The notes beneath the pieces are model-generated. The model was given only the letters and a program-made list of their open reading frames with translations, was not told the origin of the DNA and made no database searches. Below are positions 1-64,000 of a stretch of DNA of 64,000 bases, in pieces; position 1 is the stretch's first letter, and each line of letters begins with the position of its first letter. Source of the stretch: Vineibacter terrae (GTDB lineage Bacteria; Pseudomonadota; Alphaproteobacteria; Reyranellales; Reyranellaceae); NCBI RefSeq assembly GCF_008039615.1, contig NZ_VDUZ01000042.1, positions 1 through 64,000 of the forward strand. The letters are read 5' to 3'. A program made the position numbers and the translations under genes.

Positions 1-97
1 ATCCCGGCGTCGGCTCGCTGATCTACACCGCCATCCTGCAGGGCGACTACAACCTGCTGATGGGCACGGTGTCGCTGTCGATCGTCGCCGTCGCCAC
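1..97 (+). pseudogene. C-terminal fragment of a DppB-type ABC permease at the window edge
   Basis: Reading the plus strand from position 3 gives a peptide beginning PGVGSLIYTAILQGDYNLLM, followed by a hydrophobic stretch. This is the conserved region near the C-terminus of peptide/nickel (DppB/OppB-like) ABC permeases, which normally continues for another 20 or so residues to a DLLY..DPR motif. Here family-like sequence stops near base 97, and the frame runs on as antisense of the membrane-fusion gene. The 5' part lies outside the window. It is therefore either a truncated gene at a rearrangement or an assembly junction. Confidence 0.55.
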
Positions 98-1213
98 CGG
101 ACCACCCAGGCCGACCGAGCGGGCGAGGGTGGCCCATAGCTCGCCGAACGAACGCACATGCCCGGTGTCGATCTCAACCAGCGCGCTCATGCCGACCCGC
201 AGCGGCGGATCGCCGGGCTCGCGGCGCACCTCGACCCGCACGGGGATGCGCTGCACCACCTTGACCCAGTTGCCCGACGCGTTCTGCGGCGGCAGCACGG
301 CGAACTCGGCGCCCGTCGCCTGGGCGATGCTCACCACGGTGCCGCGCCAGACGCGATCGGGGTAGGTGTCGATATGCACCCTCGCGGATTGCCCCGGCCG
401 CACGCGTGTCAGATCGGTCTCCTTGAAGTTGGCCTCGACCCACAGGCCGTCATCGGCCACCACCGTCATCACCGCCGTCCCGGCCAGGGCGTGCGTGCCC
501 ACGGTCGGCTTGCGCGCCGTGATGCCGTCGATCGGCGCCTCGATGCGCGTGCGGCGCAGGTTCAGCGCCGCCTCGTCGCGGGCCGCCCGGCTCTGCTTCA
601 CGCGCGGGTGGTCGTCGGTATGGATCTTGGGATCGCCGGCCAGCCCCGCCTCCAGCCGCATCAGCTCCTCGTTCAGCATGGCGATGCGCTGGCGCGCCAG
701 ATCGAGGTCGCGCCGGGCTTCGTCAAGGCGCTGGCTGGAGACCACCTTGCGCTGGGCCAGCTCGTTCTGGCGCTCGAAGTCGGTGGCGGCGAATGTCTCC
801 TGGCTTTTGGCGGCCTTGATCTCCTCGCGCTTCTGCCGGTAGCTGGCGCGCAGCCCGCGCACATCCGCCCGCACGGTCTCCAGCTCCGACTCGGCCCGCG
901 CCAGCGCCAGCCGGTAGGGCTCGTCCTGGATGCGGAACAGGAGATCCCCGCGCGAGACGCGCTGGTTCTCGACTACGGCGACCTCGACGACGACGCCCGG
1001 AACCTCCGGTGCGATCAGGACGCGGTCGCCTTTGACGTAGGCGTTGTCGGTGCTGACGTGGCGGCCGGCCATGAGCCAGAACGCAACCCCGACGACAGCC
1101 GCCAGAACCGGCAGCGCCCACATGAAGCCGCGGGCGACCGCCCGGCGGCTTGGCCGCAGCCGTGGCGGCGGCGCCTGCGCTTGCCCTGGATGGGTTTCGA
1201 CTGTGTCGCGCAT
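47..1213 (-). CDS. HlyD/EmrA-family membrane fusion protein (periplasmic adaptor), C-terminus altered by a junction
   Basis: Predicted 388-residue periplasmic adaptor for a tripartite efflux system. A short basic cytoplasmic tail is followed by one membrane segment (about residues 29-48). Next comes an EmrA-like lipoyl/barrel entry (STDNAYVKGD, then APEVPGVV at about 68), a long alpha-helical hairpin (about 95-195), the second lipoyl half (RIEAPIDGI) and a beta-barrel with the family motif GLWVEANFKETDL. Such proteins couple an MFS (EmrB) or ABC pump to an outer-membrane channel. The usual downstream emrB is not present: the last 15 or so codons are antisense to an ABC-permease fragment, so the natural C-terminus may be lost. 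The ATG at 1213 has only a weak purine-rich site upstream. Confidence 0.8.
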   Translation of the reverse strand: MRDTVETHPGQAQAPPPRLRPSRRAVARGFMWALPVLAAVVGVAFWLMAGRHVSTDNAYVKGDRVLIAPEVPGVVVEVAVVENQRVSRGDLLFRIQDEPYRLALARAESELETVRADVRGLRASYRQKREEIKAAKSQETFAATDFERQNELAQRKVVSSQRLDEARRDLDLARQRIAMLNEELMRLEAGLAGDPKIHTDDHPRVKQSRAARDEAALNLRRTRIEAPIDGITARKPTVGTHALAGTAVMTVVADDGLWVEANFKETDLTRVRPGQSARVHIDTYPDRVWRGTVVSIAQATGAEFAVLPPQNASGNWVKVVQRIPVRVEVRREPGDPPLRVGMSALVEIDTGHVRSFGELWATLARSVGLGGPVATATIDSDTVPISRL

Positions 1214-1375
1214 CCCCTACCGTCTGCGGCCGCTTGCCGGCCACGCCGTCGCTGCGGCGGAGATTCCGTCGCCTCCCTGAAACAACTATTTTGCCCGATC
1301 TTGAGCCATGCGTCGCGGACTTTGATAAGCCTCCCGGGCATGGCTGCAATGGTTCGAAGGCGCAGCATCCGGGCG

Positions 1376-1511
1376 GGGCTTTCGCTTACGACCCTACCGT
1401 CATCCCGAGCGCAGCGAGGGATCTCCCGCGAATGGCGCACCGTGCGCCGTACCGCAGGAGATCCCTCGCTGGCGCTCGGGATGACAGCGAGGTCATAAGC
1501 GAAATGCCCGC
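1376..1511. repeat. Palindromic intergenic repeat (GTCATCCCGAGCG family)
   Basis: The 332-base gap between the adaptor gene and cimA holds an imperfect palindrome. A core of about 87 bases runs from GTCATCCCGAGCG at 1399 to its complement CGCTCGGGATGAC ending at 1485. It is extended outwards by a second matched pair containing TTTCGCTTA (from 1381) and TAAGCGAAA (from 1496). A related copy with the same GGCGCAC centre lies at 35991-36092. The transcript would form a long hairpin. It is probably a REP/MITE-like element that also ends transcription; no gene is seen in the rest of the gap. Confidence 0.75.
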
Positions 1512-1545
1512 GCCTTCGTACACGACAGCCCTGTTCCGGCCGGCT

Positions 1546-3147
1546 TCACACCGCCGGCGTCGCGCCGTCGCGGAACAGCTTGTAGGTGATGGCGTCGTAG
1601 AGCGCGTTGTACGACGCATCGATGATGTTGGGCGACACCCCGATGGTGGTCCAGCGCTGCCCGTGGCCGTCGGCGCTCTCGATCATGACCCGGGTGATGG
1701 CGGCGGTGCCGCCCGCCGAGTCCAGGATGCGCACCTTGAAGTCGATCAGGCGCATGTCGACGAGTTCGGCGTAGTGCGGCAGCAGCGCCTTGCGCAGGGC
1801 CGAGTCCAGGGCGTTGACCGGGCCGTTGCCCTCGCCCACCTCCATCACCCGATGCTTGGCGACGTCGAGCTTCACCGTGGCCTCGGACAGGGTGATCAGC
1901 TCGCCCCGGGCATTCCAGCGGCGCTCGGCCAGCACGCGGAAGCTCTGCAGCACGAAGTAGTCGGGCACGGTATGCAGCTCGCGCCGGGCCAGCAGCTCGA
2001 ACGAAGCATCGGCGCCGTCATAGGCGTAGCCGTTGGCTTCGCGCTCCTTGACGATCTCCAGCAGCCGCATCACGTCGGGGCTCCTGGGATCGATCTCCAG
2101 GCCGATCTGCCGGAAGCGCGCCATCACGTTGGAGCGGCCGGCCTGGTCGGACACGACGATGATGCGCTCGTTGCCGACCACCGCCGGATCGATATGCTCG
2201 TAGGTGCGCGGGTCCTTCTCGACGGCGCTGACATGCAGGCCGCCCTTGTGCGCAAAAGCACGCGAGCCGACATAGGCGGCGCTGCGGTTGGGCACCAGGT
2301 TCAGACGGTCGTCGAGCAGCCGCGACAGGTGGGTGAGCTTGGCCAGGTTCTCCGCCGGGATGCCGGTGTCATAGCCCATCTTCAGCATGAGGCTGGGGAT
2401 GAGCGCGATCATGTTGGCATTGCCGCAGCGCTCGCCCAGGCCGTTGATGGTGCCCTGCACCTGGCGGGCGCCGACACGCACGGCGGCGAGTGAATTGGCG
2501 ACCGCGTTCTCGGTGTCGTTGTGGCAATGGATGCCAATCGACGTGCCGGGAATCTCGGCGCAGACCTCACCCACGATGCGCTCGATGTCGTGCGGCAAGG
2601 TGCCGCCGTTGGTGTCGCACAGCACCAGCCAGCGCGCGCCGGCCCGCAGCGCCTCGCGCAGGCAGGTCATGGCGTAGTCGCGGTTGGCCTTGTAGCCGTC
2701 GAAGAAATGCTCGGCGTCGAACATCACCTCGTCGACCCGCGTCCTGGCCACCGCCACCGAGTCGGCGATCATGTCGATATACTCGGTGCGGCCCAGCTCC
2801 AGCGCGACATCGACATGGAAATCCCAGGTCTTGCCCACCATGCAGACGGTGCGCGCCTGGGTCGACAGAATGGCGTTGAGCCCGGGATCGTTGGCGGCGC
2901 TGCGGCCGGCGCGCCGGGTCATGCCGAAGGCGACGAACCTGGCGCGGTTGAACGCCGGCGGTGCGGCGAAGAAGCGGTCGTCGGTCGGATTCGCACCGGG
3001 CCAGCCGCCCTCGATGTAGTCGATGCCGATTCGGTCCAGCTCGATCGCGATGGCCGTCTTGTCGGCGACGGAAAAGTCGACGCCCTGGGTCTGGGCGCCG
3101 TCACGCAGCGTGGTATCGAACAGGTAGACGCGATTGTCGGCAGTCAT
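1546..3147 (-). CDS. cimA: Citramalate synthase (CimA), LeuA-like
   Basis: 533 residues, the usual CimA size. It condenses pyruvate with acetyl-CoA to (R)-citramalate, the entry to the threonine-independent isoleucine pathway. The N-terminal HMGL/TIM-barrel domain begins with FDTTLRDGAQTQG (catalytic Arg-Asp). It later has GIHCHNDTENAVANSLAAV, with the metal-binding His-x-His, and TINGLGERCGNANM. The C-terminal part matches the LeuA dimerisation/allosteric domain. The ATG at 3147 is chosen because GGAG sits 7 bases upstream; an upstream extension to 3198 has no such site. It follows the hpf-like gene by 47 bases on the same strand. LeuA, the related leucine-pathway enzyme, is at 61 kb. Confidence 0.93.
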   Translation of the reverse strand: MTADNRVYLFDTTLRDGAQTQGVDFSVADKTAIAIELDRIGIDYIEGGWPGANPTDDRFFAAPPAFNRARFVAFGMTRRAGRSAANDPGLNAILSTQARTVCMVGKTWDFHVDVALELGRTEYIDMIADSVAVARTRVDEVMFDAEHFFDGYKANRDYAMTCLREALRAGARWLVLCDTNGGTLPHDIERIVGEVCAEIPGTSIGIHCHNDTENAVANSLAAVRVGARQVQGTINGLGERCGNANMIALIPSLMLKMGYDTGIPAENLAKLTHLSRLLDDRLNLVPNRSAAYVGSRAFAHKGGLHVSAVEKDPRTYEHIDPAVVGNERIIVVSDQAGRSNVMARFRQIGLEIDPRSPDVMRLLEIVKEREANGYAYDGADASFELLARRELHTVPDYFVLQSFRVLAERRWNARGELITLSEATVKLDVAKHRVMEVGEGNGPVNALDSALRKALLPHYAELVDMRLIDFKVRILDSAGGTAAITRVMIESADGHGQRWTTIGVSPNIIDASYNALYDAITYKLFRDGATPAV

Positions 3148-3194
3148 CAGAAGCTCCGGTGAACAGGGCTTCTTGCCGCCCGGCCCGCCGGCCG

Positions 3195-3755
3195 TCAACC
3201 GCTCTCCTGCTTCATCCGGGCCACGCGGGCATGCACGCGATAGTCGCCCTCATGCGCCTCGTAGCTGACCTGGGCGCCTTTCTGCAGGGCCTCGAACTCG
3301 CCGGGTTGCATGCTGCTGCGGTCGAAATGGATCTCATCACCCGTGGCGGCCGTGATCAGGCCGTAGCCGTCCTCGGGATAGAGTCCGGTCACGGTCCCGA
3401 CACCCTGCTCGTCGTGCGCCTTGACCTCGCCCCGCAGCAGCCCCGTCTGGTCCTGCAGCTGTCGGCGCGCGGTCCGGAAGGCTTCATGAATGGCCACATT
3501 GGGGTCGGCCAGCTGCTTGCGCTCCGGCGGCTGGCGGCTCACCACCACGCCGCGCTGACCCGGCATTTCGATATGGATACGGACGCTGAACAGGCCGCCC
3601 TTGGCCTGCCGGCCATCCGGGGCGCGCACCACCACACGACATGACGTGCCCCGACCGAAGAATCGCTCCAACCGGTTGATTTCTCGCTCGATGCGCGATT
3701 GCACAAACTCTGAAGATTCCATGTTCTCGAAGACGATGGTTGGCACAGTTTCCAT
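3195..3755 (-). CDS. HPF/RaiA-type ribosome-associated protein fused to a cold-shock-like domain
   Basis: 186 residues. The N-terminal half (about 1-105) matches the S30AE/HPF ribosome hibernation domain: a short beta strand with IVFENMESSEFVQSRIERE, then RLERFFGRGTSCRVVV. The C-terminal part (about 120-183, from GTVTGLYPEDGYGLITA to EIHFDRSS) has the layout of a cold-shock OB-fold. Its RNP motifs are degenerate: GYGLI replaces GFGFI and EIHFD replaces VFVH. It should bind ribosomes and probably RNA. The ATG at 3755 has GGAG upstream. It lies just upstream of cimA on the same strand and may share its transcript. Confidence 0.85.
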   Translation of the reverse strand: METVPTIVFENMESSEFVQSRIEREINRLERFFGRGTSCRVVVRAPDGRQAKGGLFSVRIHIEMPGQRGVVVSRQPPERKQLADPNVAIHEAFRTARRQLQDQTGLLRGEVKAHDEQGVGTVTGLYPEDGYGLITAATGDEIHFDRSSMQPGEFEALQKGAQVSYEAHEGDYRVHARVARMKQESG

Positions 3756-3767
3756 CACGCTCTCCGC

Positions 3768-4015
3768 GACCACTACGCCTTTTGGCCAACGACGAGCGAG
3801 CGCCGGTGTTCCGCGCCGGGGTGGCACGGTTTTGCGGCATAGCCGAGTTCGCGCGCCACCTGCCGACAGTGGGCGCCGAGGTCATCAACGGTCCCAAGGA
3901 CGTGCCCACCGGCCAGAACATGCTCGTGCGCCATCCCGACGGCACGCTGGTCGAGTATGTCGAGCACCGGCACAAGCACCCGGCGGGCCGCCTGGCCGAG
4001 CCCGGCGGCGACTAG
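3768..4015 (+). pseudogene. 3' remnant of a VOC/glyoxalase-family gene
   Basis: The frame from FARHLPTVGAEVINGPKD to RHPDGTLVEYVEH is a typical C-terminal half of a VOC (glyoxalase/bleomycin resistance) protein, including the final metal-ligand strand LVEYVE. There is no N-terminal half. Upstream, DHYAF in one frame continues as LANDERAPVFRAGV in the next, which suggests a single-base frameshift at about 3782. The 5' end overlaps the start of the divergent hpf-like gene. It looks like a decaying gene fragment rather than a functional ORF. Confidence 0.6.
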
Positions 4016-4173
4016 CGGTTGTCGCCACGTGGCCGTGCCCTGGCAGCGCTGCAGGCGGACAGTGAATAGACGCTCGCCCTGCCCCCGATGGCGCCGTTGC
4101 GCGCCTTGAACGGCCGGCGCTTTGTCGCCATTGTCAGCCGGATACAGGCACCCGCCTGCAGGAGAATTCCGCC

Positions 4174-5577
4174 ATGGCCCTGGCCGCCGCGGTGCATCCG
4201 CCGCATATCGACGAGACCATTGCCGAGCTGAAGGCCATTTTCGGCGACCGTCTCAGCACTGCCGCTGCCGTGCGCGAGCAGCACGGCAAGGACATCAGCT
4301 ACCACGAGGCCCATCTGCCGGACGCCGTGGTGTTCGCCGAGTCGACGGCGGAAGTGCAGAAGGTCGTGCAGATCTGCGCCCGCTACCGCACGCCGATCAT
4401 CGCCTTCGGCACCGGCACGTCGCTGGAAGGGCACATCTCGGCGCCGCAGGGCGGCATCTCGGTCGATGTCAGCCGCATGAACCAGGTGCTGCAGGTCAAC
4501 GAGGCCGACCTCGACGTCGTGGTGCAGCCGGGCGTCACGCGCAAGCAGCTCAACGAGTACATCCGGGCCACCGGCCTGTTCTTCCCCATCGATCCCGGCG
4601 CCGACGCCTCGATCGGCGGCATGACCAGCACCCGCGCCTCGGGCACCAACGCGGTGCGCTACGGCACCATGCGCGAGAACGTGCTGGCGCTGCAGGTGGT
4701 GACTGCGGACGGCCGGATCATGCGGCTGGGCCGGCGCGCGCGCAAATCGGCGGCCGGCTACGACCTCGTGAAGCTGTTCGTCGGCTCGGAAGGCACGCTG
4801 GGCATCATCACCGAGATCACGCTGCGGCTCTACGGCATCCCCGAGGCGATGGCGGCGGCGACCTGCGCCTTCGAAAGCCTGGAGGGCGCCGTTAACACCG
4901 TGATCCAGACCATCCAGTCGGGCGTGCCGATCGCGCGCATCGAGCTGCTGGACGACATCCAGGTCGACTCGGTGAACCGCTATTCCAAGATGAGCCTGCC
5001 GGTCAAGAACACGCTGTTCCTCGAGTTCCATGGCACCGAAGCCAGCGTCAAGGAGCAGGCCGAGATGGTCCAGGCCATCGCCAGCGACAATGGCGGCGGC
5101 AGCTTCGCCTTCACCACCCAGGCCGAGGAGCGCACCCGGATGTGGCAGGCGCGCCATGACGCTGCCTGGGCCAACAAGGCGCTGAAGGCCGGCTGGGGCA
5201 TGTGGGCCACCGATGTCTGCGTGCCGATCTCGCGGCTGGCCGAATGCATCCTCGCCACCAAGAACGACATCGTGGCGCTGGACCTGGTGGCGCCGATCGT
5301 CGGCCATGTCGGCGACGGCAACTTCCACCTCACCATCATGGTCGACCCCGACGACCCGACATGCCTGAAGCGGGCCGACGCGCTCAACGACCGCATGGTG
5401 GCGCGGGCGCTCGAGCTGGGCGGTACCTGCACCGGCGAGCACGGCGTCGGGCTGGGCAAGATCAAGTACCTCTATGCCGAGCATGGCGAGTCGGTGAGCC
5501 TGATGCGCGCCGTCAAGCGGGCCATCGACCCCGACAACATCATGAACCCCGGCAAGATCTTCGGGCCGTTGAACTGA
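4174..5577 (+). CDS. FAD-binding oxidase, D-lactate dehydrogenase (cytochrome)/GlcD type
   Basis: 467 residues, full length for the D-lactate dehydrogenase (LDHD/Dld1)/GlcD family of FAD-linked 2-hydroxyacid dehydrogenases. The PCMH FAD-binding domain contains TPIIAFGTGTSLEGH (about 73-87), PGADASIGGM and GSEGTLGIITEITLRLYG. The C-terminal cap has the metal and substrate motif GHVGDGNFH and the hallmark GTCTGEHGVGLGKIKYL, and ends in MNPGKIF. It should oxidise D-lactate or a similar 2-hydroxy acid and pass electrons to cytochrome c or quinone. The start has AGGAG 8 bases upstream. The gene stands alone between the VOC remnant and a large repeat, so the exact substrate is open. Confidence 0.88.
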   Translation: MALAAAVHPPHIDETIAELKAIFGDRLSTAAAVREQHGKDISYHEAHLPDAVVFAESTAEVQKVVQICARYRTPIIAFGTGTSLEGHISAPQGGISVDVSRMNQVLQVNEADLDVVVQPGVTRKQLNEYIRATGLFFPIDPGADASIGGMTSTRASGTNAVRYGTMRENVLALQVVTADGRIMRLGRRARKSAAGYDLVKLFVGSEGTLGIITEITLRLYGIPEAMAAATCAFESLEGAVNTVIQTIQSGVPIARIELLDDIQVDSVNRYSKMSLPVKNTLFLEFHGTEASVKEQAEMVQAIASDNGGGSFAFTTQAEERTRMWQARHDAAWANKALKAGWGMWATDVCVPISRLAECILATKNDIVALDLVAPIVGHVGDGNFHLTIMVDPDDPTCLKRADALNDRMVARALELGGTCTGEHGVGLGKIKYLYAEHGESVSLMRAVKRAIDPDNIMNPGKIFGPLN

Positions 5578-5611
5578 GATCTCCTGCTGTCATCCCGAGA
5601 GTATGTGATGT

Positions 5612-5894
5612 CCTTCCCCCGGAGGGCAGGGATACCGCGCTTGGATTTCGATTACCTTTCCCCGCAAGCGGCAGGGCTGTCCGGGGAAAATGTCCGCTAG
5701 AATCTAGCACTTTTCGCTACAACAACGCTTCATGGTGAGCTTGTCGAACCATGAAGCGTCTCGCACCAGCCGTCGTGCGCGGCCTTCATGGTTCGACAAG
5801 CTCACCATGAAGGCTTTTTCCCCGGACAGCCCTGCCGCTTGCGGGGGAAGGTAATCGAAATCCACATGCGATTGCCCTGCCCTCGGTGGGAAGG
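5612..5894. repeat. Nested long inverted repeat (MITE-like), about 283 bases
   Basis: The gap between the dehydrogenase and nasA contains two matched arms of about 79 bases, 5612-5690 and 5816-5894. They are near-complementary along their whole length (for example TTACCTTTCCCCGCAAGCGG against CCGCTTGCGGGGGAAGGTAA). Inside sits a second perfect 29-base pair, 5728-5756 and 5784-5812, carrying CTTCATGG and CCATGAAG ends. There is no coding capacity. It is consistent with a non-autonomous mobile element; the structure would also block read-through between the convergent genes on either side. Confidence 0.8.
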
Positions 5895-5935
5895 ATAAGG
5901 ATAAAGTCACACGCTCCGGGCGCTGCGAGCGAAGA

Positions 5936-8620
5936 TCAGGCTACCCCGGCCAGCAAGGCGCGCAGCTCGGGCAGGCACGAGCCGCAATTGGTGCCGGCCC
6001 TGAGGCGCTCGCCCAGGGCACGCGTGGTGCGGCAGCCCGTGGCGATCGCCTTTTCGATCGCGTCGCGGCCGACGCCGTGGCAGGCGCAGACGGCGGGCCC
6101 CAGGTCGGCGCTTCGTCCGGGATCGCGTCCGGCCAGCACCGAACGCCGCTGGCCCGGCGTGATACGGGCTTCGCTGAACAGGGCCGCCGGGCCGATGCGT
6201 GATGGCAAGCCGGCCGCATCCGGCGCGATGTACATCGCAAGCTGCAGCTGACCGCCATGCAGCAGCGCGGCGCGGTAGCGGCCGATGGCAGGGTCGCGAT
6301 AGAGCAGCCATTCGGCCTCTGTCACGGCAGCGGTCGCCAGCGCCTCGAGGCGCTCCCACGCCGCCACGGGGGCCTCGGGGCCGGCCAGCTCGTAGCGCCA
6401 ATGGCCGGCGCCGCGCACGGCAACCCAGTAGCCGCGGCAATCGAACGCCAAAGGCTGCCGCGACAGCACGAAGCCCTGCCATCGCGTGGCCACGGCGCTG
6501 ACGCGCACCGGCGTCGCCTTCAGCTCGGGCTGGCCGGAAATGGGATCGGCCTGCGGATTGACCACCTCGTTCACGCGGCCGGCGGCGCTCAACACGCCGG
6601 TCCAGTGCATGGGCGCGAAAACCGTGCCCGGCCGCTGCTCGGCGGTCGTCTGCACGCGCATAACGGCGGCACCCCACCGGCTTTCGATGTGCGCCAGCCC
6701 GTCATCGGCAAGCCCGAACCGTGCCGCATCGTCGGGGTGCACGGCGAGCAGCGGCACCGGACGATGCGCCGAAAGACGCGGCGTGCGTCCGGTGCGTGTC
6801 ATGGTATGCCACTGGTCGCGATAGCGGCCGGTATTCAAGACCAGAGGGAAGGCCTCGGTCGCGGCATGGCACGGCGGCCGCGGCGTGACGGCGACGAACC
6901 GTCCGCGGCGATCGGGTGTGTGGAAGCTGCCGTCGCCGAACAGCCGTTGCTGCAAACCTGACTCGCCGGCGCGCCACGGCCATTGAAACGGCTCGAGCCC
7001 GTCGTACAGCGACGCCGGAATATCCGCCACGGCACCGATATCGAACGCGCGTGCACCATCGTTCTCGAAAGCCGACAGCCGCGCATGCTCACGGAAGATA
7101 TCGGCCGGGCCGTGATAGTCGAAGGCTTCGGCGTAGCCCAGGCGGCGGCCGATCTGACTCAGCGCCCACCAGTCCGGCCGCGCCAGGCCCGGCGCCGGCC
7201 GGAGCGGACGCTGGCGCGAGATCCGGCGCTCCGAGTTCGTGACAGTGCCGTCCTTCTCGCCCCAGGCGGCGGCAGGCAGCAGCACATGCGCAAGGCGCGC
7301 GGTATCGGTGTCGCGCACGAAGTCGGAAACGACAACGAAATCGCAAGCCTGCAACGCGCGCACGACCTGGCCGGCATCGGGCATGCTGACCGCCGGGTTG
7401 GTGGCCATCACCCAGACGGCTTTGATCTCGCCGGTCCCGATGGCACGGAACAGGTCGATGGCCTTATGGCCGGCGCCGGTCGCCAGATGCGGTGCCTGCC
7501 AGAAGCGGCGTACGCGGTCGATCGCGACGGGATCGTCATAGTCCATATGCGCGGCGAGCTGGTTGGCGAGCGCGCCGACCTCTCGGCCGCCCATGGCGTT
7601 GGGTTGGCCGGTGACGGAGAACGGCCCCATCCCGGGCCGCCCGATACGGCCCGTGAGCAAATGGGTGTTGATGATGGCATTGACCTTGTCGGTGCCGGCC
7701 GACGACTGGTTCACGCCCTGGGAGTAGACGGTGACGGTCCTTTCGGACTGTGCCACCCAGGCGTAGAGCCGCGCCACGTCTGCCGCCGGCAGGCCGCACC
7801 ACCGCGCCACGGCTGCGACGTCCGGCGTCGCCGCGCGGGCGGCCGCCAGCGCGGCATCGAGTCCGACCGTGTGCCGGTCGACGAACCGGCGGTCGACGAC
7901 GCCGGTATCGTGCAGATGCAGCAGCAGTCCGTTGAACAATGCCACGTCGCTGCCGGCGGCCAGCGGCAGGTGCAGATCGGCGATGTCGCAGGTGGCCGTA
8001 CGCCGCGGGTCGACGACCACGACCCGCATGTCCGGCCGCGCCTCGCGGGCCGCGGCGATGCGCTGGAACAGCACGGGGTGGCACCAGGCGAGGTTCGAGC
8101 CGACCAGGACGACGAGATCGGCCAGCTCGAGGTCCTCATAGGTTCCCGGCACGGTGTCGCTGCCGAAAGCGCGCCGGTGGCCGGCGACCGAGGACGCCAT
8201 GCACAGCCGCGAATTGGTATCGAGGTGGCGCGAGCCGATGAACCCCTTCAGCAGCTTGTTGGCGACGTAGTAGTCCTCGGTCAGGAGCTGGCCGGACACA
8301 TAGAAGGCGATGGCGTCGGGACCATGCGCCGCTGCGATCGCCGCGAAGCGGTTTGCCACGTGGTCGAGCGCCTCGTCCCAGCCGGCCGGGCGGCCGCCGA
8401 TCACCGGCGCCAGCAGACGGCCCTCCAGGCCCAGAGTCTCACCGAGCGCCGAGCCCTTGGAGCACAGCCGGCCGAAATTCGCCGGGTGTGCCGGATCACC
8501 CGCAACCGTCGCGCCCCCTTGCCCGTCGCTGCTCGCCAGCACGCCGCAGCCGACGCCGCAATAGGCGCACGTCGTGCGCACGATATCGCGGGCTTCTCGC
8601 GCGAGTGGCAGCACGGTCAT
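5936..8620 (-). CDS. nasA: Assimilatory nitrate reductase, molybdopterin subunit with C-terminal BFD-type [2Fe-2S] domain
   Basis: 894 residues. Reduces nitrate to nitrite in the cytoplasm. The N-terminal [4Fe-4S] ligands are C18, C21, C25 and C53 (CAYCGVGC, then LCSKG). The body is a DMSO-reductase-family bis-MGD enzyme with GVNQSSAGTDKVNAIINTHL, GRIGRPGMGPFSVTGQPNAM and MATNPAVSMPD, characteristic of the Nas/Nar-B branch. There is no signal peptide. The last 50 residues form a BFD-like [2Fe-2S] domain (CACHGVG, later TNCGSC), the usual entry point for electrons from the FAD subunit encoded just upstream. It is the last gene of the nasS-to-nasA operon, 21 bases after the FAD subunit. Confidence 0.95.
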   Translation of the reverse strand: MTVLPLAREARDIVRTTCAYCGVGCGVLASSDGQGGATVAGDPAHPANFGRLCSKGSALGETLGLEGRLLAPVIGGRPAGWDEALDHVANRFAAIAAAHGPDAIAFYVSGQLLTEDYYVANKLLKGFIGSRHLDTNSRLCMASSVAGHRRAFGSDTVPGTYEDLELADLVVLVGSNLAWCHPVLFQRIAAAREARPDMRVVVVDPRRTATCDIADLHLPLAAGSDVALFNGLLLHLHDTGVVDRRFVDRHTVGLDAALAAARAATPDVAAVARWCGLPAADVARLYAWVAQSERTVTVYSQGVNQSSAGTDKVNAIINTHLLTGRIGRPGMGPFSVTGQPNAMGGREVGALANQLAAHMDYDDPVAIDRVRRFWQAPHLATGAGHKAIDLFRAIGTGEIKAVWVMATNPAVSMPDAGQVVRALQACDFVVVSDFVRDTDTARLAHVLLPAAAWGEKDGTVTNSERRISRQRPLRPAPGLARPDWWALSQIGRRLGYAEAFDYHGPADIFREHARLSAFENDGARAFDIGAVADIPASLYDGLEPFQWPWRAGESGLQQRLFGDGSFHTPDRRGRFVAVTPRPPCHAATEAFPLVLNTGRYRDQWHTMTRTGRTPRLSAHRPVPLLAVHPDDAARFGLADDGLAHIESRWGAAVMRVQTTAEQRPGTVFAPMHWTGVLSAAGRVNEVVNPQADPISGQPELKATPVRVSAVATRWQGFVLSRQPLAFDCRGYWVAVRGAGHWRYELAGPEAPVAAWERLEALATAAVTEAEWLLYRDPAIGRYRAALLHGGQLQLAMYIAPDAAGLPSRIGPAALFSEARITPGQRRSVLAGRDPGRSADLGPAVCACHGVGRDAIEKAIATGCRTTRALGERLRAGTNCGSCLPELRALLAGVA

Positions 8621-8641
8621 CGGCCCCGGGCGGCGGCCTGG

Positions 8642-9880
8642 CTACGCCGCCTGCCGCGCGGGCTCGGCGAAAGCGCGGCCCAGCACCAGCGGCTCGCGCA
8701 AATGCAGCACCGGCTCGCCGCGCTGCATCAGGTCGAACAGCCAGCCGCCATCGGCAGCATCGCCAACCAGCACCGCGCCCGCGAGGCGACCGTCGCGCAG
8801 CACCACCTTTCTGTACAAGCCCGTGTCAGGGTCGGCGCAGACGGCCTCCTCGGCGCCGTCAGCCGCGGCGATGTCACCGGCCGCGTACACCGCCACGCCG
8901 GCAACCTTGAGGTTGGTGCCGACGATCGAGCCACGATAGGCCACCTTACGGTTGCCTGCGAGACGGGCCGCCAGGACATCGGCCTGCGCCCAGGCCGGGG
9001 CCACGAGGCCATAGACCTGCCCGGCGTGCTCGACGCATTCGCCGATCGCCGAGATCGCGGTGTCCGATGTCGCCAGCGCATCGTCGACCAGCACGCCGCG
9101 CCGGACCGCCAGCCCCGCGGCCCGGGCCAGCGCCACGTTGGGCCGCACGCCCACGGCCATCACCACCAGGTCGGTGGCCAGGCGCCGACCGTCCCGCAGC
9201 CGCACGGCCTCGACACGGCCCTCGCCCTCGATGGCCGCGGTATCGGCACGAAGCGCGAAGCGGATCCCGCGGCGCTCCAGGTCGCGCTGCAGATAGAGCG
9301 CCGCGGTCCGATCGAGCTGGCGCTCCATCAGATGCCCCATGAGATGCACCACGGTGACATCGAGGCCGCGCTGCCGCAGTCCCCACGCGGCTTCAAGGCC
9401 CAGCAGCCCGCCACCGATCACCACGGCGCGCCGTCGCGTGCGTGTCGCGGCGATCAGGTGCTCGACATCGTCGAGGTCGCGGAACGTGCGCACGCCATCG
9501 AGGTCCTTGCCGGGCAACGGCAGCTGGACGGCGTCGGAGCCCGTGGCGAGCACAAGATGGTCGTACGCCGCCTGCCCGCCGGCGGCATCGTGCACGATGC
9601 GCCGCTCGCGATCGATGCTGGTGATCGCCACGCCCGCATGGAACGTGATCCCGCGCCGGCTGAACCAGGCCGCGTCGGTGTCCATCACGTCGGCAGCCGA
9701 CTTCTCGCCGGACAGCACCGTCGACAGCAGGATCCGGTTGTAGTTGGCGCGCGGCTCGGCGCCGAACACGGTGATCGACCAGCGCTGCGGCGAGTCCTCG
9801 GCAAGGCGCTCCAGCAGGCGATGCGCCGCCATGCCGTTGCCGGCGACGACAAGGCGCGGGGGAGCCGGGCTCGGGCACAT
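8642..9880 (-). CDS. FAD/NAD(P)H-dependent electron-transfer subunit of assimilatory nitrate reductase (NirB N-terminal type)
   Basis: 412 residues. It corresponds to the FAD/NADH-binding part of NirB without the sirohaem half. The first dinucleotide fold is at VVAGNGMAAHRLLERL (about 11-26), followed by ANYNRILLSTVLSGE and LVLATGSDA. The second fold, for NAD(P)H, is AVVIGGGLLGLEAAWGL (about 150). AIGECVEHAGQVYGLVAPAW is diagnostic of the NirB/NasC group. It most likely passes electrons from NAD(P)H to the BFD domain of NasA. Stop and start are 21 bases apart from nasA, and the upstream nrtD stop touches its start. It is named NasC in Klebsiella and NasB in Bacillus, so no symbol is given. 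Confidence 0.85.
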   Translation of the reverse strand: MCPSPAPPRLVVAGNGMAAHRLLERLAEDSPQRWSITVFGAEPRANYNRILLSTVLSGEKSAADVMDTDAAWFSRRGITFHAGVAITSIDRERRIVHDAAGGQAAYDHLVLATGSDAVQLPLPGKDLDGVRTFRDLDDVEHLIAATRTRRRAVVIGGGLLGLEAAWGLRQRGLDVTVVHLMGHLMERQLDRTAALYLQRDLERRGIRFALRADTAAIEGEGRVEAVRLRDGRRLATDLVVMAVGVRPNVALARAAGLAVRRGVLVDDALATSDTAISAIGECVEHAGQVYGLVAPAWAQADVLAARLAGNRKVAYRGSIVGTNLKVAGVAVYAAGDIAAADGAEEAVCADPDTGLYRKVVLRDGRLAGAVLVGDAADGGWLFDLMQRGEPVLHLREPLVLGRAFAEPARQAA

Positions 9881-9881
9881 G

Positions 9882-10685
9882 TCAGGCCGCCCGCGACGGC
9901 AGCTTGTGCCGCGAATACAGGAACGCCATCACCGCCGCCCGGCAGCCTGTGTATTCGGGATCGGTCGCCAGCTCCAGCCGCCGCCGCGGCCGCGGCAGGT
10001 CGACCGCCAGCACCTCGCCGATGGTTGCCGACGGGCCGTTGGTCATCATCACGATGCGGTCGGACAGCAGCACGGCCTCGTCGACATCGTGGGTGATCAT
10101 CATCACCGTGTTGCCGAGCTTGGCGTGGATATCCATCACCGAGTCCTGGAGATGGGCCCGGGTGAGCGCATCGAGCGCGCCGAACGGCTCGTCCATCAGC
10201 AGCACCTTGGGCTGCATCGCCAGCGCCCGCGCGATGCCGACGCGCTGCTTCATGCCGCCCGAGACCTCGTGCGGCCGCTTGTCCTTGTGCTGCGCCATCT
10301 GCACCAGCTCCAGCTTGTGCATGACCCAGTCGTGGCGCTCCTTTGACGACTTGGTGCCGCCGAACACCTTGTCGACGGCGATGCGCACGTTGCCGTACAC
10401 GGTCAGCCACGGCAGCAAGGAGTGGTTCTGGAACACGATGGCGCGATCGGGTCCGGGGGCGTCGACCACTTGGCCTTCGAGGAAGACCTCGCCGGTGGTC
10501 GACTTCAGCAAGCCACCGACGATGTTCAGCAAGGTCGACTTGCCGCAGCCCGAATGGCCGATGATCGAAACGTACTCACCCTCGCCGATGCGCAGGTCGA
10601 CATCGCGCAGCACCTCGCTGGCATGCGTGCCGCGCCGGAAGCTCATGCCGACCTGCTCGAAGCTGAGATAGGCCTTGGCGCCCAT
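9882..10685 (-). CDS. nrtD: Nitrate ABC transporter ATP-binding protein
   Basis: 267 residues, one ABC domain. Walker A GHSGCGKST is at about 44-52, the signature VSGGMKQR, and Walker B KVLLMDEP followed by the D-loop FGALDA. The Q-loop region VFQNHSLLPWLTVYGNV is the form found in NrtC/NrtD/SsuB/TauB taurine-nitrate importers. It lacks the fused C-terminal nitrate-binding domain of cyanobacterial NrtC; a separate NasS sensor is encoded in this operon. The start is the ATG at 10685 with GGAGG upstream, 11 bases after the permease stop. Confidence 0.9.
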   Translation of the reverse strand: MGAKAYLSFEQVGMSFRRGTHASEVLRDVDLRIGEGEYVSIIGHSGCGKSTLLNIVGGLLKSTTGEVFLEGQVVDAPGPDRAIVFQNHSLLPWLTVYGNVRIAVDKVFGGTKSSKERHDWVMHKLELVQMAQHKDKRPHEVSGGMKQRVGIARALAMQPKVLLMDEPFGALDALTRAHLQDSVMDIHAKLGNTVMMITHDVDEAVLLSDRIVMMTNGPSATIGEVLAVDLPRPRRRLELATDPEYTGCRAAVMAFLYSRHKLPSRAA

Positions 10686-10696
10686 GGTCCACCTCC

Positions 10697-11602
10697 TCAC
10701 GAAGCCGATGTGCCGCGCGACACGACATGACCCAGGGCCGCGATCAGGCGGTCGAGCAGGAAGCCGACCAGGCCGATGTAGGTCAGCGCCACGATGATGT
10801 CGCTGATGCGCGAGCTGTTCCACGCGTCCCAGATGAAGAAGCCGATGCCGACGCCGCCGATCAGCATCTCGGCGGCGACGATGGCCAGCCACGAGAGGCC
10901 GACGCCGATGCGCAGGCCGGTGAAGATGTACGGCACCGTGGCCGGCAGCGTGATCTTCCAGAAGAACTCGTACCACGACAGGCGGATGACGGCGGCGACG
11001 TTGCGGTAGTCCTGCGGTATCTGGCGCACGCCCACCGACGTGTTGATGATCACGGGCCAGATCGAGGTGATGAAGATCACGAAGATCGCCGAAGGCTGGG
11101 CATCGCGGAAGCCGGCCAGCGACAGCGGCAGCCAGGCAAGCGGCGGGATGGTGCGCAGCACCTGGAAGATCGGATCGAGCCCGCGCATCGCCCAGGTGCT
11201 CTGGCCGACCAGAACCCCCAGGGCGATGCCCACGACCGCGGCCAGCGCGAAGCCGACGGCGACGCGGCTGAGGCTCCTGGCGATGTGCCAGAATGCGCCC
11301 TTGTCGATGCCGCCGTTGTCGTAGAACGGATCGACGATGAAATCCCAGGTGTCGGTCAGCACCTTGCTGGGCGGCGGCAGGCGCGACCCGGCCTGCGCGC
11401 ACAGCAGCTCCCATACCACCAGCAGCAGCGCCAGCACGATCAACGGCGGGACCACGCGGGCGGAAGCCGCGCTGAACACCGGTCCGCACCGTTCGGCGAG
11501 CGACGGCCGCTTCAGCGGCAGCGCCACGACATCCGCTTCCGCTGCCGCTATCGGTGGCCCGGCCTCGGCTGCCGGCTTCAGGGCTTGCACGACTGGCATC
11601 AT
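10697..11602 (-). CDS. nrtB: Nitrate ABC transporter permease
   Basis: 301 residues. A hydrophilic N-terminal tail of about 45 residues is followed by about six membrane segments. The BPD-transport EAA loop is seen near DYRNVAAVIRLSWYEFFWKI..PATVPYIFTGLR, and LRTIPPLAWLPLSLAGF is typical of NrtB. It forms the nitrate channel with NrtD and receives nitrate from NrtA. Two adjacent ATGs occur at 11602 and 11599; GGAG lies 3 and 6 bases before them, so the second may be the true start. It sits between nrtA and nrtD in the nitrate operon. Confidence 0.9.
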   Translation of the reverse strand: MMPVVQALKPAAEAGPPIAAAEADVVALPLKRPSLAERCGPVFSAASARVVPPLIVLALLLVVWELLCAQAGSRLPPPSKVLTDTWDFIVDPFYDNGGIDKGAFWHIARSLSRVAVGFALAAVVGIALGVLVGQSTWAMRGLDPIFQVLRTIPPLAWLPLSLAGFRDAQPSAIFVIFITSIWPVIINTSVGVRQIPQDYRNVAAVIRLSWYEFFWKITLPATVPYIFTGLRIGVGLSWLAIVAAEMLIGGVGIGFFIWDAWNSSRISDIIVALTYIGLVGFLLDRLIAALGHVVSRGTSAS

Positions 11603-11630
11603 ACGCTCCGTGAAGATTTGACCGGCCGGC

Positions 11631-12956
11631 TCACGCGACCTTCTTGATCGCGAGGCTCGCGAGATAGGCCTTGGGATCGTCGGGATCGAAGACCTTGCCG
11701 TCGAAGAAGGTTTCCTTGCCGCGCGAGGTGCCGGCGGGAATCCCGTGCGCCGGCGCGCCGATGCTGTTGGCGGCAGCGCGCCACAGATCCTCGCGGTTGA
11801 CCTTGGCGACGATGGCCTTGGTGTCGAGATCGGGCGGCAGGATGCCCCAGCGCTGATCCTCGGTGAGGAACCACAGCTCATGGCTCTGGAACGGATAGGA
11901 GGCGTGCTCGGCGTAGAACTTCATCAGCAGCGACGTGCCCTTGAGGCTGCGGCCGTCGCCATAGTTCACGTCGCCCTTGATGCGGTTGATGATGTCCGCC
12001 GGCGGCACGTTGAACCACTGACGCTTGCCCAGGATGGTGCTCATCTCCTCCTTGTTCTCCATCTTGTCGCACCACACCTGCGCCTCGATGACCGCGCTCA
12101 GCACCGCCTGCGCCGCCTTGGGGTTCTTGTCGACCCAGTCGGCGCGCATGCCCAGGCTCTTCTCGGGGTGGTTCTTCCAGATCTCGCCCGTGGTGCAGGC
12201 GGTGTATCCGATGCCCTGGTTGACGAGCTGCTCGTTCCACGGCTCGCCGACGCAGAAGGCGTCCATGTTGCCGACCTTCATGTTGGCCACCATCTGCGGC
12301 GGCGGCACGACGATGGTCGAGACATCCCGGTCCGGGTCGATGCCGCCCGCCGCCAGCCAGTAGCGGATCCACAGATCGTGCGTGCCGCCGCGGAACGTCA
12401 TGGCGCATTTGGGATCCTTGCCCGCCGCCTTCATCCTGGCGAAGGCCTCCTTCAGCGGCGCCGAGTCGAGCCGCGCACCGGTAGGCATCAGCTCCTTGGA
12501 GACCGAGATCGCCTGGCAGTCGTAGTTGAGCCGGGCCAGGATGTTCATCGGCACGGGCTTGTTCTCGGGCGTGACCGTGCCCAGCGAGATGAGGTACGGC
12601 AGCGGCGTCAGGATGTGCGCGCCGTCGATGCCGCCGGCCGCCGAGCCCAGCACGATGTTGTCGCGCGTGGTGCCCCAGGAGGCCTGCTTGTTCACGCTGG
12701 CATCGGTGATGCCGTGCTTGTCGAAAAGCTTCTTCTCCTTGGCGATGATCAGGGGCGCAGCATCGGTCAGCGCGATGAAGCCGAGCGTCACCTTGCTGGT
12801 CTCCGGTCCGCTCGCCTGCGCAAAGGCGCCGGCAGGAAACGCTGCCCGCACGCTCGACAGCAGGGCGGCGGTGGCCGTGGCAGCGGCGGCGCCCTTCAGC
12901 AGATCACGGCGCACGATGCCCCGCCGCTGGGCGCGCGTGCTGGTCTCTCTCGTCAT
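11631..12956 (-). CDS. nrtA: Nitrate ABC transporter periplasmic substrate-binding protein, Tat-exported
   Basis: 441 residues. The N-terminus RRGIVRRDLLKGAAAATATA is a clear twin-arginine signal, ending near AGAFAQA. The mature protein is NrtA-like: VTLGFIALTDAAPLIIAKEK, SWGTTRDNIVLGSAAGGIDG, PPPQMVANMKVGNMDAFCVGEPW. It captures nitrate for NrtB/NrtD. The start codon overlaps the nasS stop by four bases (ATGA), so translation is coupled. The start at 12956 is preferred to in-frame upstream codons because it begins the Tat signal. It is clearly related to NasS next door, which has no signal peptide. Confidence 0.93.
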   Translation of the reverse strand: MTRETSTRAQRRGIVRRDLLKGAAAATATAALLSSVRAAFPAGAFAQASGPETSKVTLGFIALTDAAPLIIAKEKKLFDKHGITDASVNKQASWGTTRDNIVLGSAAGGIDGAHILTPLPYLISLGTVTPENKPVPMNILARLNYDCQAISVSKELMPTGARLDSAPLKEAFARMKAAGKDPKCAMTFRGGTHDLWIRYWLAAGGIDPDRDVSTIVVPPPQMVANMKVGNMDAFCVGEPWNEQLVNQGIGYTACTTGEIWKNHPEKSLGMRADWVDKNPKAAQAVLSAVIEAQVWCDKMENKEEMSTILGKRQWFNVPPADIINRIKGDVNYGDGRSLKGTSLLMKFYAEHASYPFQSHELWFLTEDQRWGILPPDLDTKAIVAKVNREDLWRAAANSIGAPAHGIPAGTSRGKETFFDGKVFDPDDPKAYLASLAIKKVA

Positions 12957-14242
12957 GACGATGCGGCCTCCCGAGCCGAAGAATGGTCCGTCTGGTCTTG
13001 CTGGCCCGGCCTGCCGCAGCCGAAGCCGGCGAGGTAGGCGTCGATGTCGGCCGGATCGAAGCAGCGATCGTCGCAGAAGCGATCGGCGCCCAGCGTGATC
13101 GCGCCGCCACCGCCGGCAGCCACGCTCCATGGTCCGGCATGCAGGCCATCGCGCTTGCTGTCAGCGGCCGGCGCCGCCAATCCGAGATCGGATGCAGCGA
13201 GCCGATAGGCGGCCGGGTCGCACACCGCGGCTGCAGCACCCACGGTCGCCGCTTCGGCATCGACTTGGCCCCAGCGCCGCATCTGCGACAGCGTCCACAG
13301 GGCACGCGAGGCCCAGGGAAAGGTGGCCGCGTGATGGTGGAAGAGCAGGCTTCCTGGCGCTGCCAGGCGCAGCGATGTCGCAACGACGGCCTCGGGCACG
13401 GGGATCACGTCGGGTCGCGCCATCCAGTAGGCGGCCTCGGCGCGATTCGCCGGATTGTCGAGCCACACGCCGGCCAGCAGCAACGCCCGCAGCAAGGCGC
13501 GCAGCGTCGCCGGATAGCGCGCCGCCCAGGCAGTCGTGACACCCAGCACCTTCTCCTGCGCGTTGTTCCAGATGTCGTGCCCGCTGGTCGCCAGCCGGCC
13601 GACGCCGAGCGCCTCGGCAAGGTCATTCCAAGGCGCCCCGACGCAATAGCCGTCGATCCGGCCGGCCGTCAGATGGGCGATCATCTGCGGCGGCGGCACG
13701 ACCTTGAGGCGCACGTCGCGGTCAGGATCGACGCCGCCTGCCGCCAGCCAGTAGCGCAGCAGGTAGTTGTGGCTGGAGTGCGGGAAGACCACGCCGAAGG
13801 TCGGCGGCGTCTGGCCCTGCGCACGGCGGCGCTGCGCCAGGCGCGCCAGCGCCCGCGGCACCGACAGGTCGCCGGCCCGGATGGTGGCGTCCTCGGCGAC
13901 CAGGTCCTCCCACAACGCCTGCGAAACGGTCACACCGTTGCCGTTGAGATTGAGCGCGACCGGCGCCATCAACGGCACGCGCCAGCTGCCGAGCCCAACG
14001 GCGTTCGCCACCGGGATCGCCGCCAGCATGTGGCCGCCGTCGAAGACGCCGCTGCAGACCCGATCGCGCAGGGCGGCCCACGACGCCTCGCGGACCAGGC
14101 GCACCGAGAGGCCTTCGGCCGCGAAGAAGCCCTTCTCCCGCGCCGCCACCAGCGGCGCCGCATCGACGAGCGGCACGAAGCCGAGGACCAATTCGGTCTT
14201 CTCGGGAGCACCTGATGCGTCGATCCGGGTTTCATCCGACAT
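12953..14242 (-). CDS. nasS: NasS, cytoplasmic nitrate/nitrite sensor related to NrtA
   Basis: 429 residues, NrtA/CmpA fold (LVLGFVPLVDAAPLVAAREK, then PPPQMIAHLTAGRIDGYCVG) but with no signal peptide, as expected for NasS. In characterised systems NasS binds the antiterminator NasT without nitrate and releases it when nitrate or nitrite binds. The C-terminus (about 340-429) is divergent and rich in Ala/Gly. First gene of the nrt/nas operon. Its 5' leader, 14243-14353, carries two ANTAR-type hairpins and a sigma-54 promoter, so the sensor is likely autoregulated with the pathway. TCCAGGAG lies 13 bases before the ATG. Confidence 0.88.
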   Translation of the reverse strand: MSDETRIDASGAPEKTELVLGFVPLVDAAPLVAAREKGFFAAEGLSVRLVREASWAALRDRVCSGVFDGGHMLAAIPVANAVGLGSWRVPLMAPVALNLNGNGVTVSQALWEDLVAEDATIRAGDLSVPRALARLAQRRRAQGQTPPTFGVVFPHSSHNYLLRYWLAAGGVDPDRDVRLKVVPPPQMIAHLTAGRIDGYCVGAPWNDLAEALGVGRLATSGHDIWNNAQEKVLGVTTAWAARYPATLRALLRALLLAGVWLDNPANRAEAAYWMARPDVIPVPEAVVATSLRLAAPGSLLFHHHAATFPWASRALWTLSQMRRWGQVDAEAATVGAAAAVCDPAAYRLAASDLGLAAPAADSKRDGLHAGPWSVAAGGGGAITLGADRFCDDRCFDPADIDAYLAGFGCGRPGQQDQTDHSSAREAASS

Positions 14243-14303
14243 GGGCGCAACGACTCCTGGACTGCGACAGCGCGGTATCGGTCACCGATCCGGCCGTGCC
14301 TGC

Positions 14304-14351
14304 GCGGACCACCTTTGATCCGCCATCTGGAGTCGCCCGCCGTTGGACGAC
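14304..14351 (-). promoter_or_regulatory. Dual hexaloop ANTAR antitermination element, leader of nasS-nrtABD-nasA
   Basis: On the minus strand hairpin 1 (14351-14332) has a 7-bp stem GTCGTCC/GGGCGAC and loop AACGGC. After 8 bases, hairpin 2 (14323-14304) has a 7-bp stem GCGGATC/GGTCCGC and loop AAAGGT. Both loops are six bases with A1 and G4, the features reported for RNA targets of ANTAR proteins such as NasT/NasR. Each stem includes one G-U pair. Hairpin 1 begins about two bases after the predicted sigma-54 start. No terminator with a U-run was found between hairpin 2 and nasS, so the exact switch (terminator, Rho or translation) is open. Confidence 0.82.
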
Positions 14352-14363
14352 GCACACGGTGAA

Positions 14364-14380
14364 CTCAAGAAGCGTGCCAA
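14364..14380 (-). promoter_or_regulatory. Sigma-54 promoter of the nasS-nrt-nasA operon
   Basis: Minus-strand TTGGCACG-CTTC-TTGAG matches the -24/-12 consensus TGGCACG-N4-TTGCW, with GA in place of GC at -12. The predicted start is near 14353, giving a 111-base leader that opens with the ANTAR hairpins. Upstream, GGCACCA (14424-14430) and TGGTGCA (14448-14454) resemble separated NtrC half-sites, but their spacing is wider than usual, so NtrC binding is only a suggestion. Confidence 0.7.
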
Positions 14381-14503
14381 GCGCCGCTCACTGCCGATGC
14401 GGCGGAAATTCCTGGCGTCGCGCGGCACCAGCTAAGCGCGACGCTCGTGGTGCACTGCACAATATTTGCTCGATCGCTCCTGATTCGCGCACCCAAACGA
14501 GCA

Positions 14504-15127
14504 TCACGCCTTGGGTGGCGCCAGCAGATCACTGATGGCGATCACCTGCTCGGCGATCTCCGCCAGCCGCTTGCCCTTGTCCATCGCGAGCTTGCGCAAG
14601 GCGCGGTAGGCGTCCTCCTCGCTGAGCCCGCGCTGCGCCATGAGAATGCCCTTGGCCCGCTCGACCAGCTTGCGCTCGACCAGGGTCGCGCGCGCCTTGT
14701 CGAGCTCGTCGCGCAGCTCCTGCAACGCCCGGAAACGCGCGATGGCCACGTTCATGATCGGCTTCACGCGCGCCGGGCTCAGCCCATCGACGACGTAGGA
14801 TGTCACGCCGGCCTTGACGGCCTCGACCGCCATGGCCTCGTCGGTGTCGTCGACGAACATCACGATCGGGCGCGCCTGCTCGCGCGACACATGACGCATG
14901 TGCTCCAGCATGTCGCGATTGGGCGACGAGACGTCGACGATGATCATGTCGGGCCCGTGCGCCCGCACATGATCGAGCAGGTCGTCGGTGCCCGAAGCCT
15001 GGGCGACGACCCGGTGACCGGCCTCGCTCAGCGTGCGCTCGAGCATCGCACCGCGCTGTGCGTCGTCGTCGACGAGCAGGATCCTCAGCGGCGCTGCAAT
15101 GCTGCCGCCGGAACGGTTGACGCTCAT
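14504..15127 (-). CDS. nasT: NasT, response-regulator-like ANTAR antiterminator
   Basis: 207 residues. Receiver domain: RILLVDDDAQRGAML (about 15-29), the phosphoacceptor-position Asp in DMIIVDVSS at D65, and VKAGVTSYVVDGLS. A helix then leads to the C-terminal ANTAR RNA-binding domain with VERAKGILMAQRGLSEEDAY. NasT binds paired hexaloop hairpins and is held by NasS without nitrate. Two such elements occur in this window, one on each side of the gene. The start at 15127 gives the standard length; the site before it is weak. It lies upstream of the nasS promoter on the same strand, so it is probably expressed separately from the leader-controlled operon. Confidence 0.92.
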   Translation of the reverse strand: MSVNRSGGSIAAPLRILLVDDDAQRGAMLERTLSEAGHRVVAQASGTDDLLDHVRAHGPDMIIVDVSSPNRDMLEHMRHVSREQARPIVMFVDDTDEAMAVEAVKAGVTSYVVDGLSPARVKPIMNVAIARFRALQELRDELDKARATLVERKLVERAKGILMAQRGLSEEDAYRALRKLAMDKGKRLAEIAEQVIAISDLLAPPKA

Positions 15128-15297
15128 GATCGGCCCGGCATTCACGCGCTCGTCCACCTTGCACCCTTGTATCCGGCTAGCAACCGCCGTGCCGTGCCCG
15201 CCCGATGCGCGGCGGCGATGCCCAAGATGCAGGCAGACCGATCGCCGCATGGCCGTCATAGCCTGCCAACCTCTTGATTCGATTGAGGCCCGGCATG

Positions 15298-15313
15298 TGG
15301 CACGCGGGTTGCT
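15298..15313 (+). promoter_or_regulatory. Sigma-54 promoter of nirA operon
   Basis: TGGCACG-CGGG-TTGCT is an exact match to the sigma-54 consensus, with GG and GC separated by 10 bases. The predicted start is near 15324, five bases before the first ANTAR hairpin. It reads towards nirA. Confidence 0.85.
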
Positions 15314-15328
15314 TCCGGGTTGGGCGCT

Positions 15329-15369
15329 GCGACAACGACGTCGCGCAATTCCGGCGGCAGTGACGTCGC
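15329..15369 (+). promoter_or_regulatory. Dual hexaloop ANTAR antitermination element, nirA leader
   Basis: Hairpin 1 (15329-15344) has stem GCGAC/GTCGC and loop AACGAC. Hairpin 2 (15354-15369) has stem GCGGC/GTCGC with one G-U pair and loop AGTGAC. Both loops have A1 and G4, as in the nasS leader, and the linker is 9 bases against 8 there. Distance from the predicted transcription start is also similar. This places nirA, the reductase flavoprotein and cysG under the same NasT control as the nitrate operon. Confidence 0.82.
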
Positions 15370-15378
15370 GCTCGGACA

Positions 15379-15393
15379 AGACTCCAGGAGTCT
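15379..15393 (+). promoter_or_regulatory. Hairpin enclosing the nirA Shine-Dalgarno sequence
   Basis: AGACTC-CAG-GAGTCT forms a 6-bp stem with a 3-base loop. The ribosome binding site AGGAG (15386-15390) lies in the loop and 3' arm, and the nirA ATG follows at 15397. The same TCCAGGAGTC string occurs before nasS without a full stem. It could limit initiation until the leader is remodelled; there is no U-run, so it is not a standard terminator. Confidence 0.5.
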
Positions 15394-15396
15394 GCG

Positions 15397-17169
15397 ATGA
15401 GCGGCGAGAGCGGCTTCACGCCAGAGCAGCAGCAGTATCTGCAGGGCTTCTTCAGCGGCCTGGCCGCCCGTGGGCAGTCGGGCGGCGGGCAAGCGGCGAT
15501 GCGCGAGGCGCCACCGTCGTCCCATGCGCTTCATCTCGACGCACAGGATCGCGTGCTGGCCGCAGGCGGAAAGCTCGTTGCCGAGGAGACGGCCAAGCGC
15601 AAAAAGGATCCGTTCCAGATGTGGGACGAGATCCAGGACAATGCGGACGCCGGCCGCTTCCCCAAGGGCATCGACGTCTTCCTCACCAAGTTCCACGGCC
15701 TCTTCTATGTCGCGCCGGCGCAGGACTCCTACATGTGCCGCCTGCGCATCCCCAACGGCATCCTCAACAGCTTCCAGATGCGCGGCCTTGCCGACATGGC
15801 CGACACGCTGGCCGGTGGCTACGCCGACGTGACCACGCGCGCCAACCTGCAGCTGCGCGAGATCGGCGCGGCGCAGGCGCCCGCCGTGCTGATGGGCCTC
15901 GCCGATCTGGGGCTGACCTCGCGCGGCTCGGGCGCGGACAACATCCGCAACATCACCGGCAGCCCGACGGCCGGCATCGATCCGCATGAGCTGATCGACA
16001 CCCGCCCGCTCTGCCGCGCGCTGCATCACACCATCCTCAATCACCGCGAGCTCTACGGCCTGCCGCGCAAGTTCAACGCGGCGTTCGACGGCGGCGGCGA
16101 TATCGGCGTGCTGGAGGACACCAACGATGTCGGGTTCGTGGCCGTCCGCGTCGACGCCGGCCACGGCGTCGAGCCGGGGGTCTATTTCCGCTGCGAGCTG
16201 GGCGGCATCACCGGCCATCTCGATTTCGCGCGCGACACCGGCCTGCTGCTGCGGCCCGGCGACTGCGTGCCGGTGGCCGTGGCGATGATCCGCATCTTCA
16301 TCAAGCACGGCGACCGCACCGACCGCCGCCGGGCGCGCCTGAAATACCTGCTCGACGACTGGGGCTTCGACCGGTTCATCGCCGAGTCGGAGGCCGAGCT
16401 GGGCCGCGCCTTGCCACGGCTGCCGCGCGCGGCCTGCGTGCCGCGCCGCGCCTGGTCACGGCAAGGCCATATCGGCGTGCACGCCCAGAAGCAGACCGGC
16501 CTGAATTATATCGGGATCGCGCTGCCCGTGGGCCGCATGACGTCGCGGCAGATGCGCGGGCTGGCCGACCTGGCGCAGTCGCTGGGCAGCGGCACGATCA
16601 GGCTCACGGTGTGGCAGAACCTGCTGATCTCCGACATCCCCGACGACAAGATCGCTGCGGCTAAGGCGGCGATCACGGCGCTGGGCCTGCAGTGGCACGC
16701 AAGCGCGATCCGTGCCGGCATGGTGGCCTGCACCGGCAGCACCGGCTGCAAGTTCGCAGCCTCGAACACCAAGGGCCAGGCCATGGTGCTGGCCGACCAT
16801 CTCGAGGCCCGCCTGCAGCTCGACCAGCCGATCAACATCCATCTCACCGGCTGCCACCACAGCTGCGCCCAGCACTATATCGGCGATATCGGCCTGCTGG
16901 CCGCCAAGGTCGACCGCGGCGACGATGCGGTCGAGGGCTATGTCGTGCATGTCGGCGGCGGCGCCGGTCCCGACGGGCAGGCCATGGCGCGCGAGATCTA
17001 TCCGGCCACGGCGTTCGACGACCTGCCGCCGCTGATCGAACGCATGCTGCGCGCCTATCTCGCGCACCGGCGCGACAGCACCGAGGATTTCCGGCACTTC
17101 ACCCGGCGCCATGACATCGAGGCGCTGCAGCGCCTGTTCGAGGCGCCGGTCACCCTGGCGGCGGAATGA
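15397..17169 (+). CDS. nirA: Ferredoxin-type assimilatory nitrite reductase (sirohaem, [4Fe-4S])
   Basis: 590 residues. Six-electron reduction of nitrite to ammonium in the cytoplasm. It has two nitrite/sulfite-reductase ferredoxin-like half domains and two sirohaem/4Fe-4S repeats. The cluster and sirohaem cysteines are C445 and C451 (CTGSTGC) and C486 and C490 (CHHSC), the classical C-x5-C...C-x3-C pattern. The N-terminal region [20 protein letters not shown] and [13 protein letters not shown] match the NirA group. A flavoprotein reductase begins four bases after its stop and probably supplies electrons; cysG follows and makes its sirohaem. The start has AGGAG 6 bases upstream. Confidence 0.93.
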
Positions 17170-17173
17170 GCTG

Positions 17174-18745
17174 ATGACCTACCTTGCGCCGATCATCCCC
17201 GACAACGCGCCGTTCAGCCCGCAGCAGCGCGCCTGGCTCAACGGCCTGCTCGCCGGCCTGCTCAGTCCGGGCACCTCCGGCACGGCTCCATCAGCGACGA
17301 TCTCGGTCAGCGCACCCGCCGACGATCCGCACGCGGACTTCCCCTGGCACGATCCGGGGCTCGACATGGACGAGCGCCAGAAGCTGGCCGAGGGCCGGCC
17401 GCTGCAGCAGCGGCTGATGGCCGCCATGGCGCAGATGGATTGCGGCCAGTGCGGCTACGAATGCCGGACCTATGCCGAAGCCATCGCCACCGGCAGCGAG
17501 ACGTCGCTGGGCAAATGCCAGCCCGGCGGCAAGGCCACCGCGCGCATGCTCAAGACGCTGATGGAGGCGGCCGGCAGCGGCGATGCGGCCACGCCAGCTG
17601 CGCCGGCCGCGGTCCCCGGTCCAGCGGCGGCGCCGGTTGCCGGCCGCTCCGAGGTTCGCGACACCGTCCTGCGCCAGGCGCTGCGTCTCAATGGTGGCGG
17701 CTCGGACAAGGACACGCGCCACGTCGTGCTGGAGACCGACCTCGCCTACGAGCCGGGCGACAGCCTGGGCGTGCATGTGAGCAACCCGGCCGACGAGGTC
17801 GACGAGATCATCGCCCTGCTGCGCGCCGATCCGACGCAGGCCGTGCGCTGCCCCGACGGCCGGGAGCGCCCGTTGCGCGCGGCGCTGATGGAGGCCGTCG
17901 ATATCGCGCAGCCCAGCGACCTCGCGATCGAGACGCTGGCCGCCTATGCCAAGGGTGACGATGCCGACCGGCTGCAGGCGCTGGCCGAAGGTTATCCCGG
18001 CGCCGAGCCGACCGACGCCGATCTCCTCGACCTGCTGGCGCACTTCCCGTCGACATGCCCGCCGGTGGCAGAGCTGATCCCGACGCTGGCGGGACTGCAG
18101 CCGCGACTCTATTCGATCGCCTCGTCGCCGCGGCACGAACCCGGCACAGTGCATCTCTGCGTCGGCACGGTTCGCTACCGCAAGCGGCGGCGCAACCGTC
18201 GCGGCATCGCGTCGACCTTCCTCGCCGAGCGGGCGGCGTGCGGCACCCGGGTGCCCGCCTTCATCCAGCATACCCGGGATTTCCGACTGCCCGGCGACGA
18301 CGTGCCCATCATCATGATCGGGCCCGGCACCGGCATCGCGCCGTTTCGCGCCTTCCTCCAGGACCGGCGTGCCCGCGGCGCCACGGGCCGCAACTGGCTG
18401 TTCTTCGGCGACCAGCGCCGCGCCACCGACTTCCTGTTCGAGAATGAGCTCGTCGAATGGACGAAGGACGGCCTGCTGACGCGCCTCGACACGGCCTTCT
18501 CGCGCGACCAGGAAGACAAGGTCTACGTCCAGCATCGCATGCGCGAGGCCGGCAAGGCGCTCTATGGCTGGCTGCAGGAGGGCGCGCATCTCTATGTCTG
18601 CGGCGATGCGCAGCGCATGGCCAAGGACGTCGATGTGGCGCTGACATTGCTGGCGGCCCGCGAGGGCGGCATGAGCCAGGGCGCGGCCAAGGCCTGGATG
18701 GCGGACCTGGCGTGCCAGCATCGCTATCTGCGCGACGTCTACTGA
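17174..18745 (+). CDS. CysJ-like FAD/NADPH reductase with N-terminal Fe-S domain, probable electron donor to NirA
   Basis: 523 residues from the ATG at 17174. The N-terminal part has a PF04060-type Fe-S motif with C90, C93, C97 and C115 (DCGQCGYEC, later GKCQPGG), as in RnfB/CODH proteins. An Ala/Pro linker (about 135-160) leads to a CysJ/P450-reductase-like FAD domain (RLYSIASSP; GIASTFLAE) and an NADPH domain (MIGPGTGIAPFRAFLQDR; FGDQRRATDFLFENEL; YVCGDAQRMAKDVD). The flavodoxin/FMN domain of CysJ is absent, so the Fe-S cluster may replace FMN as the one-electron carrier. The frame starts four bases after nirA, which suggests a dedicated NADPH-to-nitrite route. Confidence 0.85.
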   Translation: MTYLAPIIPDNAPFSPQQRAWLNGLLAGLLSPGTSGTAPSATISVSAPADDPHADFPWHDPGLDMDERQKLAEGRPLQQRLMAAMAQMDCGQCGYECRTYAEAIATGSETSLGKCQPGGKATARMLKTLMEAAGSGDAATPAAPAAVPGPAAAPVAGRSEVRDTVLRQALRLNGGGSDKDTRHVVLETDLAYEPGDSLGVHVSNPADEVDEIIALLRADPTQAVRCPDGRERPLRAALMEAVDIAQPSDLAIETLAAYAKGDDADRLQALAEGYPGAEPTDADLLDLLAHFPSTCPPVAELIPTLAGLQPRLYSIASSPRHEPGTVHLCVGTVRYRKRRRNRRGIASTFLAERAACGTRVPAFIQHTRDFRLPGDDVPIIMIGPGTGIAPFRAFLQDRRARGATGRNWLFFGDQRRATDFLFENELVEWTKDGLLTRLDTAFSRDQEDKVYVQHRMREAGKALYGWLQEGAHLYVCGDAQRMAKDVDVALTLLAAREGGMSQGAAKAWMADLACQHRYLRDVY

Positions 18746-18754
18746 GGGCTGGCC

Positions 18755-20113
18755 ATGCGCGCCTTGCCGCTGTTCCACGATCTGCGCGACCGCCTCTGCC
18801 TGGTGATCGGCCAGGGCGAGATTGCCGCGCGCAAGGCCGCCGCGCTGCGCGCCGTCGGCGCGAATGTCCGCATGGCCTCAGGCTTCGATGCCGGTGACCT
18901 GGCCGGCACGGCGCTCGTGGTGGTCGCCGAAGCGCCCGAGACGATCGCCCATGCCGCCTGCGATGCCTGCCGCGCGCGCGGCATCCCGATCAACGCCGTC
19001 GACCGGCCGGCGTATTGCACCGTGACCTGGCCGGCCATCATTGATCGCGATCCTGTCACCATCGCCATCGGCACCGGCGGCACCGCGCCCCTGCTGGCGG
19101 CGCGGCTGCGCACGCGCATCGAGCAGGCCGTCCCGCATACCGTGGCCGTACTGGCCGCGATCGCCGAGCGATGGCGTCCGCTGGTGAAGCGGCAGCTACC
19201 GGACACCGCCGATCGCCGTCACTTCTGGCAGCGGTTCTTCACCGGCGCCGTCGCCCAGGCGGCGCTGGCGGGCGATCGTGCCGGCGCGCAACGCCATGCG
19301 ATCGCCCTGCTCGCCAATAGCCGAGCCCGGCCGCGCCTGGGCCACGTGCATCTCGTCGGCGCCGGCCCCGGCGATCCGGAGCTGCTGACCTTGCGTGCGC
19401 TGCGGCTGATCCAGTCGGCCGAGATCATCGTCCATGACCGCCTGGTCGCGACCGAGGTCCTGGATCTGGCGTCACGGGAGGCGCGTCGCATCGATGTCGG
19501 CAAGCGCCGCGCCACCGCCTGCATGCCGCAGGCGCAGATCAACGCGCTGCTGGTGCGCCTGGCACGCGAGGGCGCTCGGGTCGTGCGCCTGAAGGGCGGC
19601 GATCCCTTCATGTTCGGACGCGGCGGCGAGGAGATCGAAGCGCTGATCGCGGCCGGCGTGCCGTTCGACGTGACCCCGGGCGTGACTGCGGCGCTGGGTT
19701 GCGCGGCGTATGCCGGCATCCCGCTGACCCATCGCGACCATGCCCATAGCTGCGTGTTCGTGACCGGCCATCGCCGCGACGGGCGGCTCGACCTCAACTG
19801 GCGGATGCTGGCGCAGCCGGGCCAGACCATCGCGATCTACATGGGCGTCCACGCCCTGCCTGAGCTCAGCCGGCAATTGCAGGGGCACGGGTTGTCGGCA
19901 ACGCTGCCGGCGGCGCTGATCGTCGACGGCACGCGGCCGAGCCAGCGCGTGCTCGCCGGCACGCTCGCCGACCTGCCTGCTATCGTCGCGGCCGATCAGC
20001 AGCTCGACCGGTCGGCGCCGGGCCTGGTCATCGTCGGTGAGGTCGCGGCCGCGGCGCGCCGCATGCCGGCCGGCGCCCGACCCGGTTCATTCGCCCGCAT
20101 CGCGGCGGAATGA
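18755..20113 (+). CDS. cysG: Sirohaem synthase CysG (multifunctional)
   Basis: 452 residues. The N-terminal CysG/Met8 part (about 1-150) is a precorrin-2 dehydrogenase/ferrochelatase with an NAD fold; IGQGEIAARKAAALRAVGA replaces the usual GGG motif. The C-terminal SAM uroporphyrinogen methyltransferase (about 195-440) has VHLVGAGPGDPELLTLRAL, VRLKGGDPFMFGRGGEE and PLTHRDHA. It converts uroporphyrinogen III to sirohaem for NirA. It starts 9 bases after the flavoprotein gene, completing a nirA-reductase-cysG operon. The stop overlaps a hairpin terminator. Confidence 0.93.
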   Translation: MRALPLFHDLRDRLCLVIGQGEIAARKAAALRAVGANVRMASGFDAGDLAGTALVVVAEAPETIAHAACDACRARGIPINAVDRPAYCTVTWPAIIDRDPVTIAIGTGGTAPLLAARLRTRIEQAVPHTVAVLAAIAERWRPLVKRQLPDTADRRHFWQRFFTGAVAQAALAGDRAGAQRHAIALLANSRARPRLGHVHLVGAGPGDPELLTLRALRLIQSAEIIVHDRLVATEVLDLASREARRIDVGKRRATACMPQAQINALLVRLAREGARVVRLKGGDPFMFGRGGEEIEALIAAGVPFDVTPGVTAALGCAAYAGIPLTHRDHAHSCVFVTGHRRDGRLDLNWRMLAQPGQTIAIYMGVHALPELSRQLQGHGLSATLPAALIVDGTRPSQRVLAGTLADLPAIVAADQQLDRSAPGLVIVGEVAAAARRMPAGARPGSFARIAAE

Positions 20114-20115
20114 AA

Positions 20116-20143
20116 ACGCCCGCAGCATCGCGGCTGCGGGCGT
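20116..20143 (-). terminator. Intrinsic terminator of ridA, possibly bidirectional
   Basis: An 11-bp stem ACGCCCGCAGC/GCTGCGGGCGT with a 6-base loop. On the minus strand the stem is followed by TTTTC, the U-run needed to end ridA. On the plus strand it follows the cysG stop directly, so it separates the convergent genes. Confidence 0.75.
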
Positions 20144-20166
20144 CCGGAGCAGTGCAGCGCCGGCGC

Positions 20167-20514
20167 TTACTTCGCCGCCTGCACCATGATCTCGACCACC
20201 AGTCCCGGGGCGGCGAGCTTGGCTTCGACCGTGGCCCGCGCCGGCGTGTTGCCCGGCGCCACCCAGGCATCCCACACCTCGTTCATCTGGCTCCAGGTCT
20301 TGATGTCGGTGAGCCAGATGTTGGCCGATAGGACCTTGCTCTTGTCGGTGCCGGCCTTGGCCAGCAGCGCGTCGATCTTGTCGAGGATCTGCTTGGTCTG
20401 CCCCTTCACGTCCTGGGACGTGTCGTCGGCGGTCAGGCCCGCGAGGTAGACCGTGTCGCCATGCACCACTGCCTGGCTCATCCGCGGACCCGGATTGATG
20501 CGCTCGACGCTCAT
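20167..20514 (-). CDS. RidA/YjgF family protein
   Basis: 115 residues. The Rid family deaminates reactive enamine/imine intermediates from PLP enzymes. Visible features are SQAVVHGDTVYLAGL (about 13-27), QTKQILDKIDALLAKAG, and PARATVEAKLAAPGLVVEIMVQA, which contains the conserved Arg of PARATVE that binds the substrate carboxylate. The ATG at 20514 has GGAGGG upstream. It is a single gene convergent with cysG and divergent from nothing close; the exact Rid subgroup cannot be set. Confidence 0.85.
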   Translation of the reverse strand: MSVERINPGPRMSQAVVHGDTVYLAGLTADDTSQDVKGQTKQILDKIDALLAKAGTDKSKVLSANIWLTDIKTWSQMNEVWDAWVAPGNTPARATVEAKLAAPGLVVEIMVQAAK

Positions 20515-20595
20515 GCTTCCCTCCTTCATGAACACGCGAAAGGCGGCGCACCTTAGCACGCCGCCCCTGCGGAAAAGCGAGTCGTTGTTGGCCGC

Positions 20596-21561
20596 TCAGG
20601 GCAACAACGTCGTGGGATCGACAGGCTTGTTGCGCTGGCGGATCTCGAAATGCAGCTGCGGCTGCGACACGCCGCCGGTCTGGCCCACCGTGCCGATCGC
20701 CTGTCCCTTCTTGACCGCGGCTCCCTTCGCAACCGAGGCGCGGTCCAGATGCGCGTAGGCCGTGACGTAGCCGCCGGCATGGCTCAGCAGCACGAGATTG
20801 CCCAGGCCCTTCACCTCGCTGCCGACATAGACGACGGTGCCGCCTTCGGCTGCCTTCACCGTCGCGCCCTGGGCCGCGGCGATGTTGATGCCGTCGTTGC
20901 GCTGACCATCCGGCCGGTTGCCGAAGCCCTGCAAGGTCGAGCCGCGCAGCGGCCAATCGAACCGCGGCGCCGTCGCAGCCGGTCGCGTTGGCGTGCTGCT
21001 GGCCGTTGGAATCGGCACCGGCTGCGGCGCCGTCCCGCTGCCGGCGGCCGGGCTCGGCGACGACGGCGGCAAGGTGCCGGCGACCGGCTTGGGTGGCTGC
21101 GATTGCGGCGTGCCGGTCGGCGGCGGCAGATCGGTCGACGAGACGCGGCCGTCCGTCGAGGTCGGCGCGGGCGTCGATGGCCCCGACGACGGCGTGCCGG
21201 AAGGCGGTGGCGCCATCCCCTGCTCGACCACGCGCGCATTGGGAATCTCGAGCCACTTGCCGGCCGCGAGCTTGTCGGACGGCTTGAGGCTGTTGCGGTC
21301 GGCGATGGTCGACGCCGGCACGCCGAAGCGGCTGGCGATGCTGTCGATCGTGTCGCCCTCCTGGACGACATAGATCGGCGCCGACGCCGACGCTGAGGCA
21401 GATCCAGGATACTCGATCGTGCCCTGGCGACCGCCATAGACGGCACTGTCGTACCACCCGCACGACGCGGTGATGAGGCTGAGCGCAAGCACAATACCGG
21501 CCCGGACGGGCATCGGTTGGCGGCGCGCTCGCGAGGGGGTGCGATGCGCGTTGTTGTTCAT
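20596..21561 (-). CDS. NlpD-like lipoprotein with LysM and M23 peptidase domain
   Basis: 321 residues. The signal peptide ends in a lipobox (ITASCGW; Cys at about 34). A LysM domain follows (YVVQEGDTIDSIASRFGV to WLEIPN, about 64-108), then a Pro/Thr/Ser-rich linker (about 115-195). The C-terminal M23 fold has DGINIAAAQGATVKAAEGG, GYVTAYAHLDRA and PQLHFEIRQ. The first zinc-ligand His of active enzymes (H-x-G-x-D) appears as NDGIN, as in catalytically inert NlpD/EnvC, so it is probably an amidase activator. It lies downstream of pcm and surE, the usual neighbours of nlpD. Confidence 0.88.
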   Translation of the reverse strand: MNNNAHRTPSRARRQPMPVRAGIVLALSLITASCGWYDSAVYGGRQGTIEYPGSASASASAPIYVVQEGDTIDSIASRFGVPASTIADRNSLKPSDKLAAGKWLEIPNARVVEQGMAPPPSGTPSSGPSTPAPTSTDGRVSSTDLPPPTGTPQSQPPKPVAGTLPPSSPSPAAGSGTAPQPVPIPTASSTPTRPAATAPRFDWPLRGSTLQGFGNRPDGQRNDGINIAAAQGATVKAAEGGTVVYVGSEVKGLGNLVLLSHAGGYVTAYAHLDRASVAKGAAVKKGQAIGTVGQTGGVSQPQLHFEIRQRNKPVDPTTLLP

Positions 21562-21618
21562 GGACCGGAGACTACCGGAAAACCGGCCTGATGGGAATGC
21601 ATCCGCTGCGCCCGCAGC

Positions 21619-22260
21619 CTAGGCCTCGTAGGTGGGCAGCGCGCCGGCCACCAGCGGCACGAACCGGACCGGCATCAGCTCCTCGCGCGTGATGCCATGC
21701 TCGGTCCTCACGACGCGCTCGACGGTCTGGTTCACGGGATCCGGCCCCACGGGCACCAGCATGATGCCGCCGACCGCCAGCTGATCGACCAGCGCCATCG
21801 GCATCTCGCCCGCCGCCGCGGTCACGATGATCCGGTCGTACGGCGCCTGCGGCGGCCACCCCTTGGTGCCGTCGCCGACATGGAAGACGACGTTATGCAC
21901 GCGCAGGTCCAGCAGCCGGCGCTCGGCGTCGCGCGACAGCATCTTGTAGCGCTCGATGGTGAACACCCGCCGCGCCAGCCGCGCCAGGATCGCGGCCTGG
22001 TAGCCGGAGCCGGTGCCGATCTCCAGCACCTTCATGCGCGCGCCGATATCCAGCGCCTGGGTCATCGCGGCGACCACCAGCGGCTGGCTGATCGTCTGGC
22101 CGAAGCCGATGGGCAGCGCCATGTTGTCGTAAGCGCGCTCCACGAAGGTGCGCGACACGAAGGCTTCCCGCGGTATCGACGCCATCACCGCCAGCACGCG
22201 CTCGTCGGTGATGCCACCGCGCTGCAGATCGGTAATCAGGCGCTGCTTGGCGACACTCAT
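21619..22260 (-). CDS. pcm: Protein-L-isoaspartate O-methyltransferase
   Basis: 213 residues. Repairs isoaspartyl residues using SAM. Motifs: IPREAFVSRTFVERAYDNMALPIG, GQTISQPLVVAAMTQAL, SAM motif I VLEIGTGSGYQAAILA (about 79-94), and DRIIVTAAAGEMP. The ATG at 22260 gives the usual length. Between surE and nlpD-like, 11 bases from the surE stop. The order surE-pcm-nlpD is widely conserved in proteobacteria. Confidence 0.95.
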   Translation of the reverse strand: MSVAKQRLITDLQRGGITDERVLAVMASIPREAFVSRTFVERAYDNMALPIGFGQTISQPLVVAAMTQALDIGARMKVLEIGTGSGYQAAILARLARRVFTIERYKMLSRDAERRLLDLRVHNVVFHVGDGTKGWPPQAPYDRIIVTAAAGEMPMALVDQLAVGGIMLVPVGPDPVNQTVERVVRTEHGITREELMPVRFVPLVAGALPTYEA

Positions 22261-22271
22261 CCCGGCGTTCG

Positions 22272-23060
22272 CTACTTGCGGGAGAAGGCTTCGCGCAGGC
22301 GTCTGCGCATGGTTTCGTGCGTCAGGTCGAGATGCAGCGGATTGATGGAGATGGCACCGCGCCGCAACGCCTCGATGTCCGTGCCGGGAACGAGATCCTT
22401 CTCGGTCGGCGTGTAGTTGATCCAATAGTACGGCGTGCCGCGCGGGTCGAGGCGCTCGAGGATGTGGCCGCCGAAGCCGCGCTGCCCTTGGCGCGTGACC
22501 TCCATGCCGGTCACGGCATCGGCATCGACGTCGGGAAAATTGACGTTGATGAGCGCCTCGTTCGACCAGTCGACCGCCAGCACGCGGCGCACGACATCGG
22601 CCCCGTGGCGCTCCGCGGTCTCCCACTTCACCGGATTGGGATGCGCATAGGCCTGGCTCATCGCGATCGAGCGGATGCCCAGCAGGCAGCCTTCCATCGC
22701 CGCCGCGATCGTCCCCGAGTAGGTGACGTCGTCGGCCAGGTTGGTGCCGCGGTTGACGCCGGAGAGCACCAGCGTCGGCGGCTTGTCGCCCATCAGGTGC
22801 CGCACCGCGAAGAGCACGCAATCGGTCGGCGTGCCGTCGACCGCCCACTTGCCTTCACTGACCTCACGGGCGCGCAGCGGCTTGGACAGCGACAGTGAAT
22901 GCGCGGCGCCGGACTGGTTCGTCTCCGGCGCGACGACCCAGACGTCGCTGCTCAGCGCGCGTGCGATTTCGAACAGGGACACCAGGCCCGGCGCGTTGAT
23001 GCCGTCATCGTTGGTGACCAGGATGCGGGCCTTCGCCGGATCGAGAGGAGGAAATGCCAT
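22272..23060 (-). CDS. surE: 5'/3'-nucleotidase SurE
   Basis: 262 residues. Metal-dependent survival protein that dephosphorylates nucleoside monophosphates. The N-terminal motif ILVTNDDGINAPGL carries the metal-binding DD pair. PETNQSGAAHSLSLSKPL and LSGVNRGTNLADDVTYSGTIAAA are classical SurE signatures. Six bases separate it from the serS stop; it is part of the tatC-serS-surE-pcm-nlpD strand. Confidence 0.95.
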   Translation of the reverse strand: MAFPPLDPAKARILVTNDDGINAPGLVSLFEIARALSSDVWVVAPETNQSGAAHSLSLSKPLRAREVSEGKWAVDGTPTDCVLFAVRHLMGDKPPTLVLSGVNRGTNLADDVTYSGTIAAAMEGCLLGIRSIAMSQAYAHPNPVKWETAERHGADVVRRVLAVDWSNEALINVNFPDVDADAVTGMEVTRQGQRGFGGHILERLDPRGTPYYWINYTPTEKDLVPGTDIEALRRGAISINPLHLDLTHETMRRRLREAFSRK

Positions 23061-23066
23061 AAGCCG

Positions 23067-24362
23067 TCAACCCTTGGCGGCGCGGATGGTTTCCACCCCG
23101 CCCATGTAGGAACGCAACGCCGCGGGCACCGTGACCGTTCCGTCCTCGTTCTGGTAGTTCTCGAGCACCGCGATCAGGGTGCGCCCGACCGCCAGGCCTG
23201 AGCCGTTGAGCGTGTGCACGAAGCGCGTGCCCTTGCCCTCGCGCGGGCGGTAGCGCGCGTTCATGCGCCGGGCCTGGAAATCGCCCATGTTGGAGCAGCT
23301 CGAGATCTCGCGATAGGCATTCTGGCCCGGCAGCCAGACCTCGATGTCGTAGGTCTTGTGCGCGCCAAAGCCCATGTCGCCGGTGCACAGCACGACCGTG
23401 CGATATGGCAGGTCGAGCCGCTTCAGCACTTCCTCAGCGCAGCCGGTCATGCGCTCGTGCTCGGCGGCCGCCTGCTCCGGCGTCGTGATCGAGACCAGCT
23501 CGACCTTGGGGAACTGGTGCTGGCGGATCATGCCGCGCGTGTCCTTGCCGGCGGCGCCGGCTTCCGAGCGGAAGCACGGGGTCCATGCCGTGTAGCGCAG
23601 CGGCAGATCCTTCTCGTCGAGCACCGCGTCGTTGACGAGGTTGGTGAGCGGCACCTCGGCGGTCGGGATCAGCCAATAGCCGTTGGTGGTGCGGAACAGG
23701 TCGTCGCCGAATTTCGGCAGCTGGGTCGTGCCGTACACGGCATTGTCGCGCACCAGCAGCGGCGGGTCGACCTCGAGATAGCCGCCGAGCGCCCCCTCCG
23801 CCGGCGCGGTGTGCAGGTCGAGCATCAGCTGCGCCAGCGCCCGCTCCAGCCGCGCGAGCTGCCCCTTGATGACGACGAAGCGCGCGCCCGACATGCGGGC
23901 CGCGGCCGCGAAATCCATCAGGCCCAGCCCTTCGCCGATCACGACATGATCCTTGGGATCGAAGGCGAAGTTGCGCGGATTGCCGACCCGGCGGATTTCC
24001 TTGTTGTCGCGCTCGTCCTTGCCGTCCGGAACGTCGGCGTAGGGCAGATTGGGGATGGCCGCGAGCTGCTCGGCAAGCGCCGCCTCGGCATCAGCGGCTG
24101 CTTTTTCCGCTGCCTTCTGCACCGAGTCGAGGCCGTTGACCTCGGCCATCAGCGCGTCCGTCGGCTCGCCCTTGCCGCGCGCGATACCGATCTGCCTCGA
24201 CAGGGCCTTGCGCCGGGCCTGCGCCTGCTCGCTTTGCGTGATCGCGGCGCGCCGGCCACGGTCGATCTCCAGCAGGGCGGCTGACAGCGGCGCCAGCCCG
24301 CGGCGCTTGAGTCCGGTGTCGAAAGCCTCGGGATTGTCGCGAATGGTTCGGATGTCGTGCAT
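23067..24362 (-). CDS. serS: Seryl-tRNA synthetase
   Basis: 431 residues. Class II synthetase that charges tRNA-Ser. The N-terminal antiparallel coiled coil (about 30-100) has [20 protein letters not shown]. The catalytic core has TAEVPLTNL, motif 2 [20 protein letters not shown], and motif 3 [16 protein letters not shown] near the C-terminus. Full length with no anomalies. It follows tatC by 48 bases. Confidence 0.97.
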
Positions 24363-24410
24363 GGGAAGCGCTTTGGTTGGAGCGAGGGATGGCTGGCGGC
24401 GACGCTGCGT

Positions 24411-25223
24411 TCAGCTTGTCGACGACTCCTCGGCCGACGACTTCGCCGCTTCCGTGCCCGGCGAACTCTCCTCAGCCTCCTCCTCCTGCTTGCGCTTCTT
24501 CTCGATCATGGCCCCGATCCAGATGGACGCCTCGTAGAACAACAGCAGCGGCGTGGCGAGCGCGAACTGGCTCACGACGTCCGGCGGGGTGAGCACGGCC
24601 GCGACGATGAAGGCGATCACGATGGCCCAGCGGCGCTTGGCCTTCAGCGTGGCGGTGGTGACCAGGCCGACCCGGACCAGCAGGATCAGCAGAACCGGAA
24701 CCTCGAAGGCGAAGCCGAACGCGAAGACAAGCTGGAGGACACGCTCCAGGTAGTCCGATGCGCGCAGCGTCTTCTCGATCTCCGGCGGCGTGTACAGCGC
24801 CAGCATGAAATTGATCACGTACGGCAGCACGAGGTAGTACATGATCGCGCAGCCGGCGTAGAACATGAACGGCGTGGCGATCAGGAACGGCCGGAACGCC
24901 GCCTTCTCGTGCCGGTAGAGGCCCGGCGCCACGAACGCCCAGATCTGGGTCGCGATCAGCGGAAAGCCGATGATCAGCGCCAGGAAGCCCGACATCTTCA
25001 CGGTGACGAAGAAGAACTCGAAGATGTCGAGCACGATGACCTTGTAGCCATCGCTGATCGCCGGATGGATCAGGAACGAGAAGATCGGCTTGGCGAAATA
25101 GAAGCAGCCGACGAACACCAGCAGGAAACCCAGCAGCGCATAGATCAGCCGCTTGCGCAGCTCGACCAGGTGATCGAGCAGCGGCATCGGCTTGTCGTCT
25201 TCGGGTCCGTCGAGGGCGCTCAC
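24411..25223 (-). CDS. tatC: Sec-independent protein translocase subunit TatC
   Basis: 270 residues with six predicted membrane segments. It begins with the conserved PLLDHLVELRKRLIYAL and contains IYALLGFLLVFVG, FVAPGLYRHEKAAF and the periplasmic FEVPVLLILLV region. The C-terminus is charged and rich in Glu/Ser. It recognises twin-arginine signals; two Tat-type signals occur in this window (NrtA and the BMP-type binding protein). tatA and tatB, normally just upstream, are not in the window, so they are either unlinked or absent from this locus. Confidence 0.95.
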   Translation of the reverse strand: MSALDGPEDDKPMPLLDHLVELRKRLIYALLGFLLVFVGCFYFAKPIFSFLIHPAISDGYKVIVLDIFEFFFVTVKMSGFLALIIGFPLIATQIWAFVAPGLYRHEKAAFRPFLIATPFMFYAGCAIMYYLVLPYVINFMLALYTPPEIEKTLRASDYLERVLQLVFAFGFAFEVPVLLILLVRVGLVTTATLKAKRRWAIVIAFIVAAVLTPPDVVSQFALATPLLLFYEASIWIGAMIEKKRKQEEEAEESSPGTEAAKSSAEESSTS

Positions 25224-25304
25224 GGCGATATATCCGACAGCGAGGGGTTCACGCGGTTATGCCGCCAAACACCGGGGGTTTCCACCCCCCGTTTTGACCT
25301 CGCG

Positions 25305-25352
25305 GTCATCCCGGCGCGCCTTCCCGCCCGCCATTCCTGATTTCAGGATGAC
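25305..25352. repeat. Short palindrome of the GTCATCC family between tatC and the M32 gene
   Basis: GTCATCC at 25305 pairs with GGATGAC ending at 25352. Inside is a second short stem, TCCTGA/TCAGGA, around a TTT loop. It follows the M32 carboxypeptidase promoter-distal end and precedes tatC; on the minus strand it could end transcription of the oxidase-to-M32 genes. Confidence 0.5.
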
Positions 25353-25356
25353 GGCG

Positions 25357-26856
25357 TCAGGACTGCAGATAGCGGCGCTCCAGATGGCGGCGGAAGGCGT
25401 CGGCGCCCAACGGCGCTCCGGTAGTGGCGCGCAGCAGGTCGTCGGTGCCGGCGCTGGCGCCTTTTTCATGCACATTGACCCGCAGCCAGCGATACAGCGG
25501 GACGAAATCGCCGCGGGCGAGGCCGGGCTCGATATCCGCATCGGCCCTGAGGGCAGCCTGGAAGAGCTGGGCCGCGGCCAGGGCGCCCATGGTGTAGGTC
25601 GGAAAGTAGCCCAGCGCGCCATCGTACCAGTGGATGTCCTGCAGGCAGCCCACCGTGTCGGTCGGCGGGCGGATGCCCAGGCCTCGCTGCATGCCCTCGT
25701 TCCAGGCCGCCGGCAGGTCGTCGAGCGCCAGCTCGCCCACGATCAGGGCCCGCTCCAGCCGATAGCGCAGGATGACATGCAGGGGATAGGTGACCTCGTC
25801 GGCGTCGACCCGGATGAAGCCGGGCTGCACCACCGTGTACAGCTGCAGGACGTTGTCGGCTTCCCAGGCCGCCCCCGTGCCGGCGAAGGCGGCGCGCATG
25901 CGCGGCGCGGCGAAGGTGATGAAGGCCAGGCCGCGGCACGCCTGCATCTCCAGCAGCAGCGACTGCGATTCATGCAGCGCCATGCCGCGTGCCCGGCCGA
26001 CCGGCTGATGGCGCCAGGCGGCTGGCAGCCCGGCCTCGTACATGGCATGTCCGGTCTCATGCAGGACACCCATCAGGGCGCGCGCGAAGTCGGCCTCGTC
26101 GTAGCGGGTGGTGAGCCTGACATCGTCGGGCGTGCCGCCGGTGAAGGGATGCGCCGAGACATCGAGGCGGCCCTTGCTGAAGTCGAAGCCGACGGCCCGC
26201 ATCATCTCGATGCCCAGCTGGCGCTGCGCCTCGACGGGAAACGGGCCGGCCAGCGGCAGCGGCGCCGGCCGCGCCGCCTGCCGCTCCAGCACGCGCTGCA
26301 GCAGGTCGGGCAGGAACGCCTCCAGCTCGGCGAACAGGGCGTCGATGCGCTCAGCGCGCCCGTCCGGCTCGTACTGGTCGAGCAGCGCATCGTAGGTCGA
26401 CACGCCGAGCTTGGCGGCCTTGGCCTGGCCGGTCTCGCGCACGAGATCAAGCACGACCTGCAGGTGCGGCTTGAGGCTGGCGAAGTCGTTCTTCGGACGC
26501 GCCTCGCGCCAGGCCATCTCGCAGCGCGTCGCGGCCCGGGCCATGGCCTCGACCAGCGCCGGCGACAGGGCCGTGGCGTGGATCCAGGCGCGCCGCATCT
26601 CACGCAGGTTGGCCGACTGCCAGGCATCGAGGCCACCCGCCGCTTCGGCGCCCGCCAGCAGATCGCCGACCTGGGGCGCCGAGAGGATCTCGTGGGCAAG
26701 CACCCCCAGCGCCGCAGTCTGCTCGCCGCGGTCGTCGGCGCTGCCCGGCGGCATCATGGTCGAGCGATCCCAGCCCAGGATCGCCAGCGCGCCTTCGATC
26801 GCGCTCAGGCGACGGAAGCGGGCTTCGAGATCGAGGTAGGCCTTGTTGGCGGTCAT
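25357..26856 (-). CDS. M32 family metallocarboxypeptidase (Taq type)
   Basis: 499 residues. Zinc carboxypeptidase that removes C-terminal residues from peptides. The zinc motif HETGH is at residues 266-270, followed by HESQS and the family blocks GILRPPTDT-like (here GIRPPTDTVGCLQDIHWYDG) and GYFPTYTMGALAAAQLFQ. Length is normal for the family. It starts 12 bases after the SURF1 stop and so may be the last gene of the cytochrome oxidase transcript, although its function is unrelated. Confidence 0.93.
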   Translation of the reverse strand: MTANKAYLDLEARFRRLSAIEGALAILGWDRSTMMPPGSADDRGEQTAALGVLAHEILSAPQVGDLLAGAEAAGGLDAWQSANLREMRRAWIHATALSPALVEAMARAATRCEMAWREARPKNDFASLKPHLQVVLDLVRETGQAKAAKLGVSTYDALLDQYEPDGRAERIDALFAELEAFLPDLLQRVLERQAARPAPLPLAGPFPVEAQRQLGIEMMRAVGFDFSKGRLDVSAHPFTGGTPDDVRLTTRYDEADFARALMGVLHETGHAMYEAGLPAAWRHQPVGRARGMALHESQSLLLEMQACRGLAFITFAAPRMRAAFAGTGAAWEADNVLQLYTVVQPGFIRVDADEVTYPLHVILRYRLERALIVGELALDDLPAAWNEGMQRGLGIRPPTDTVGCLQDIHWYDGALGYFPTYTMGALAAAQLFQAALRADADIEPGLARGDFVPLYRWLRVNVHEKGASAGTDDLLRATTGAPLGADAFRRHLERRYLQS

Positions 26857-26868
26857 ATCGGCAGGCGC

Positions 26869-27621
26869 CTACCCACGCTCGGGTGGTGGCGGTGGGGCGG
26901 GATGCTGCCGCCGCCAATGATAGACGACATAGATCACGACCAGCGTGGCCGCCAGCAGGAGCCACGTGATGGCATACTGCAAATGGTCGTTGGGCAGGTT
27001 GACGCGGGTCTGGCCGCCGATGGGGAAGCCGCCCGGATTGGGCGTGGCATCGGCAGCCACCCACCAGCGATCGGCCTTGAGGTCGGGCGCATCCGGCAGC
27101 CCGGCCGCCCGGCGCATGGCCGCCACGTCGACCGTCAGCCATACGTTGCGATCGGGCCGGTTCTCCGGCACGAACCAGCCTCCGACGCCGGCCTCGGTCA
27201 GCCGGACGACGCCTTCCACCGTCACCGTTCCACTGACCTGGCCCTCGGGCCGCCGGGCCGGGTCCTTGCGCTCCTCGGGCACCCAGCCGCGGTTGAACAG
27301 CACGACCTCGCCGCTCTGCAGCCGCAGCGGCGTCACCACCTGCAGGCCGACATTGCGGTTGAGGCTGCGCGCCAGAAGGTGGAGCTCCTTGTCGTGCAGG
27401 AAGGTGCCGACCAGCCGCACCTTGCGGTACTCGGCGGCCGCGGGGTCGGCGGCGACCGCCGCCGCGTCGATCGGCGCCTCGGCCATGCGGGTGTGCAGCC
27501 GTTGGATCAGCTCGCCCTTCCAGGCCATGCGCTGGAACTGCCAGGTGGCCAGCCCCAGCATGAGCAGGATCGCGGGCACCACGCAGACGGTCGCCCAGAA
27601 AGTCGGCTTGAAGCGGGCCAT
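26869..27621 (-). CDS. SURF1 family cytochrome oxidase assembly protein
   Basis: 250 residues from the ATG at 27621. Two membrane segments flank a periplasmic domain: FWATVCVVPAILLMLGLATWQFQRM near the start and ITWLLLAATLVVIYVVYHWRR near the end. Internal SURF1 markers are VRLVGTF, VVLFNRGWVPEERKDP and NDHLQYAITW. It aids haem a insertion into subunit I. The start is 5 bases from the DUF983 stop, at the end of the oxidase operon. Confidence 0.92.
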   Translation of the reverse strand: MARFKPTFWATVCVVPAILLMLGLATWQFQRMAWKGELIQRLHTRMAEAPIDAAAVAADPAAAEYRKVRLVGTFLHDKELHLLARSLNRNVGLQVVTPLRLQSGEVVLFNRGWVPEERKDPARRPEGQVSGTVTVEGVVRLTEAGVGGWFVPENRPDRNVWLTVDVAAMRRAAGLPDAPDLKADRWWVAADATPNPGGFPIGGQTRVNLPNDHLQYAITWLLLAATLVVIYVVYHWRRQHPAPPPPPERG

Positions 27622-27626
27622 GATGC

Positions 27627-27998
27627 CTATGTGGGATCGGGATCGCCCGTCGTCGAGCGATGCTTGTATTGCTGCGCCACCAGGACGCCTTTGATGATGC
27701 GCAGCGGCACCAGGGTCGCCACCAGGATCACCGGTATCCATATCACCGCGTGCAGCCACAGCGGCGGCTCGTAGCTGAACTCGACCCAGAGCACCAGCGG
27801 CACGATCAGCGCACCCAGGCCGAGGATGACGAAAACGGCCGGCCCATCACCAGCGTCATGGCCGCGCAGATCCAGGCCGCAGACGGCACAGCCGTCGCGG
27901 ACGGTCAGGAAAGCCCGAAACAGATCGCCCTTGCCGCAGCGCGGGCATTTGCCGGCAAGTCCGATCGTGAAGGAGGATTGCGGCGGCCAATCGGTCAT
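27627..27998 (-). CDS. DUF983 family membrane protein
   Basis: 123 residues. A zinc-ribbon-like N-terminus (GKCPRCGKGDLFRAFLTV, then CAVCGLDL) is followed by HDAGDGPAVFVILGLGALIV and a second hydrophobic segment. The family is a regular neighbour of ctaE/SURF1 in alphaproteobacterial oxidase operons; its exact role is unknown. The four cysteines (C-x2-C...C-x2-C) could bind zinc or another metal. Confidence 0.9.
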   Translation of the reverse strand: MTDWPPQSSFTIGLAGKCPRCGKGDLFRAFLTVRDGCAVCGLDLRGHDAGDGPAVFVILGLGALIVPLVLWVEFSYEPPLWLHAVIWIPVILVATLVPLRIIKGVLVAQQYKHRSTTGDPDPT

Positions 27999-28009
27999 AT
28001 GTTGTCAAT

Positions 28010-28164
28010 CCTCCCCACGCAGCGGGGAGGTGCCCTGAAGGGGCGGAGGGGAACCGACGCGGTCCAAGCAACCCGACCACGTCGGATCCCCATCCGGCTC
28101 AGGCGTTTCGACGCTTCGCGTCGAAACGCCTGTATCGGCCACCTTCCCAACGGCGTGGGGAAGG
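28010..28164. repeat. Composite palindromic repeat (CCTCCCC family) with an embedded perfect hairpin
   Basis: Left hairpin CCTCCCC-ACGCAGC-GGGGAGG (28010-28030), an internal section GGCGGAGGGGA...CCGACGCGGTC and TCGGATCCCC, and right hairpin CCTTCCC...GGGGAAGG ending at 28164. Between them is a perfect 15-bp stem, CAGGCGTTTCGACGC/GCGTCGAAACGCCTG, with a TTC loop (28100-28132). A related element is at 57845-57973. It fills most of the ctaE-DUF983 gap. Confidence 0.75.
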
Positions 28165-28171
28165 AAAAGCG

Positions 28172-29053
28172 TCAGTGCACCGCCGGGACGGCGTTGCCCA
28201 TGCCCCACCAGTAGATGGCGAAGAACAGGAACAGCCACACCACGTCGACGAAGTGCCAATACCAAGCCGCGGCCTCGAAGCCGAAATGATGATCGGGCTT
28301 GAAGTGTCCCTTCATGGCACGGAACAGACAAACCGCGAGGAAGATCGTGCCCACGAGCACATGGAAGCCGTGGAAGCCGGTGGCCATGTAGAACGTCGAC
28401 GGGTAGATGCCTTCGCGGAAACCGAACGCGGCGTTCGCGTACTCGTACACCTGCACGCAGGTGAAGAAGCCGCCGAGCAGCACGGTCAGCAGCAGGCCGC
28501 GCACCGCGTTCTTCTGGTCGCCCTCGAGGATGGCGTGGTGCGCCCACGTCACCGTCGTGCCCGATGTCAGCAGGATCAGCGTGTTCATCAGGGGCAGGTC
28601 GAACGGATCGAACGGATGGATGCCCTTCGGCGGCCAGACGCCGCCGGTGGCTTCCGCGCGGCCCGGCATGTTGGCGGCGCCGGGATACAGCGAGGCGTCG
28701 AAGAAGGCCCAGAAGAACGCCATGAAGAAGAACACTTCCGACGTGATGAACAGGATCATGCCGTAGCGCAGGCCGAGCTGGACCACCGGCGTATGGTAGG
28801 TCCGCGACTCGCGGATGACGTCCTTCCACCAGAACCACATCGTGGTCAGCACGATCAGAATGCCCGGCGCGATCTTCCACACCCCCAGCGCGGCGATGCT
28901 GTCCTTGTGCGCCGCGCCGAACATGTCGGGGTGCATGAAGAGGGCAGTGCCGAAGGCCAGCACCACACCACCGATCGAGCCCACCAGGGGCCATACGCTC
29001 GGATCGACGAGATGATACGGATGCTTCTGTGCGGCGTGCTCGGCAGCGGCCAT
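28172..29053 (-). CDS. ctaE: Cytochrome c oxidase subunit III (aa3 type)
   Basis: 293 residues, seven membrane segments. Family motifs: HPYHLVDPSVWPLVGSIG at the N-terminus, WWKDVIRES, FFMAFFWAFFDASL and GFHGFHVLVGTIFL; it ends in FFAIYWWGMG. The ATG at 29053 is preferred over an upstream GTG because AGGAAGG sits 9 bases before it. It starts one base after the ctaG stop, so translation is probably coupled. Confidence 0.96.
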   Translation of the reverse strand: MAAAEHAAQKHPYHLVDPSVWPLVGSIGGVVLAFGTALFMHPDMFGAAHKDSIAALGVWKIAPGILIVLTTMWFWWKDVIRESRTYHTPVVQLGLRYGMILFITSEVFFFMAFFWAFFDASLYPGAANMPGRAEATGGVWPPKGIHPFDPFDLPLMNTLILLTSGTTVTWAHHAILEGDQKNAVRGLLLTVLLGGFFTCVQVYEYANAAFGFREGIYPSTFYMATGFHGFHVLVGTIFLAVCLFRAMKGHFKPDHHFGFEAAAWYWHFVDVVWLFLFFAIYWWGMGNAVPAVH

Positions 29054-29054
29054 C

Positions 29055-29711
29055 TTACCCACCCTTCCTCTTGTCCCCCGGACCCTCGCCCGCCGGTGCC
29101 TGGCCGACGCCGGGCGATGCCGGCGCCAGGGCCTTTTCCAGCAGCGACTTGGCGCGGTCGGTCTTGGCCTCGAAAAACGTATAGGACAAGGTGATCGTCC
29201 TCACCTTGTCATACTTGCGGTCCTTCGCCATGTCGGGATCGACGAAGAACGTCACAGGCATCTCGACGGATTCGCCCGGCATCAGGAGCTGCTCGGTGAA
29301 GCAGAAGCACTGGATCTTGTTGAACCAGGCGCCGGCGATGTCGGGCGTCACGTTGTAGGTCGCGGTGCCGACGATCGGCCGCTGCGACATGTTGGTGGCG
29401 CGGTAGAAGACCAGCATCTCCTCGCCCAGCCGGACCTTCACCTCGCGCTGCAGCGGCTCGAACTTCCACGGCAGATTGCTGTCGCGGCTGGCGTCGAAGC
29501 GCACGGTCACCTTGCGATCCAGCACACGCCCCGGGGCCACCGTCGCCACCTGCGTCGTGCCGGCGAAACCCGTGGCCCGGCAGAACATGTCGTAGAGCGG
29601 CACGGCCGCGTAGGCCATGCCGACCATGCCGGCGACCGCGCCGAACGCCCCGAGCACGACCCGGCGGTTGCGCCGCGTCAGCGCCGCGCGATCGATGTCG
29701 TCGGTGCTCAT
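29055..29711 (-). CDS. ctaG: Cytochrome c oxidase assembly protein CtaG/Cox11
   Basis: 218 residues. One N-terminal membrane segment (about 20-38) and a periplasmic immunoglobulin-like domain. The copper-binding motif is NKIQCFCFTEQ (Cys-x-Cys-Phe). PLYDMFCRATGFAGTTQ holds a further conserved Cys. It delivers copper to CuB of subunit I. The Pro/Gly-rich tail after residue 195 is unusual only in length. The start overlaps the coxF stop by four bases (ATGA). Confidence 0.95.
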   Translation of the reverse strand: MSTDDIDRAALTRRNRRVVLGAFGAVAGMVGMAYAAVPLYDMFCRATGFAGTTQVATVAPGRVLDRKVTVRFDASRDSNLPWKFEPLQREVKVRLGEEMLVFYRATNMSQRPIVGTATYNVTPDIAGAWFNKIQCFCFTEQLLMPGESVEMPVTFFVDPDMAKDRKYDKVRTITLSYTFFEAKTDRAKSLLEKALAPASPGVGQAPAGEGPGDKRKGG

Positions 29712-29875
29712 CGTGGCGCCCCCGGCAGCACGCCCGCGCCACCGAACCGAACGATGGTGATGGCGAAGAACAGCACGCAAATGCCAATGATCGTCAGCAG
29801 CAAAATCCAGTTCTTGGTGCGCTGCTTGATGTGCCGCTCGCTCAGGCGCGGCTTGCCGGGGTCGCGATCGGCCAT
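29708..29875 (-). CDS. Small CoxF-like single-pass membrane protein of the oxidase operon
   Basis: 55 residues: a basic N-terminus, then ILLLTIIGICVLFFAITIVRF as the only membrane segment. Such small proteins (often called CoxF) lie between ctaB and ctaG in alphaproteobacteria; their role is unclear. Two in-frame ATGs lie at 29881 and 29875. GGAG touches the first and is 6 bases from the second, so 29875 is chosen. It overlaps ctaG by four bases and follows ctaB by 17. Confidence 0.8.
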   Translation of the reverse strand: MADRDPGKPRLSERHIKQRTKNWILLLTIIGICVLFFAITIVRFGGAGVLPGAPR

Positions 29876-29892
29876 CGCCATCTCCGCTTGCC

Positions 29893-30816
29893 TCAGCCCA
29901 GCAGCAGGCGGTCCGCGACCATGGCCGCGAACAGCACGAAGAGATAGGCCAGCGAGAAGCGGAACATGGCGCGGGCCGGCGCGACGTCGCCGTCCGCGGC
30001 CCTCCACACCCGCACCGCATGGCCCAGGAAGACCAGTCCGGCGAGCAGCGAGAAGATGCCGTAGCCCCAGCCGACGACACCAGTCAGGGTCGGCAGCAGC
30101 CCTATGGGCAACAACGCCAGGGTATAGGCCAGCATATGACGCTTGGTCGCCGGCACGCCGGCGACGACGGGCAGCATCGGCACGCCGGCGCGACGGTAGT
30201 CGTCGTTGCAGAACAGCGACAGCGCCCAGAAGTGCGGCGGCGTCCACATGAAGATCAGCAGGAACAGCGACAGCGACGCCCAGGACACGTCGCCGGTCAC
30301 CGCCGCCCAGCCCACCATCGGCGGCAAGGCGCCGGCCGCACCGCCGATCACGATGTTCTGCGGCGTGCGACGCTTGAGCCACACGGTATAGACGAAGACG
30401 TAAAAGGCGATGGTGAAGGCCAGCAGCGCCGCTGCGACGGCGTTCGTCGCCACCGCCATCAGGGCGACCGAGAAGATCGACAGCAGCACGCCAAAGCCGA
30501 GCGCATCGTCGGCGGCGACGGCGCCGGCCGGGATCGGCCGGCTGCGCGTGCGGGTCATGACCGCGTCGATGTCGCGGTCGTACCACATGTTGATGGCGCC
30601 CGAAGCGCCGGCGCCGATGGCGATCGCCGCCACCGCGACGGCGCCCAGCAAGGGATGGATATGGCCCGGCGCCAGCCACAGCCCGACCAGGCCGGTGAAC
30701 ACCACCAGCGACATGACGCGCGGCTTGAGCAGCGCAACATAGTCGGACACGCGCGAGACGCCCGGAGTCGCCAGGGCGTCGACAGTGTCCAACATCGGGG
30801 CCGGTGCGTGCGTCAT
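29893..30816 (-). CDS. ctaB: Protohaem IX farnesyltransferase (haem O synthase)
   Basis: 307 residues, UbiA superfamily, about nine membrane segments. The first polyprenyl-diphosphate motif is NMWYDRDIDAVMTRTRSRPI (about 93-112), and SLFLLIFMWTPPHFWALSLF is characteristic of CtaB/CyoE. It makes haem O, the precursor of haem a for subunit I. It lies between ctaD and coxF. Confidence 0.95.
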   Translation of the reverse strand: MTHAPAPMLDTVDALATPGVSRVSDYVALLKPRVMSLVVFTGLVGLWLAPGHIHPLLGAVAVAAIAIGAGASGAINMWYDRDIDAVMTRTRSRPIPAGAVAADDALGFGVLLSIFSVALMAVATNAVAAALLAFTIAFYVFVYTVWLKRRTPQNIVIGGAAGALPPMVGWAAVTGDVSWASLSLFLLIFMWTPPHFWALSLFCNDDYRRAGVPMLPVVAGVPATKRHMLAYTLALLPIGLLPTLTGVVGWGYGIFSLLAGLVFLGHAVRVWRAADGDVAPARAMFRFSLAYLFVLFAAMVADRLLLG

Positions 30817-30872
30817 GTCCTGCTGCTATCCCAGATCCGCCGGCGCCGCGGTGCGGCGCCGGCCTGCTCCGA

Positions 30873-32519
<1,647 letters not shown>

Positions 32520-32532
32520 TCAGGAGGCGCGC

Positions 32533-33411
32533 TCAGCGCGCCGGTGTGGCGGGGGCGGCGGAGGCGACATCGGTCGCCGGTGCCAGGGCCGCGCTCTTGG
32601 ACTGCGCGGCGATCCATTTGTCGAACTCGGCCTTGGACACGGCCTTGACCGCGATCGGCATGAAGGCGTGGTTGTCACCACAGATCTGCGAGCACTGGCC
32701 GTAGAACAGGCCTTCCTTCACCACGTTGAACCACGTCTCGTTGGAGCGGCCGATGATGGCGTCCTGCTTGACGCCGAAGGCCGGCACCGCCCACGAGTGC
32801 ATCACGTCGGTCGAGGTGATCAGCACGCGCACATTGACGTTGGCCGGGACGACCAGCGGGTTGTCGGTAGCCAGCAGCCGAGGCCGGTCACGCTTGTCGG
32901 CGTCCGAGAATTTCGCCCAGTCCTCCAGGGGGACCATGCGGCTGTCGATCGCGTCGACCTTGAAGTCGGGGTACTCGTAGGTCCAGTACCACTGATGGGC
33001 CGTGACCTTGACGGTCAGGCCGGCTTCCTTGGTGCGGTCCATGAAGTAGAGCAGCCGGAACGACGGGATCGCGATGCCGACCAGGATGATGACCGGGATC
33101 ACCGTCCAGGCGACCTCGATCAGCGTGTTGTGCGTCGTCGTGGACGGCGTCGGGTTGGCCGACGCGCGGAACTTCACGAAGACGTAGAGCATCAGCACGA
33201 GCACGAGCAACGTGATCAGGCCGATCACCCAGAGCAGGCCGGTGTGCAGCGACACCAGCTTCTCCATCACCGGCGTCGCCGGGTCGTGCAGGTTCATCTG
33301 GCCGCGATGCGGCAGGTCGACGAACTGTGCCAACGCACCGCCGGCGAACAGGCTCGCAACGCCCACTCCGAACAGCCCAGCCAGGGCCAACGTACGCGTC
33401 CTGCCCATCAT
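32533..33411 (-). CDS. ctaC: Cytochrome c oxidase subunit II
   Basis: 292 residues. Signal peptide (cleavage near AGGALAQ), two membrane segments (about 50-75 and 90-115), then a cupredoxin domain. The aromatic electron-entry motif is WYWTYEYPD and the CuA ligands are seen in DVMHSWAVPAFG and GQCSQICGDNHAFMPI. The C-terminus is extended with Ala/Pro after residue 265. First gene of the oxidase operon; the 219 bases upstream hold its promoter, but no clear -35/-10 was distinguished. Confidence 0.96.
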   Translation of the reverse strand: MMGRTRTLALAGLFGVGVASLFAGGALAQFVDLPHRGQMNLHDPATPVMEKLVSLHTGLLWVIGLITLLVLVLMLYVFVKFRASANPTPSTTTHNTLIEVAWTVIPVIILVGIAIPSFRLLYFMDRTKEAGLTVKVTAHQWYWTYEYPDFKVDAIDSRMVPLEDWAKFSDADKRDRPRLLATDNPLVVPANVNVRVLITSTDVMHSWAVPAFGVKQDAIIGRSNETWFNVVKEGLFYGQCSQICGDNHAFMPIAVKAVSKAEFDKWIAAQSKSAALAPATDVASAAPATPAR

Positions 33412-33630
33412 TCCTGCACGCTCCCGCTTCTCCCCCGCGCCATCAGGGCATGTCGCGCCACGACGCGCCCTGTCGCACGGCCCTATAAAGTCGCGGGTTA
33501 TCTAGCAGAACCCATTGACGGAGGTAACGGTTTTTAATCCCTGCCGGCCGTGCGGCAGCCCGCCGCAGCGATCCGCAGCCCCCGGACGTTGCCCTGCGAA
33601 ACCGTGTCCTGCGACCATCCGCGGCAGGGC

Positions 33631-34194
33631 TCAGCGCATGGCCATCGACAGCCCGCGGCGGCGCTTGAGGAGGACGACGAGGAAGATCGCCAGCGCGGCG
33701 GCAATGCCGGCAAAGCAGACCCCCAGCGCGAGCGCAATGGTGACCAGCAGGCCGCCAACGAAGCCCGTGCCCACCGCCAGCACGGTCTGAGGGCCCTGCC
33801 GGCCGTCGTCATAGGCCGCGTCGAACCGGTATGTGCCGGGGGCAGCAATATCGAACGCCAGGACCGAGATCCCCGAGCGGCCGTTGAAATCGTAGTTCGA
33901 TGTGCCGCCCGGGCGCTTCACGGCGATTTCCCTGCCGTCGGCGGCCCGCACGCTGACGCGCAGGCCGGAGATGCTGGGCGACGTATAGACGCGGCCCTCC
34001 ACCGTGCTCGTGCGCTCGTGGTAGACGGTGTAGGTGCCGGGCTGCTTCAGGTCCAGGGTGGCGCTGCCGGGCACCACCACCTGCACCAGCGCCACCCCCA
34101 TGTCCCCCACCCGCGCCATGGTCAGCCAGATCGCACCGGCGATGGCGGCGACCAGGACCATGACCGAAACGACGTACCAGCCACGACTGGGCAT
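33631..34194 (-). CDS. Hypothetical membrane protein, two membrane segments around a beta-rich domain
   Basis: 187 residues, not recognised. A membrane segment lies at about 8-28 (VVSVMVLVAAIAGAIWLTM). The predicted extracytoplasmic part (about 35-130) has many Tyr/Thr/Gly and alternating hydrophobic residues, suggesting a beta sandwich. A second membrane segment (about 145-175) is followed by a basic tail (LLKRRRG). The ATG at 34194 has GGGAGG upstream. It sits between ctaC and divergent tldD on the strand of the oxidase genes, and could be transcribed ahead of them. Confidence 0.7.
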   Translation of the reverse strand: MPSRGWYVVSVMVLVAAIAGAIWLTMARVGDMGVALVQVVVPGSATLDLKQPGTYTVYHERTSTVEGRVYTSPSISGLRVSVRAADGREIAVKRPGGTSNYDFNGRSGISVLAFDIAAPGTYRFDAAYDDGRQGPQTVLAVGTGFVGGLLVTIALALGVCFAGIAAALAIFLVVLLKRRRGLSMAMR

Positions 34195-34343
34195 ACGCAC
34201 CGCCTCCCTCGATCGCCCCGCCAAGGTGAGCTTGGCCGAACATGTCGCATGATAGCATGCGCCGCCGGCGCCGGCGGGCGATGCGTCCGCCGATGGACGC
34301 AGGCCGTTCAAATACCTATCTTCCGGGCTGATCAGGAGGTTCC

Positions 34344-35780
34344 ATGTCCCAGCATCTCACGACGGCCGACGGCCTGTTCTTTCAGCGCGCCGGCCTTGAC
34401 CGCGACCGCACCGAGCGGATCGTGCGCGAGGCGCTGACGGGTGCCGACGACGGCGAGCTCTTCCTCGAATACGTGCAGAGCGAAAGCCTCGCCTGGGATG
34501 ACGGCAAGCTCAAGAGCGCCAGCTTCGATACGACGCAGGGCTTCGGGCTGCGCGCCGTCTCGGGCGAGACGACCGGCTACGCCCACGCCTCGGCGCTCGA
34601 CGAGGGGGCGCTGGCACGCGCGGCGGAGACGGTGAAGGCCGTGCGGGCCGGGCGCGGCGGCACGGCGGACCAAGGCCCGCGCGGCACCAACGCCCTGCTC
34701 TACACCGAGGACAACCCCATTGCCGGCATCGACTTCGAGGCCAAGGTCAAGCTGATGGCCGAGATCGACGCCTATGCCCGCGCCACCGAGCCGGCGCTGC
34801 GCCAGGTCTCGGCGTCGCTGGCAGCATCGTGGCAGGTGGTCGAGATCATCCGCGCCGACGGCCAGCGCGTCGCCGACGTGCGGCCCCTGGTCCGGCTCAA
34901 CGTGTCGGTGGTTGCCGGCCGCGGCGACCGCCTGGAGACCGGTTCCTGCGGCAGCGGCGGCCGCAGCGCCTATGGCGAGATCTTCAACCCCGATTACTGG
35001 AAGGACCAGACCGACGAGGCCATCCGCCAGGCCTTGGCGAACCTCGAGTCGGTCGATGCCCCGGCCGGCGAGATGCCGGTGGTGCTCGGCCCGGGCTGGT
35101 CGGGCGTGCTGTGGCATGAGGCGGTCGGCCACGGGCTGGAGGGCGATTTCCATCGCAAGAAGACCTCGGTGTTCACCCGTCTCATGGGCGAGACCATCGC
35201 CGCGCCGGGCGTCACGGTGGTCGACGACGGCACCATGCGTGACCGCCGCGGCTCGCTCACGATCGACGACGAAGGCACGCCCACCGAACGCACGGTGCTG
35301 ATCGAGAACGGCAAGCTGGTCGGCCTGATGCAGGACCGCATGAACGCCCGCCTGATGGGCATGCGGCCGACCGGCAACGGCCGGCGCCAGAGCCACGCCC
35401 ACCAGCCCCTGCCGCGCATGACCAACACCATCATGCTGGCCGGCAACCACCACCCCCACGAGATCCTCGCCTCGGTGAAGCGCGGCCTCTACGCCGTGAA
35501 TTTCGGCGGCGGCCAGGTCGACATCACCAGCGGCAAGTTCGTCTTCTCCTGCACCGAAGCCTACCTGATCGAGAACGGCCGCGTCGGGCCGCCAGTGAAG
35601 GGCGCGACCCTGATCGGCGCCGGCGCCGAAGCGCTCAAGAAGGTCGACATGATCGGCGACGACATGGAGCTCGACCTCGGCATCGGCACCTGCGGCAAGG
35701 ATGGCCAGGGCGTGCCGGTGGGCGTCGGTCAGCCGACCCTGCGCCTTGACTCGCTGACCGTCGGCGGCACGCGCGCCTGA
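34344..35780 (+). CDS. tldD: Metalloprotease TldD
   Basis: 478 residues. Zinc-dependent TldD subunit; with TldE (PmbA) it degrades unfolded peptides and matures some modified peptides. The zinc motif HEAVGH is at residues 258-263 (followed by GLEGDFHRKKTSVF), and the third ligand region lies in KFVFSCTEAYLIENG. AGGAGG lies 5 bases before the ATG. No tldE is seen nearby, which is common. Confidence 0.95.
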   Translation: MSQHLTTADGLFFQRAGLDRDRTERIVREALTGADDGELFLEYVQSESLAWDDGKLKSASFDTTQGFGLRAVSGETTGYAHASALDEGALARAAETVKAVRAGRGGTADQGPRGTNALLYTEDNPIAGIDFEAKVKLMAEIDAYARATEPALRQVSASLAASWQVVEIIRADGQRVADVRPLVRLNVSVVAGRGDRLETGSCGSGGRSAYGEIFNPDYWKDQTDEAIRQALANLESVDAPAGEMPVVLGPGWSGVLWHEAVGHGLEGDFHRKKTSVFTRLMGETIAAPGVTVVDDGTMRDRRGSLTIDDEGTPTERTVLIENGKLVGLMQDRMNARLMGMRPTGNGRRQSHAHQPLPRMTNTIMLAGNHHPHEILASVKRGLYAVNFGGGQVDITSGKFVFSCTEAYLIENGRVGPPVKGATLIGAGAEALKKVDMIGDDMELDLGIGTCGKDGQGVPVGVGQPTLRLDSLTVGGTRA

Positions 35781-35812
35781 GCCTCATTGAATGCGCATTT
35801 ATTGTGCGTATT

Positions 35813-35847
35813 CCCATCGGACAGGCCCGACCGGCCTGCCCGGTGGG
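35813..35847 (+). terminator. Hairpin after tldD
   Basis: A near-perfect 15-bp stem, CCCATCGGACAGGCC against GGCCTGCCCGGTGGG (two mismatches or G-U pairs), with a 5-base loop, 32 bases after the tldD stop. There is no strong U-run. The remaining 140 bases up to the next repeat have no supported gene. Confidence 0.55.
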
Positions 35848-35990
35848 GAATTTACGGTGGATTGGACGCCCCCCCCGATCCTCCATATGGAACTGAGCAC
35901 ACGCTCTTTCCTGAGGAGGACGGCGGACATCCCGTGCAAGATCAAGCTGCCCGGCTGGTACCAGCTATCGGCAGAAGGTGAGTCGTGACT

Positions 35991-36092
35991 GTCATCCCGA
36001 GCGAAGCGAGGGATCTCCTGCGAATGGCGCACTGTGCGTCCCACGCGGGAGATCCCTCTCCTGAGCCTGTCGAAGGGGCGCTCAGGATGACG
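35991..36092. repeat. Palindromic repeat, second copy of the GTCATCCCGAGCG family
   Basis: GTCATCCCGAGCGAAGCGAG begins the left arm and the right arm ends in CGCTCAGGATGAC. The centre GAATGGCGCAC is shared with the copy at 1376-1511, and the right arm has an added GAGCCTGTCGAAG segment. It lies in the convergent gap between tldD and the secreted-protein gene and so probably also acts as a terminator. Confidence 0.75.
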
Positions 36093-36121
36093 GATGTATC
36101 AGCGACCTGCGATTCCCAGCA

Positions 36122-36670
36122 CTAACGCGTGTCCGATACCTTGAATGACTCGACGAAACGCCGGACAGCGGCTTTCGAGGCCTCGTCCGGTGCGTAGGTC
36201 GCCAGCAGCCGGTAGAGCCGGTTCTTCACGAAGTACGTGCGCATCACCACGCCGTCGCCCTTCTCGCTCTCGATATCGAGCGCGTAGCCATCCCAGCCTT
36301 CCAGGGTGATGGCCTCGTCGCGCATGTATTTGTACTTGTCCTTGGGGAAGGCTTTTTCGGCCGCGCCCCGCCCGATCTCGTAGGCCATCTGCTTGCTGTC
36401 GCGCTGGCTGATGAAGTCCGGCTGGTAGTCGACATAGTCGAAATCGAAATTCTGCCCACCCGCCGTAGCCTGGTAGACGGTGCGCAGGCCGTCGAACGAC
36501 GCCTGCTTCTCGTCGACGGTGCCGCGATCGACCGGCGCCGGCATCTCGATCTTGAAGCGCATGTCGGGCGCGATCACGTCGGTCCAGGTCTGCGCCATCC
36601 CGGCGGACGACAGACCGGCACCCATGGCGAGCAACAGCCCCACCACGGCGCGGCGGCACCACTTCAGCAT
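36122..36670 (-). CDS. Hypothetical secreted protein, paralogous to the next gene
   Basis: 182 residues. Basic start, hydrophobic stretch AVVGLLLAMGAGLSSAGMAQ and likely cleavage after AGMAQ. The mature part is about 155 residues, rich in Tyr/Asp/Lys, and ends in the segment AVRRFVESFKVSD. The upstream gene ends in VKTFLESFKPL and has the same overall layout: RFKIEMPAPV corresponds to FVVRVPNAV. The two are probably a tandem duplication. GGGGAGA precedes the ATG. No function is proposed. Confidence 0.75.
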   Translation of the reverse strand: MLKWCRRAVVGLLLAMGAGLSSAGMAQTWTDVIAPDMRFKIEMPAPVDRGTVDEKQASFDGLRTVYQATAGGQNFDFDYVDYQPDFISQRDSKQMAYEIGRGAAEKAFPKDKYKYMRDEAITLEGWDGYALDIESEKGDGVVMRTYFVKNRLYRLLATYAPDEASKAAVRRFVESFKVSDTR

Positions 36671-36708
36671 GCGACGTCTCCCCTGGTGCTGTGGATGACC
36701 GGATCCTC

Positions 36709-37269
36709 TCAGCGGCGAAGCGGCTTGAACGACTCCAGAAACGTCTTCACGTTCAGGTCGGCCTCTTCCCACTGCGCGGCATCGACGAAGGCCTCGACGC
36801 GATAGACGTTGCCGCTCGTGACGCACACGCGCGCCGCATAGATGATGTCGTCCGGCAGCTGAGCCCTCAGGCTACGCCCCGGCACGCCCTCGCCGCAATC
36901 CTGTGGCTCGTCGCGCTCGACCTTCTCTGGCTTCATGCCGGTGAGCGCGCGCTTCGTCGTTTCCTCGGCGATCGCTGCGGCGTCCTTGCCCGCGCGCATG
37001 CCGGACGGCCAGCGGATCGCCAGGACGCTGAACGACTGCTGCGGATTGCCCGTGACGTAGTAGCCCGCAGGGCGGCCGGCGTCGCGCCACTCGCGTGCCT
37101 TGACCGCGTTGGGCACGCGCACGACGAAGCCGTCATCGTTCTCCCGATACTCGCGCCATGTCGACACCGGCGGCAGCATCCCGATCTGGGCCAACACGCC
37201 CTGCGACGCCAATGCCACAACCGGCAACACGATCAATGTCCACGTCAAACGCAAAATATCTCTCCGCAC
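36709..37269 (-). CDS. Hypothetical secreted protein, upstream paralogue
   Basis: 186 residues if the GTG at 37269 is used, which begins a good signal peptide (VRRDILRLTWTLIVLPVVAL, then ASQGVLAQ). A longer frame to 37320 adds a Gly-rich leader with no benefit. The mature part has FVVRVPNAVKARE, a cysteine pair (CGEG and VCVTSG) that could form a disulfide, and the terminal LESFKPLRR. It is 38 bases upstream of its paralogue and likely in one transcript. Family unknown. Confidence 0.65.
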   Translation of the reverse strand: MRRDILRLTWTLIVLPVVALASQGVLAQIGMLPPVSTWREYRENDDGFVVRVPNAVKAREWRDAGRPAGYYVTGNPQQSFSVLAIRWPSGMRAGKDAAAIAEETTKRALTGMKPEKVERDEPQDCGEGVPGRSLRAQLPDDIIYAARVCVTSGNVYRVEAFVDAAQWEEADLNVKTFLESFKPLRR

Positions 37270-37344
37270 CGCGTGCCCATGGCCGCCCTCGCCTGGGCGT
37301 CCAGGCCGGCAGTCTACCACGCAGCGGGAGGTGCGCGACGACTG

Positions 37345-38034
37345 TCATGACGAGCGCGCGAGGCTGGCGGCGCCCGCCAGGGCGTCCAGGATGGCGTCGA
37401 CAGTCGCGGTCCAGCCCACGATGCCGCCCTGGGCACGCACCATCTCGAGGGTCGCGCGCTTGAACCGCGGGAAGTAGCTCTCGGTCGCGTCCTCGGCCAG
37501 GAGGCACTCGTAGCCGCGGTCGTTGGCCTCGCGCATCGTGGTCTGCACGCAGACCTCGGTGGTGACTCCGGCGAGCACCAGGTGCGTGATGCCGCGCGCC
37601 GCGAGCGCCGCTTGCAGGGGCGTGGCGTAGAACGCGCCCTTGCCCGGCTTGTCGATCACCACCTCGTGCGGCAGCGGCGCCAGCGCCGGCAGGATGTCGC
37701 TGCCCGGCTCACCGGCGATCAGGATGCGGCCCATCGGACCCGGGTCGCCGATGCGCAGGCTGGGCGTGCCGCGCAGCCGCTTGGCCGGCGGACAGTCCGA
37801 CAGATCGGACTTGTGGCATTCCCTGGTGTGCACGACCATCAGGCCCGCCACCCGGAATCCGTCGATCAGCCGGCGCACGGCGGGGACGATGGCACGCAGC
37901 GGCGTCACATCGTTGCCCAGCGCAGCGCCGAAGCCGCCGGGCTCGATGAAGTCGCGCTGCATATCGATCACAACAAGCGCCAGGTGCGGCGGGACAAAGG
38001 CGAACGGCCCGGGCTGAGCGAGGATCTGTGGCAT
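37345..38034 (-). CDS. Isochorismatase-fold cysteine hydrolase (amidohydrolase), second member of the pair
   Basis: 229 residues from the ATG at 38034. The cysteine-hydrolase triad is visible as D24 ([10 protein letters not shown]), K129 ([10 protein letters not shown]) and C162 ([20 protein letters not shown]). This pattern belongs to the biuret/ureidoacrylate/triuret amidohydrolase branch rather than to isochorismatase proper. Last gene of a seven-gene operon with an importer, a formamidase and a second hydrolase of the same family. An upstream ATG (38091) would overlap the ATPase gene. Substrate unproven; a small ureide or amide is likely. Confidence 0.85.
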
Positions 38035-38044
38035 CGGCAGCTCG

Positions 38045-39580
38045 TCAATGTCCGGCCATGGCACGGCCGATGACGCCGATATCGGCACCACACGACGCCG
38101 TCTCGTGCCTGAGGCGGCCTTCGAAGATCACCGCGATACGGTCGGCCAGCTCGAGGATCTCATCGAGATCCTCGCTGACCAGCAGCACGGCGACACCGCG
38201 GTTGCGGGCGGCCACGATCTGCGCCCGGATCTCGGCAACGGCGCCGAAATCGAGGCCGAAGCAGGGATTGGCCACGATCAGAAGGTCGACGTCGCCCGAG
38301 AGCTCGCGGGCCAGCACGGCGCGCTGCACGTTGCCGCCCGAAAGCGATGCGATCGGCGAATCGGGGGAGCGGGTTTTCACGCGGTACCGCTCGATCAGCG
38401 CGCGCGCCGCCGCGCGCATCGGCGCCCGGCGCAGCCAGATGCCGCCGCTCGCATTGGGTGGCTGGTCGAAGCGACGGAAAGCCATGTTCTCGGCGACGGA
38501 CATGTGGCCGACGCAGGCATTGCGCAGCGGCTCTTCCGGCAGGCAAGCCACCTTGTGGCGCAGCATTTCAGCCCGCGTCGCGCCGTAGGCCTCGCCGTGG
38601 ACCCTGACAACGCCGCCCACCGCGTGGCGCTGGCCCCCCAGCACCTCGATCAGCTCGCGCTGGCCGTTGCCCGAGACACCCGCGATGCCGACGATCTCGC
38701 CGGCATGCACGGTGAGGCTCAGGCTGTCGACCGCTTCCTGACCGGAGTCGTCCGTCGCGCGGAGATCGTCTATCTCCAGCACCGGCGTGCCCGCAGCGCG
38801 CGCAACGCGATCGACGGCCTGCTTCACATCGCGATGCCCGATCATCATCTCGGCCATGGCCGCGTTGTCGAGATCGGCCACCTTGCCGGCACCGGCGAGC
38901 CTGCCCCGCCGCAGGACCGTGACCGCATCGGCAAAGGCATTCACCTCGCGGAACTTGTGGGTGATCATCAGCACGGTGATCAGCCCGCGCCGCGTCATGC
39001 GCTTGATCGTGCCCAGCACCTCGTCGGCCTCGCCCGGTGTCAGCACCGATGTCGGCTCGTCGAGAATAATGAAGCGGCATTGCAGGTAGAGCTGACGCAG
39101 GATCTCGGCCTTCTGCTTCTCGCCCGCGGCGAGGTCGGCGACCGCCGAATCGAGCGGCACCGTGAACGGCATGCCGGCCAGGAAAGCCTCCAGCTCGGCG
39201 CGCTCCCTGGTCCAGTCGACGACGGCCGGCACATGCGGCCGCGACAGCAGGAAGTTCTCCAGCACGGTCATGTTCGGCACCAGCGTGAAGTGCTGGTAGA
39301 CCATGCCCAGGCCGTGCGCGTGCGCCTGCCGCGGGTGGCCGATCTCCACCTCGCGGTTGTTGATCATGATCTGGCCGTCATCGGGCGTGTAATAGCCCAT
39401 GATGCATTTCACCAGCGTGCTCTTGCCGGCACCGTTCTCGCCGAGCAGCACGTGGAAGCTGCCGGAGCGCACCTTCATCGACACATCGTCCAGCGCCGCG
39501 AAGCTGCCGAAACGCTTGGAGTAGCCGATCACCTCCAGCGCCGGCGCGCCCGACGGTGCGTGGGCATTGGCAGCCATCAT
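38045..39580 (-). CDS. BMP-type (nucleoside/simple sugar-like) ABC transporter ATP-binding protein
   Basis: 511 residues with two ABC domains, as in YufO/RbsA-type proteins. The first is intact: Walker [10 protein letters not shown], Walker [18 protein letters not shown]. In the second, the Walker A position reads [16 protein letters not shown], the degenerate form normal for this family, and the signature-like [16 protein letters not shown] is present, but the Walker B region [16 protein letters not shown] is non-catalytic. Thus only one site should hydrolyse ATP well. The start overlaps the biuret-hydrolase-like stop by four bases (ATGA). Confidence 0.9.
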
Positions 39581-40260
39581 GCGATCGCCTCGACCAGCTG
39601 CCTGGAGTCGGCAACGGCGCCGAAGACGCCGCCCTGCATCGTCACCATCTTCAACGCCGCCAGATGGTTGCCATGATCGGTGGCGCCGGTGCAGTCCGAC
39701 AGGATCAGGCACTCGAAGCCGCGGTCGTTGGCCTCGCGCATGGTGGTATGCACGCACACATCCGTGGTGATGCCGGTCAGCACCAGGTTGTCGATGCCGC
39801 GCGTGCCCAGCAGCAGCTCCAGGTCGGTGGCGCAGAACGACCCTTTGCCCGGCTTGTCGATGATCGGCTCGCCCGCTCGCGGCGCCAGCTCGGGAATGAT
39901 CTCCCAGCCCGGCTCGCCGCGCACCAGGATGCGCCCGCACGGGCCATCGTCGCCGATCCCGGCGCCGATGCGGCGCGAGCGCCAGCGCTTGTTGGCCGGC
40001 AGGTCGGCAAGATCGGGCCGATGGCCCTCGCGGGTATGGATGATGTGGTAGCCGCGCTCGCGCATCACCTTCAGCACACGGGCTATGGGCGCGATCGGAG
40101 TGCGCGTCAGCGACAGGTCGTAGCCCATCTTGTCGACGTAGCCGCCGATGCCGCAGAAATCGGTCTGCATGTCGATGACGATGAGGGCGGTATTCTGCGG
40201 CCGCAGATCGCCGTTGTACGGCCAGGGATAGGGATCGGCGGCGACGTGGCGCTCGCTCAT
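39577..40260 (-). CDS. Isochorismatase-fold amidohydrolase, biuret hydrolase (BiuH)-like
   Basis: 227 residues. Triad D30 ([10 protein letters not shown]), K136 ([10 protein letters not shown]) and C169 ([20 protein letters not shown]). The extended N-terminus [17 protein letters not shown], the block [20 protein letters not shown] and [13 protein letters not shown] are, as I recall, nearly the same in the characterised biuret hydrolase of Rhizobium leguminosarum. Predicted reaction: biuret to allophanate and ammonia. No allophanate hydrolase is seen here. Overlaps amiF and the ATPase gene by four bases each, so it is tightly coupled. Confidence 0.8.
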
Positions 40261-41258
40261 GACGCGCTCCCGCCATAGACGCGGTTGGGCACGGGGAAGC
40301 CGCAGGAGGTACCGTCCCTGACCTCGACGTCCGCCTCCCATGGCAACCGGTAGCGACCGGCGGCGAGGTCCTGCATGTAGCTGTAGGGACAGTCGCCGGC
40401 GCCGCCCAGCACCGCCACATAGCCGCGATGGCCGAGCTGGTAGATGTTGTTCTCGACGCCCCAGCCGGCCCGGGCCTCGCGCACCAGGTCGGGCCGCACC
40501 TCGGCGGTGACGATCTCGTCGGGCACGCCGCTGCCCTCGGCCAGCAGCGTGCCGTCGAAATTGCAGATCATCGCCTCGCCCATCGAGTTGAACGTGCCGT
40601 CGCTGCCGCACATGCAGACACTGGCGGTCGCCATCAGATTGCAGAAGGCGTTGGCCTGGTTGGTCACCTTCCAGGCATGGCGGATCGGAGCCGTGTAGCC
40701 GGCGGTGCGCAGCATGATCTCGGCGCCCTTGTAGGCCGCCTCGCGCGCCATCTCCGGGAACATGCCGTCGTGACAGATGATCAACGCCAGCCTGGAGCCA
40801 TTGGGACCCTCGCATACGGGAACGCCCAGATTGCCCGGTTCCCACGGCTCGACCGGCACCCAGGGATGGAGCTTGCGGTAGTAGAGCCTGATGGCCCCCG
40901 TATCATCGACAACCAGCCCGCTGTTGTAGGGATTGCCGTCGGGGTTCAGCTCCATGATGGAGAAACACCCCCAGATGCGGTTGTCGCGGCAGGCGGCGCG
41001 GAAGGACGTCACTTCGGGTCCGTCGAGCGTGCACAGGATCTCGGGCCGCGTGTCCATCGACAAGCCGTGCAAGGCGTATTCGGGGAACACCACCAGGTCC
41101 ATGCTGGCCATCCCGCGGCGCGCCTTGGCGACCATGGCCACGATCTTCTCGGCCTGGCGTGCGACATCGGCGCGGGTTTCGATCACCGGCAGCTGAAGCT
41201 GGACAAGGCCGATGACGACTCCGCTCCGGGATTTGTTGAGCCCACCCAACCCGTTCAT
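40257..41258 (-). CDS. amiF: Formamidase (nitrilase superfamily)
   Basis: 333 residues. Begins [10 protein letters not shown], the standard AmiF start. The nitrilase triad is E60 ([11 protein letters not shown]), K129 (YYRKLHPW) and C162 ([15 protein letters not shown]). The region [15 protein letters not shown] and the end [13 protein letters not shown] agree with formamidases (H. pylori AmiF type) rather than long-chain aliphatic amidases. It hydrolyses formamide to formate and ammonia, cytoplasmic. It lies between a permease gene and the BiuH-like gene in a sigma-54-driven operon, which fits nitrogen scavenging. Confidence 0.9.
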
Positions 41259-41271
41259 CGGTCCTCCTTGT

Positions 41272-42195
41272 TCAGCGCGTCACGCCGAGCTCGCCCGGCG
41301 CACCACGCAAGCTGCGTTCGGGCGAGCACGTGATGATCATGATGGCCAGCGTCAGCACGTAGGGCGCGGCGCCGAACAGGTAGTAGCCCTGTGTGACGCC
41401 GACCGACTGCAGGGCCGGGCTGATGGCGCCGGCGGCGCCGAACAGCAGCGACGCCCACAGGCAGCGCAACGGATTCCAGCGCGCGAAGATCACCAGCGCG
41501 ACGGCCATCAGCCCCTGCCCGCTCGACAGGCCCTCGTTCCAGCTGCCGGGGTAGTAGAGAGACAGGAAGGCGCCGCCGATGCCCGACAGGAAGCCGCCTG
41601 CAGCCGTCGCCAGCAGCCGCACCCACGCCACCGACACGCCCATGGCGCGTGCGGCATCGACGCTTTCCCCGGCCAGGCGCACCACCAGGCCCCAGCGCGT
41701 CTTGCGCAATGCCCACCACAGGGCGGGGGCCAGCACGATGCCGAGGACGAAGAGCCAGTTCACCTGCAGGGCCGATCGCACCTGCGGGATGTCGCTCCAC
41801 CAGCCGAGCTCGACCGCCGAGAGGTTGGGCGCCTTGGGCTGCACCAGCGGCTTGCCCAGGAAGAAAGCCAGGCCTGTCGCCGCCAGCATCAGGGCGATGC
41901 CGGTGGCGATGTCGTTGACGCGCGGCAGATTGCAGATCGCGGCGTGCAGGCCGCCCAGCAGCAGGCCGATGAGGCCGGCCACCAGCACGCCGGCCCAGGG
42001 CGAGCCGGTCTGCAGCGCCACGCCATAGGCGCTCATGGCGCCCATCACCAGCGTGCCTTCGAGGCCGAGATTGATGCGGCCGCTGCGTTCGGTCAGGCAT
42101 TCGCCCAGGCTGACGAAGATGAACGGCGTGCTGACACGGATCGCGCCGGCCAGCATGGCGAGGGGAACCGCCCACAGGCCGAGATCGGTCTGCAT
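41272..42195 (-). CDS. BMP-type ABC transporter permease (second)
   Basis: 307 residues, about eight to ten membrane segments. Motifs of the RbsC/YufQ branch: LGECLTERSGRINLGLEGTL near the N-terminus, LPRVNDIATGIALML and the cytoplasmic loop VRLAGESVDAARAMGVSVAW. It pairs with the upstream permease, with which it is adjacent (one base between stop and start). Confidence 0.9.
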   Translation of the reverse strand: MQTDLGLWAVPLAMLAGAIRVSTPFIFVSLGECLTERSGRINLGLEGTLVMGAMSAYGVALQTGSPWAGVLVAGLIGLLLGGLHAAICNLPRVNDIATGIALMLAATGLAFFLGKPLVQPKAPNLSAVELGWWSDIPQVRSALQVNWLFVLGIVLAPALWWALRKTRWGLVVRLAGESVDAARAMGVSVAWVRLLATAAGGFLSGIGGAFLSLYYPGSWNEGLSSGQGLMAVALVIFARWNPLRCLWASLLFGAAGAISPALQSVGVTQGYYLFGAAPYVLTLAIMIITCSPERSLRGAPGELGVTR

Positions 42196-42196
42196 C

Positions 42197-43384
42197 TCAG
42201 GCGCCCCGCGGCTGGAACAGGCGGATGCGCCCGTACAGCGACTCGCCGGCCAGGATCATCACGAAGATCACGCCCTGCAGCACCAGCACGGTGGCATCCG
42301 GCAGGTCGAGCCGCCGTTGCAGCAGGCCGTTGCTGGCGCTGATCCCGCCCATCAAGACGGCTACCGGCACGATGGCCAGCGGATGGTGCCGCGCCAGGAA
42401 CGCCACCAGGATGCCGGCATAGCCGTAGCCCGCGACCAGCGAGGCATTGGCGCGGCCATGCACCGCGGCCACCTCGATCATGCCGGCCAGCCCGGCCGCG
42501 GCGCCGCCCAGCAGGCAGGTCACCGCCACCAGCCGGCCGACATTCAAGCCCATGCCGCGGGCCGCCCGCACATTGCCGCCGGCCATGTCGGCGGCGAAGC
42601 CGAACGTGGTGTGGCGCATCAGCACATAGGTGCCGATGCAGAAGATCACGCCCAGCGCCAGGCCCCAGTGCACGTCGGTGCCCGGCAGGTTGCCGATCAT
42701 GTTCGCCTCGCCGATGGGCGCCGTCGACGGCTTGTTCAGGCTCTGCGGATCGCGCAGCGGACCTTCCACGAGATGGTTCATCAGCGCGATCGCGATATAG
42801 GTCAGCAGCAGGCTGGCGATGGTCTCGTTGACGCCGCGGCTGTGGCGCAGCCAGCCGGCGGCGAGGATCCACAGGCCGCCCACGGCCATGCCGGCCACGG
42901 CCATGACGAGTTGCACCGCGATCGGGGCGGCGCCGTGCATCAGCAGGCCGGCGGAAGCCGCCGCCACGCCGCCGGCGACGAGCGCGCCTTCGTTGCCGAT
43001 CACCACCAGGCCCAGCCGTGCCGGCAGCGCCGTGCAGAGCGCCGTGAGGATGAGCGGCGCGGCCCGCACCAGCGTGTTCTGCAGCGAGAACCAGCTCCCG
43101 AACGCACCCTGGTACATCAGGCCGTAGACCTCGAGCGGATCGACCTGCGCTACCAGCGCCAGGAAGACCCCGAACACGACCGAGGACGCCGCGAGCGCGA
43201 TCAGCGGCACCGCGACGCGCTCGGCGGCCTGCCGCCACCTGTCGTCGATCGCCATGCGTATCGACGGACCGGCAGCGGCGCCGGTGACGATCTCCGGCCC
43301 GGCGATGCTGACCGCTGCCGCCGCTGGCTCGGCGTGGGCAGGCGAATGCTCCGGCTCGGCCATGGCGACGTCACGCGCAATCAC
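42197..43384 (-). CDS. BMP-type ABC transporter permease (first)
   Basis: 395 residues using the GTG at 43384, which has GTGGAGG 5 bases upstream; an ATG at 43363 is an alternative and the frame runs open to 43429. After a Pro/Ala-rich cytoplasmic tail come about nine membrane segments. Family blocks are TALCTALPARLGLVVIGNEG, LRHSRGVNETIASLLLTYIA and GMGLNVGRLVAV. It resembles YufP-type nucleoside permeases. The long hydrophilic N-terminus (about 60 residues) is unusual. Confidence 0.85.
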   Translation of the reverse strand: MIARDVAMAEPEHSPAHAEPAAAAVSIAGPEIVTGAAAGPSIRMAIDDRWRQAAERVAVPLIALAASSVVFGVFLALVAQVDPLEVYGLMYQGAFGSWFSLQNTLVRAAPLILTALCTALPARLGLVVIGNEGALVAGGVAAASAGLLMHGAAPIAVQLVMAVAGMAVGGLWILAAGWLRHSRGVNETIASLLLTYIAIALMNHLVEGPLRDPQSLNKPSTAPIGEANMIGNLPGTDVHWGLALGVIFCIGTYVLMRHTTFGFAADMAGGNVRAARGMGLNVGRLVAVTCLLGGAAAGLAGMIEVAAVHGRANASLVAGYGYAGILVAFLARHHPLAIVPVAVLMGGISASNGLLQRRLDLPDATVLVLQGVIFVMILAGESLYGRIRLFQPRGA

Positions 43385-43430
43385 CTGGGCCTCCACCGGT
43401 TGCGTCCGCGACGAGCCTCGCGAGATCACG

Positions 43431-44549
43431 TCAGGACGTAGCGCCCAGCACGCCGTCGATCAGGTAGCTCATCGCTTCAAGTGTCGGCTCGGTCTGGATG
43501 TACTCGGTGCCGGCGGTGATCACGGTGTTGCCCTTGTTGTCCTTCAGCGGGCCCTTGAAGATCACGTAGTTGCCGCCCAGCATCTGCGTCTTGACCGCCT
43601 CGTGCTGCGCCCGCGCCTTCTCCGTCACCGCCGGACCGAAGGCCGACGTCTTCACGAAGCCTTCCTTCAAGCCGCCGCGCACGAAGTTGCCCGGCACGCT
43701 GCCGGCCTTCATGGCTGCGACGAAGTCGGTGTAGACCTTCTCCCAGTTCCATTCGGCGCCGGTGAGATAGCCCTTGGGCGCCAGCTTCGCCTGGTTGGCA
43801 TGGTAGCCGCAGGCGTAGATGCCGGCGCGCTCGGCGGTCTCGACCACCACCTTGGGGCTATCGACGTGGCAGGTCACGACGTCCACGCCCTGCGCCACCA
43901 TGCTGTTGGTGGCTTCGGCCTCCTTGACCGGCAGCGCCCAGTCGCCGGTGAAGATCACCTGGGTCGTGATCTTGGGATTCGCCGACCGGGCGCCGAGGGT
44001 GAAGGCATTGATGTTGCGCAGCACCTGGGGGATCGGCTTGGCGGCGATGAAGCCGAGCTTGCCGGTCTTGCTGACATGGCCGGCGACCACGCCGTTGAGG
44101 TACTGGCACTCGTCGATATAGCCGAAATAGCTGCCGGTGTTGGCCGGGTGCTTGTCCCTGGTCCACAGGCCGCCGCAATGGCGAAACTGCAGCTTGGGGT
44201 ATTTCTGCGCCATGCGCAGCATGTGCGGATCGAAGTAGCCGAACGATGTCGGGAACAGCAGCGTGGCACCGTCCAGGTTGATCATGCTCTCCATCGATTT
44301 CTCGACGGCGACCGTCTCCGGCACCTTCTCTTCCTCGACCACCTTCACACCGGCCATCTTCTTGATCACGGCCGCGGCCTCGGCATGCGCCTGGTTATAG
44401 CCATAGTCGTCGCGCGGCCCGACATAGATGAAGCCGATCACCAGCGGCTTCTGCGCCCGCACCCCGTGCAGCGGCAATGCGCCGGCAGCCAGCGCCGCGC
44501 CTGTGCCCTGCAGAAGCCGACGACGGCCGATCGATCCGTTCCTGAGCAT
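43431..44549 (-). CDS. BMP family periplasmic substrate-binding protein, Tat-type signal
   Basis: 372 residues. N-terminal SIGRRRLLQGTGAALAAGAL is a twin-arginine signal with likely cleavage after GVRAQ. The mature part is a BMP (PnrA-like) binding protein: IGFIYVGPRDDYGYNQAHAE, SFGYFDPHMLRMAQKYP, GYIDECQYLNGVVAGHVSKT and GVDVVTCHVDSPKVV. Family members bind nucleosides, purines or related small ligands. Given the hydrolases in the operon, the ligand could be an amide or ureide. The ATG at 44549 has GGGGGAT upstream; a sigma-54 promoter lies about 75 bases before it. Confidence 0.9.
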   Translation of the reverse strand: MLRNGSIGRRRLLQGTGAALAAGALPLHGVRAQKPLVIGFIYVGPRDDYGYNQAHAEAAAVIKKMAGVKVVEEEKVPETVAVEKSMESMINLDGATLLFPTSFGYFDPHMLRMAQKYPKLQFRHCGGLWTRDKHPANTGSYFGYIDECQYLNGVVAGHVSKTGKLGFIAAKPIPQVLRNINAFTLGARSANPKITTQVIFTGDWALPVKEAEATNSMVAQGVDVVTCHVDSPKVVVETAERAGIYACGYHANQAKLAPKGYLTGAEWNWEKVYTDFVAAMKAGSVPGNFVRGGLKEGFVKTSAFGPAVTEKARAQHEAVKTQMLGGNYVIFKGPLKDNKGNTVITAGTEYIQTEPTLEAMSYLIDGVLGATS

Positions 44550-44624
44550 GCGATCCCCCACGCCATGGTGTGCACGGTCCGGCGCGTGCCGGCCTCCCCC
44601 GGTGCCCACCGCCATCGGGCATGA

Positions 44625-44640
44625 GGCAAAGCCTGTGCCA
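44625..44640 (-). promoter_or_regulatory. Sigma-54 promoter of the BMP importer-formamidase operon
   Basis: Minus-strand TGGCACAGGCTTTGCC has GG and GC ten bases apart and matches TGGCAC-N5-TTGC. The predicted start is near 44614, giving a leader of about 65 bases before the binding-protein gene. No paired ANTAR hairpins were found there. It makes this seven-gene operon a likely target of NtrC-type nitrogen control. Confidence 0.75.
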
Positions 44641-44784
44641 TTGTCAGGAAGGCCGTTGTGCGATGCCCATCCGTATTCGGAACGCAGCGAAGGATCCGGG
44701 GGTGCTCAGGGCGCGACCGCATCCATCTGTCGCGCAGTTGCGCGCCCGTTGCGCAGGGGCGCTCGGTCCATGCCCAATTATTGG

Positions 44785-46056
44785 TCAGGCTGCTGCGCGG
44801 CGCAGCCGCCATGCCAGCAGGATGGCCAGCGCCAGGGCCAGCATGGCGCAGGCTAGCGCCAAGGACAGGGCAAGCCCATGACCGCCGTGCTCGACCAGCG
44901 CGGCGTGGATACCCGGCGCCAGCGCCGTGCTCAGCAATGCCGGCGCCGTCATGGCGCCGATCAGCGCGCCGTAGCCGCGGGCGCCGAACAGCAGCAGCGG
45001 CACCACGCCGCGCGCGATCGTGACCAGCCCGTTGGAGGCGCCCTGCAGGAACGCGAACGCGGCGGCGCGGATCAGCCACGGCGCGCCGACCAGCGCCAGC
45101 AGCGCCACCGGCGTCAGGCCGATCGCGATCAGGCACAGCGTCAGCGGATGCAGCCGCGCGGCGAACAGGATCTCCCAGAGCCGCGCCACCACCTGCCCGA
45201 CGCCGCGCAGCGCCGCGACCGAAACCGCCGCCGTCGCGGTCAGCCCGAACACCATCAGCGTGTCGACGAGATGTGCCGACAGCGCCGAGTTCGAATACAT
45301 GAAGAGCGCGAAGCAGAGCGTGAGGAGGATCAGCATCGACCGTCGCCGCGCCGGGTCCACCGTGCCCTCGTCATGCGTCGCCGTGGCCGCGTCGGCAGGC
45401 AGCACCATCGGGTCCGGTCGGCCGGCCGGCAGCAGCAGCGCATGCAGGGGCAGGCAGACGAGGAGGTTCAGCGCGGCAAAGATGCCCAAGGTCGCCCGCC
45501 ACCCACAGGCGTCGACCAAGGTCCAGCCGACCGGCCAGAAGACCGTCGACGCGAAGCCTCCGAAAAGCGTCAGGATTGAGATGGCGCGGCGCGCCCCCCG
45601 GCCCGCCGCCAGCGCCAGGGTCGCGAACGCCGCCTCATAGAGCACCAGGCGCATCGCGACGCCCAGGATCGCCCATGCGACCCAATAGGCGACGACCGAA
45701 GTCGCCAGGGCCGCCACCATCAGACCCGACGCCGCGATGAGCGAGCCGGTCGCCATCATCCAGCGGCCACCGAAGCGATCGATCAGCCGTCCCACCGGCT
45801 GCGCCAGCAGCGCGCCGAGGATGAGCGCGGCGGAGAACGCGCCGAACACCGCCGTCCTGGACCAGCCGGTATCGGCCGTGATCGGGGTGGACAGCACCGT
45901 CGGGGCATAGAAGGTCGTGCCCCAGCTCACGATCTGGGTGACACCCAGCGCGCTGACCGCGCGACGTGTGCCGGCCGCCGGCACCAGCGCCGCCGATCGC
46001 GCCCGCAGCGCAGTCAATCGCGCCGGCGATGTCGGCGCCGCGTCGCTGGTGCTCAC
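44785..46056 (-). CDS. MFS transporter, function unassigned
   Basis: 423 residues with twelve predicted membrane segments. The MFS loop motif after helix 2 reads GRLIDRFGGRWMM. The segment GVTQIVSWGTTFYAPTVL near the N-terminus is typical of the OFA/oxalate-formate-like or YbfB-like MFS group. Substrate unknown. The start overlaps the upstream acetyltransferase stop by four bases (ATGA), so the two are co-translated; the pair could act on and export the same amino-acid analogue. Confidence 0.8.
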   Translation of the reverse strand: MSTSDAAPTSPARLTALRARSAALVPAAGTRRAVSALGVTQIVSWGTTFYAPTVLSTPITADTGWSRTAVFGAFSAALILGALLAQPVGRLIDRFGGRWMMATGSLIAASGLMVAALATSVVAYWVAWAILGVAMRLVLYEAAFATLALAAGRGARRAISILTLFGGFASTVFWPVGWTLVDACGWRATLGIFAALNLLVCLPLHALLLPAGRPDPMVLPADAATATHDEGTVDPARRRSMLILLTLCFALFMYSNSALSAHLVDTLMVFGLTATAAVSVAALRGVGQVVARLWEILFAARLHPLTLCLIAIGLTPVALLALVGAPWLIRAAAFAFLQGASNGLVTIARGVVPLLLFGARGYGALIGAMTAPALLSTALAPGIHAALVEHGGHGLALSLALACAMLALALAILLAWRLRRAAA

Positions 46057-46799
46057 CGTCCCGGCTCGGCGCCGTCCATCACGGCCCCCTCGTCAAGATC
46101 GCGCTGCATCAGAGTCGTATCAATCCAGCGCCCGAACTTGAAGCCGACTCGCTCGAGCACGCCCACCATCCGGAATCCCTGGCTGCGATGCAGCGCCACG
46201 GACGCGGCGCTGTTGTCGCCGATGATCGCGACCACGCGCCGGCAGCCACCGGCGGCGCAGCGCGCCAGCAGCTCGGCCAGCAGGGCGCGGCCGATCCCAT
46301 GGCCGTGCCACTCCTTGTCGATGTAGACCGAGTTCTCGACCGTGTGGCGATAGGCGGCACGTGTGCGGTAGAGGCCGGCGTAGCAGTAGCCCACGACCTT
46401 GCCCTCGCGTTCGGCCACGAGATACGGCAGCCCCCTCTGCAGCACGTCGTGCCGGCGCCGCGCCATCTCCTCGATGGATGGCGGCTCCTCCTCGAACGAG
46501 GCGGCGCCGTGCAGCACATGGTGGCCGTAGATGCGCTGGATGGCCGACACGTCGGCGTCCATCGAGTCGCGCACGCGCACGTCGGCGGCTGCAGCGCGGA
46601 TGTTGTCCATGTTTCCCGATCCCGTCCCGTCTGGCCTGTCCAACATGTCGAGCGGCCGGCCGACCACCGCCTCGATCCGGCTGATGCCGACGTCACGCAG
46701 CAGGCGCGCATCCAGTGCGCGAAGCGCCTGCAGCTGGCGCCATTGCGATCGCGGGGAGAGGGCGACGTAGCGCCATGCCTCGACGATCCATGCCGCCAT
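46053..46799 (-). CDS. Fusion of a DUF1127 domain and a PAT-type GNAT acetyltransferase
   Basis: 248 residues from the ATG at 46799, which has GAGGAG upstream. Residues about 20-45 (LQALRALDARLLRDVGISRI) are a DUF1127 (YjiS-like) motif. After a Gly/Asp linker a GNAT domain begins near residue 75: VRDSMDADVSAIQRIYGHHV, FEEEPPSIEEMARR, VYIDKEWHGHGIGRALL with the acetyl-CoA loop, and GFKFGRWIDTTLMQRDL. The latter matches phosphinothricin/L-amino-acid N-acetyltransferases. DUF1127 usually occurs as a separate small protein, so the fusion is notable. An internal ATG could give a GNAT-only product. Confidence 0.82.
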   Translation of the reverse strand: MAAWIVEAWRYVALSPRSQWRQLQALRALDARLLRDVGISRIEAVVGRPLDMLDRPDGTGSGNMDNIRAAAADVRVRDSMDADVSAIQRIYGHHVLHGAASFEEEPPSIEEMARRRHDVLQRGLPYLVAEREGKVVGYCYAGLYRTRAAYRHTVENSVYIDKEWHGHGIGRALLAELLARCAAGGCRRVVAIIGDNSAASVALHRSQGFRMVGVLERVGFKFGRWIDTTLMQRDLDEGAVMDGAEPGR

Positions 46800-47064
46800 G
46801 CTGCTCCTCGACACCGGTCGGCCCGAAACGCGGTCAGCGACCGCACGCCTCCGATGCCGGCAACCTTGTGGCGAGCCGAAGCAGAAGAAAACCCTATTGT
46901 TCTTATGCAGACAATTTAAAAAACTTTGCCGTGCCGCTACCCGCCGCACGCTTGTCACAGGACTTCAAAACAACAGCCATATGATGATGGCTGACGGGAT
47001 GCACGGAACGTTCAATCGGTCTGCCGCGTTGCGTAGCCATCTCGGAACGGAGGGAGTCGGCAAC

Positions 47065-47295
47065 ATGACCGCTCATTTCCCTGCCGTGACATCTGCTCAG
47101 GCGATGGCGCGCCGCCGGCTCGCACGCCGAGCCCAGCAGGATACGCTGCTGCTGGCGTTCTGCTGGCTGACCGCAGCCGCCGGCCTCACCGCCTCCTACT
47201 GGCTGGAGCACCTGGCCCTGCAGGCCGCTTCCTGCGTGCTCGGGCTGATCGGCGCCCTCGCGGCCCTGGTGCTGACGGTCGCCTCCAACCGCTAG
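47065..47295 (+). CDS. Small hypothetical membrane protein
   Basis: 76 residues, not recognised. A basic N-terminus (MARRRLARRAQQD) precedes two hydrophobic stretches, LLLAFCWLTAAAGLTASYWL and LQAASCVLGLIGALAALVLTV, so it is probably an inner-membrane hairpin. GGAGGGAG lies upstream. It faces away from the acetyltransferase; the 265-base gap between them is AT-richer (around 46890-46980) and probably holds both promoters. It is convergent with gshA. Confidence 0.6.
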   Translation: MTAHFPAVTSAQAMARRRLARRAQQDTLLLAFCWLTAAAGLTASYWLEHLALQAASCVLGLIGALAALVLTVASNR

Positions 47296-47303
47296 GCAAT
47301 ACG

Positions 47304-48671
47304 CTAGTAGGCGTAGGCCTCGTAGAGCGCTTCGGCCTTGCCGTTGAACTCCCGCGCGACGCGCGCGGCCTTCTCCTCCGCCAGGGTCACGCCCGAGTCG
47401 GCGATGCGGCGCAACGGGTCGAGATACATCGTCTCGTCGCGGCCCTGGGTATCGAGCTGGCGGCGGGCACGCAGCCCAGCCTCGGCGATCGCCACCATGT
47501 GCTGCGCCAGCGCCTGCACCGTGGTGTCGCGGAACGCCGTCTTCAGCCCCCGCCTGGGCACCTCGGCGCGCAACGCGTCGTGCTCGGCGATCGTCCAGTC
47601 CTTGACCATGTCCCAGGCGGCATCGAGCGCGCTCTGGTCGTAGAGCACGCCCATCCACAGCGCCGGCAGGGCGACCAGCAGGTCGCGTGGCCCACAGTCG
47701 GACCCCCGCATCTCGAGGAACCGCTTCAGCCGCACCTCGGGGAAGGCGGTGGTGATATGGTCCGACCAGTCCGTCAGCCGTGCGATGTCGCCGACGTCGT
47801 TGTGCAGCCGGCCGGCCATGAAATCGCGGAACGACTTGCCGCTGAGGTCGATGTACCTGCCGTTGCGGTAGGCGAAATACATCGGCACGTCGAGCAGCCA
47901 GTCGACGTAGCGCTCGAAGCCGAAGCCGGGCTCGAACACGAACGGCAGCATGCCGCAGCGGTCCGGGTCGGTGTCGGTCCAGACATGGCTGCGCCGGCTG
48001 ACAAAGCCGGTGTCGACACCCTCGACGAAGGGCGAGTTGGCGTAGAGCGCCGTCGCCACCGGCTGCAAGGCCAGCGACACGCGGAACTTCTTCACCATGT
48101 CGGCTTCATCGGCGAAGTCGACATTGGTCTGCACCGTGCAGGTGCGCAGCATCATGTCGAGGCCGAGCGAGCCCTTCTTGGGCATGTAGCTGCGCATGAT
48201 CGCGTAGCGGCCCTTGGGCATCCAGTCGAAGTCCTCGCGCCGCCAGGTCGGGGTGTGGCCCATGCCCAGGAAGCCGATGCCCATCGGCCCGGCCACCGCT
48301 TTCACCTCCGCGAGGTGCTGGTCGGTCTCGGCCGCCGCCTCGTGCACGGTGGCCAGCGGCGCACCGCTGAGCTCGAACTGCCCGCCCGGCTCCAGGGTGA
48401 TGCTGGCGTTGTCGCGCGCCAGCGCGATCGGCTTGCCGTTCTCCAGCACCGGCTGCCAGCCGAAGCGGGCGGCCAGACCCTCGAGCAGATGGCGCACGCC
48501 GGCCGCCCCTCCATAAGGGATCGGCCGGAGCGAGGCATGCAGGAAGCCGAACTTCTCGTGCTCGGTACCGGCACGCCACTGCGCGCGCGGCTTGCCGCCG
48601 GCTTCCATGTATTCGATGAGCTGCCGCCGATTGGTGATCGGCGTGCCGGCTCCGCTGGGCGGCGCGGACAT
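47304..48671 (-). CDS. gshA: Glutamate-cysteine ligase, plant/alphaproteobacterial (GCS2) type
   Basis: 455 residues from the ATG at 48671. First step of glutathione synthesis. Motifs: WRAGTEHEKFGF (ATP/Glu site), LEPGGQFELSGAPL, MGIGFLGMGHTPTW, MLRTCTVQTNVDFADEADMV and KRFLEMRGSDCGP. This is the GCS2-like branch found in plants and alphaproteobacteria, not the E. coli type. GGGGGGAA precedes the start. gshB is not in the window; rsmE lies 150 bases upstream on the same strand. Confidence 0.93.
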   Translation of the reverse strand: MSAPPSGAGTPITNRRQLIEYMEAGGKPRAQWRAGTEHEKFGFLHASLRPIPYGGAAGVRHLLEGLAARFGWQPVLENGKPIALARDNASITLEPGGQFELSGAPLATVHEAAAETDQHLAEVKAVAGPMGIGFLGMGHTPTWRREDFDWMPKGRYAIMRSYMPKKGSLGLDMMLRTCTVQTNVDFADEADMVKKFRVSLALQPVATALYANSPFVEGVDTGFVSRRSHVWTDTDPDRCGMLPFVFEPGFGFERYVDWLLDVPMYFAYRNGRYIDLSGKSFRDFMAGRLHNDVGDIARLTDWSDHITTAFPEVRLKRFLEMRGSDCGPRDLLVALPALWMGVLYDQSALDAAWDMVKDWTIAEHDALRAEVPRRGLKTAFRDTTVQALAQHMVAIAEAGLRARRQLDTQGRDETMYLDPLRRIADSGVTLAEEKAARVAREFNGKAEALYEAYAY

Positions 48672-48821
48672 CAGCGAATTCCCCCCGCCGCGTTTCGCAG
48701 CCCAGAGGCGCCACGCGGTCGCAAAAGTTGGTGAGCGGCACCGCCGCTCCCTGGTCGCGTCGTTGCTAGCAAGCCGCCGCGCCGGACTCAACCGGCCCGC
48801 ACCGTTTCGAATGAGGTTTCC

Positions 48822-49604
48822 TTACGTATCCATGCAAGCAGTTTCATGCGATCGCCGGCCTCGCGGCACCGCCTGCCAGTCGCCGACGATGGCCTGCCAC
48901 ACCGCCAGCGCCGCCAGGGCGGCCGTGTCGGCACGCAGAATGCGCGGCCCCAGGCCCACGGCGTGGGCCATGGGCAGGCGGCCGATCATGTCGAGCTCGG
49001 CCGGCGCGAAGCCGCCTTCCGGGCCGGTCAGCACCGCCCACGGCGCCGCCCGCGCCGGCGCGTCCAGCGCCGCCAGCATCGCGGCCACGGGGCGGCCACC
49101 ACCGGTCTCGTCCGCCACCAGCAGATGGCGCTCGTGCGGCCAGGTGGCAAGCAGCTGGGCCAGCGCGAGCGGCGGCGCCACATCGGGCACCGTCAGGCGT
49201 TCCGTCTGCTCGGCCGCCTCGACGGCATTGGCCCGCAGGCGATCAAGGTTGACCCGCTCGACGATGGTGCGCTGCGTGATCACGGGCTGCAGCCGGCCGA
49301 CGCCCAGCTCGGTCGCCTTCTCGGCGATGAAATCCAGCCGCGCCTTCTTGACCGGCGCGAAGCACAGCCAGAGATCCGGCTCGTCGGCCGGCGCCCGCGT
49401 GCGGTCCTCGACCTGCAGCGCGAGCGACCGCTTGGACGCCGCCGTGATCGTGGCCCGCCATTCGCCGTCGCGGCCGTTGAACAGATGGACGGGCGCGCCG
49501 ACGCCCAGGCGCAGCACGTCGCGCAGGTAGTGCGTGTGCTCGGGGCCGAGCGCGATGGCCGAGCCGGCGTCGAGCACAGCATCAATGTACAGCCGTGGCG
49601 TCAT
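48822..49604 (-). CDS. rsmE: 16S rRNA m3U1498 methyltransferase RsmE
   Basis: 260 residues, SPOUT-class methyltransferase. An N-terminal PUA-like domain (RLYIDAVLDAGSAIALGPEH) is followed by the knot: KKARLDFIAEKATELGVGRL, QPVITQRTIVERVNLDRL, and the SAM-binding LTGPEGGFAPAELDMI and GLGPRILRADTAALAAL. It methylates U1498 of 16S rRNA. It is often next to gshA in alphaproteobacteria, as here, and is divergent from ubiA. Confidence 0.94.
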   Translation of the reverse strand: MTPRLYIDAVLDAGSAIALGPEHTHYLRDVLRLGVGAPVHLFNGRDGEWRATITAASKRSLALQVEDRTRAPADEPDLWLCFAPVKKARLDFIAEKATELGVGRLQPVITQRTIVERVNLDRLRANAVEAAEQTERLTVPDVAPPLALAQLLATWPHERHLLVADETGGGRPVAAMLAALDAPARAAPWAVLTGPEGGFAPAELDMIGRLPMAHAVGLGPRILRADTAALAALAVWQAIVGDWQAVPRGRRSHETACMDT

Positions 49605-49692
49605 GGGCGCCCTTTAGCACGGATCGGCCCCGGACGGCGGCTGCGTCATACGTACCATTGAGCCGGCCCTGCCGGATGCCCATGATGGCGCC

Positions 49693-50664
49693 ATGACCAA
49701 GGCCATTCCCGCCGCCACCCACACCGACATCGACCGCGCGCACTGGACGCTGCGGCTGCTGCCGGCGTCGCTGCGGCCCTACGGCCGCCTGGCGCGCTGG
49801 GACCGGCCGATCGGCATCTGGCTGCTGCTGTTTCCCTGCTGGTGGGCGCTGGCGCTCAGCGTTCCCATCCCGGCGCCGCAGGATGGGGTCGGCCTGACGG
49901 CCCGGCACCTGCCGGCGCTCGGCACCCTGGCCTGGCTGATGGTGCTGTTCGCGATCGGCACGGTGGCGATGCGCGGCGCCGGCTGCACATGGAATGACAT
50001 CCTCGACCGCGATTTCGATGCCCGCGTCGAGCGCACGCGCAGCCGGCCGCTGCCGGCGGGCGAGGCCACGGTGCGGCAGGCGCTGGTCTGGGCGGCGCTG
50101 CAGGCGGCGGTGGGCGCCGTCATCCTGCTGAGCTTCAGCTGGTTCGCGATCGCCGTCGGCCTGGCATCGCTGGCGATCGTGGCGATCTATCCCCTGATGA
50201 AGCGCATCACGTCCTGGCCGCAGGTCGTGCTGGGCTTCGCCTTCAACTGGGGCGCCCTGCTGGGCTGGGCCGTGGCGCAGGACGCGATCGGCTGGGGCGC
50301 CGTGGCGCTCTATCTCGGCGGCATCGCCTGGACGCTGGTCTACGACACGATCTATGCCATGCAGGACCAGCGCGACGATGCGATCGTGGGGGTGCGCTCC
50401 ACGGCGCGGCGCTTCCAGGCCCACCCCCGGACCTGGCTCACCATCTTTGCCGTGCTGACCGTGGTCGGCTTCGGCCTGGCCGGCTGGTTCACGTCCATCG
50501 GCCCGCTCTACTATGTCGGGCTGGCGCTGGTGGCGGCGCACCTGACATGGCAGGTGGCGACGGTGAAGCCGCACGCCCCGGCCGACTGCCTTCACAAGTT
50601 CCGCGCCAATCGCGGCATCGGCTGGCTGCTGCTGGCCGGCATCCTGGCCGGCCGGCTGATCTGA
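49693..50664 (+). CDS. ubiA: 4-hydroxybenzoate polyprenyltransferase
   Basis: 323 residues, about eight to nine membrane segments. Ubiquinone biosynthesis: prenylates 4-hydroxybenzoate. The two Asp-rich motifs are CTWNDILDRDFDARVERTRS and YDTIYAMQDQRDD, with the leading LARWDRPIGIWLLLFPCWW. Normal length with a somewhat long N-terminus. The ETF-beta methyltransferase gene starts 10 bases later. Confidence 0.95.
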   Translation: MTKAIPAATHTDIDRAHWTLRLLPASLRPYGRLARWDRPIGIWLLLFPCWWALALSVPIPAPQDGVGLTARHLPALGTLAWLMVLFAIGTVAMRGAGCTWNDILDRDFDARVERTRSRPLPAGEATVRQALVWAALQAAVGAVILLSFSWFAIAVGLASLAIVAIYPLMKRITSWPQVVLGFAFNWGALLGWAVAQDAIGWGAVALYLGGIAWTLVYDTIYAMQDQRDDAIVGVRSTARRFQAHPRTWLTIFAVLTVVGFGLAGWFTSIGPLYYVGLALVAAHLTWQVATVKPHAPADCLHKFRANRGIGWLLLAGILAGRLI

Positions 50665-50673
50665 CGCTGCGCC

Positions 50674-51339
50674 ATGGTCAGCCGCCATCCCGATCCCGAG
50701 GCCTTCATCCGCGCCTACACGGCATTGGAACGGCCGGCCCTGGTGCCCGAGCTGGCGCTGTGGCTGGCCGCCGAATACCTGCCGATCTGGCAGGCGACCG
50801 AGGATTGGCTGGAAAAGAACAACGTCGACCCGCCCTACTGGGCCTTCTGCTGGCCCGGCGGCCAGGCCGTGGCGCGCTACCTGCTGGACAACCCGGCCAT
50901 GGTGGCCGGCCGCACGGTCATCGACTTCGCGGCCGGCGGCGGGGTCGCGACCATCGCCGCCATGAAGGCCGGCGCCGCCCGCGGCATCGGCAACGACATC
51001 GACCCGATGGCGGTGGCCGCGATCGGCCTCAATGCCCTGGCCAACGGCGTCGACGTCCATACCGACGCCAGCGACTGGCTGGCAGGCCCGGCGGCGTCGC
51101 CCGAGGCCGGGGTCGTGATCGCCGGCGACGTCTGCTACGAGCGCGAGATGACGGCGCGCACCATGGCCTGGCTGCGCGGCCACGCCGCCGCCGGCCGGCT
51201 GGTGCTGCTGGGGGATCCCGGGCGCAACTACTTCCAGGCCGACCGCCTGCAGGAGCTGGCGCGCTACCAGATCCCGACATCGCTGCAGCTGGAGAACCGC
51301 GGCCTGCGCGAGACGACGGTGTGGCGGGTGCTGCCGTAG
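50674..51339 (+). CDS. Class I methyltransferase, probable electron-transfer flavoprotein beta lysine methyltransferase (METTL20/ETFBKMT-like)
   Basis: 221 residues. DPPYWAFCWPGGQAVARYLL followed by VIDFAAGGGVATIAAMKAGA (SAM motif I) and GNDIDPMAVAAIGLNALAN is the hallmark of the METTL20 group. Bacterial members are reported to methylate lysines on ETF-beta. GDVCYEREMT is the post-II motif. Nothing else in the window relates to ETF, so the assignment rests on the protein alone. It is translated just after ubiA. Confidence 0.82.
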   Translation: MVSRHPDPEAFIRAYTALERPALVPELALWLAAEYLPIWQATEDWLEKNNVDPPYWAFCWPGGQAVARYLLDNPAMVAGRTVIDFAAGGGVATIAAMKAGAARGIGNDIDPMAVAAIGLNALANGVDVHTDASDWLAGPAASPEAGVVIAGDVCYEREMTARTMAWLRGHAAAGRLVLLGDPGRNYFQADRLQELARYQIPTSLQLENRGLRETTVWRVLP

Positions 51340-51399
51340 GCGCACTGCAACAAATCCGTGACTGGTCTTTAACAATCGACATCTCTACAGTCCGCGCGC

Positions 51400-52146
51400 A
51401 TGACAAATCCGGTGTCGAGACTGACCCCCGACGACTTCGATCGTCTCTACGCGCGCTTCAACGCGTCGGTATGCCAATACGACTGCGGCAAGAAGTGCGC
51501 GCCGCTCAACAACGGCTCGCCGGTGTGCTGCTCGACCCAGGACGCGGTGCCGGTGGTGCACAAGGCCGAGTTCAAGCTGCTGCGCGGCCGCACCGACCTG
51601 TGGCGGCGCTTCAAGCCCTACGATGCCGCCACCCGCAAGATCGTCGACGAGCTCACCACCTCGTCCTGCGCCATCGAGTGCAAGGGCGCGGCCTTCTGCG
51701 AGCGCCACAACCGCACCATCGCCTGCCGCGCCTTCCCCTTCTTCCCCTACGTCACCCGCCAGCGCGAGATCATCGGACTGAGCGTCTACTGGATCTTCGA
51801 GGACCGCTGCTGGATGATGTCCAACATGCGCCTGGTGGAGCGGGCCTTCATCAATGAATGCCTCGACACCTGGGACGGGATCTTCGCCAAGGACCGGGAG
51901 GAGTGGGAGACCTATGTCGACTACTCCGCCACCATGCGCCGCGTCTTCAGCCGCTTCGGCCGCAAGATCCCGGTCCTGGACCGCGACGCCCGCCTGCTCA
52001 TGGTCGATCCGTCGACCGGCGCGGCACGCCCCGGCCGCGACAACGCGTACCCGAAATACGGCCCCTTCAAGAGCGAGGCCGCCTACCGCAAGGCGATCAA
52101 GGAAGCCGGCGGCACCGTGCCGGCGGAAGGCCTGGCGCCGGTCTAG
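51400..52146 (+). CDS. Cysteine-rich YkgJ-like hypothetical protein
   Basis: 248 residues, cytoplasmic. Two cysteine groups: C25, C29, C33, C43 and C44 (VCQYDCGKKCAPL, then PVCCST), and C90, C94, C100 and C109 (CAIECKGAAFC, then ACRAFPFFPYV). The second block with its CR-FPF resembles the YkgJ (CxxCxxCC) Fe-S or zinc family, but the spacing differs and the protein is longer. The second half is rich in aromatic and basic residues. Probably a metal cluster protein; no function is assigned. Confidence 0.7.
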   Translation: MTNPVSRLTPDDFDRLYARFNASVCQYDCGKKCAPLNNGSPVCCSTQDAVPVVHKAEFKLLRGRTDLWRRFKPYDAATRKIVDELTTSSCAIECKGAAFCERHNRTIACRAFPFFPYVTRQREIIGLSVYWIFEDRCWMMSNMRLVERAFINECLDTWDGIFAKDREEWETYVDYSATMRRVFSRFGRKIPVLDRDARLLMVDPSTGAARPGRDNAYPKYGPFKSEAAYRKAIKEAGGTVPAEGLAPV

Positions 52147-52203
52147 CCGCCGGGTGCGGAGCGCCGGCGCGCCTGGACCGGCGGCCATGAGCGGTGATCG
52201 AGG

Positions 52204-53103
52204 GTGACGGCCTCCCTGCGCCTGCCGCTGGCCTGGGCCGCGATGCTGCTCTGCCCGGCGCTGTTCGCCGTCAACCAGCTCGGCGCCCGCTACGTCGACT
52301 ACGTGCCGCCCTACGCCCTGGCGCTGGGCCGCTGGCTGTGCGCCCTGGTCCTGCTGCTGCTGTTCGTCGGCGGCCGCCTGTGGCGCCAGCGGGCGGCGGT
52401 CCGCCGCGAGTGGCGCGACCTGCTGGTGCTGGGGGCGCTGGGCATGTGGGTCTGCGGCGCCTTCGTCTATATCGGCGGGCGCACCACGACGGCGACCAAT
52501 ATCGGCCTGATCTACGCCGCCTCGCCGGTGGTCGTGGTCGGCGTGGCGGCGCTGGCCTATGGCGAGCGCCTGTGGCCGCGGCAGCTGGCCGGCATCGCGC
52601 TCTGCCTGCTGGGCGTGCTGTGGGTGATCATCAAGGGCGACCCGACGCGCCTGCTCACGGTCAGCTTCACCGCCGGCGACCTGTGGATCGCCGTCGCCTC
52701 GGCCAGCTGGGGCCTCTACTCCGTCCTGCTCAGGCACCGGCCCAGCGGGCTCGATCCCACGACCCGGCTGGCCGCCATCATGGCCGGCGGCGTCGCGGTG
52801 CTGCTGCCCACCGCCGCGATCGAGGCCGCCTTCGTCGGCGCGCCGCCGCTCGATGCCCGCTCGCTGGCCACGGTCCTGGTGCTGGCCGTGGTGCCCGGCG
52901 TCGGGGCCTACGGCGCCTATTCCTACGCGCTCGCCGTGCTGGGCGCGGCGCGCACGGCGATCGGCATGTATCTCGGCCCGATCTACACCGGGCTGATGGC
53001 CTGGCCGCTGCTGGGCGAGACGCCCGCCTCCTACCACATCGCCGGCGCCCTGCTGGTGCTGCCCGGCATCTTCCTCGCCACCCGCTTGCCGCCGGGCCGC
53101 TGA
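52204..53103 (+). CDS. DMT/EamA family transporter
   Basis: 299 residues with ten predicted membrane segments in two EamA repeats: repeat 1 with TTTATNIGLIYAASPVVVVGVAALAYGE-like layout, repeat 2 with ARTAIGMYLGPIYTGLMAWP and LLGETPASYHIAGALLVLPG. Drug/metabolite transporter with unknown cargo. A GTG start at 52204 is assumed with GAGG directly upstream; an ATG 13 codons later is an alternative. Confidence 0.82.
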   Translation: MTASLRLPLAWAAMLLCPALFAVNQLGARYVDYVPPYALALGRWLCALVLLLLFVGGRLWRQRAAVRREWRDLLVLGALGMWVCGAFVYIGGRTTTATNIGLIYAASPVVVVGVAALAYGERLWPRQLAGIALCLLGVLWVIIKGDPTRLLTVSFTAGDLWIAVASASWGLYSVLLRHRPSGLDPTTRLAAIMAGGVAVLLPTAAIEAAFVGAPPLDARSLATVLVLAVVPGVGAYGAYSYALAVLGAARTAIGMYLGPIYTGLMAWPLLGETPASYHIAGALLVLPGIFLATRLPPGR

Positions 53104-53172
53104 TGCCGTACTGCCGCGCGCCGGCCACAAACGGTGTCCACCTCTATCGCCCCGACCCCGGAGGCTCCCGCC

Positions 53173-53634
53173 ATGCGCTGTGTCCTCGCCGCCGCCCTCG
53201 CCCTGACCACGCTCGCCGGCGCCGCGCGCGCCGAGGATATCGGCAGCGCCAGCTACCGCTTCAAATGGCTGGGGCCCAACGACCGCATCAAGGTCGAGGT
53301 GTTCGACGACCCGGCCGTGCCCGGCGTCGCCTGCTACCTGTCGCGGGCCGAGACCGGCGGCGTGAAGGGCGCCCTGGGCCTCGCCGAGGACCCGGGCGAG
53401 GCGTCGATCGCCTGCCGGCAGGTCGGGCCGATCGACCTGGAGAAGGTGAAGAAGCTGAGGAGCGGCCAGGAGGTCTTCGAGCGCGGCGCCTCTTTGGTGT
53501 GGAAGAAGACCCAGGTGGTGCGCTTCTATGATGCCAAGCGCAACGTGCTGGTCTACCTCACCTACACCGACCGGGTGATCGAGGGCAGCCCGCGCAACTC
53601 GATCAGCGTCGTGCCGCTGGGCCGGCCGCAGTGA
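53173..53634 (+). CDS. creA: CreA family periplasmic protein
   Basis: 153 residues from the ATG at 53173, with GGAGG 8 bases upstream. Signal peptide to GAARAED. The mature part has VFDDPAVPGVACYLSRAETG, ALGLAEDPGEASIACRQVGP, VVRFYDAKRNVLVYLTYTD and GSPRNSISVVPLG, all CreA landmarks. The two cysteines may form a disulfide. Function unknown. The next gene starts 40 bases on. Confidence 0.92.
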   Translation: MRCVLAAALALTTLAGAARAEDIGSASYRFKWLGPNDRIKVEVFDDPAVPGVACYLSRAETGGVKGALGLAEDPGEASIACRQVGPIDLEKVKKLRSGQEVFERGASLVWKKTQVVRFYDAKRNVLVYLTYTDRVIEGSPRNSISVVPLGRPQ

Positions 53635-53674
53635 ACCGGACGAACCAATGAACAGGCGCAAGGGGTGACATTCG

Positions 53675-54430
53675 ATGGGACTGGTCTGGATCGCCGTCGC
53701 GGCCGGCGCCGTGCTGCTGCTGGTCGTGCTCCTGGTGCTGCGCAGCCGGCGCAACGAACGCGTCATCGACCTCTCCGGGCCGTCGGACACGACCGGCGCG
53801 GAGCCGGCGCGGATCGGGCGCAATGAGGCCGCCCCCGACACCAGCAAGGCGGAGTCGCCGGGCGAGATCCTCGAGCTCAGGGGACTCGACGACGCCGAGT
53901 GCGGCCTCGCCGACTGGCTTTTGCAGCAGGCCAACCAGAGCCTGGGGATCGACGTCTCCGGCGACCGCACGGCGATCACCCGCCTGGCCGACGCGGCCGT
54001 GGCGGCGTCCGCCGACCTCAAGGCGAGCGGCCGGGCCCGCATCGACCTGCCCTACATCGCCGCCGACGCCAGCGGCCCCAAGCACTTCCAGCGCGAGGTG
54101 ACGCGCGCGGAGGCCGAGATCGGCATGATCGACCACGAGCTGCTCCTGGTCGACGAGCTGCTGGCCTGGCGCGGGCGCGACAGCCGCACCGCCGCGCTGG
54201 GCGCCTGGCTGGAAACCGAGGCCGAGGAGGAAGGCGACGGCGACGGCTCGCTCGACGCCCTTTCCACCCAGCGCATGGCCGACGCGGCCGAGCAGGCGAT
54301 GGCCGAGATCGCCCGCTCGGGCAGCGCCAGCGTCGACCTGCCCGGGCTGGTCAGGCAGGGCAAGCCGCCGTTCCATTTCCGCCGCAGCTTCGACCGCGCC
54401 GCGCTGGACGAGATGATCGGCGAGGCCTGA
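53675..54430 (+). CDS. Membrane-anchored protein with two DnaK nucleotide-binding-lobe (IIB) segments
   Basis: 251 residues. One membrane segment (about 4-23), a linker to about 65, then two related blocks. Block 1 (about 78-158) contains GIDVSGDRTAITRLADAAVA, then RIDLPYIAADASGPKHFQRE and VTRAEAEIGMI. It aligns along its length with the DnaK segment that includes QRLKEAAEKAKIELS, NLPYITADATGPKH and TRAKLESLV, i.e. subdomain IIB of the ATPase domain. Block 2 (about 175-250; QRMADAAEQAMAEI, SVDLPGL, HFRRSFDRAALDEMI) is a degenerate copy. ATP-binding loops and the substrate-binding domain are absent. It ends tail-to-tail with the next gene. Role unknown. Confidence 0.72.
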   Translation: MGLVWIAVAAGAVLLLVVLLVLRSRRNERVIDLSGPSDTTGAEPARIGRNEAAPDTSKAESPGEILELRGLDDAECGLADWLLQQANQSLGIDVSGDRTAITRLADAAVAASADLKASGRARIDLPYIAADASGPKHFQREVTRAEAEIGMIDHELLLVDELLAWRGRDSRTAALGAWLETEAEEEGDGDGSLDALSTQRMADAAEQAMAEIARSGSASVDLPGLVRQGKPPFHFRRSFDRAALDEMIGEA

Positions 54431-55180
54431 TCAGGGCGCACGCGGCGCGGCATAGAGGAACGTCCCCAGCAGCACCCAGCGCCGGGCGGCGCCGGCGCGG
54501 CCCGGCCTGGCCGCCAGCGGCGTCACGTAGTGCCAGAACGGCAGGCGGTAGGCGCTGACCGTGGCCGGCGCCGCCACCGAAACCATCTCGGTGAAATGCC
54601 CGGCGCGGGCATAGACCAGCCATTGATGGGCGACCGACGGCGCCGCCAGCGAGACGTGGACGTCGACATAGCCGGCGCGGGCGCGCCGGTTGCGCGGGTG
54701 GTGGTCGTTGTGCGGGCCGGCATAGTCGCCGGGGCCGTAGCACAGCACCTGCCGGCCCCAGCCCTCGGCCAGCTTGCGGCCGGCCAGCGCCGCGGCGAAG
54801 GCCCGGAAGCTCTCCGACCGCAGCATCGCCGCCAGCCCGATCCGCCTGGCGATGCGCACGCCCGGCTCCTGCGGCGAGTCGAAGTACACCGTCGATGCCC
54901 GCGCCGCCTTGGGCAGCATCTCGGCATAGTCGTCCGTCATCTCCCAGATCGTCTCGGGCGGGATCGGCCGGTCGATGCGCTCCAGCGCCGCCAGCAGGTG
55001 GCGGTCCAGCAGCGCCCGCAGGCGCCGCGCCTGGCGTGCATCGATCAGGTCCGCGGCCGATTCGAAGCGCCGGCGCGGATCGGCCAGCGCCCCGCACAGC
55101 GGATGCGTGCCGGCCAGCACGCGGCGGCCCTGGCGCGAGAGGATGTCCTCGAACTCGGCCGGGAAGCGATCAGCCGGCAT
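54431..55180 (-). CDS. Probable 2-oxoglutarate/Fe(II)-dependent oxygenase-like protein
   Basis: 249 residues from the ATG at 55180. The second half looks like a double-stranded beta-helix oxygenase: CYGPGDYAGPHNDHHPRN contains an H-x-D iron site, YVDVHVSLAAP is a core strand, and LPFWHYVTPL and RRWVLLGTF could give the distal His and the 2-oxoglutarate-binding Arg. The N-terminal half (about 1-120) is helical and unassigned. It follows the DUF4170 gene by 11 bases. Substrate unknown. Confidence 0.6.
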   Translation of the reverse strand: MPADRFPAEFEDILSRQGRRVLAGTHPLCGALADPRRRFESAADLIDARQARRLRALLDRHLLAALERIDRPIPPETIWEMTDDYAEMLPKAARASTVYFDSPQEPGVRIARRIGLAAMLRSESFRAFAAALAGRKLAEGWGRQVLCYGPGDYAGPHNDHHPRNRRARAGYVDVHVSLAAPSVAHQWLVYARAGHFTEMVSVAAPATVSAYRLPFWHYVTPLAARPGRAGAARRWVLLGTFLYAAPRAP

Positions 55181-55191
55181 GGACGGGGGCC

Positions 55192-55599
55192 TCACGCGCC
55201 GGTGGTCTGCTCGATCTCGATGCGGTAGCGGCACATGGCGTCGTCGACCGTGGCCCAGGCGCGGCCGGCCCAGGCCTTCTGCGCCTGCTCCTGGGTCGCG
55301 AAGGGCCCGAGGCGCTCCAGGGTCTTGCCCGGCGCCGGCACGGTGAAGGTGGCGTCGGCGTATTCGCCGCCCACCACCCAGTAGCGCGTCGCGGGCGCTG
55401 CGCCGGTATCGGACTCCTCGGTCACGATCGAATAGCGGCTGTGCGCGTCGTCGACCGTGGCCCAGGCGCGTCCCGACCATGCCTTCAGCGCCTCGTCGTA
55501 GGTGCCGAAGGGGCCGAGCCGCATTTCCGCCTTGCCGGGCGCGAAGCTGGTGAAGCTCGTGTCGTTGTATTCGCCGCCGACCACCCAAAAGCGCTTCAT
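55192..55599 (-). CDS. Tandem DUF4170 protein
   Basis: 135 residues formed by two DUF4170 copies of about 62 residues. Copy 1 starts FWVVGGEYNDTSFTSFAPGK and copy 2 starts YWVVGGEYADATFTVPAPGK. Each has LGPF, a KAW-GRAWATVDDA block and an RY-I strand. The domain is typically single and cytoplasmic in alphaproteobacteria, with no known function. The gene lies just upstream of the oxygenase-like gene. Confidence 0.82.
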   Translation of the reverse strand: MKRFWVVGGEYNDTSFTSFAPGKAEMRLGPFGTYDEALKAWSGRAWATVDDAHSRYSIVTEESDTGAAPATRYWVVGGEYADATFTVPAPGKTLERLGPFATQEQAQKAWAGRAWATVDDAMCRYRIEIEQTTGA

Positions 55600-55741
55600 C
55601 GCCGCTCCGCCAGGATTTTCCGGACCATAATGCGCCCGCCGGCCACGTCAACCGATGTGCGCGACGCGGCGTGATGTGGACAGGACTCGACGCCGCTGCG
55701 AGAATTAGGGCACACAGCGCATCATGCCAGAGGAGACCCGC

Positions 55742-56275
55742 ATGCCCCGCTTCACCCGCGCGCGACGCCAGCTGCGCGCCTTCGTGATCGCCATGGCCGC
55801 CGCCGTCGCGGCCCCGATGCTGGCCGCCGCGCCTGCGTCCGCCCAGATCCTGGGCCTGGTCGACGATACCGGAGTCAACCCCCAGGACCTCGCCCGCCTG
55901 CTGCAGCAATGGGGCTACCGCGCCGAGGTCAAGACCGACCAGCAGGGCGAGCCCGAGATCGTGAGCGCCGTCGAGGGCCTCACCTTCGTGATCTTCTTCT
56001 ACGACTGCAACAAGAGCGCGAAGGGCAAGTGCCTGAGCTACCAGTTCTGGGCCGGGTTCCGCGACCTCAACCCGCCGGTGACGCTGGAGAAGCTCAACGA
56101 CTGGAACGAGAAGCAGCGCTGGACCATGTGCTCGACCGACGGCCAGGGCCGCGTGCGGGTGAAGATGAGCGTCAATCCGCGCGGCACCGACCTCGAGCAG
56201 AACTTCAAGAACTGGTTCAACTGGTGGCAGCGCTCGCTGGCCGATTTCAAGAAGCACATCAATTTCCGCGGCTAG
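55742..56275 (+). CDS. Secreted YbjN-domain protein
   Basis: 177 residues from the ATG at 55742 (GAGGAG 7-12 bases upstream; an earlier ATG at 55724 is less well placed). Signal peptide ends near AAAPASAQ. The mature part is YbjN-like: LARLLQQWGYRAEVKTDQQG, LTFVIFFYDCNKSAKGKCLS, LEKLNDWNEKQRW. Such proteins form a mixed alpha/beta fold of unclear function. Three cysteines remain in the mature part. Confidence 0.8.
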   Translation: MPRFTRARRQLRAFVIAMAAAVAAPMLAAAPASAQILGLVDDTGVNPQDLARLLQQWGYRAEVKTDQQGEPEIVSAVEGLTFVIFFYDCNKSAKGKCLSYQFWAGFRDLNPPVTLEKLNDWNEKQRWTMCSTDGQGRVRVKMSVNPRGTDLEQNFKNWFNWWQRSLADFKKHINFRG

Positions 56276-56299
56276 CGGAGGTTCTGAAAGCATCATCGC

Positions 56300-57835
56300 A
56301 TGCCCTACGCGTCGCTGCGCGACTTCATGGACCGGCTGGAGCGCGAGGGCCGGCTGGTCCGGGTCAAGGCGCCGGTCTCGCCGGTCCTGGAAATGACCGA
56401 GATCCAGACCCGGCTGCTGGCAACGCAAGGGCCGGCGGTGCTGTTCGAGCACGTCGTGCGCGAGGGTGGCGGCCGCTACGACATGCCGGTGCTGGTGAAC
56501 CTGTTCGGCACCGTCGAGCGCGTGGCCTGGGGCATGGACCGCACGCCGGCCGAGCTGCGCCAGGTCGGCGAGACCCTGGCCTTCCTGCGCCAGCCCGAGC
56601 CGCCGGGCGGCTGGCGCGAGGCGCTCGACATGCTGCCGCTGCTGCGCACGGTGATGGCGATGAAGCCGCGCACCGTGGGCGGCCTGCTGGGCGGCAGCGC
56701 GCCGTGCCAGGAGGTGGTGCTGACCGGCGCCGACATCGATCTTGGCCGCCTGCCGATCCAGACCTGCTGGCCGGGCGAGCCGGCGCCGCTGATCACCTGG
56801 CCGCTGATCGTGACGCGTGGTCCCGATCCCAAGGGCGACCGCCAGGACAGCTACAACCTCGGCATCTACCGCATGCAGGTGACGGGGCGGAACACCACCC
56901 TGATGCGCTGGCTGAAGCACCGTGGCGGCGCCCAGCACCACCGGCGCTGGCAGGCCGCGGGCAAGCGCGAGCCGCTGCCGGCGGCGGCCGTGATCGGCGC
57001 CGATCCCGGCACCATCCTGGCGGCGGTGACGCCGGTGCCCGACACGCTCTCGGAGTACCAGTTCGCCGGCCTCCTGCGCGGCCGCAAGGTCGACCTGGTC
57101 GACTGCAAGACCATCCCGCTGAAGGTGCCGGCCGAGGCCGAGATCGTGCTCGAGGGCCATGTCTCGCTCGACGACTACGGCGATGAGGGCCCCTACGGCG
57201 ACCACACCGGCTACTACAACAGCGTCGAGAAGTTCCCGGTGTTCACGCTCAGCGCCATCACCATGCGGCGCCAGCCGATCTACCTCTCGACCTTCACCGG
57301 CCGGCCGCCCGACGAGCCCTCGGTGCTGGGCGAGGCGCTGAACGAGGTCTTCATCCCGCTGCTGCAGCAGCAGTTCCCCGAGATCGTCGACTTCTGGCTG
57401 CCGCCCGAGGGCTGCTCGTACCGCATCGCCGTGGTGTCGATGAGGAAGGCCTACCCCGGCCACGCCAAGCGCGTGATGATGGGCGTGTGGTCGTACCTGC
57501 GGCAGTTCATGTACACCAAGTGGGTGATCGTGGTGGACGACGACATCGACGCGCGCGACTGGAAGGACGTGATGTGGGCGCTCTCCACCCGCATGGACCC
57601 GGCGCGCGACGTGACCCTGGTCGAGAGCACGCCCATCGACTACCTCGACTTCGCGAGCCCCGTATCGGGGCTGGGCTCGAAGATCGGGCTCGACGCGACC
57701 AACAAGTGGCCGGGCGAGACCAGCCGCGAATGGGGCACCCAGATCGCGATGGACGACGCGGTGGTGAAGAAGATCGACGCGCTGTGGCCCGAGCTGGGGT
57801 TGCCGGGTGATGGGAAGAAGATCTGGAAGAGATGA
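56300..57835 (+). CDS. UbiD family decarboxylase
   Basis: 511 residues. Prenylated-FMN-dependent (de)carboxylase. [20 protein letters not shown] at the start, [11 protein letters not shown], and the family signature [20 protein letters not shown] with the active-site acidic residue and [19 protein letters not shown] are seen. It could be UbiD of ubiquinone synthesis (ubiA is 6 kb away) or act on another aromatic acid. No ubiX is near. GGAGG lies unusually far (about 19 bases) from the ATG. Confidence 0.88.
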
Positions 57836-57844
57836 CGAATCTTC

Positions 57845-57973
57845 CCTCCCCCACCGCAGGTGGGGGAGGTGGCCGAAGGCCGGAGGGGGAGCCGACGGGG
57901 TCTCAGTTACCAAGAGCACGTTGGGTCCCCCCCCGCCCTTCGGGCACCTCCCCCAGCTTAGCTGGGGGAGGTG
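57845..57973. repeat. Composite palindromic repeat (CCTCCCC family), second copy
   Basis: Left hairpin CCTCCCCCACC/GGTGGGGGAGG with a GCA loop (57845-57869). The middle has CCGGAGGGGGAGCCGACGGG and CACGTTGGGTCCCC. Right hairpin is CACCTCCCCCAGC/GCTGGGGGAGGTG with a TTA loop (57945-57973). The section order matches the element at 28010-28164. The right hairpin ends 10 bases before the next start codon, so it may influence its translation. Confidence 0.78.
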
Positions 57974-57983
57974 GATTGGAGCC

Positions 57984-59000
57984 ATGACCGCCCTCCTCGA
58001 CACGCTCTCTGCCCTCCCGCGGGTGCGGCTGGCGCATCTGCCGACGCCGGTCGAGCCGCTCGACCGGCTGCGGGCCCATCTCGGCGCGGCGCCGCGGCTG
58101 TGGATCAAGCGCGACGACTGCACCGGCCTGGGCTTCGGCGGCAACAAGGTGCGCAAGCTCGAGCTGCTGCTGGCCGAGGCGCTGGCGCAGGGCGCCGATG
58201 CCGTCGTCACCGGCGGCGTGGTGCAGTCCAACCACATCCGCCAGACCGCGGCCGCGGCGGCGAAGCTGGGGCTGGAGTGCCACCTGGCGGTGATGACCGG
58301 CCGCGTGCCGCACGTCGATCCCGACTACGACGAGACCGGCAACATCCTGCTCGACCGCCTGTTCGGGGCAAGCTGCGTGATGCTCGACTGGCGCGCCGAC
58401 CGCAACGCCGTGATCGGCGGCCTGATCGACGAGCTGAAGGCGCGCGGGCGCACGCCCTACATGGTGCCCTATGGCGGCTCGAACGCGCTGGGCGCCGCCG
58501 GCTTCGTGCTGGCCGTGGTCGAGCTGCTGGCGCAGGCGCGGACGCTGGGCGTGCGCTTCAGCCATGTCGTGCACGCCTCGGGCAGCGCCGGCACCCAGGC
58601 CGGGCTCGCCGTCGGCCTGGCGGCGCTGGCGCCCGACACCGAGCTGATCGGCCTCGACATCGACGCCGAGCCCGAGCGCGTGCGGCGCGACGTCGAGCGC
58701 GTGGCGCACGACACCGCAGCGCTGCTGGGCGCCGCCGACGCGCTGCGCGGCCGGCCGATCACCGTCGTGCCCGGCTATGCCGGCGACGGCTACGGCCTGC
58801 CCACCGCGGGCATGATCGAGGCGGTGAGGCTGGGCGCGCGGCTGGAGGGGCTGGTCCTGGACCCGGTCTACTCCGGCAAGGGCTTCGCCGGAATCATCGA
58901 CCTGGTGCGCCAGGGACGGTTCGGTGCCGATGACAACGTCGTCTTCTGGCACACCGGCGGCGCCCCGGCGCTGTTCGCCTACCGCTCGCTGTTCGGGTGA
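57984..59000 (+). CDS. PLP-dependent D-cysteine desulfhydrase/ACC deaminase family protein
   Basis: 338 residues, fold type II PLP enzyme. The PLP lysine is in [17 protein letters not shown], with the substrate site [18 protein letters not shown] and the phosphate loop [30 protein letters not shown] and [13 protein letters not shown] fit D-cysteine desulfhydrase (DcyD) or L-cysteate-type lyases more than ACC deaminase, but the reaction cannot be chosen from sequence alone. GGAG precedes the ATG within the flank of a repeat. Confidence 0.85.
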
Positions 59001-59024
59001 CCGGCCGGATGGTAGGCTGGCGCC

Positions 59025-59339
59025 ATGCCCGAACCTGACCTGAGCCTGGTGCGCGAGTTCAAGCGGCGGGCCGAGGCAGCCCTGCCCGGCCGCATCGCCA
59101 AGGTCGTGCTCTACGGCTCGCGCGCCCGCAACGACGCACGGCCCGACTCGGACTGGGATGTGGCCGTTTTCGTTCATGGCAAGCCCGCCGCGCACGAGCA
59201 GGACGCCCTGTCCGACATTGGCTTCGACCTCCTGATGGAGGTCGGCGAGCACATCCACCCCATCGCCCTCGACACGGCGCGAGCCGAGGAGGACTCGTGG
59301 TTCATGGAGACGGTGCGGCGTGACGGTCGTGCCGCATGA
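59025..59339 (+). CDS. MNT-type minimal nucleotidyltransferase (antitoxin-like)
   Basis: 104 residues. KVVLYGSRARNDARPDSDWD carries the nucleotidyltransferase motif G-S-x-A-R-x(n)-S-D-x-D, and the third acidic residue is likely in HIHPIALD. No other domain. It overlaps the next gene, a HEPN protein, by four bases, the standard layout of MNT/HEPN toxin-antitoxin pairs in which MntA modifies HepT. Confidence 0.85.
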   Translation: MPEPDLSLVREFKRRAEAALPGRIAKVVLYGSRARNDARPDSDWDVAVFVHGKPAAHEQDALSDIGFDLLMEVGEHIHPIALDTARAEEDSWFMETVRRDGRAA

Positions 59340-59716
59340 CGCCGCAAGCTGCCCGTCGATTCGCCAAGGCTGAGCGCTTCCTCCAGCAGGCCGTCGCCCT
59401 CGACGCAGCGATCGCACCTGAGGGTCTGGTTCATCTTTGCTACTACGCGATGTTTCATGCGGCCGCAGCCGTGCTTCTCGACCGCCACGCCGCTGCGCCG
59501 AAGACGCACAGTGCGACCATCGCACAGTTCGGCGCGTTGGCGCGCACTGTTGGTTCTGATGCGGAACGTCTCGCGCATAACTTCAACCGTGCCGAGGACA
59601 GACGACTGATCGCCGACTACAGCGACCTTCCGCAGACAACGAGCGACGACGCCGCGAGCCTCCGCGACGACGCCATCGAGTTCGTCGGCTTCTGCCGGCA
59701 GCTGCTCGGCGCCTGA
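59336..59716 (+). CDS. HEPN domain protein, partner of the upstream nucleotidyltransferase
   Basis: 126 residues, all helical. HLCYYAMFHAAAAVLLDRH and EDRRLIADYSDL are typical of the HEPN/UPF0332 branch. The classical R-x4-6-H RNase motif is not evident, so it may be a non-nuclease HEPN or use another site; the Tyr of ADY is a possible target of nucleotidylation. Co-translated with the MNT gene (ATGA overlap). Confidence 0.82.
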   Translation: MTPQAARRFAKAERFLQQAVALDAAIAPEGLVHLCYYAMFHAAAAVLLDRHAAAPKTHSATIAQFGALARTVGSDAERLAHNFNRAEDRRLIADYSDLPQTTSDDAASLRDDAIEFVGFCRQLLGA

Positions 59717-59746
59717 GCGCGTTGCCGCGGCGCCGGGTCCTGGGGC

Positions 59747-59810
59747 CCTCACCCTCCCATCGCGCTTGGCGCGATGGGCCCCTCCCTCTCCCGCGCAGCG
59801 GGAGAGGGAT
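59747..59810. repeat. Short palindromic repeat, copy 1 (CCCATCGC family)
   Basis: CCCTCACCCTCCCATCGCGC pairs inwards as CCCATCGCGC/GCGCGATGGG, then CCCTCTCCCGC/GCGGGAGAGGG. A related copy is at 60793-60870. The two flank the universal stress protein gene. Confidence 0.75.
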
Positions 59811-59816
59811 CACTGA

Positions 59817-60659
59817 TCAATGTGCGAACATCACGGGGATGGGGCTGGAGAGGATCAGGTGGCGGGTGAGGCCGCCGAAGATCATCTGGCGCAGGCGGCT
59901 CTGGGTGTAGGCGCCCTTGATGATCAGGTCGGCGCCGAACTTCGTGGCCTCGTCGACCATGGCCTGGCCGGTCGACTTGCCGCCGGCCCCGCAATGGCGC
60001 GCGCTCACCGACAGGCCGTGGCGGCGCAGCGCCGTGGCCAGCTCGTCGCTGCTGGGGCCCTGCACCATGGCGCCCTCGATGCTGATCACCTCGACCGCCT
60101 CGGCCGCCTTGATCAGCGGCATCGCCATCGACAGCGCGCGCGCCGTCTCGGTCGAGCCGTTCCAGGCGATCACCACCTTCTTGCCGACCGCGGCATGGCG
60201 GCCGGCCGGCACCAGCAGCACCGGGCGGCCGGAATCGAACAGCGCGCCCTCGAACAGGCTCTCGGGCATGCGCGGCAGCGGCCCCGGCTGCGGCACCACC
60301 ATCAGGTCGGCGACACGGCCGATCGAGCCGATCGCCATCGGCACCGCGTTCTGCAGCTCGGTCCAGGTCGCCGACGGGCTCGTGTCGTCGCCCTGGCCCT
60401 CGGCGATGCCCGCCGCCGCCATGCTGCGCTGGAAGGCGGCGCGCAGGCCGGCCATGCGCTTGCGCTCCTCCTCGTCGTCGGCCAGCGGCGTGTCGAACGG
60501 CGCCCCCATGCCGACATCGGTCCAGGCGACGCTCACGGCGCGATAGGACGGCGGCCCGAGGCCGACGACGTAGGCGCCGAAGCGGTGCGCCAGCGTCGCC
60601 GCCGTGTCGAACGGCGATGTGTCCTCCGCATCCCAGGCCAGAACGAGGATGGTCTTCAT
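59817..60659 (-). CDS. Universal stress protein with two UspA domains
   Basis: 280 residues. The first half, beginning MKTILVLAWDAEDTSPFDTA, is a diverged Usp domain. The second (about 155-280) begins VVIAWNGSTETARALSMAMP and ends DLIIKGAYTQSRLRQMIFGG and HLILSSPIPVMFAH, the ATP-binding-type motif G-x2-G-x9-G(S/T) in variant form. AGGGAG precedes the ATG at 60659. Cytoplasmic; the stress signal is not known. Confidence 0.88.
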   Translation of the reverse strand: MKTILVLAWDAEDTSPFDTAATLAHRFGAYVVGLGPPSYRAVSVAWTDVGMGAPFDTPLADDEEERKRMAGLRAAFQRSMAAAGIAEGQGDDTSPSATWTELQNAVPMAIGSIGRVADLMVVPQPGPLPRMPESLFEGALFDSGRPVLLVPAGRHAAVGKKVVIAWNGSTETARALSMAMPLIKAAEAVEVISIEGAMVQGPSSDELATALRRHGLSVSARHCGAGGKSTGQAMVDEATKFGADLIIKGAYTQSRLRQMIFGGLTRHLILSSPIPVMFAH

Positions 60660-60792
60660 GGCGGACTCCCTGTGGACGCAACTTGCACAGGCGGTTCTCG
60701 CGACCGCACGACACGATGGAGGATAACGCGAAGCGCGCATGGCAGGAACAGCTGTCACGCATATCCCAAGCACAAGGCGTCTCGTCTGCACG

Positions 60793-60870
60793 CCCTCACC
60801 TTCCCATCGCTTCGCGATGGGCCCCTTCCTCTCCCGCTTGCGGGAGAGGAAGACTTGTCGTAAGGGTGAG
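60793..60870. repeat. Short palindromic repeat, copy 2 (CCCATCGC family)
   Basis: CCCTCACCTTCCCATCGC, then CGATGGGCCCC, then CTCTCCCGC/GCGGGAGAG, and a terminal AAGGGTGAG that pairs with the outer CTCACCTT. It shares sequence and order with the copy at 59747-59810. Confidence 0.75.
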
Positions 60871-60904
60871 CGATGACGTGGCGACTGCTACTTCGACTTA
60901 TCGG

Positions 60905-61043
60905 CGCCGACCTCCTCTAAGGTCGGCGGCGCGCCCGTGCGTGCCCCCTGTCGAAGCGTTCGTTTCGCCCTCTTTGCACCACCGCCATGTTCATTCATTC
61001 GCATTTCCATTGGCTGCGACTTAGCGGCGGCTTGCGGGCCTGA
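60905..61043 (+). promoter_or_regulatory. leuA leader region with hairpin and candidate leader peptide
   Basis: A 9-bp hairpin CGCCGACCT/AGGTCGGCG (60905-60928) is followed by an 18-codon ORF at 60987-61043, MFIHSHFHWLRLSGGLRA. It has Leu codons (CTG, CTT, TTG) and three His. A GC-rich hairpin GGGCG/CGCCC follows near 61067-61080 before leuA. It could be a transcription attenuator, but there is no ribosome binding site for the peptide and Leu density is modest. Confidence 0.35.
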
Positions 61044-61114
61044 GCTTCTGCTCGTCCGTGAGCCCGGGCGCGTCCGCCCTCCCCGGCCCTTCCCTTTCTC
61101 GAGAGATCCGACCC

Positions 61115-62824
61115 ATGTCCCAGAAACCCATGATGCCCGGCGCGCGCGACAAGTACGTCCCCTTCCGCCAGGTGCCCCTCACCGACCGGCAGTGGCCCGG
61201 CAAGGTGATCACCAAGCCGCCGATCTGGTGCTCGGTCGACCTGCGCGACGGCAACCAGGCGCTGATCGAGCCGATGGACTCCGACCGCAAGACCCGCATG
61301 TTCAAGATGCTGGTCGAGATGGGCTTCAAGGAGATCGAGGTCGGCTTCCCGGCCGCGTCACAGACCGACTTCGACTTCGTGCGCCAGCTGATCGACGAGC
61401 GCATGATCCCCGGTGACGTCACCATTCAGGTGCTGACCCAGAGCCGGCCGGAGCTGATCGAGCGCACCTTCGAGTCGCTCAAGGGCGCCAAGCGCGCCAT
61501 CGTGCATCTCTACAACAGCACCTCGACCACGCAGCGCCGCGTCGTGTTCGGGCTCGACATGCCGGGCATCATCGACATCGCCGTCTCCGGCGCGAAGCTG
61601 GTGAAGAAGCTGGCCGACGAGTACGAGGCGGCCGGCACCGAGATCGTTTACGAGTACTCGCCCGAGAGCTTCACCGGCACCGAGCTCGAGTTCGCGCGCG
61701 ACATCTGCGCCGCGGTGGCCGACATCTACCAGCCGACGCCGCAGAAGAAGATGATCATCAACCTGCCGGCGACGGTGGAGATGGCCACGGCCAACATCTA
61801 CGCCGACCAGATCGAGTGGTGCCATCGCAACTTCAAGTACCGCGACAGCTTCATCCTGAGCCTGCACCCGCACAACGACCGCGGCACCGGCGTGGCGGCG
61901 GCCGAGCTCGGCTACATGGCCGGCGCCGACCGCATCGAGGGCTGCCTGTTCGGCAACGGCGAGCGCACCGGCAACGTCGACATCGTGACCCTGGCGCTCA
62001 ACATGTACACCCAGGGCATCGACCCCGAGATCGACTTCAGCGACATCAACGGGGTGCGCCAGATGGTCGAGTACTGCAACCAGCTGCCGGTGCACCCGCG
62101 CCATCCCTATGGCGGCGATCTGGTGTTCACGGCCTTCTCGGGCTCGCACCAGGACGCCATCAACAAGGGCTTCAAGGCGCTGGAGACGTCCAACAGCCAG
62201 GTGTGGGACGTGCCCTACCTGCCGATCGATCCCAAGGACCTGGGCCGCAGCTACGAGGCCATCATCCGCATCAACAGCCAGTCGGGCAAAGGCGGCATCG
62301 CCTACATCCTGAAGAACGACTACGGCATCGACCTGCCGCGGCTGCTGCAGGTCGAGTTCAGCAAGGTCATCCAGCGCATCACCGACGAGACCGGCAAGGA
62401 GATCAGCCCGGCCCTGATCTGGGACACGTTCCAGAAGGAGTATCTTCGGCGGACCTCGCCGGTGGAGTTCTTCGAGCACACCACCGTGCCGTCGCCGGGA
62501 CACCACGACCAGCGCCTGCTCGACGCCAGCATCAAGTTCAACGGCTTCGCCAAGACCATCTCCGGCGCCGGCAACGGACCGATCGCCGCCTATGTCGACG
62601 CGCTCGGCAAGAGCTGCGGCATCCGGATGAAGGTGCGCGACTACCACCAGCACGCCGCCGGCGCCGGCTCCGACGCCACGGCGGTGAGCTTCATCGAGGC
62701 CGAGACCGTCGACGGCCGGGTGCTGTGGGGTGTCGGCATGGACTCCAACATCGTGGCCGCCTCGCTCAAGGCCGTGACCTCGGCCGCCAACCGCATCGCC
62801 TCGCCGGTGAGCGCCGTGGCGTAG
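61115..62824 (+). CDS. leuA: 2-isopropylmalate synthase
   Basis: 569 residues from the ATG at 61115. First step of leucine biosynthesis (acetyl-CoA plus 2-oxoisovalerate). Long LeuA type found in high-GC bacteria and yeast: WCSVDLRDGNQALIEPMDSD, FILSLHPHNDRGTGVAAAEL with the metal His-x-His, GNGERTGNVDIVTL and SGKGGIAYILKNDYGIDLPR. The C-terminal regulatory domain has SGAGNGPIAAYVDAL and ends TSAANRI. Only GAGAG upstream as ribosome site. The gene is alone; a terminator follows. Confidence 0.96.
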   Translation: MSQKPMMPGARDKYVPFRQVPLTDRQWPGKVITKPPIWCSVDLRDGNQALIEPMDSDRKTRMFKMLVEMGFKEIEVGFPAASQTDFDFVRQLIDERMIPGDVTIQVLTQSRPELIERTFESLKGAKRAIVHLYNSTSTTQRRVVFGLDMPGIIDIAVSGAKLVKKLADEYEAAGTEIVYEYSPESFTGTELEFARDICAAVADIYQPTPQKKMIINLPATVEMATANIYADQIEWCHRNFKYRDSFILSLHPHNDRGTGVAAAELGYMAGADRIEGCLFGNGERTGNVDIVTLALNMYTQGIDPEIDFSDINGVRQMVEYCNQLPVHPRHPYGGDLVFTAFSGSHQDAINKGFKALETSNSQVWDVPYLPIDPKDLGRSYEAIIRINSQSGKGGIAYILKNDYGIDLPRLLQVEFSKVIQRITDETGKEISPALIWDTFQKEYLRRTSPVEFFEHTTVPSPGHHDQRLLDASIKFNGFAKTISGAGNGPIAAYVDALGKSCGIRMKVRDYHQHAAGAGSDATAVSFIEAETVDGRVLWGVGMDSNIVAASLKAVTSAANRIASPVSAVA

Positions 62825-62850
62825 GGCCGGGAGCGACATCGTTCCTCGCC

Positions 62851-62890
62851 CAAGGGGCGCGGCGCCGGCATCCCGGCACCGCGCCCCTTG
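62851..62890 (+). terminator. leuA terminator hairpin
   Basis: A strong stem of about 18 bp, CAAGGGGCGCGG against CCGCGCCCCTTG plus GCCGG/CCGGC, with a short CATC loop, 26 bases after the leuA stop. No U-run. Confidence 0.7.
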
Positions 62891-63222
62891 TCGTTGGTGG
62901 GTGCGGGCTTGAAGCGGTGCGCCGCGGGCCGTTTCCGCATTTCCGGCTGTGACTTCGCGGCGGCTGTTGGCCGAAACCGCCTGCGCAGTTTCAAAAATCG
63001 GATTCCTCAATCGAATCAGTATCTTGCCTCGAATCCAGCGAATGCCCGCAACTGCGCGGTTTCGTGGCCGGGCGTCCGCTGCGGCATGGCTTGCAACGGA
63101 ACGCGGCGGCATGGTCCTGGGCCCTCCCCGGCTGACGGGCGCGCCAGCACGCACCATCGCCTTTGTACATCTTTTACGATCAAAAATCAAGAACAAACAG
63201 GCAACATAGCGATCGGCTGCCG
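62891..63222. other. Gene-free stretch of 330 bases
   Basis: AT-richer than its surroundings, especially 62985-63035 and 63160-63215. No supported gene, RNA or repeat was found in it. It separates leuA from a repeat-flanked toxin-antitoxin region and could be a scar of insertion. Confidence 0.5.
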
Positions 63223-63356
63223 GATCAAACGCTGGGGGCGCGCCACTCCGTGGCGCGTCAGGCGCCGCCGCGGACAACTTCCTGAGTCGAAAATCGATCC
63301 GCCACGCTGGAAGGAAGAATGACGCGCCACGGAGTGGCGCGCCCCAGCGTCTGATC
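63223..63356. repeat. Inverted repeat pair upstream of the toxin-antitoxin module
   Basis: Left arm 63223-63259 (GATCAAACGCTGGGGGCGCG...) and right arm 63321-63356 (...GGCGCGCCCCAGCGTCTGATC) are complementary with few differences; each also contains its own short palindrome, GCGCCAC..GTGGCGC. The string AGCGTCTGATCGTC at 63346-63359 recurs at 63984-63997, just after the toxin gene. Confidence 0.7.
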
Positions 63357-63406
63357 GTCCCATCTGGACCAACCGCCACGCATCCTGGGCTCCGGCCCGG
63401 TTGAAG

Positions 63407-63425
63407 TTGTACGCATTGCTGTACA
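63407..63425 (+). promoter_or_regulatory. Probable YefM-type operator
   Basis: TTGTAC-GCATTGC-TGTACA holds two GTAC cores whose centres are exactly 12 bases apart, the spacing described for the E. coli yefM-yoeB operator. It lies 30 bases upstream of the antitoxin start, where the pair would autorepress. Confidence 0.65.
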
Positions 63426-63454
63426 TATATCGACCGGGAGCATGGAGCGCCAAC

Positions 63455-63709
63455 ATGGATGTCCTGACCTATTCGGATACGCGGGCAAATCTGAAGGACG
63501 TGATGGAACGCGTCGTGCGGGACCGCACGCCGGTCGTGATCACGCGTCAGAAAGCCGAGGCCGTGGTGATGGTGTCGCTTTCCGACTGGAACGCGATGGA
63601 AGAGACCCTGCACCTGCTCTCGACACCCGCCAACGCCAAGCGTCTGCGCGAGTCCATCCGGGAGCTGGACGCGGACGGCGGCAGCGCGCGCACGCTGTCC
63701 GACGAGTGA
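63455..63709 (+). CDS. yefM: YefM-type (Phd/YefM) antitoxin
   Basis: 84 residues. The N-terminal DNA-binding part MDVLTYSDTRANLKDVMERV and PVVITRQKAEAVVMVSLSDW are typical of YefM. The C-terminal segment (about 60-84; RLRESIRELDADGG) would wrap and inhibit the toxin. GGAG 7 bases upstream. Its stop overlaps the toxin GTG start (GTGA). Confidence 0.93.
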   Translation: MDVLTYSDTRANLKDVMERVVRDRTPVVITRQKAEAVVMVSLSDWNAMEETLHLLSTPANAKRLRESIRELDADGGSARTLSDE

Positions 63710-63972
63710 AGCTCCTCTTCTCCGGCGCGGCGTGGGAGGACTACCAGCACTGGGTCGCGTCGGACCCGAACGTGCTGGACCGCCTGAACGCCCTGATCCG
63801 GGAATGCCGGCGTACGCCGTTCACCGGCACCGGAAAGCCCGAGGCCCTCAAGGGCGATCTCAAGGGATGGTGGTCGCGGCGGATCACGCTGGAGGATCGG
63901 CTGGTTTATCGTGTTCGCGGTGTCGCACCCGACCAAGTGCTTGAGATCGCGCAGTGCCGGTTCCACTACTGA
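63706..63972 (+). CDS. yoeB: YoeB-type toxin (Txe/YoeB mRNA interferase)
   Basis: 88 residues with a GTG start overlapping yefM. Ribosome-dependent mRNA interferase. LLFSGAAWEDYQHWVASD at the start, RRTPFTGTGKPEALKGDLKG, WWSRRITLEDRLVYRV with the catalytic Glu/Arg positions, and the conserved C-terminus CRFHY with the catalytic His and terminal Tyr. Complete and apparently functional. Confidence 0.94.
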   Translation: MKLLFSGAAWEDYQHWVASDPNVLDRLNALIRECRRTPFTGTGKPEALKGDLKGWWSRRITLEDRLVYRVRGVAPDQVLEIAQCRFHY

Positions 63973-64000
63973 AGGGCGCCCGCAGCGTCTGATCGTCTCG

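Follow-up and report, generated by a model that had tools for sequence, protein, structure and literature searches.

In the window, i.e., the whole stretch of 64,000 nucleotides that was analysed, a gene with its ATG at 53675 and its stop codon ending at 54430 (ORF check) encodes a predicted inner-membrane protein, the soluble part of which is subdomain IIB of DnaK only, duplicated within the gene, as seen from sequence, structure prediction and synteny (Table 1). It is followed by a convergent gene, whose orthologue at locus L099 gave no Pfam match at E ≤ 0.01, and then by the gene for a tandem DUF4170 protein, which also gave a weak SPOR match below the cut-off; the literature on DUF4170 yielded one match, on fungal peptides. 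No chaperone genes were seen among the neighbours that were read. Further along the window, a nucleotidyltransferase gene (59025-59716, plus strand; Polbeta/NTP_transf_2) precedes a gene with a HEPN domain, and we take the two to be a likely MNT-HEPN toxin-antitoxin pair.

Table 1. Features of the gene and its surroundings (positions refer to the window unless another locus is named)
Feature	Position	Strand	Basis and remarks
creA	53134..53634	+	40 bp upstream of the family gene, same strand; Pfam CreA 1.5e-52
Shine-Dalgarno-like AAGGGG	53660..53665	+	Read from sequence; 9 nt 5' of the ATG
Membrane-anchored tandem IIB gene	53675..54430	+	251 aa; ORF with Pfam, NCBIfam and PDB matches; 15 homologues in other loci
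Single membrane helix, predicted	53681..53752	+	Residues 3-26; AlphaFold helix and sequence
IIB copy 1 (D1)	53882..54139	+	Residues 70-155; PDB sequence match, hhalign, AlphaFold, Foldseek
Hairpin tip LPYIAADASGPKH	54047..54085	+	Residues 125-137 = DnaK 283-295; Y127 = DnaK 285
IIB copy 2 (D2)	54182..54418	+	Residues 170-248; hhalign to D1 and AlphaFold; degenerate
Convergent conserved uncharacterised gene	54431..55180	-	Sister genomes lacking the family gene have it at this site too
Tandem DUF4170 protein	55192..55599	-	Two Pfam stretches; next but one to the family gene
TPR protein	L091 9919-10659	-	Likewise encoded at the carrier loci of G001, G004, G007, G009 and G011

Subdomain IIB lies within the actin-like fold of Hsp70. 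The Pfam HSP70 profile matched the protein at 6.4e-11, above its curated cut-off, with the best stretch (residues 73-148) aligning to positions 225-299 of the 599 in the profile. NCBIfam DnaK models matched approximately residues 70-148 at 4.8e-24 and weaker, far below their whole-protein cut-offs. Searching the PDB with phmmer returned the isolated lobe II of DnaK (5oow, 5.6e-12) and the DnaK of 1dkg (residues 228-307, 1.3e-11), the latter over 80 residues without a gap, i.e., residues 70-149 correspond to E. coli DnaK 228-307 and residue n to DnaK n+158. The second copy was recognized through the first: hhalign of the copy-2 profile (12 rows) against copy 1 gave a probability of 99.3% (E 1.9e-19), and its direct comparison with DnaK was weak (74%, E 3.3e-6).

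AlphaFold modeled a helix (residues 3-26), a low-confidence linker at about residues 31-50 and two domains (residues 73-155 and 170-248) in which helices and strands follow an identical order. The mean pLDDT was 88.6 for the whole model and, as block means, 90-98 for both domains. In the second domain the hairpin is shorter and G224 replaces the aromatic residue. All 40 Foldseek matches in the PDB at E ≤ 0.001 were Hsp70/DnaK, and a fold search of viral structure models gave no match at E ≤ 0.001. R23, R25, R26 and R29 lie at or just past the C-terminal end of the helix, which, by the positive-inside rule, suggests that the C-terminal part with its IIB domains would be located in the cytoplasm.

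For the remainder of Hsp70, no match outside IIB was obtained with Pfam, PDB phmmer or NCBIfam. The actin-like nucleotide-binding domain (NBD) of four subdomains with its ATP-binding motifs is absent, only profile positions 225-299 of 599 being covered in a protein of 251 aa in total. The substrate-binding domain and the interdomain linker are likewise absent by profiles, and the AlphaFold model consists of the helix, the linker and two IIB folds. An earlier note on this DNA had likened residues 78-158 to DnaK IIB, taken residues 175-250 for a degenerate second copy, and stated that the rest of Hsp70 is missing and a membrane segment added. The first assignment was borne out by Pfam, the ungapped 1dkg match and AlphaFold, the second by hhalign (99.3% to copy 1) and AlphaFold, and the third by the profile searches and the AlphaFold helix 3-26, while the profile and fold comparison set beforehand as the refuting test favoured Hsp70 IIB throughout Pfam, phmmer, hhalign, AlphaFold and Foldseek. 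We regard it as virtually certain that the protein contains two copies of DnaK IIB with a predicted membrane anchor. Chance similarity was ruled out by the agreement between independent profiles, the predicted fold and the fold search. A frameshifted or truncated dnaK was also ruled out by the intact dnaK elsewhere in the genome, the position after creA in 9/9 carriers and the membrane helix of its own.

To assess what the domain has lost, we compared the 16 first domains of the family with 29 DnaKs (32 found, 3 duplicates dropped). E267, K270 and S274, which we take to be the adenosine contacts of DnaK in IIB, are invariant in 29/29 DnaKs; in the family, a single one of 48 cells is kept, K270 and S274 being lost in all 16 first domains and E267 in 15. 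Since it lacks lobe I and IIA as well as the linker and the substrate domain, and has lost these adenosine contacts, the protein cannot work as an Hsp70. It is not itself an Hsp70 but a member of a new family made out of one subdomain of Hsp70.

The family comprises 16 proteins, the window's included, from 9 of the 75 genomes of the taxonomic family (E ≤ 1e-14). They occur in three genera, namely in 4/4 genomes of the window's genus (g1), 1/1 of g2 and 4/4 of g5, with 0/65 in g3 and 0/1 in g4; the order level adds one genome, a non-carrier (9/76). Named genomes contributing loci to the scan, all within g1, were Reyranella sp. CPCC 100927 (placed in Reyranellaceae by NCBI), Rhodospirillaceae bacterium SYSU D60007 and an alphaproteobacterial MAG. 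In g5 the genes form tandem clusters of two to four, with a single-domain form (S) first and two-domain forms (A, B and C) after it, the contig of G013 stopping after two cluster genes. The S form (151 to 157 aa) consists of a membrane helix and a single IIB domain, and its model, a single IIB domain, superimposes on the GrpE-bound DnaK 1dkg_D at 1.5 Å over 81 columns. Pfam HSP70 detects 8 of the 16 members (E ≤ 0.01); individual scans, in which the window's protein and an S form were recognized and an A form and the g2 protein were not, suggest that these eight are the g1 and S forms. Reading frames are open in 16/16 copies, including that of G007, where a TAG inside the search match reflects the match overrunning the gene's own stop.

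At class level, 2 of 385 genomes carried a relative at E ≤ 1e-12, both of the window's genus, and the other 58 matching genomes matched within frames of at least 400 aa; at phylum level, 301 of 398 genomes matched at 1e-10 and, among the matches listed, all but the window's were frames of at least 538 aa, although a weaker short relative could have escaped both scans. A scan of viral contigs gave no relative. A phage or plasmid origin was considered and rejected: tblastn matched 5 phage and 64 plasmid records, all with less than 80% of the query covered. All 5 phage matches and the best 30 of the 64 plasmid ones fell on the IIB stretch (mostly residues 70-148 or 70-164), with the annotated ones being DnaK. 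Among the matches listed for Vineibacter, DUF4170 and Hsp70/DnaK in the literature (most subscription journals and bioRxiv being outside the scope), there was no protein of such design. A natural stand-alone IIB protein was not met in the database and literature searches performed here. The survey of taxonomic spread, which the earlier note had asked for, describes a conserved, syntenic and lineage-specific family with one- and two-domain forms.

The genomic site is conserved. creA lies directly upstream of the family gene or cluster, on the same strand, in 9/9 carrier loci, and is also present in 7 of 8 non-carrier genomes searched. Five non-carrier creA loci (four of g3, one of g4) had mostly the same neighbours and no family member (best hmmsearch E 0.2); in the non-carrier loci, either the convergent gene or other genes come next after creA. 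The tandem DUF4170 gene was found above the cut-off in 8/9 carrier genomes versus 1/66 non-carriers, the ninth carrier (G013) having a contig that ends at the cluster. A TPR protein, probably membrane-bound, is encoded in the same stretch in 6/9 carriers and anywhere in the genome in 5/66 non-carriers; the window's genome gave no match to it at E ≤ 1e-15, and at L091 it has a weak PLDc_N-like start. As the carriers may form one clade (DnaK fork 84/82, weak), these co-occurrences do not count as independent events.

A tree of 57 IIB domains placed the 12 second copies in one group (97/96) and the 29 DnaKs in another (100/100). A single capture and a single internal duplication before the genera diverged would fit this topology; the tree was built on 94 columns with several long branches, leaving the finer branching order unsure. 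Strong divergence is seen in it for D2 and for several D1 copies. Pairwise dN/dS (Nei-Gojobori) was below 1 in all 19 pairs computed, with values of 0.14-0.28 for the S form (6 pairs), 0.21-0.52 for the A form (6 pairs) and 0.41 for the B form (1 pair). For g1, values of 0.42-0.81 (6 pairs) were obtained, which are probably upper estimates, because GC-rich codon bias lowers dS.

We then considered which parts of the DnaK surface have been kept. The tip LPYIAADASGPKH belongs to the β-hairpin that in DnaK docks on GrpE, as described in the accessible text of PMC10825016, and the strands of this hairpin (276-302) are present in the structure models of both the window's protein and the S form. DnaK position 285 is Tyr or Phe in the first domains of g1 (4/4) and g2 (1/1) and in the S forms (4/4). 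It is aromatic in 0/7 first domains of the extra two-domain g5 copies (Ala or Gly instead) and in 0/12 second domains (Ala, Gly, Asn or Arg instead). Each of the 9 carrier genomes therefore has exactly one domain with an aromatic residue at 285 (9/28 domains). Position 264 carries an acidic residue in g1 and S (8/8) and in 5/7 extra g5 first domains, and Val in g2. Most g1 and most S proteins retain A288, D289, G292, P293, K294 and H295.

For a column test we took the 52 IIB columns conserved to at least 90% in DnaK, 11 of them in the hairpin tip (283-295) and 41 elsewhere. The tip was kept at 8/11 columns versus 12/41 elsewhere in g1 (p 0.012) and at 9/11 versus 16/41 in S (p 0.013), these limits having been picked after the alignment was seen. 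The differences were not significant in g2 (5/11 versus 11/41, p 0.20) or in the extra g5 copies (4/11 versus 8/41, p 0.21). Raising the column threshold to 97% for 283-295 gave p values of 0.062 (g1) and 0.018 (S), while the limits taken from the literature gave 0.064 (g1) and 0.054 (S) for 285-295, and 0.074 (g1) and 0.31 (S) for 276-302. At the level of sequence, preferential retention of the whole hairpin in g1 and S is thus only suggestive.

The earlier note had pointed out that this surface of DnaK contacts GrpE, which agrees with the accessible texts of PMC10825016 and PMC10803776. According to the former, the hairpin of E. coli DnaK (276-302) touches the GrpE-dimer helices in solution. 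GrpE binding is weakened by Y285R and by deleting 285-295 but not by Q260R in a IIB helix, and the helix around 260 is found to lie outside the interface; crystal and solution models of DnaK-GrpE disagree there on the role of the hairpin. In the latter, E236 and Y257 of M. tuberculosis DnaK contact GrpE, and the double substitution E236A and Y257A prevents this interaction and fails to sustain growth. By offset, these two residues are E. coli 264 and 285. With the helix around 260 outside the E. coli interface (accessible text of PMC10825016), the acidic residue at 264 may not matter in every species.

The genome of the window encodes one GrpE and one canonical DnaK. A second Hsp70-like protein of 630 aa (L112 2315-4207, plus strand) lacks the LPYI..D..GPKH hairpin motif, and a further HSP70 match, on contig C8, has an N-terminal sequence that looks to us like that of MreB. 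An alignment of GrpE from carriers and non-carriers, which covered 10 of 11 loci (L104 dropped by the length filter), led to no conclusion; among L105-L111 and L113-L115, GrpE reads EEAHKF or EEAYKF in carrier genera versus EKERKF in non-carriers, a difference that may be plain phylogeny.

Given the kept residues at 264 and 285, the predicted cytoplasmic face and the lost ATP contacts, docking on GrpE would be expected. Our best reading, to which we incline tentatively, is that the family is a membrane-tethered DnaK mimic that may dock on GrpE; our confidence in this mechanism is limited because the retention of the whole hairpin is no more than suggestive. Furthermore, subdomains IA and IB of DnaK take part in GrpE binding as well, and the binding of IIB by itself may thus be weak.

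A second possibility, nearly as likely as the GrpE mimic because most copies have lost the aromatic residue and yet persist, and because no chaperone gene was noted nearby, is that IIB serves at the membrane as a module for interaction or oligomerisation in general, with some partner other than GrpE (e.g., the tandem paralogues or a local partner), and that the hairpin is kept as part of the fold core or of the new contact. The extra g5 first domains and all second domains are without the aromatic residue, yet A and B have dN/dS below 1; the stop of S overlaps the start of A by 1-4 nt in 4/4 g5 genomes, as in jointly working proteins; the invariant Trp, Arg, Ala, Gly and Pro columns would resemble a fold core; and the neighbours are creA and the DUF4170 gene. 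However, the six hairpin residues from A288 to H295 listed above have been kept in most g1 and S proteins while other conserved columns changed.

Binding of the IIB domain to the middle domain of ClpB, whereby the disaggregase would be recruited or restrained at the membrane, is unlikely. The DnaK chain of the ClpB complex 6w6e is among the fold matches, and on DnaK the middle domain sits between IB and IIB (accessible text of PMC10803776), but this site thus also includes IB. Still less probable is an action on DnaK itself, in which the domain, homologous as it is to DnaK IIB, would inhibit or tether DnaK from the membrane by packing on lobe II or taking the place of DnaK's own IIB: within the DnaK-invariant E230-D231-F232-D233, F232 is replaced in 16/16 first domains (by Tyr in 3) and D233 in 16/16, with D231 kept in 4/16. 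A sensor of nucleotides or small molecules retaining part of the ATP pocket is equally hard to credit; lobe II of DnaK alone was crystallized with AMPPCP (5oow, by its entry title), but E267, K270 and S274 are kept in 1/48 cells, and IIA, which makes up the rest of lobe II, gave no match. A functionless, decaying remnant of a dnaK duplication, for which the strong divergence of D2 and several D1 copies and the high dN/dS of g1 (0.42-0.81) could speak, is very improbable and already disfavoured by the open frames (16/16), the constant site after creA (9/9), the repeated duplication in g5, the low dN/dS of S (0.14-0.28) and the predicted folding of both domains.

If the protein is a membrane-tethered DnaK mimic, the one domain per carrier genome that keeps the aromatic residue and the exposed β-hairpin, with which DnaK touches the GrpE-dimer helices, would dock on the genome's one GrpE. 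The anchored domain would then hold GrpE, or compete for it, at the inner membrane, and nucleotide exchange on DnaK could thereby be lowered or localised, while the further degenerate copies may have moved to scaffold or regulatory contacts. One could go further and speculate about a genome-encoded GrpE decoy, i.e., a IIB subdomain excised, fixed in the membrane and duplicated into clusters, that sets the level of free GrpE and DnaK activity near the membrane, a proposal that we consider rather doubtful.

The closest known system is IIB of the DnaK NBD itself, with which the family shares homology, the fold, the ungapped correspondence of residues 70-149 with DnaK 228-307 and the hairpin tip motif. 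In contrast to DnaK, it has only IIB, has lost the adenosine contacts, has gained a membrane anchor and is duplicated in one chain. That the part of the NBD holding IIB can fold alone is illustrated by the isolated lobe II of DnaK in 5oow, a construct known here from its title and matches. In 1xqs (by title), the core of HspBP1 is bound to an ATPase fragment of Hsp70, which provides a precedent for an exchange factor on a part of the NBD, although this exchange factor is eukaryotic and unrelated, and the structure is that of a construct. In the DnaK-GrpE complexes 1dkg, 4ani and 8gb3, the IIB hairpin lies on the GrpE dimer, the interface that is possibly mimicked, but other subdomains of DnaK contact GrpE as well, whereas the family offers IIB alone.

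The membrane anchoring and tandem duplication show that IIB can evolve as a free module. As Pfam HSP70 missed 8/16 members, such domains would stay unannotated. If GrpE is bound, the family could be used directly as a reagent and would be a natural experiment on whether the hairpin of IIB is by itself enough to recognize GrpE, and the decoy, if true, would be a case of an Hsp70 machine regulated by an excised piece of itself.
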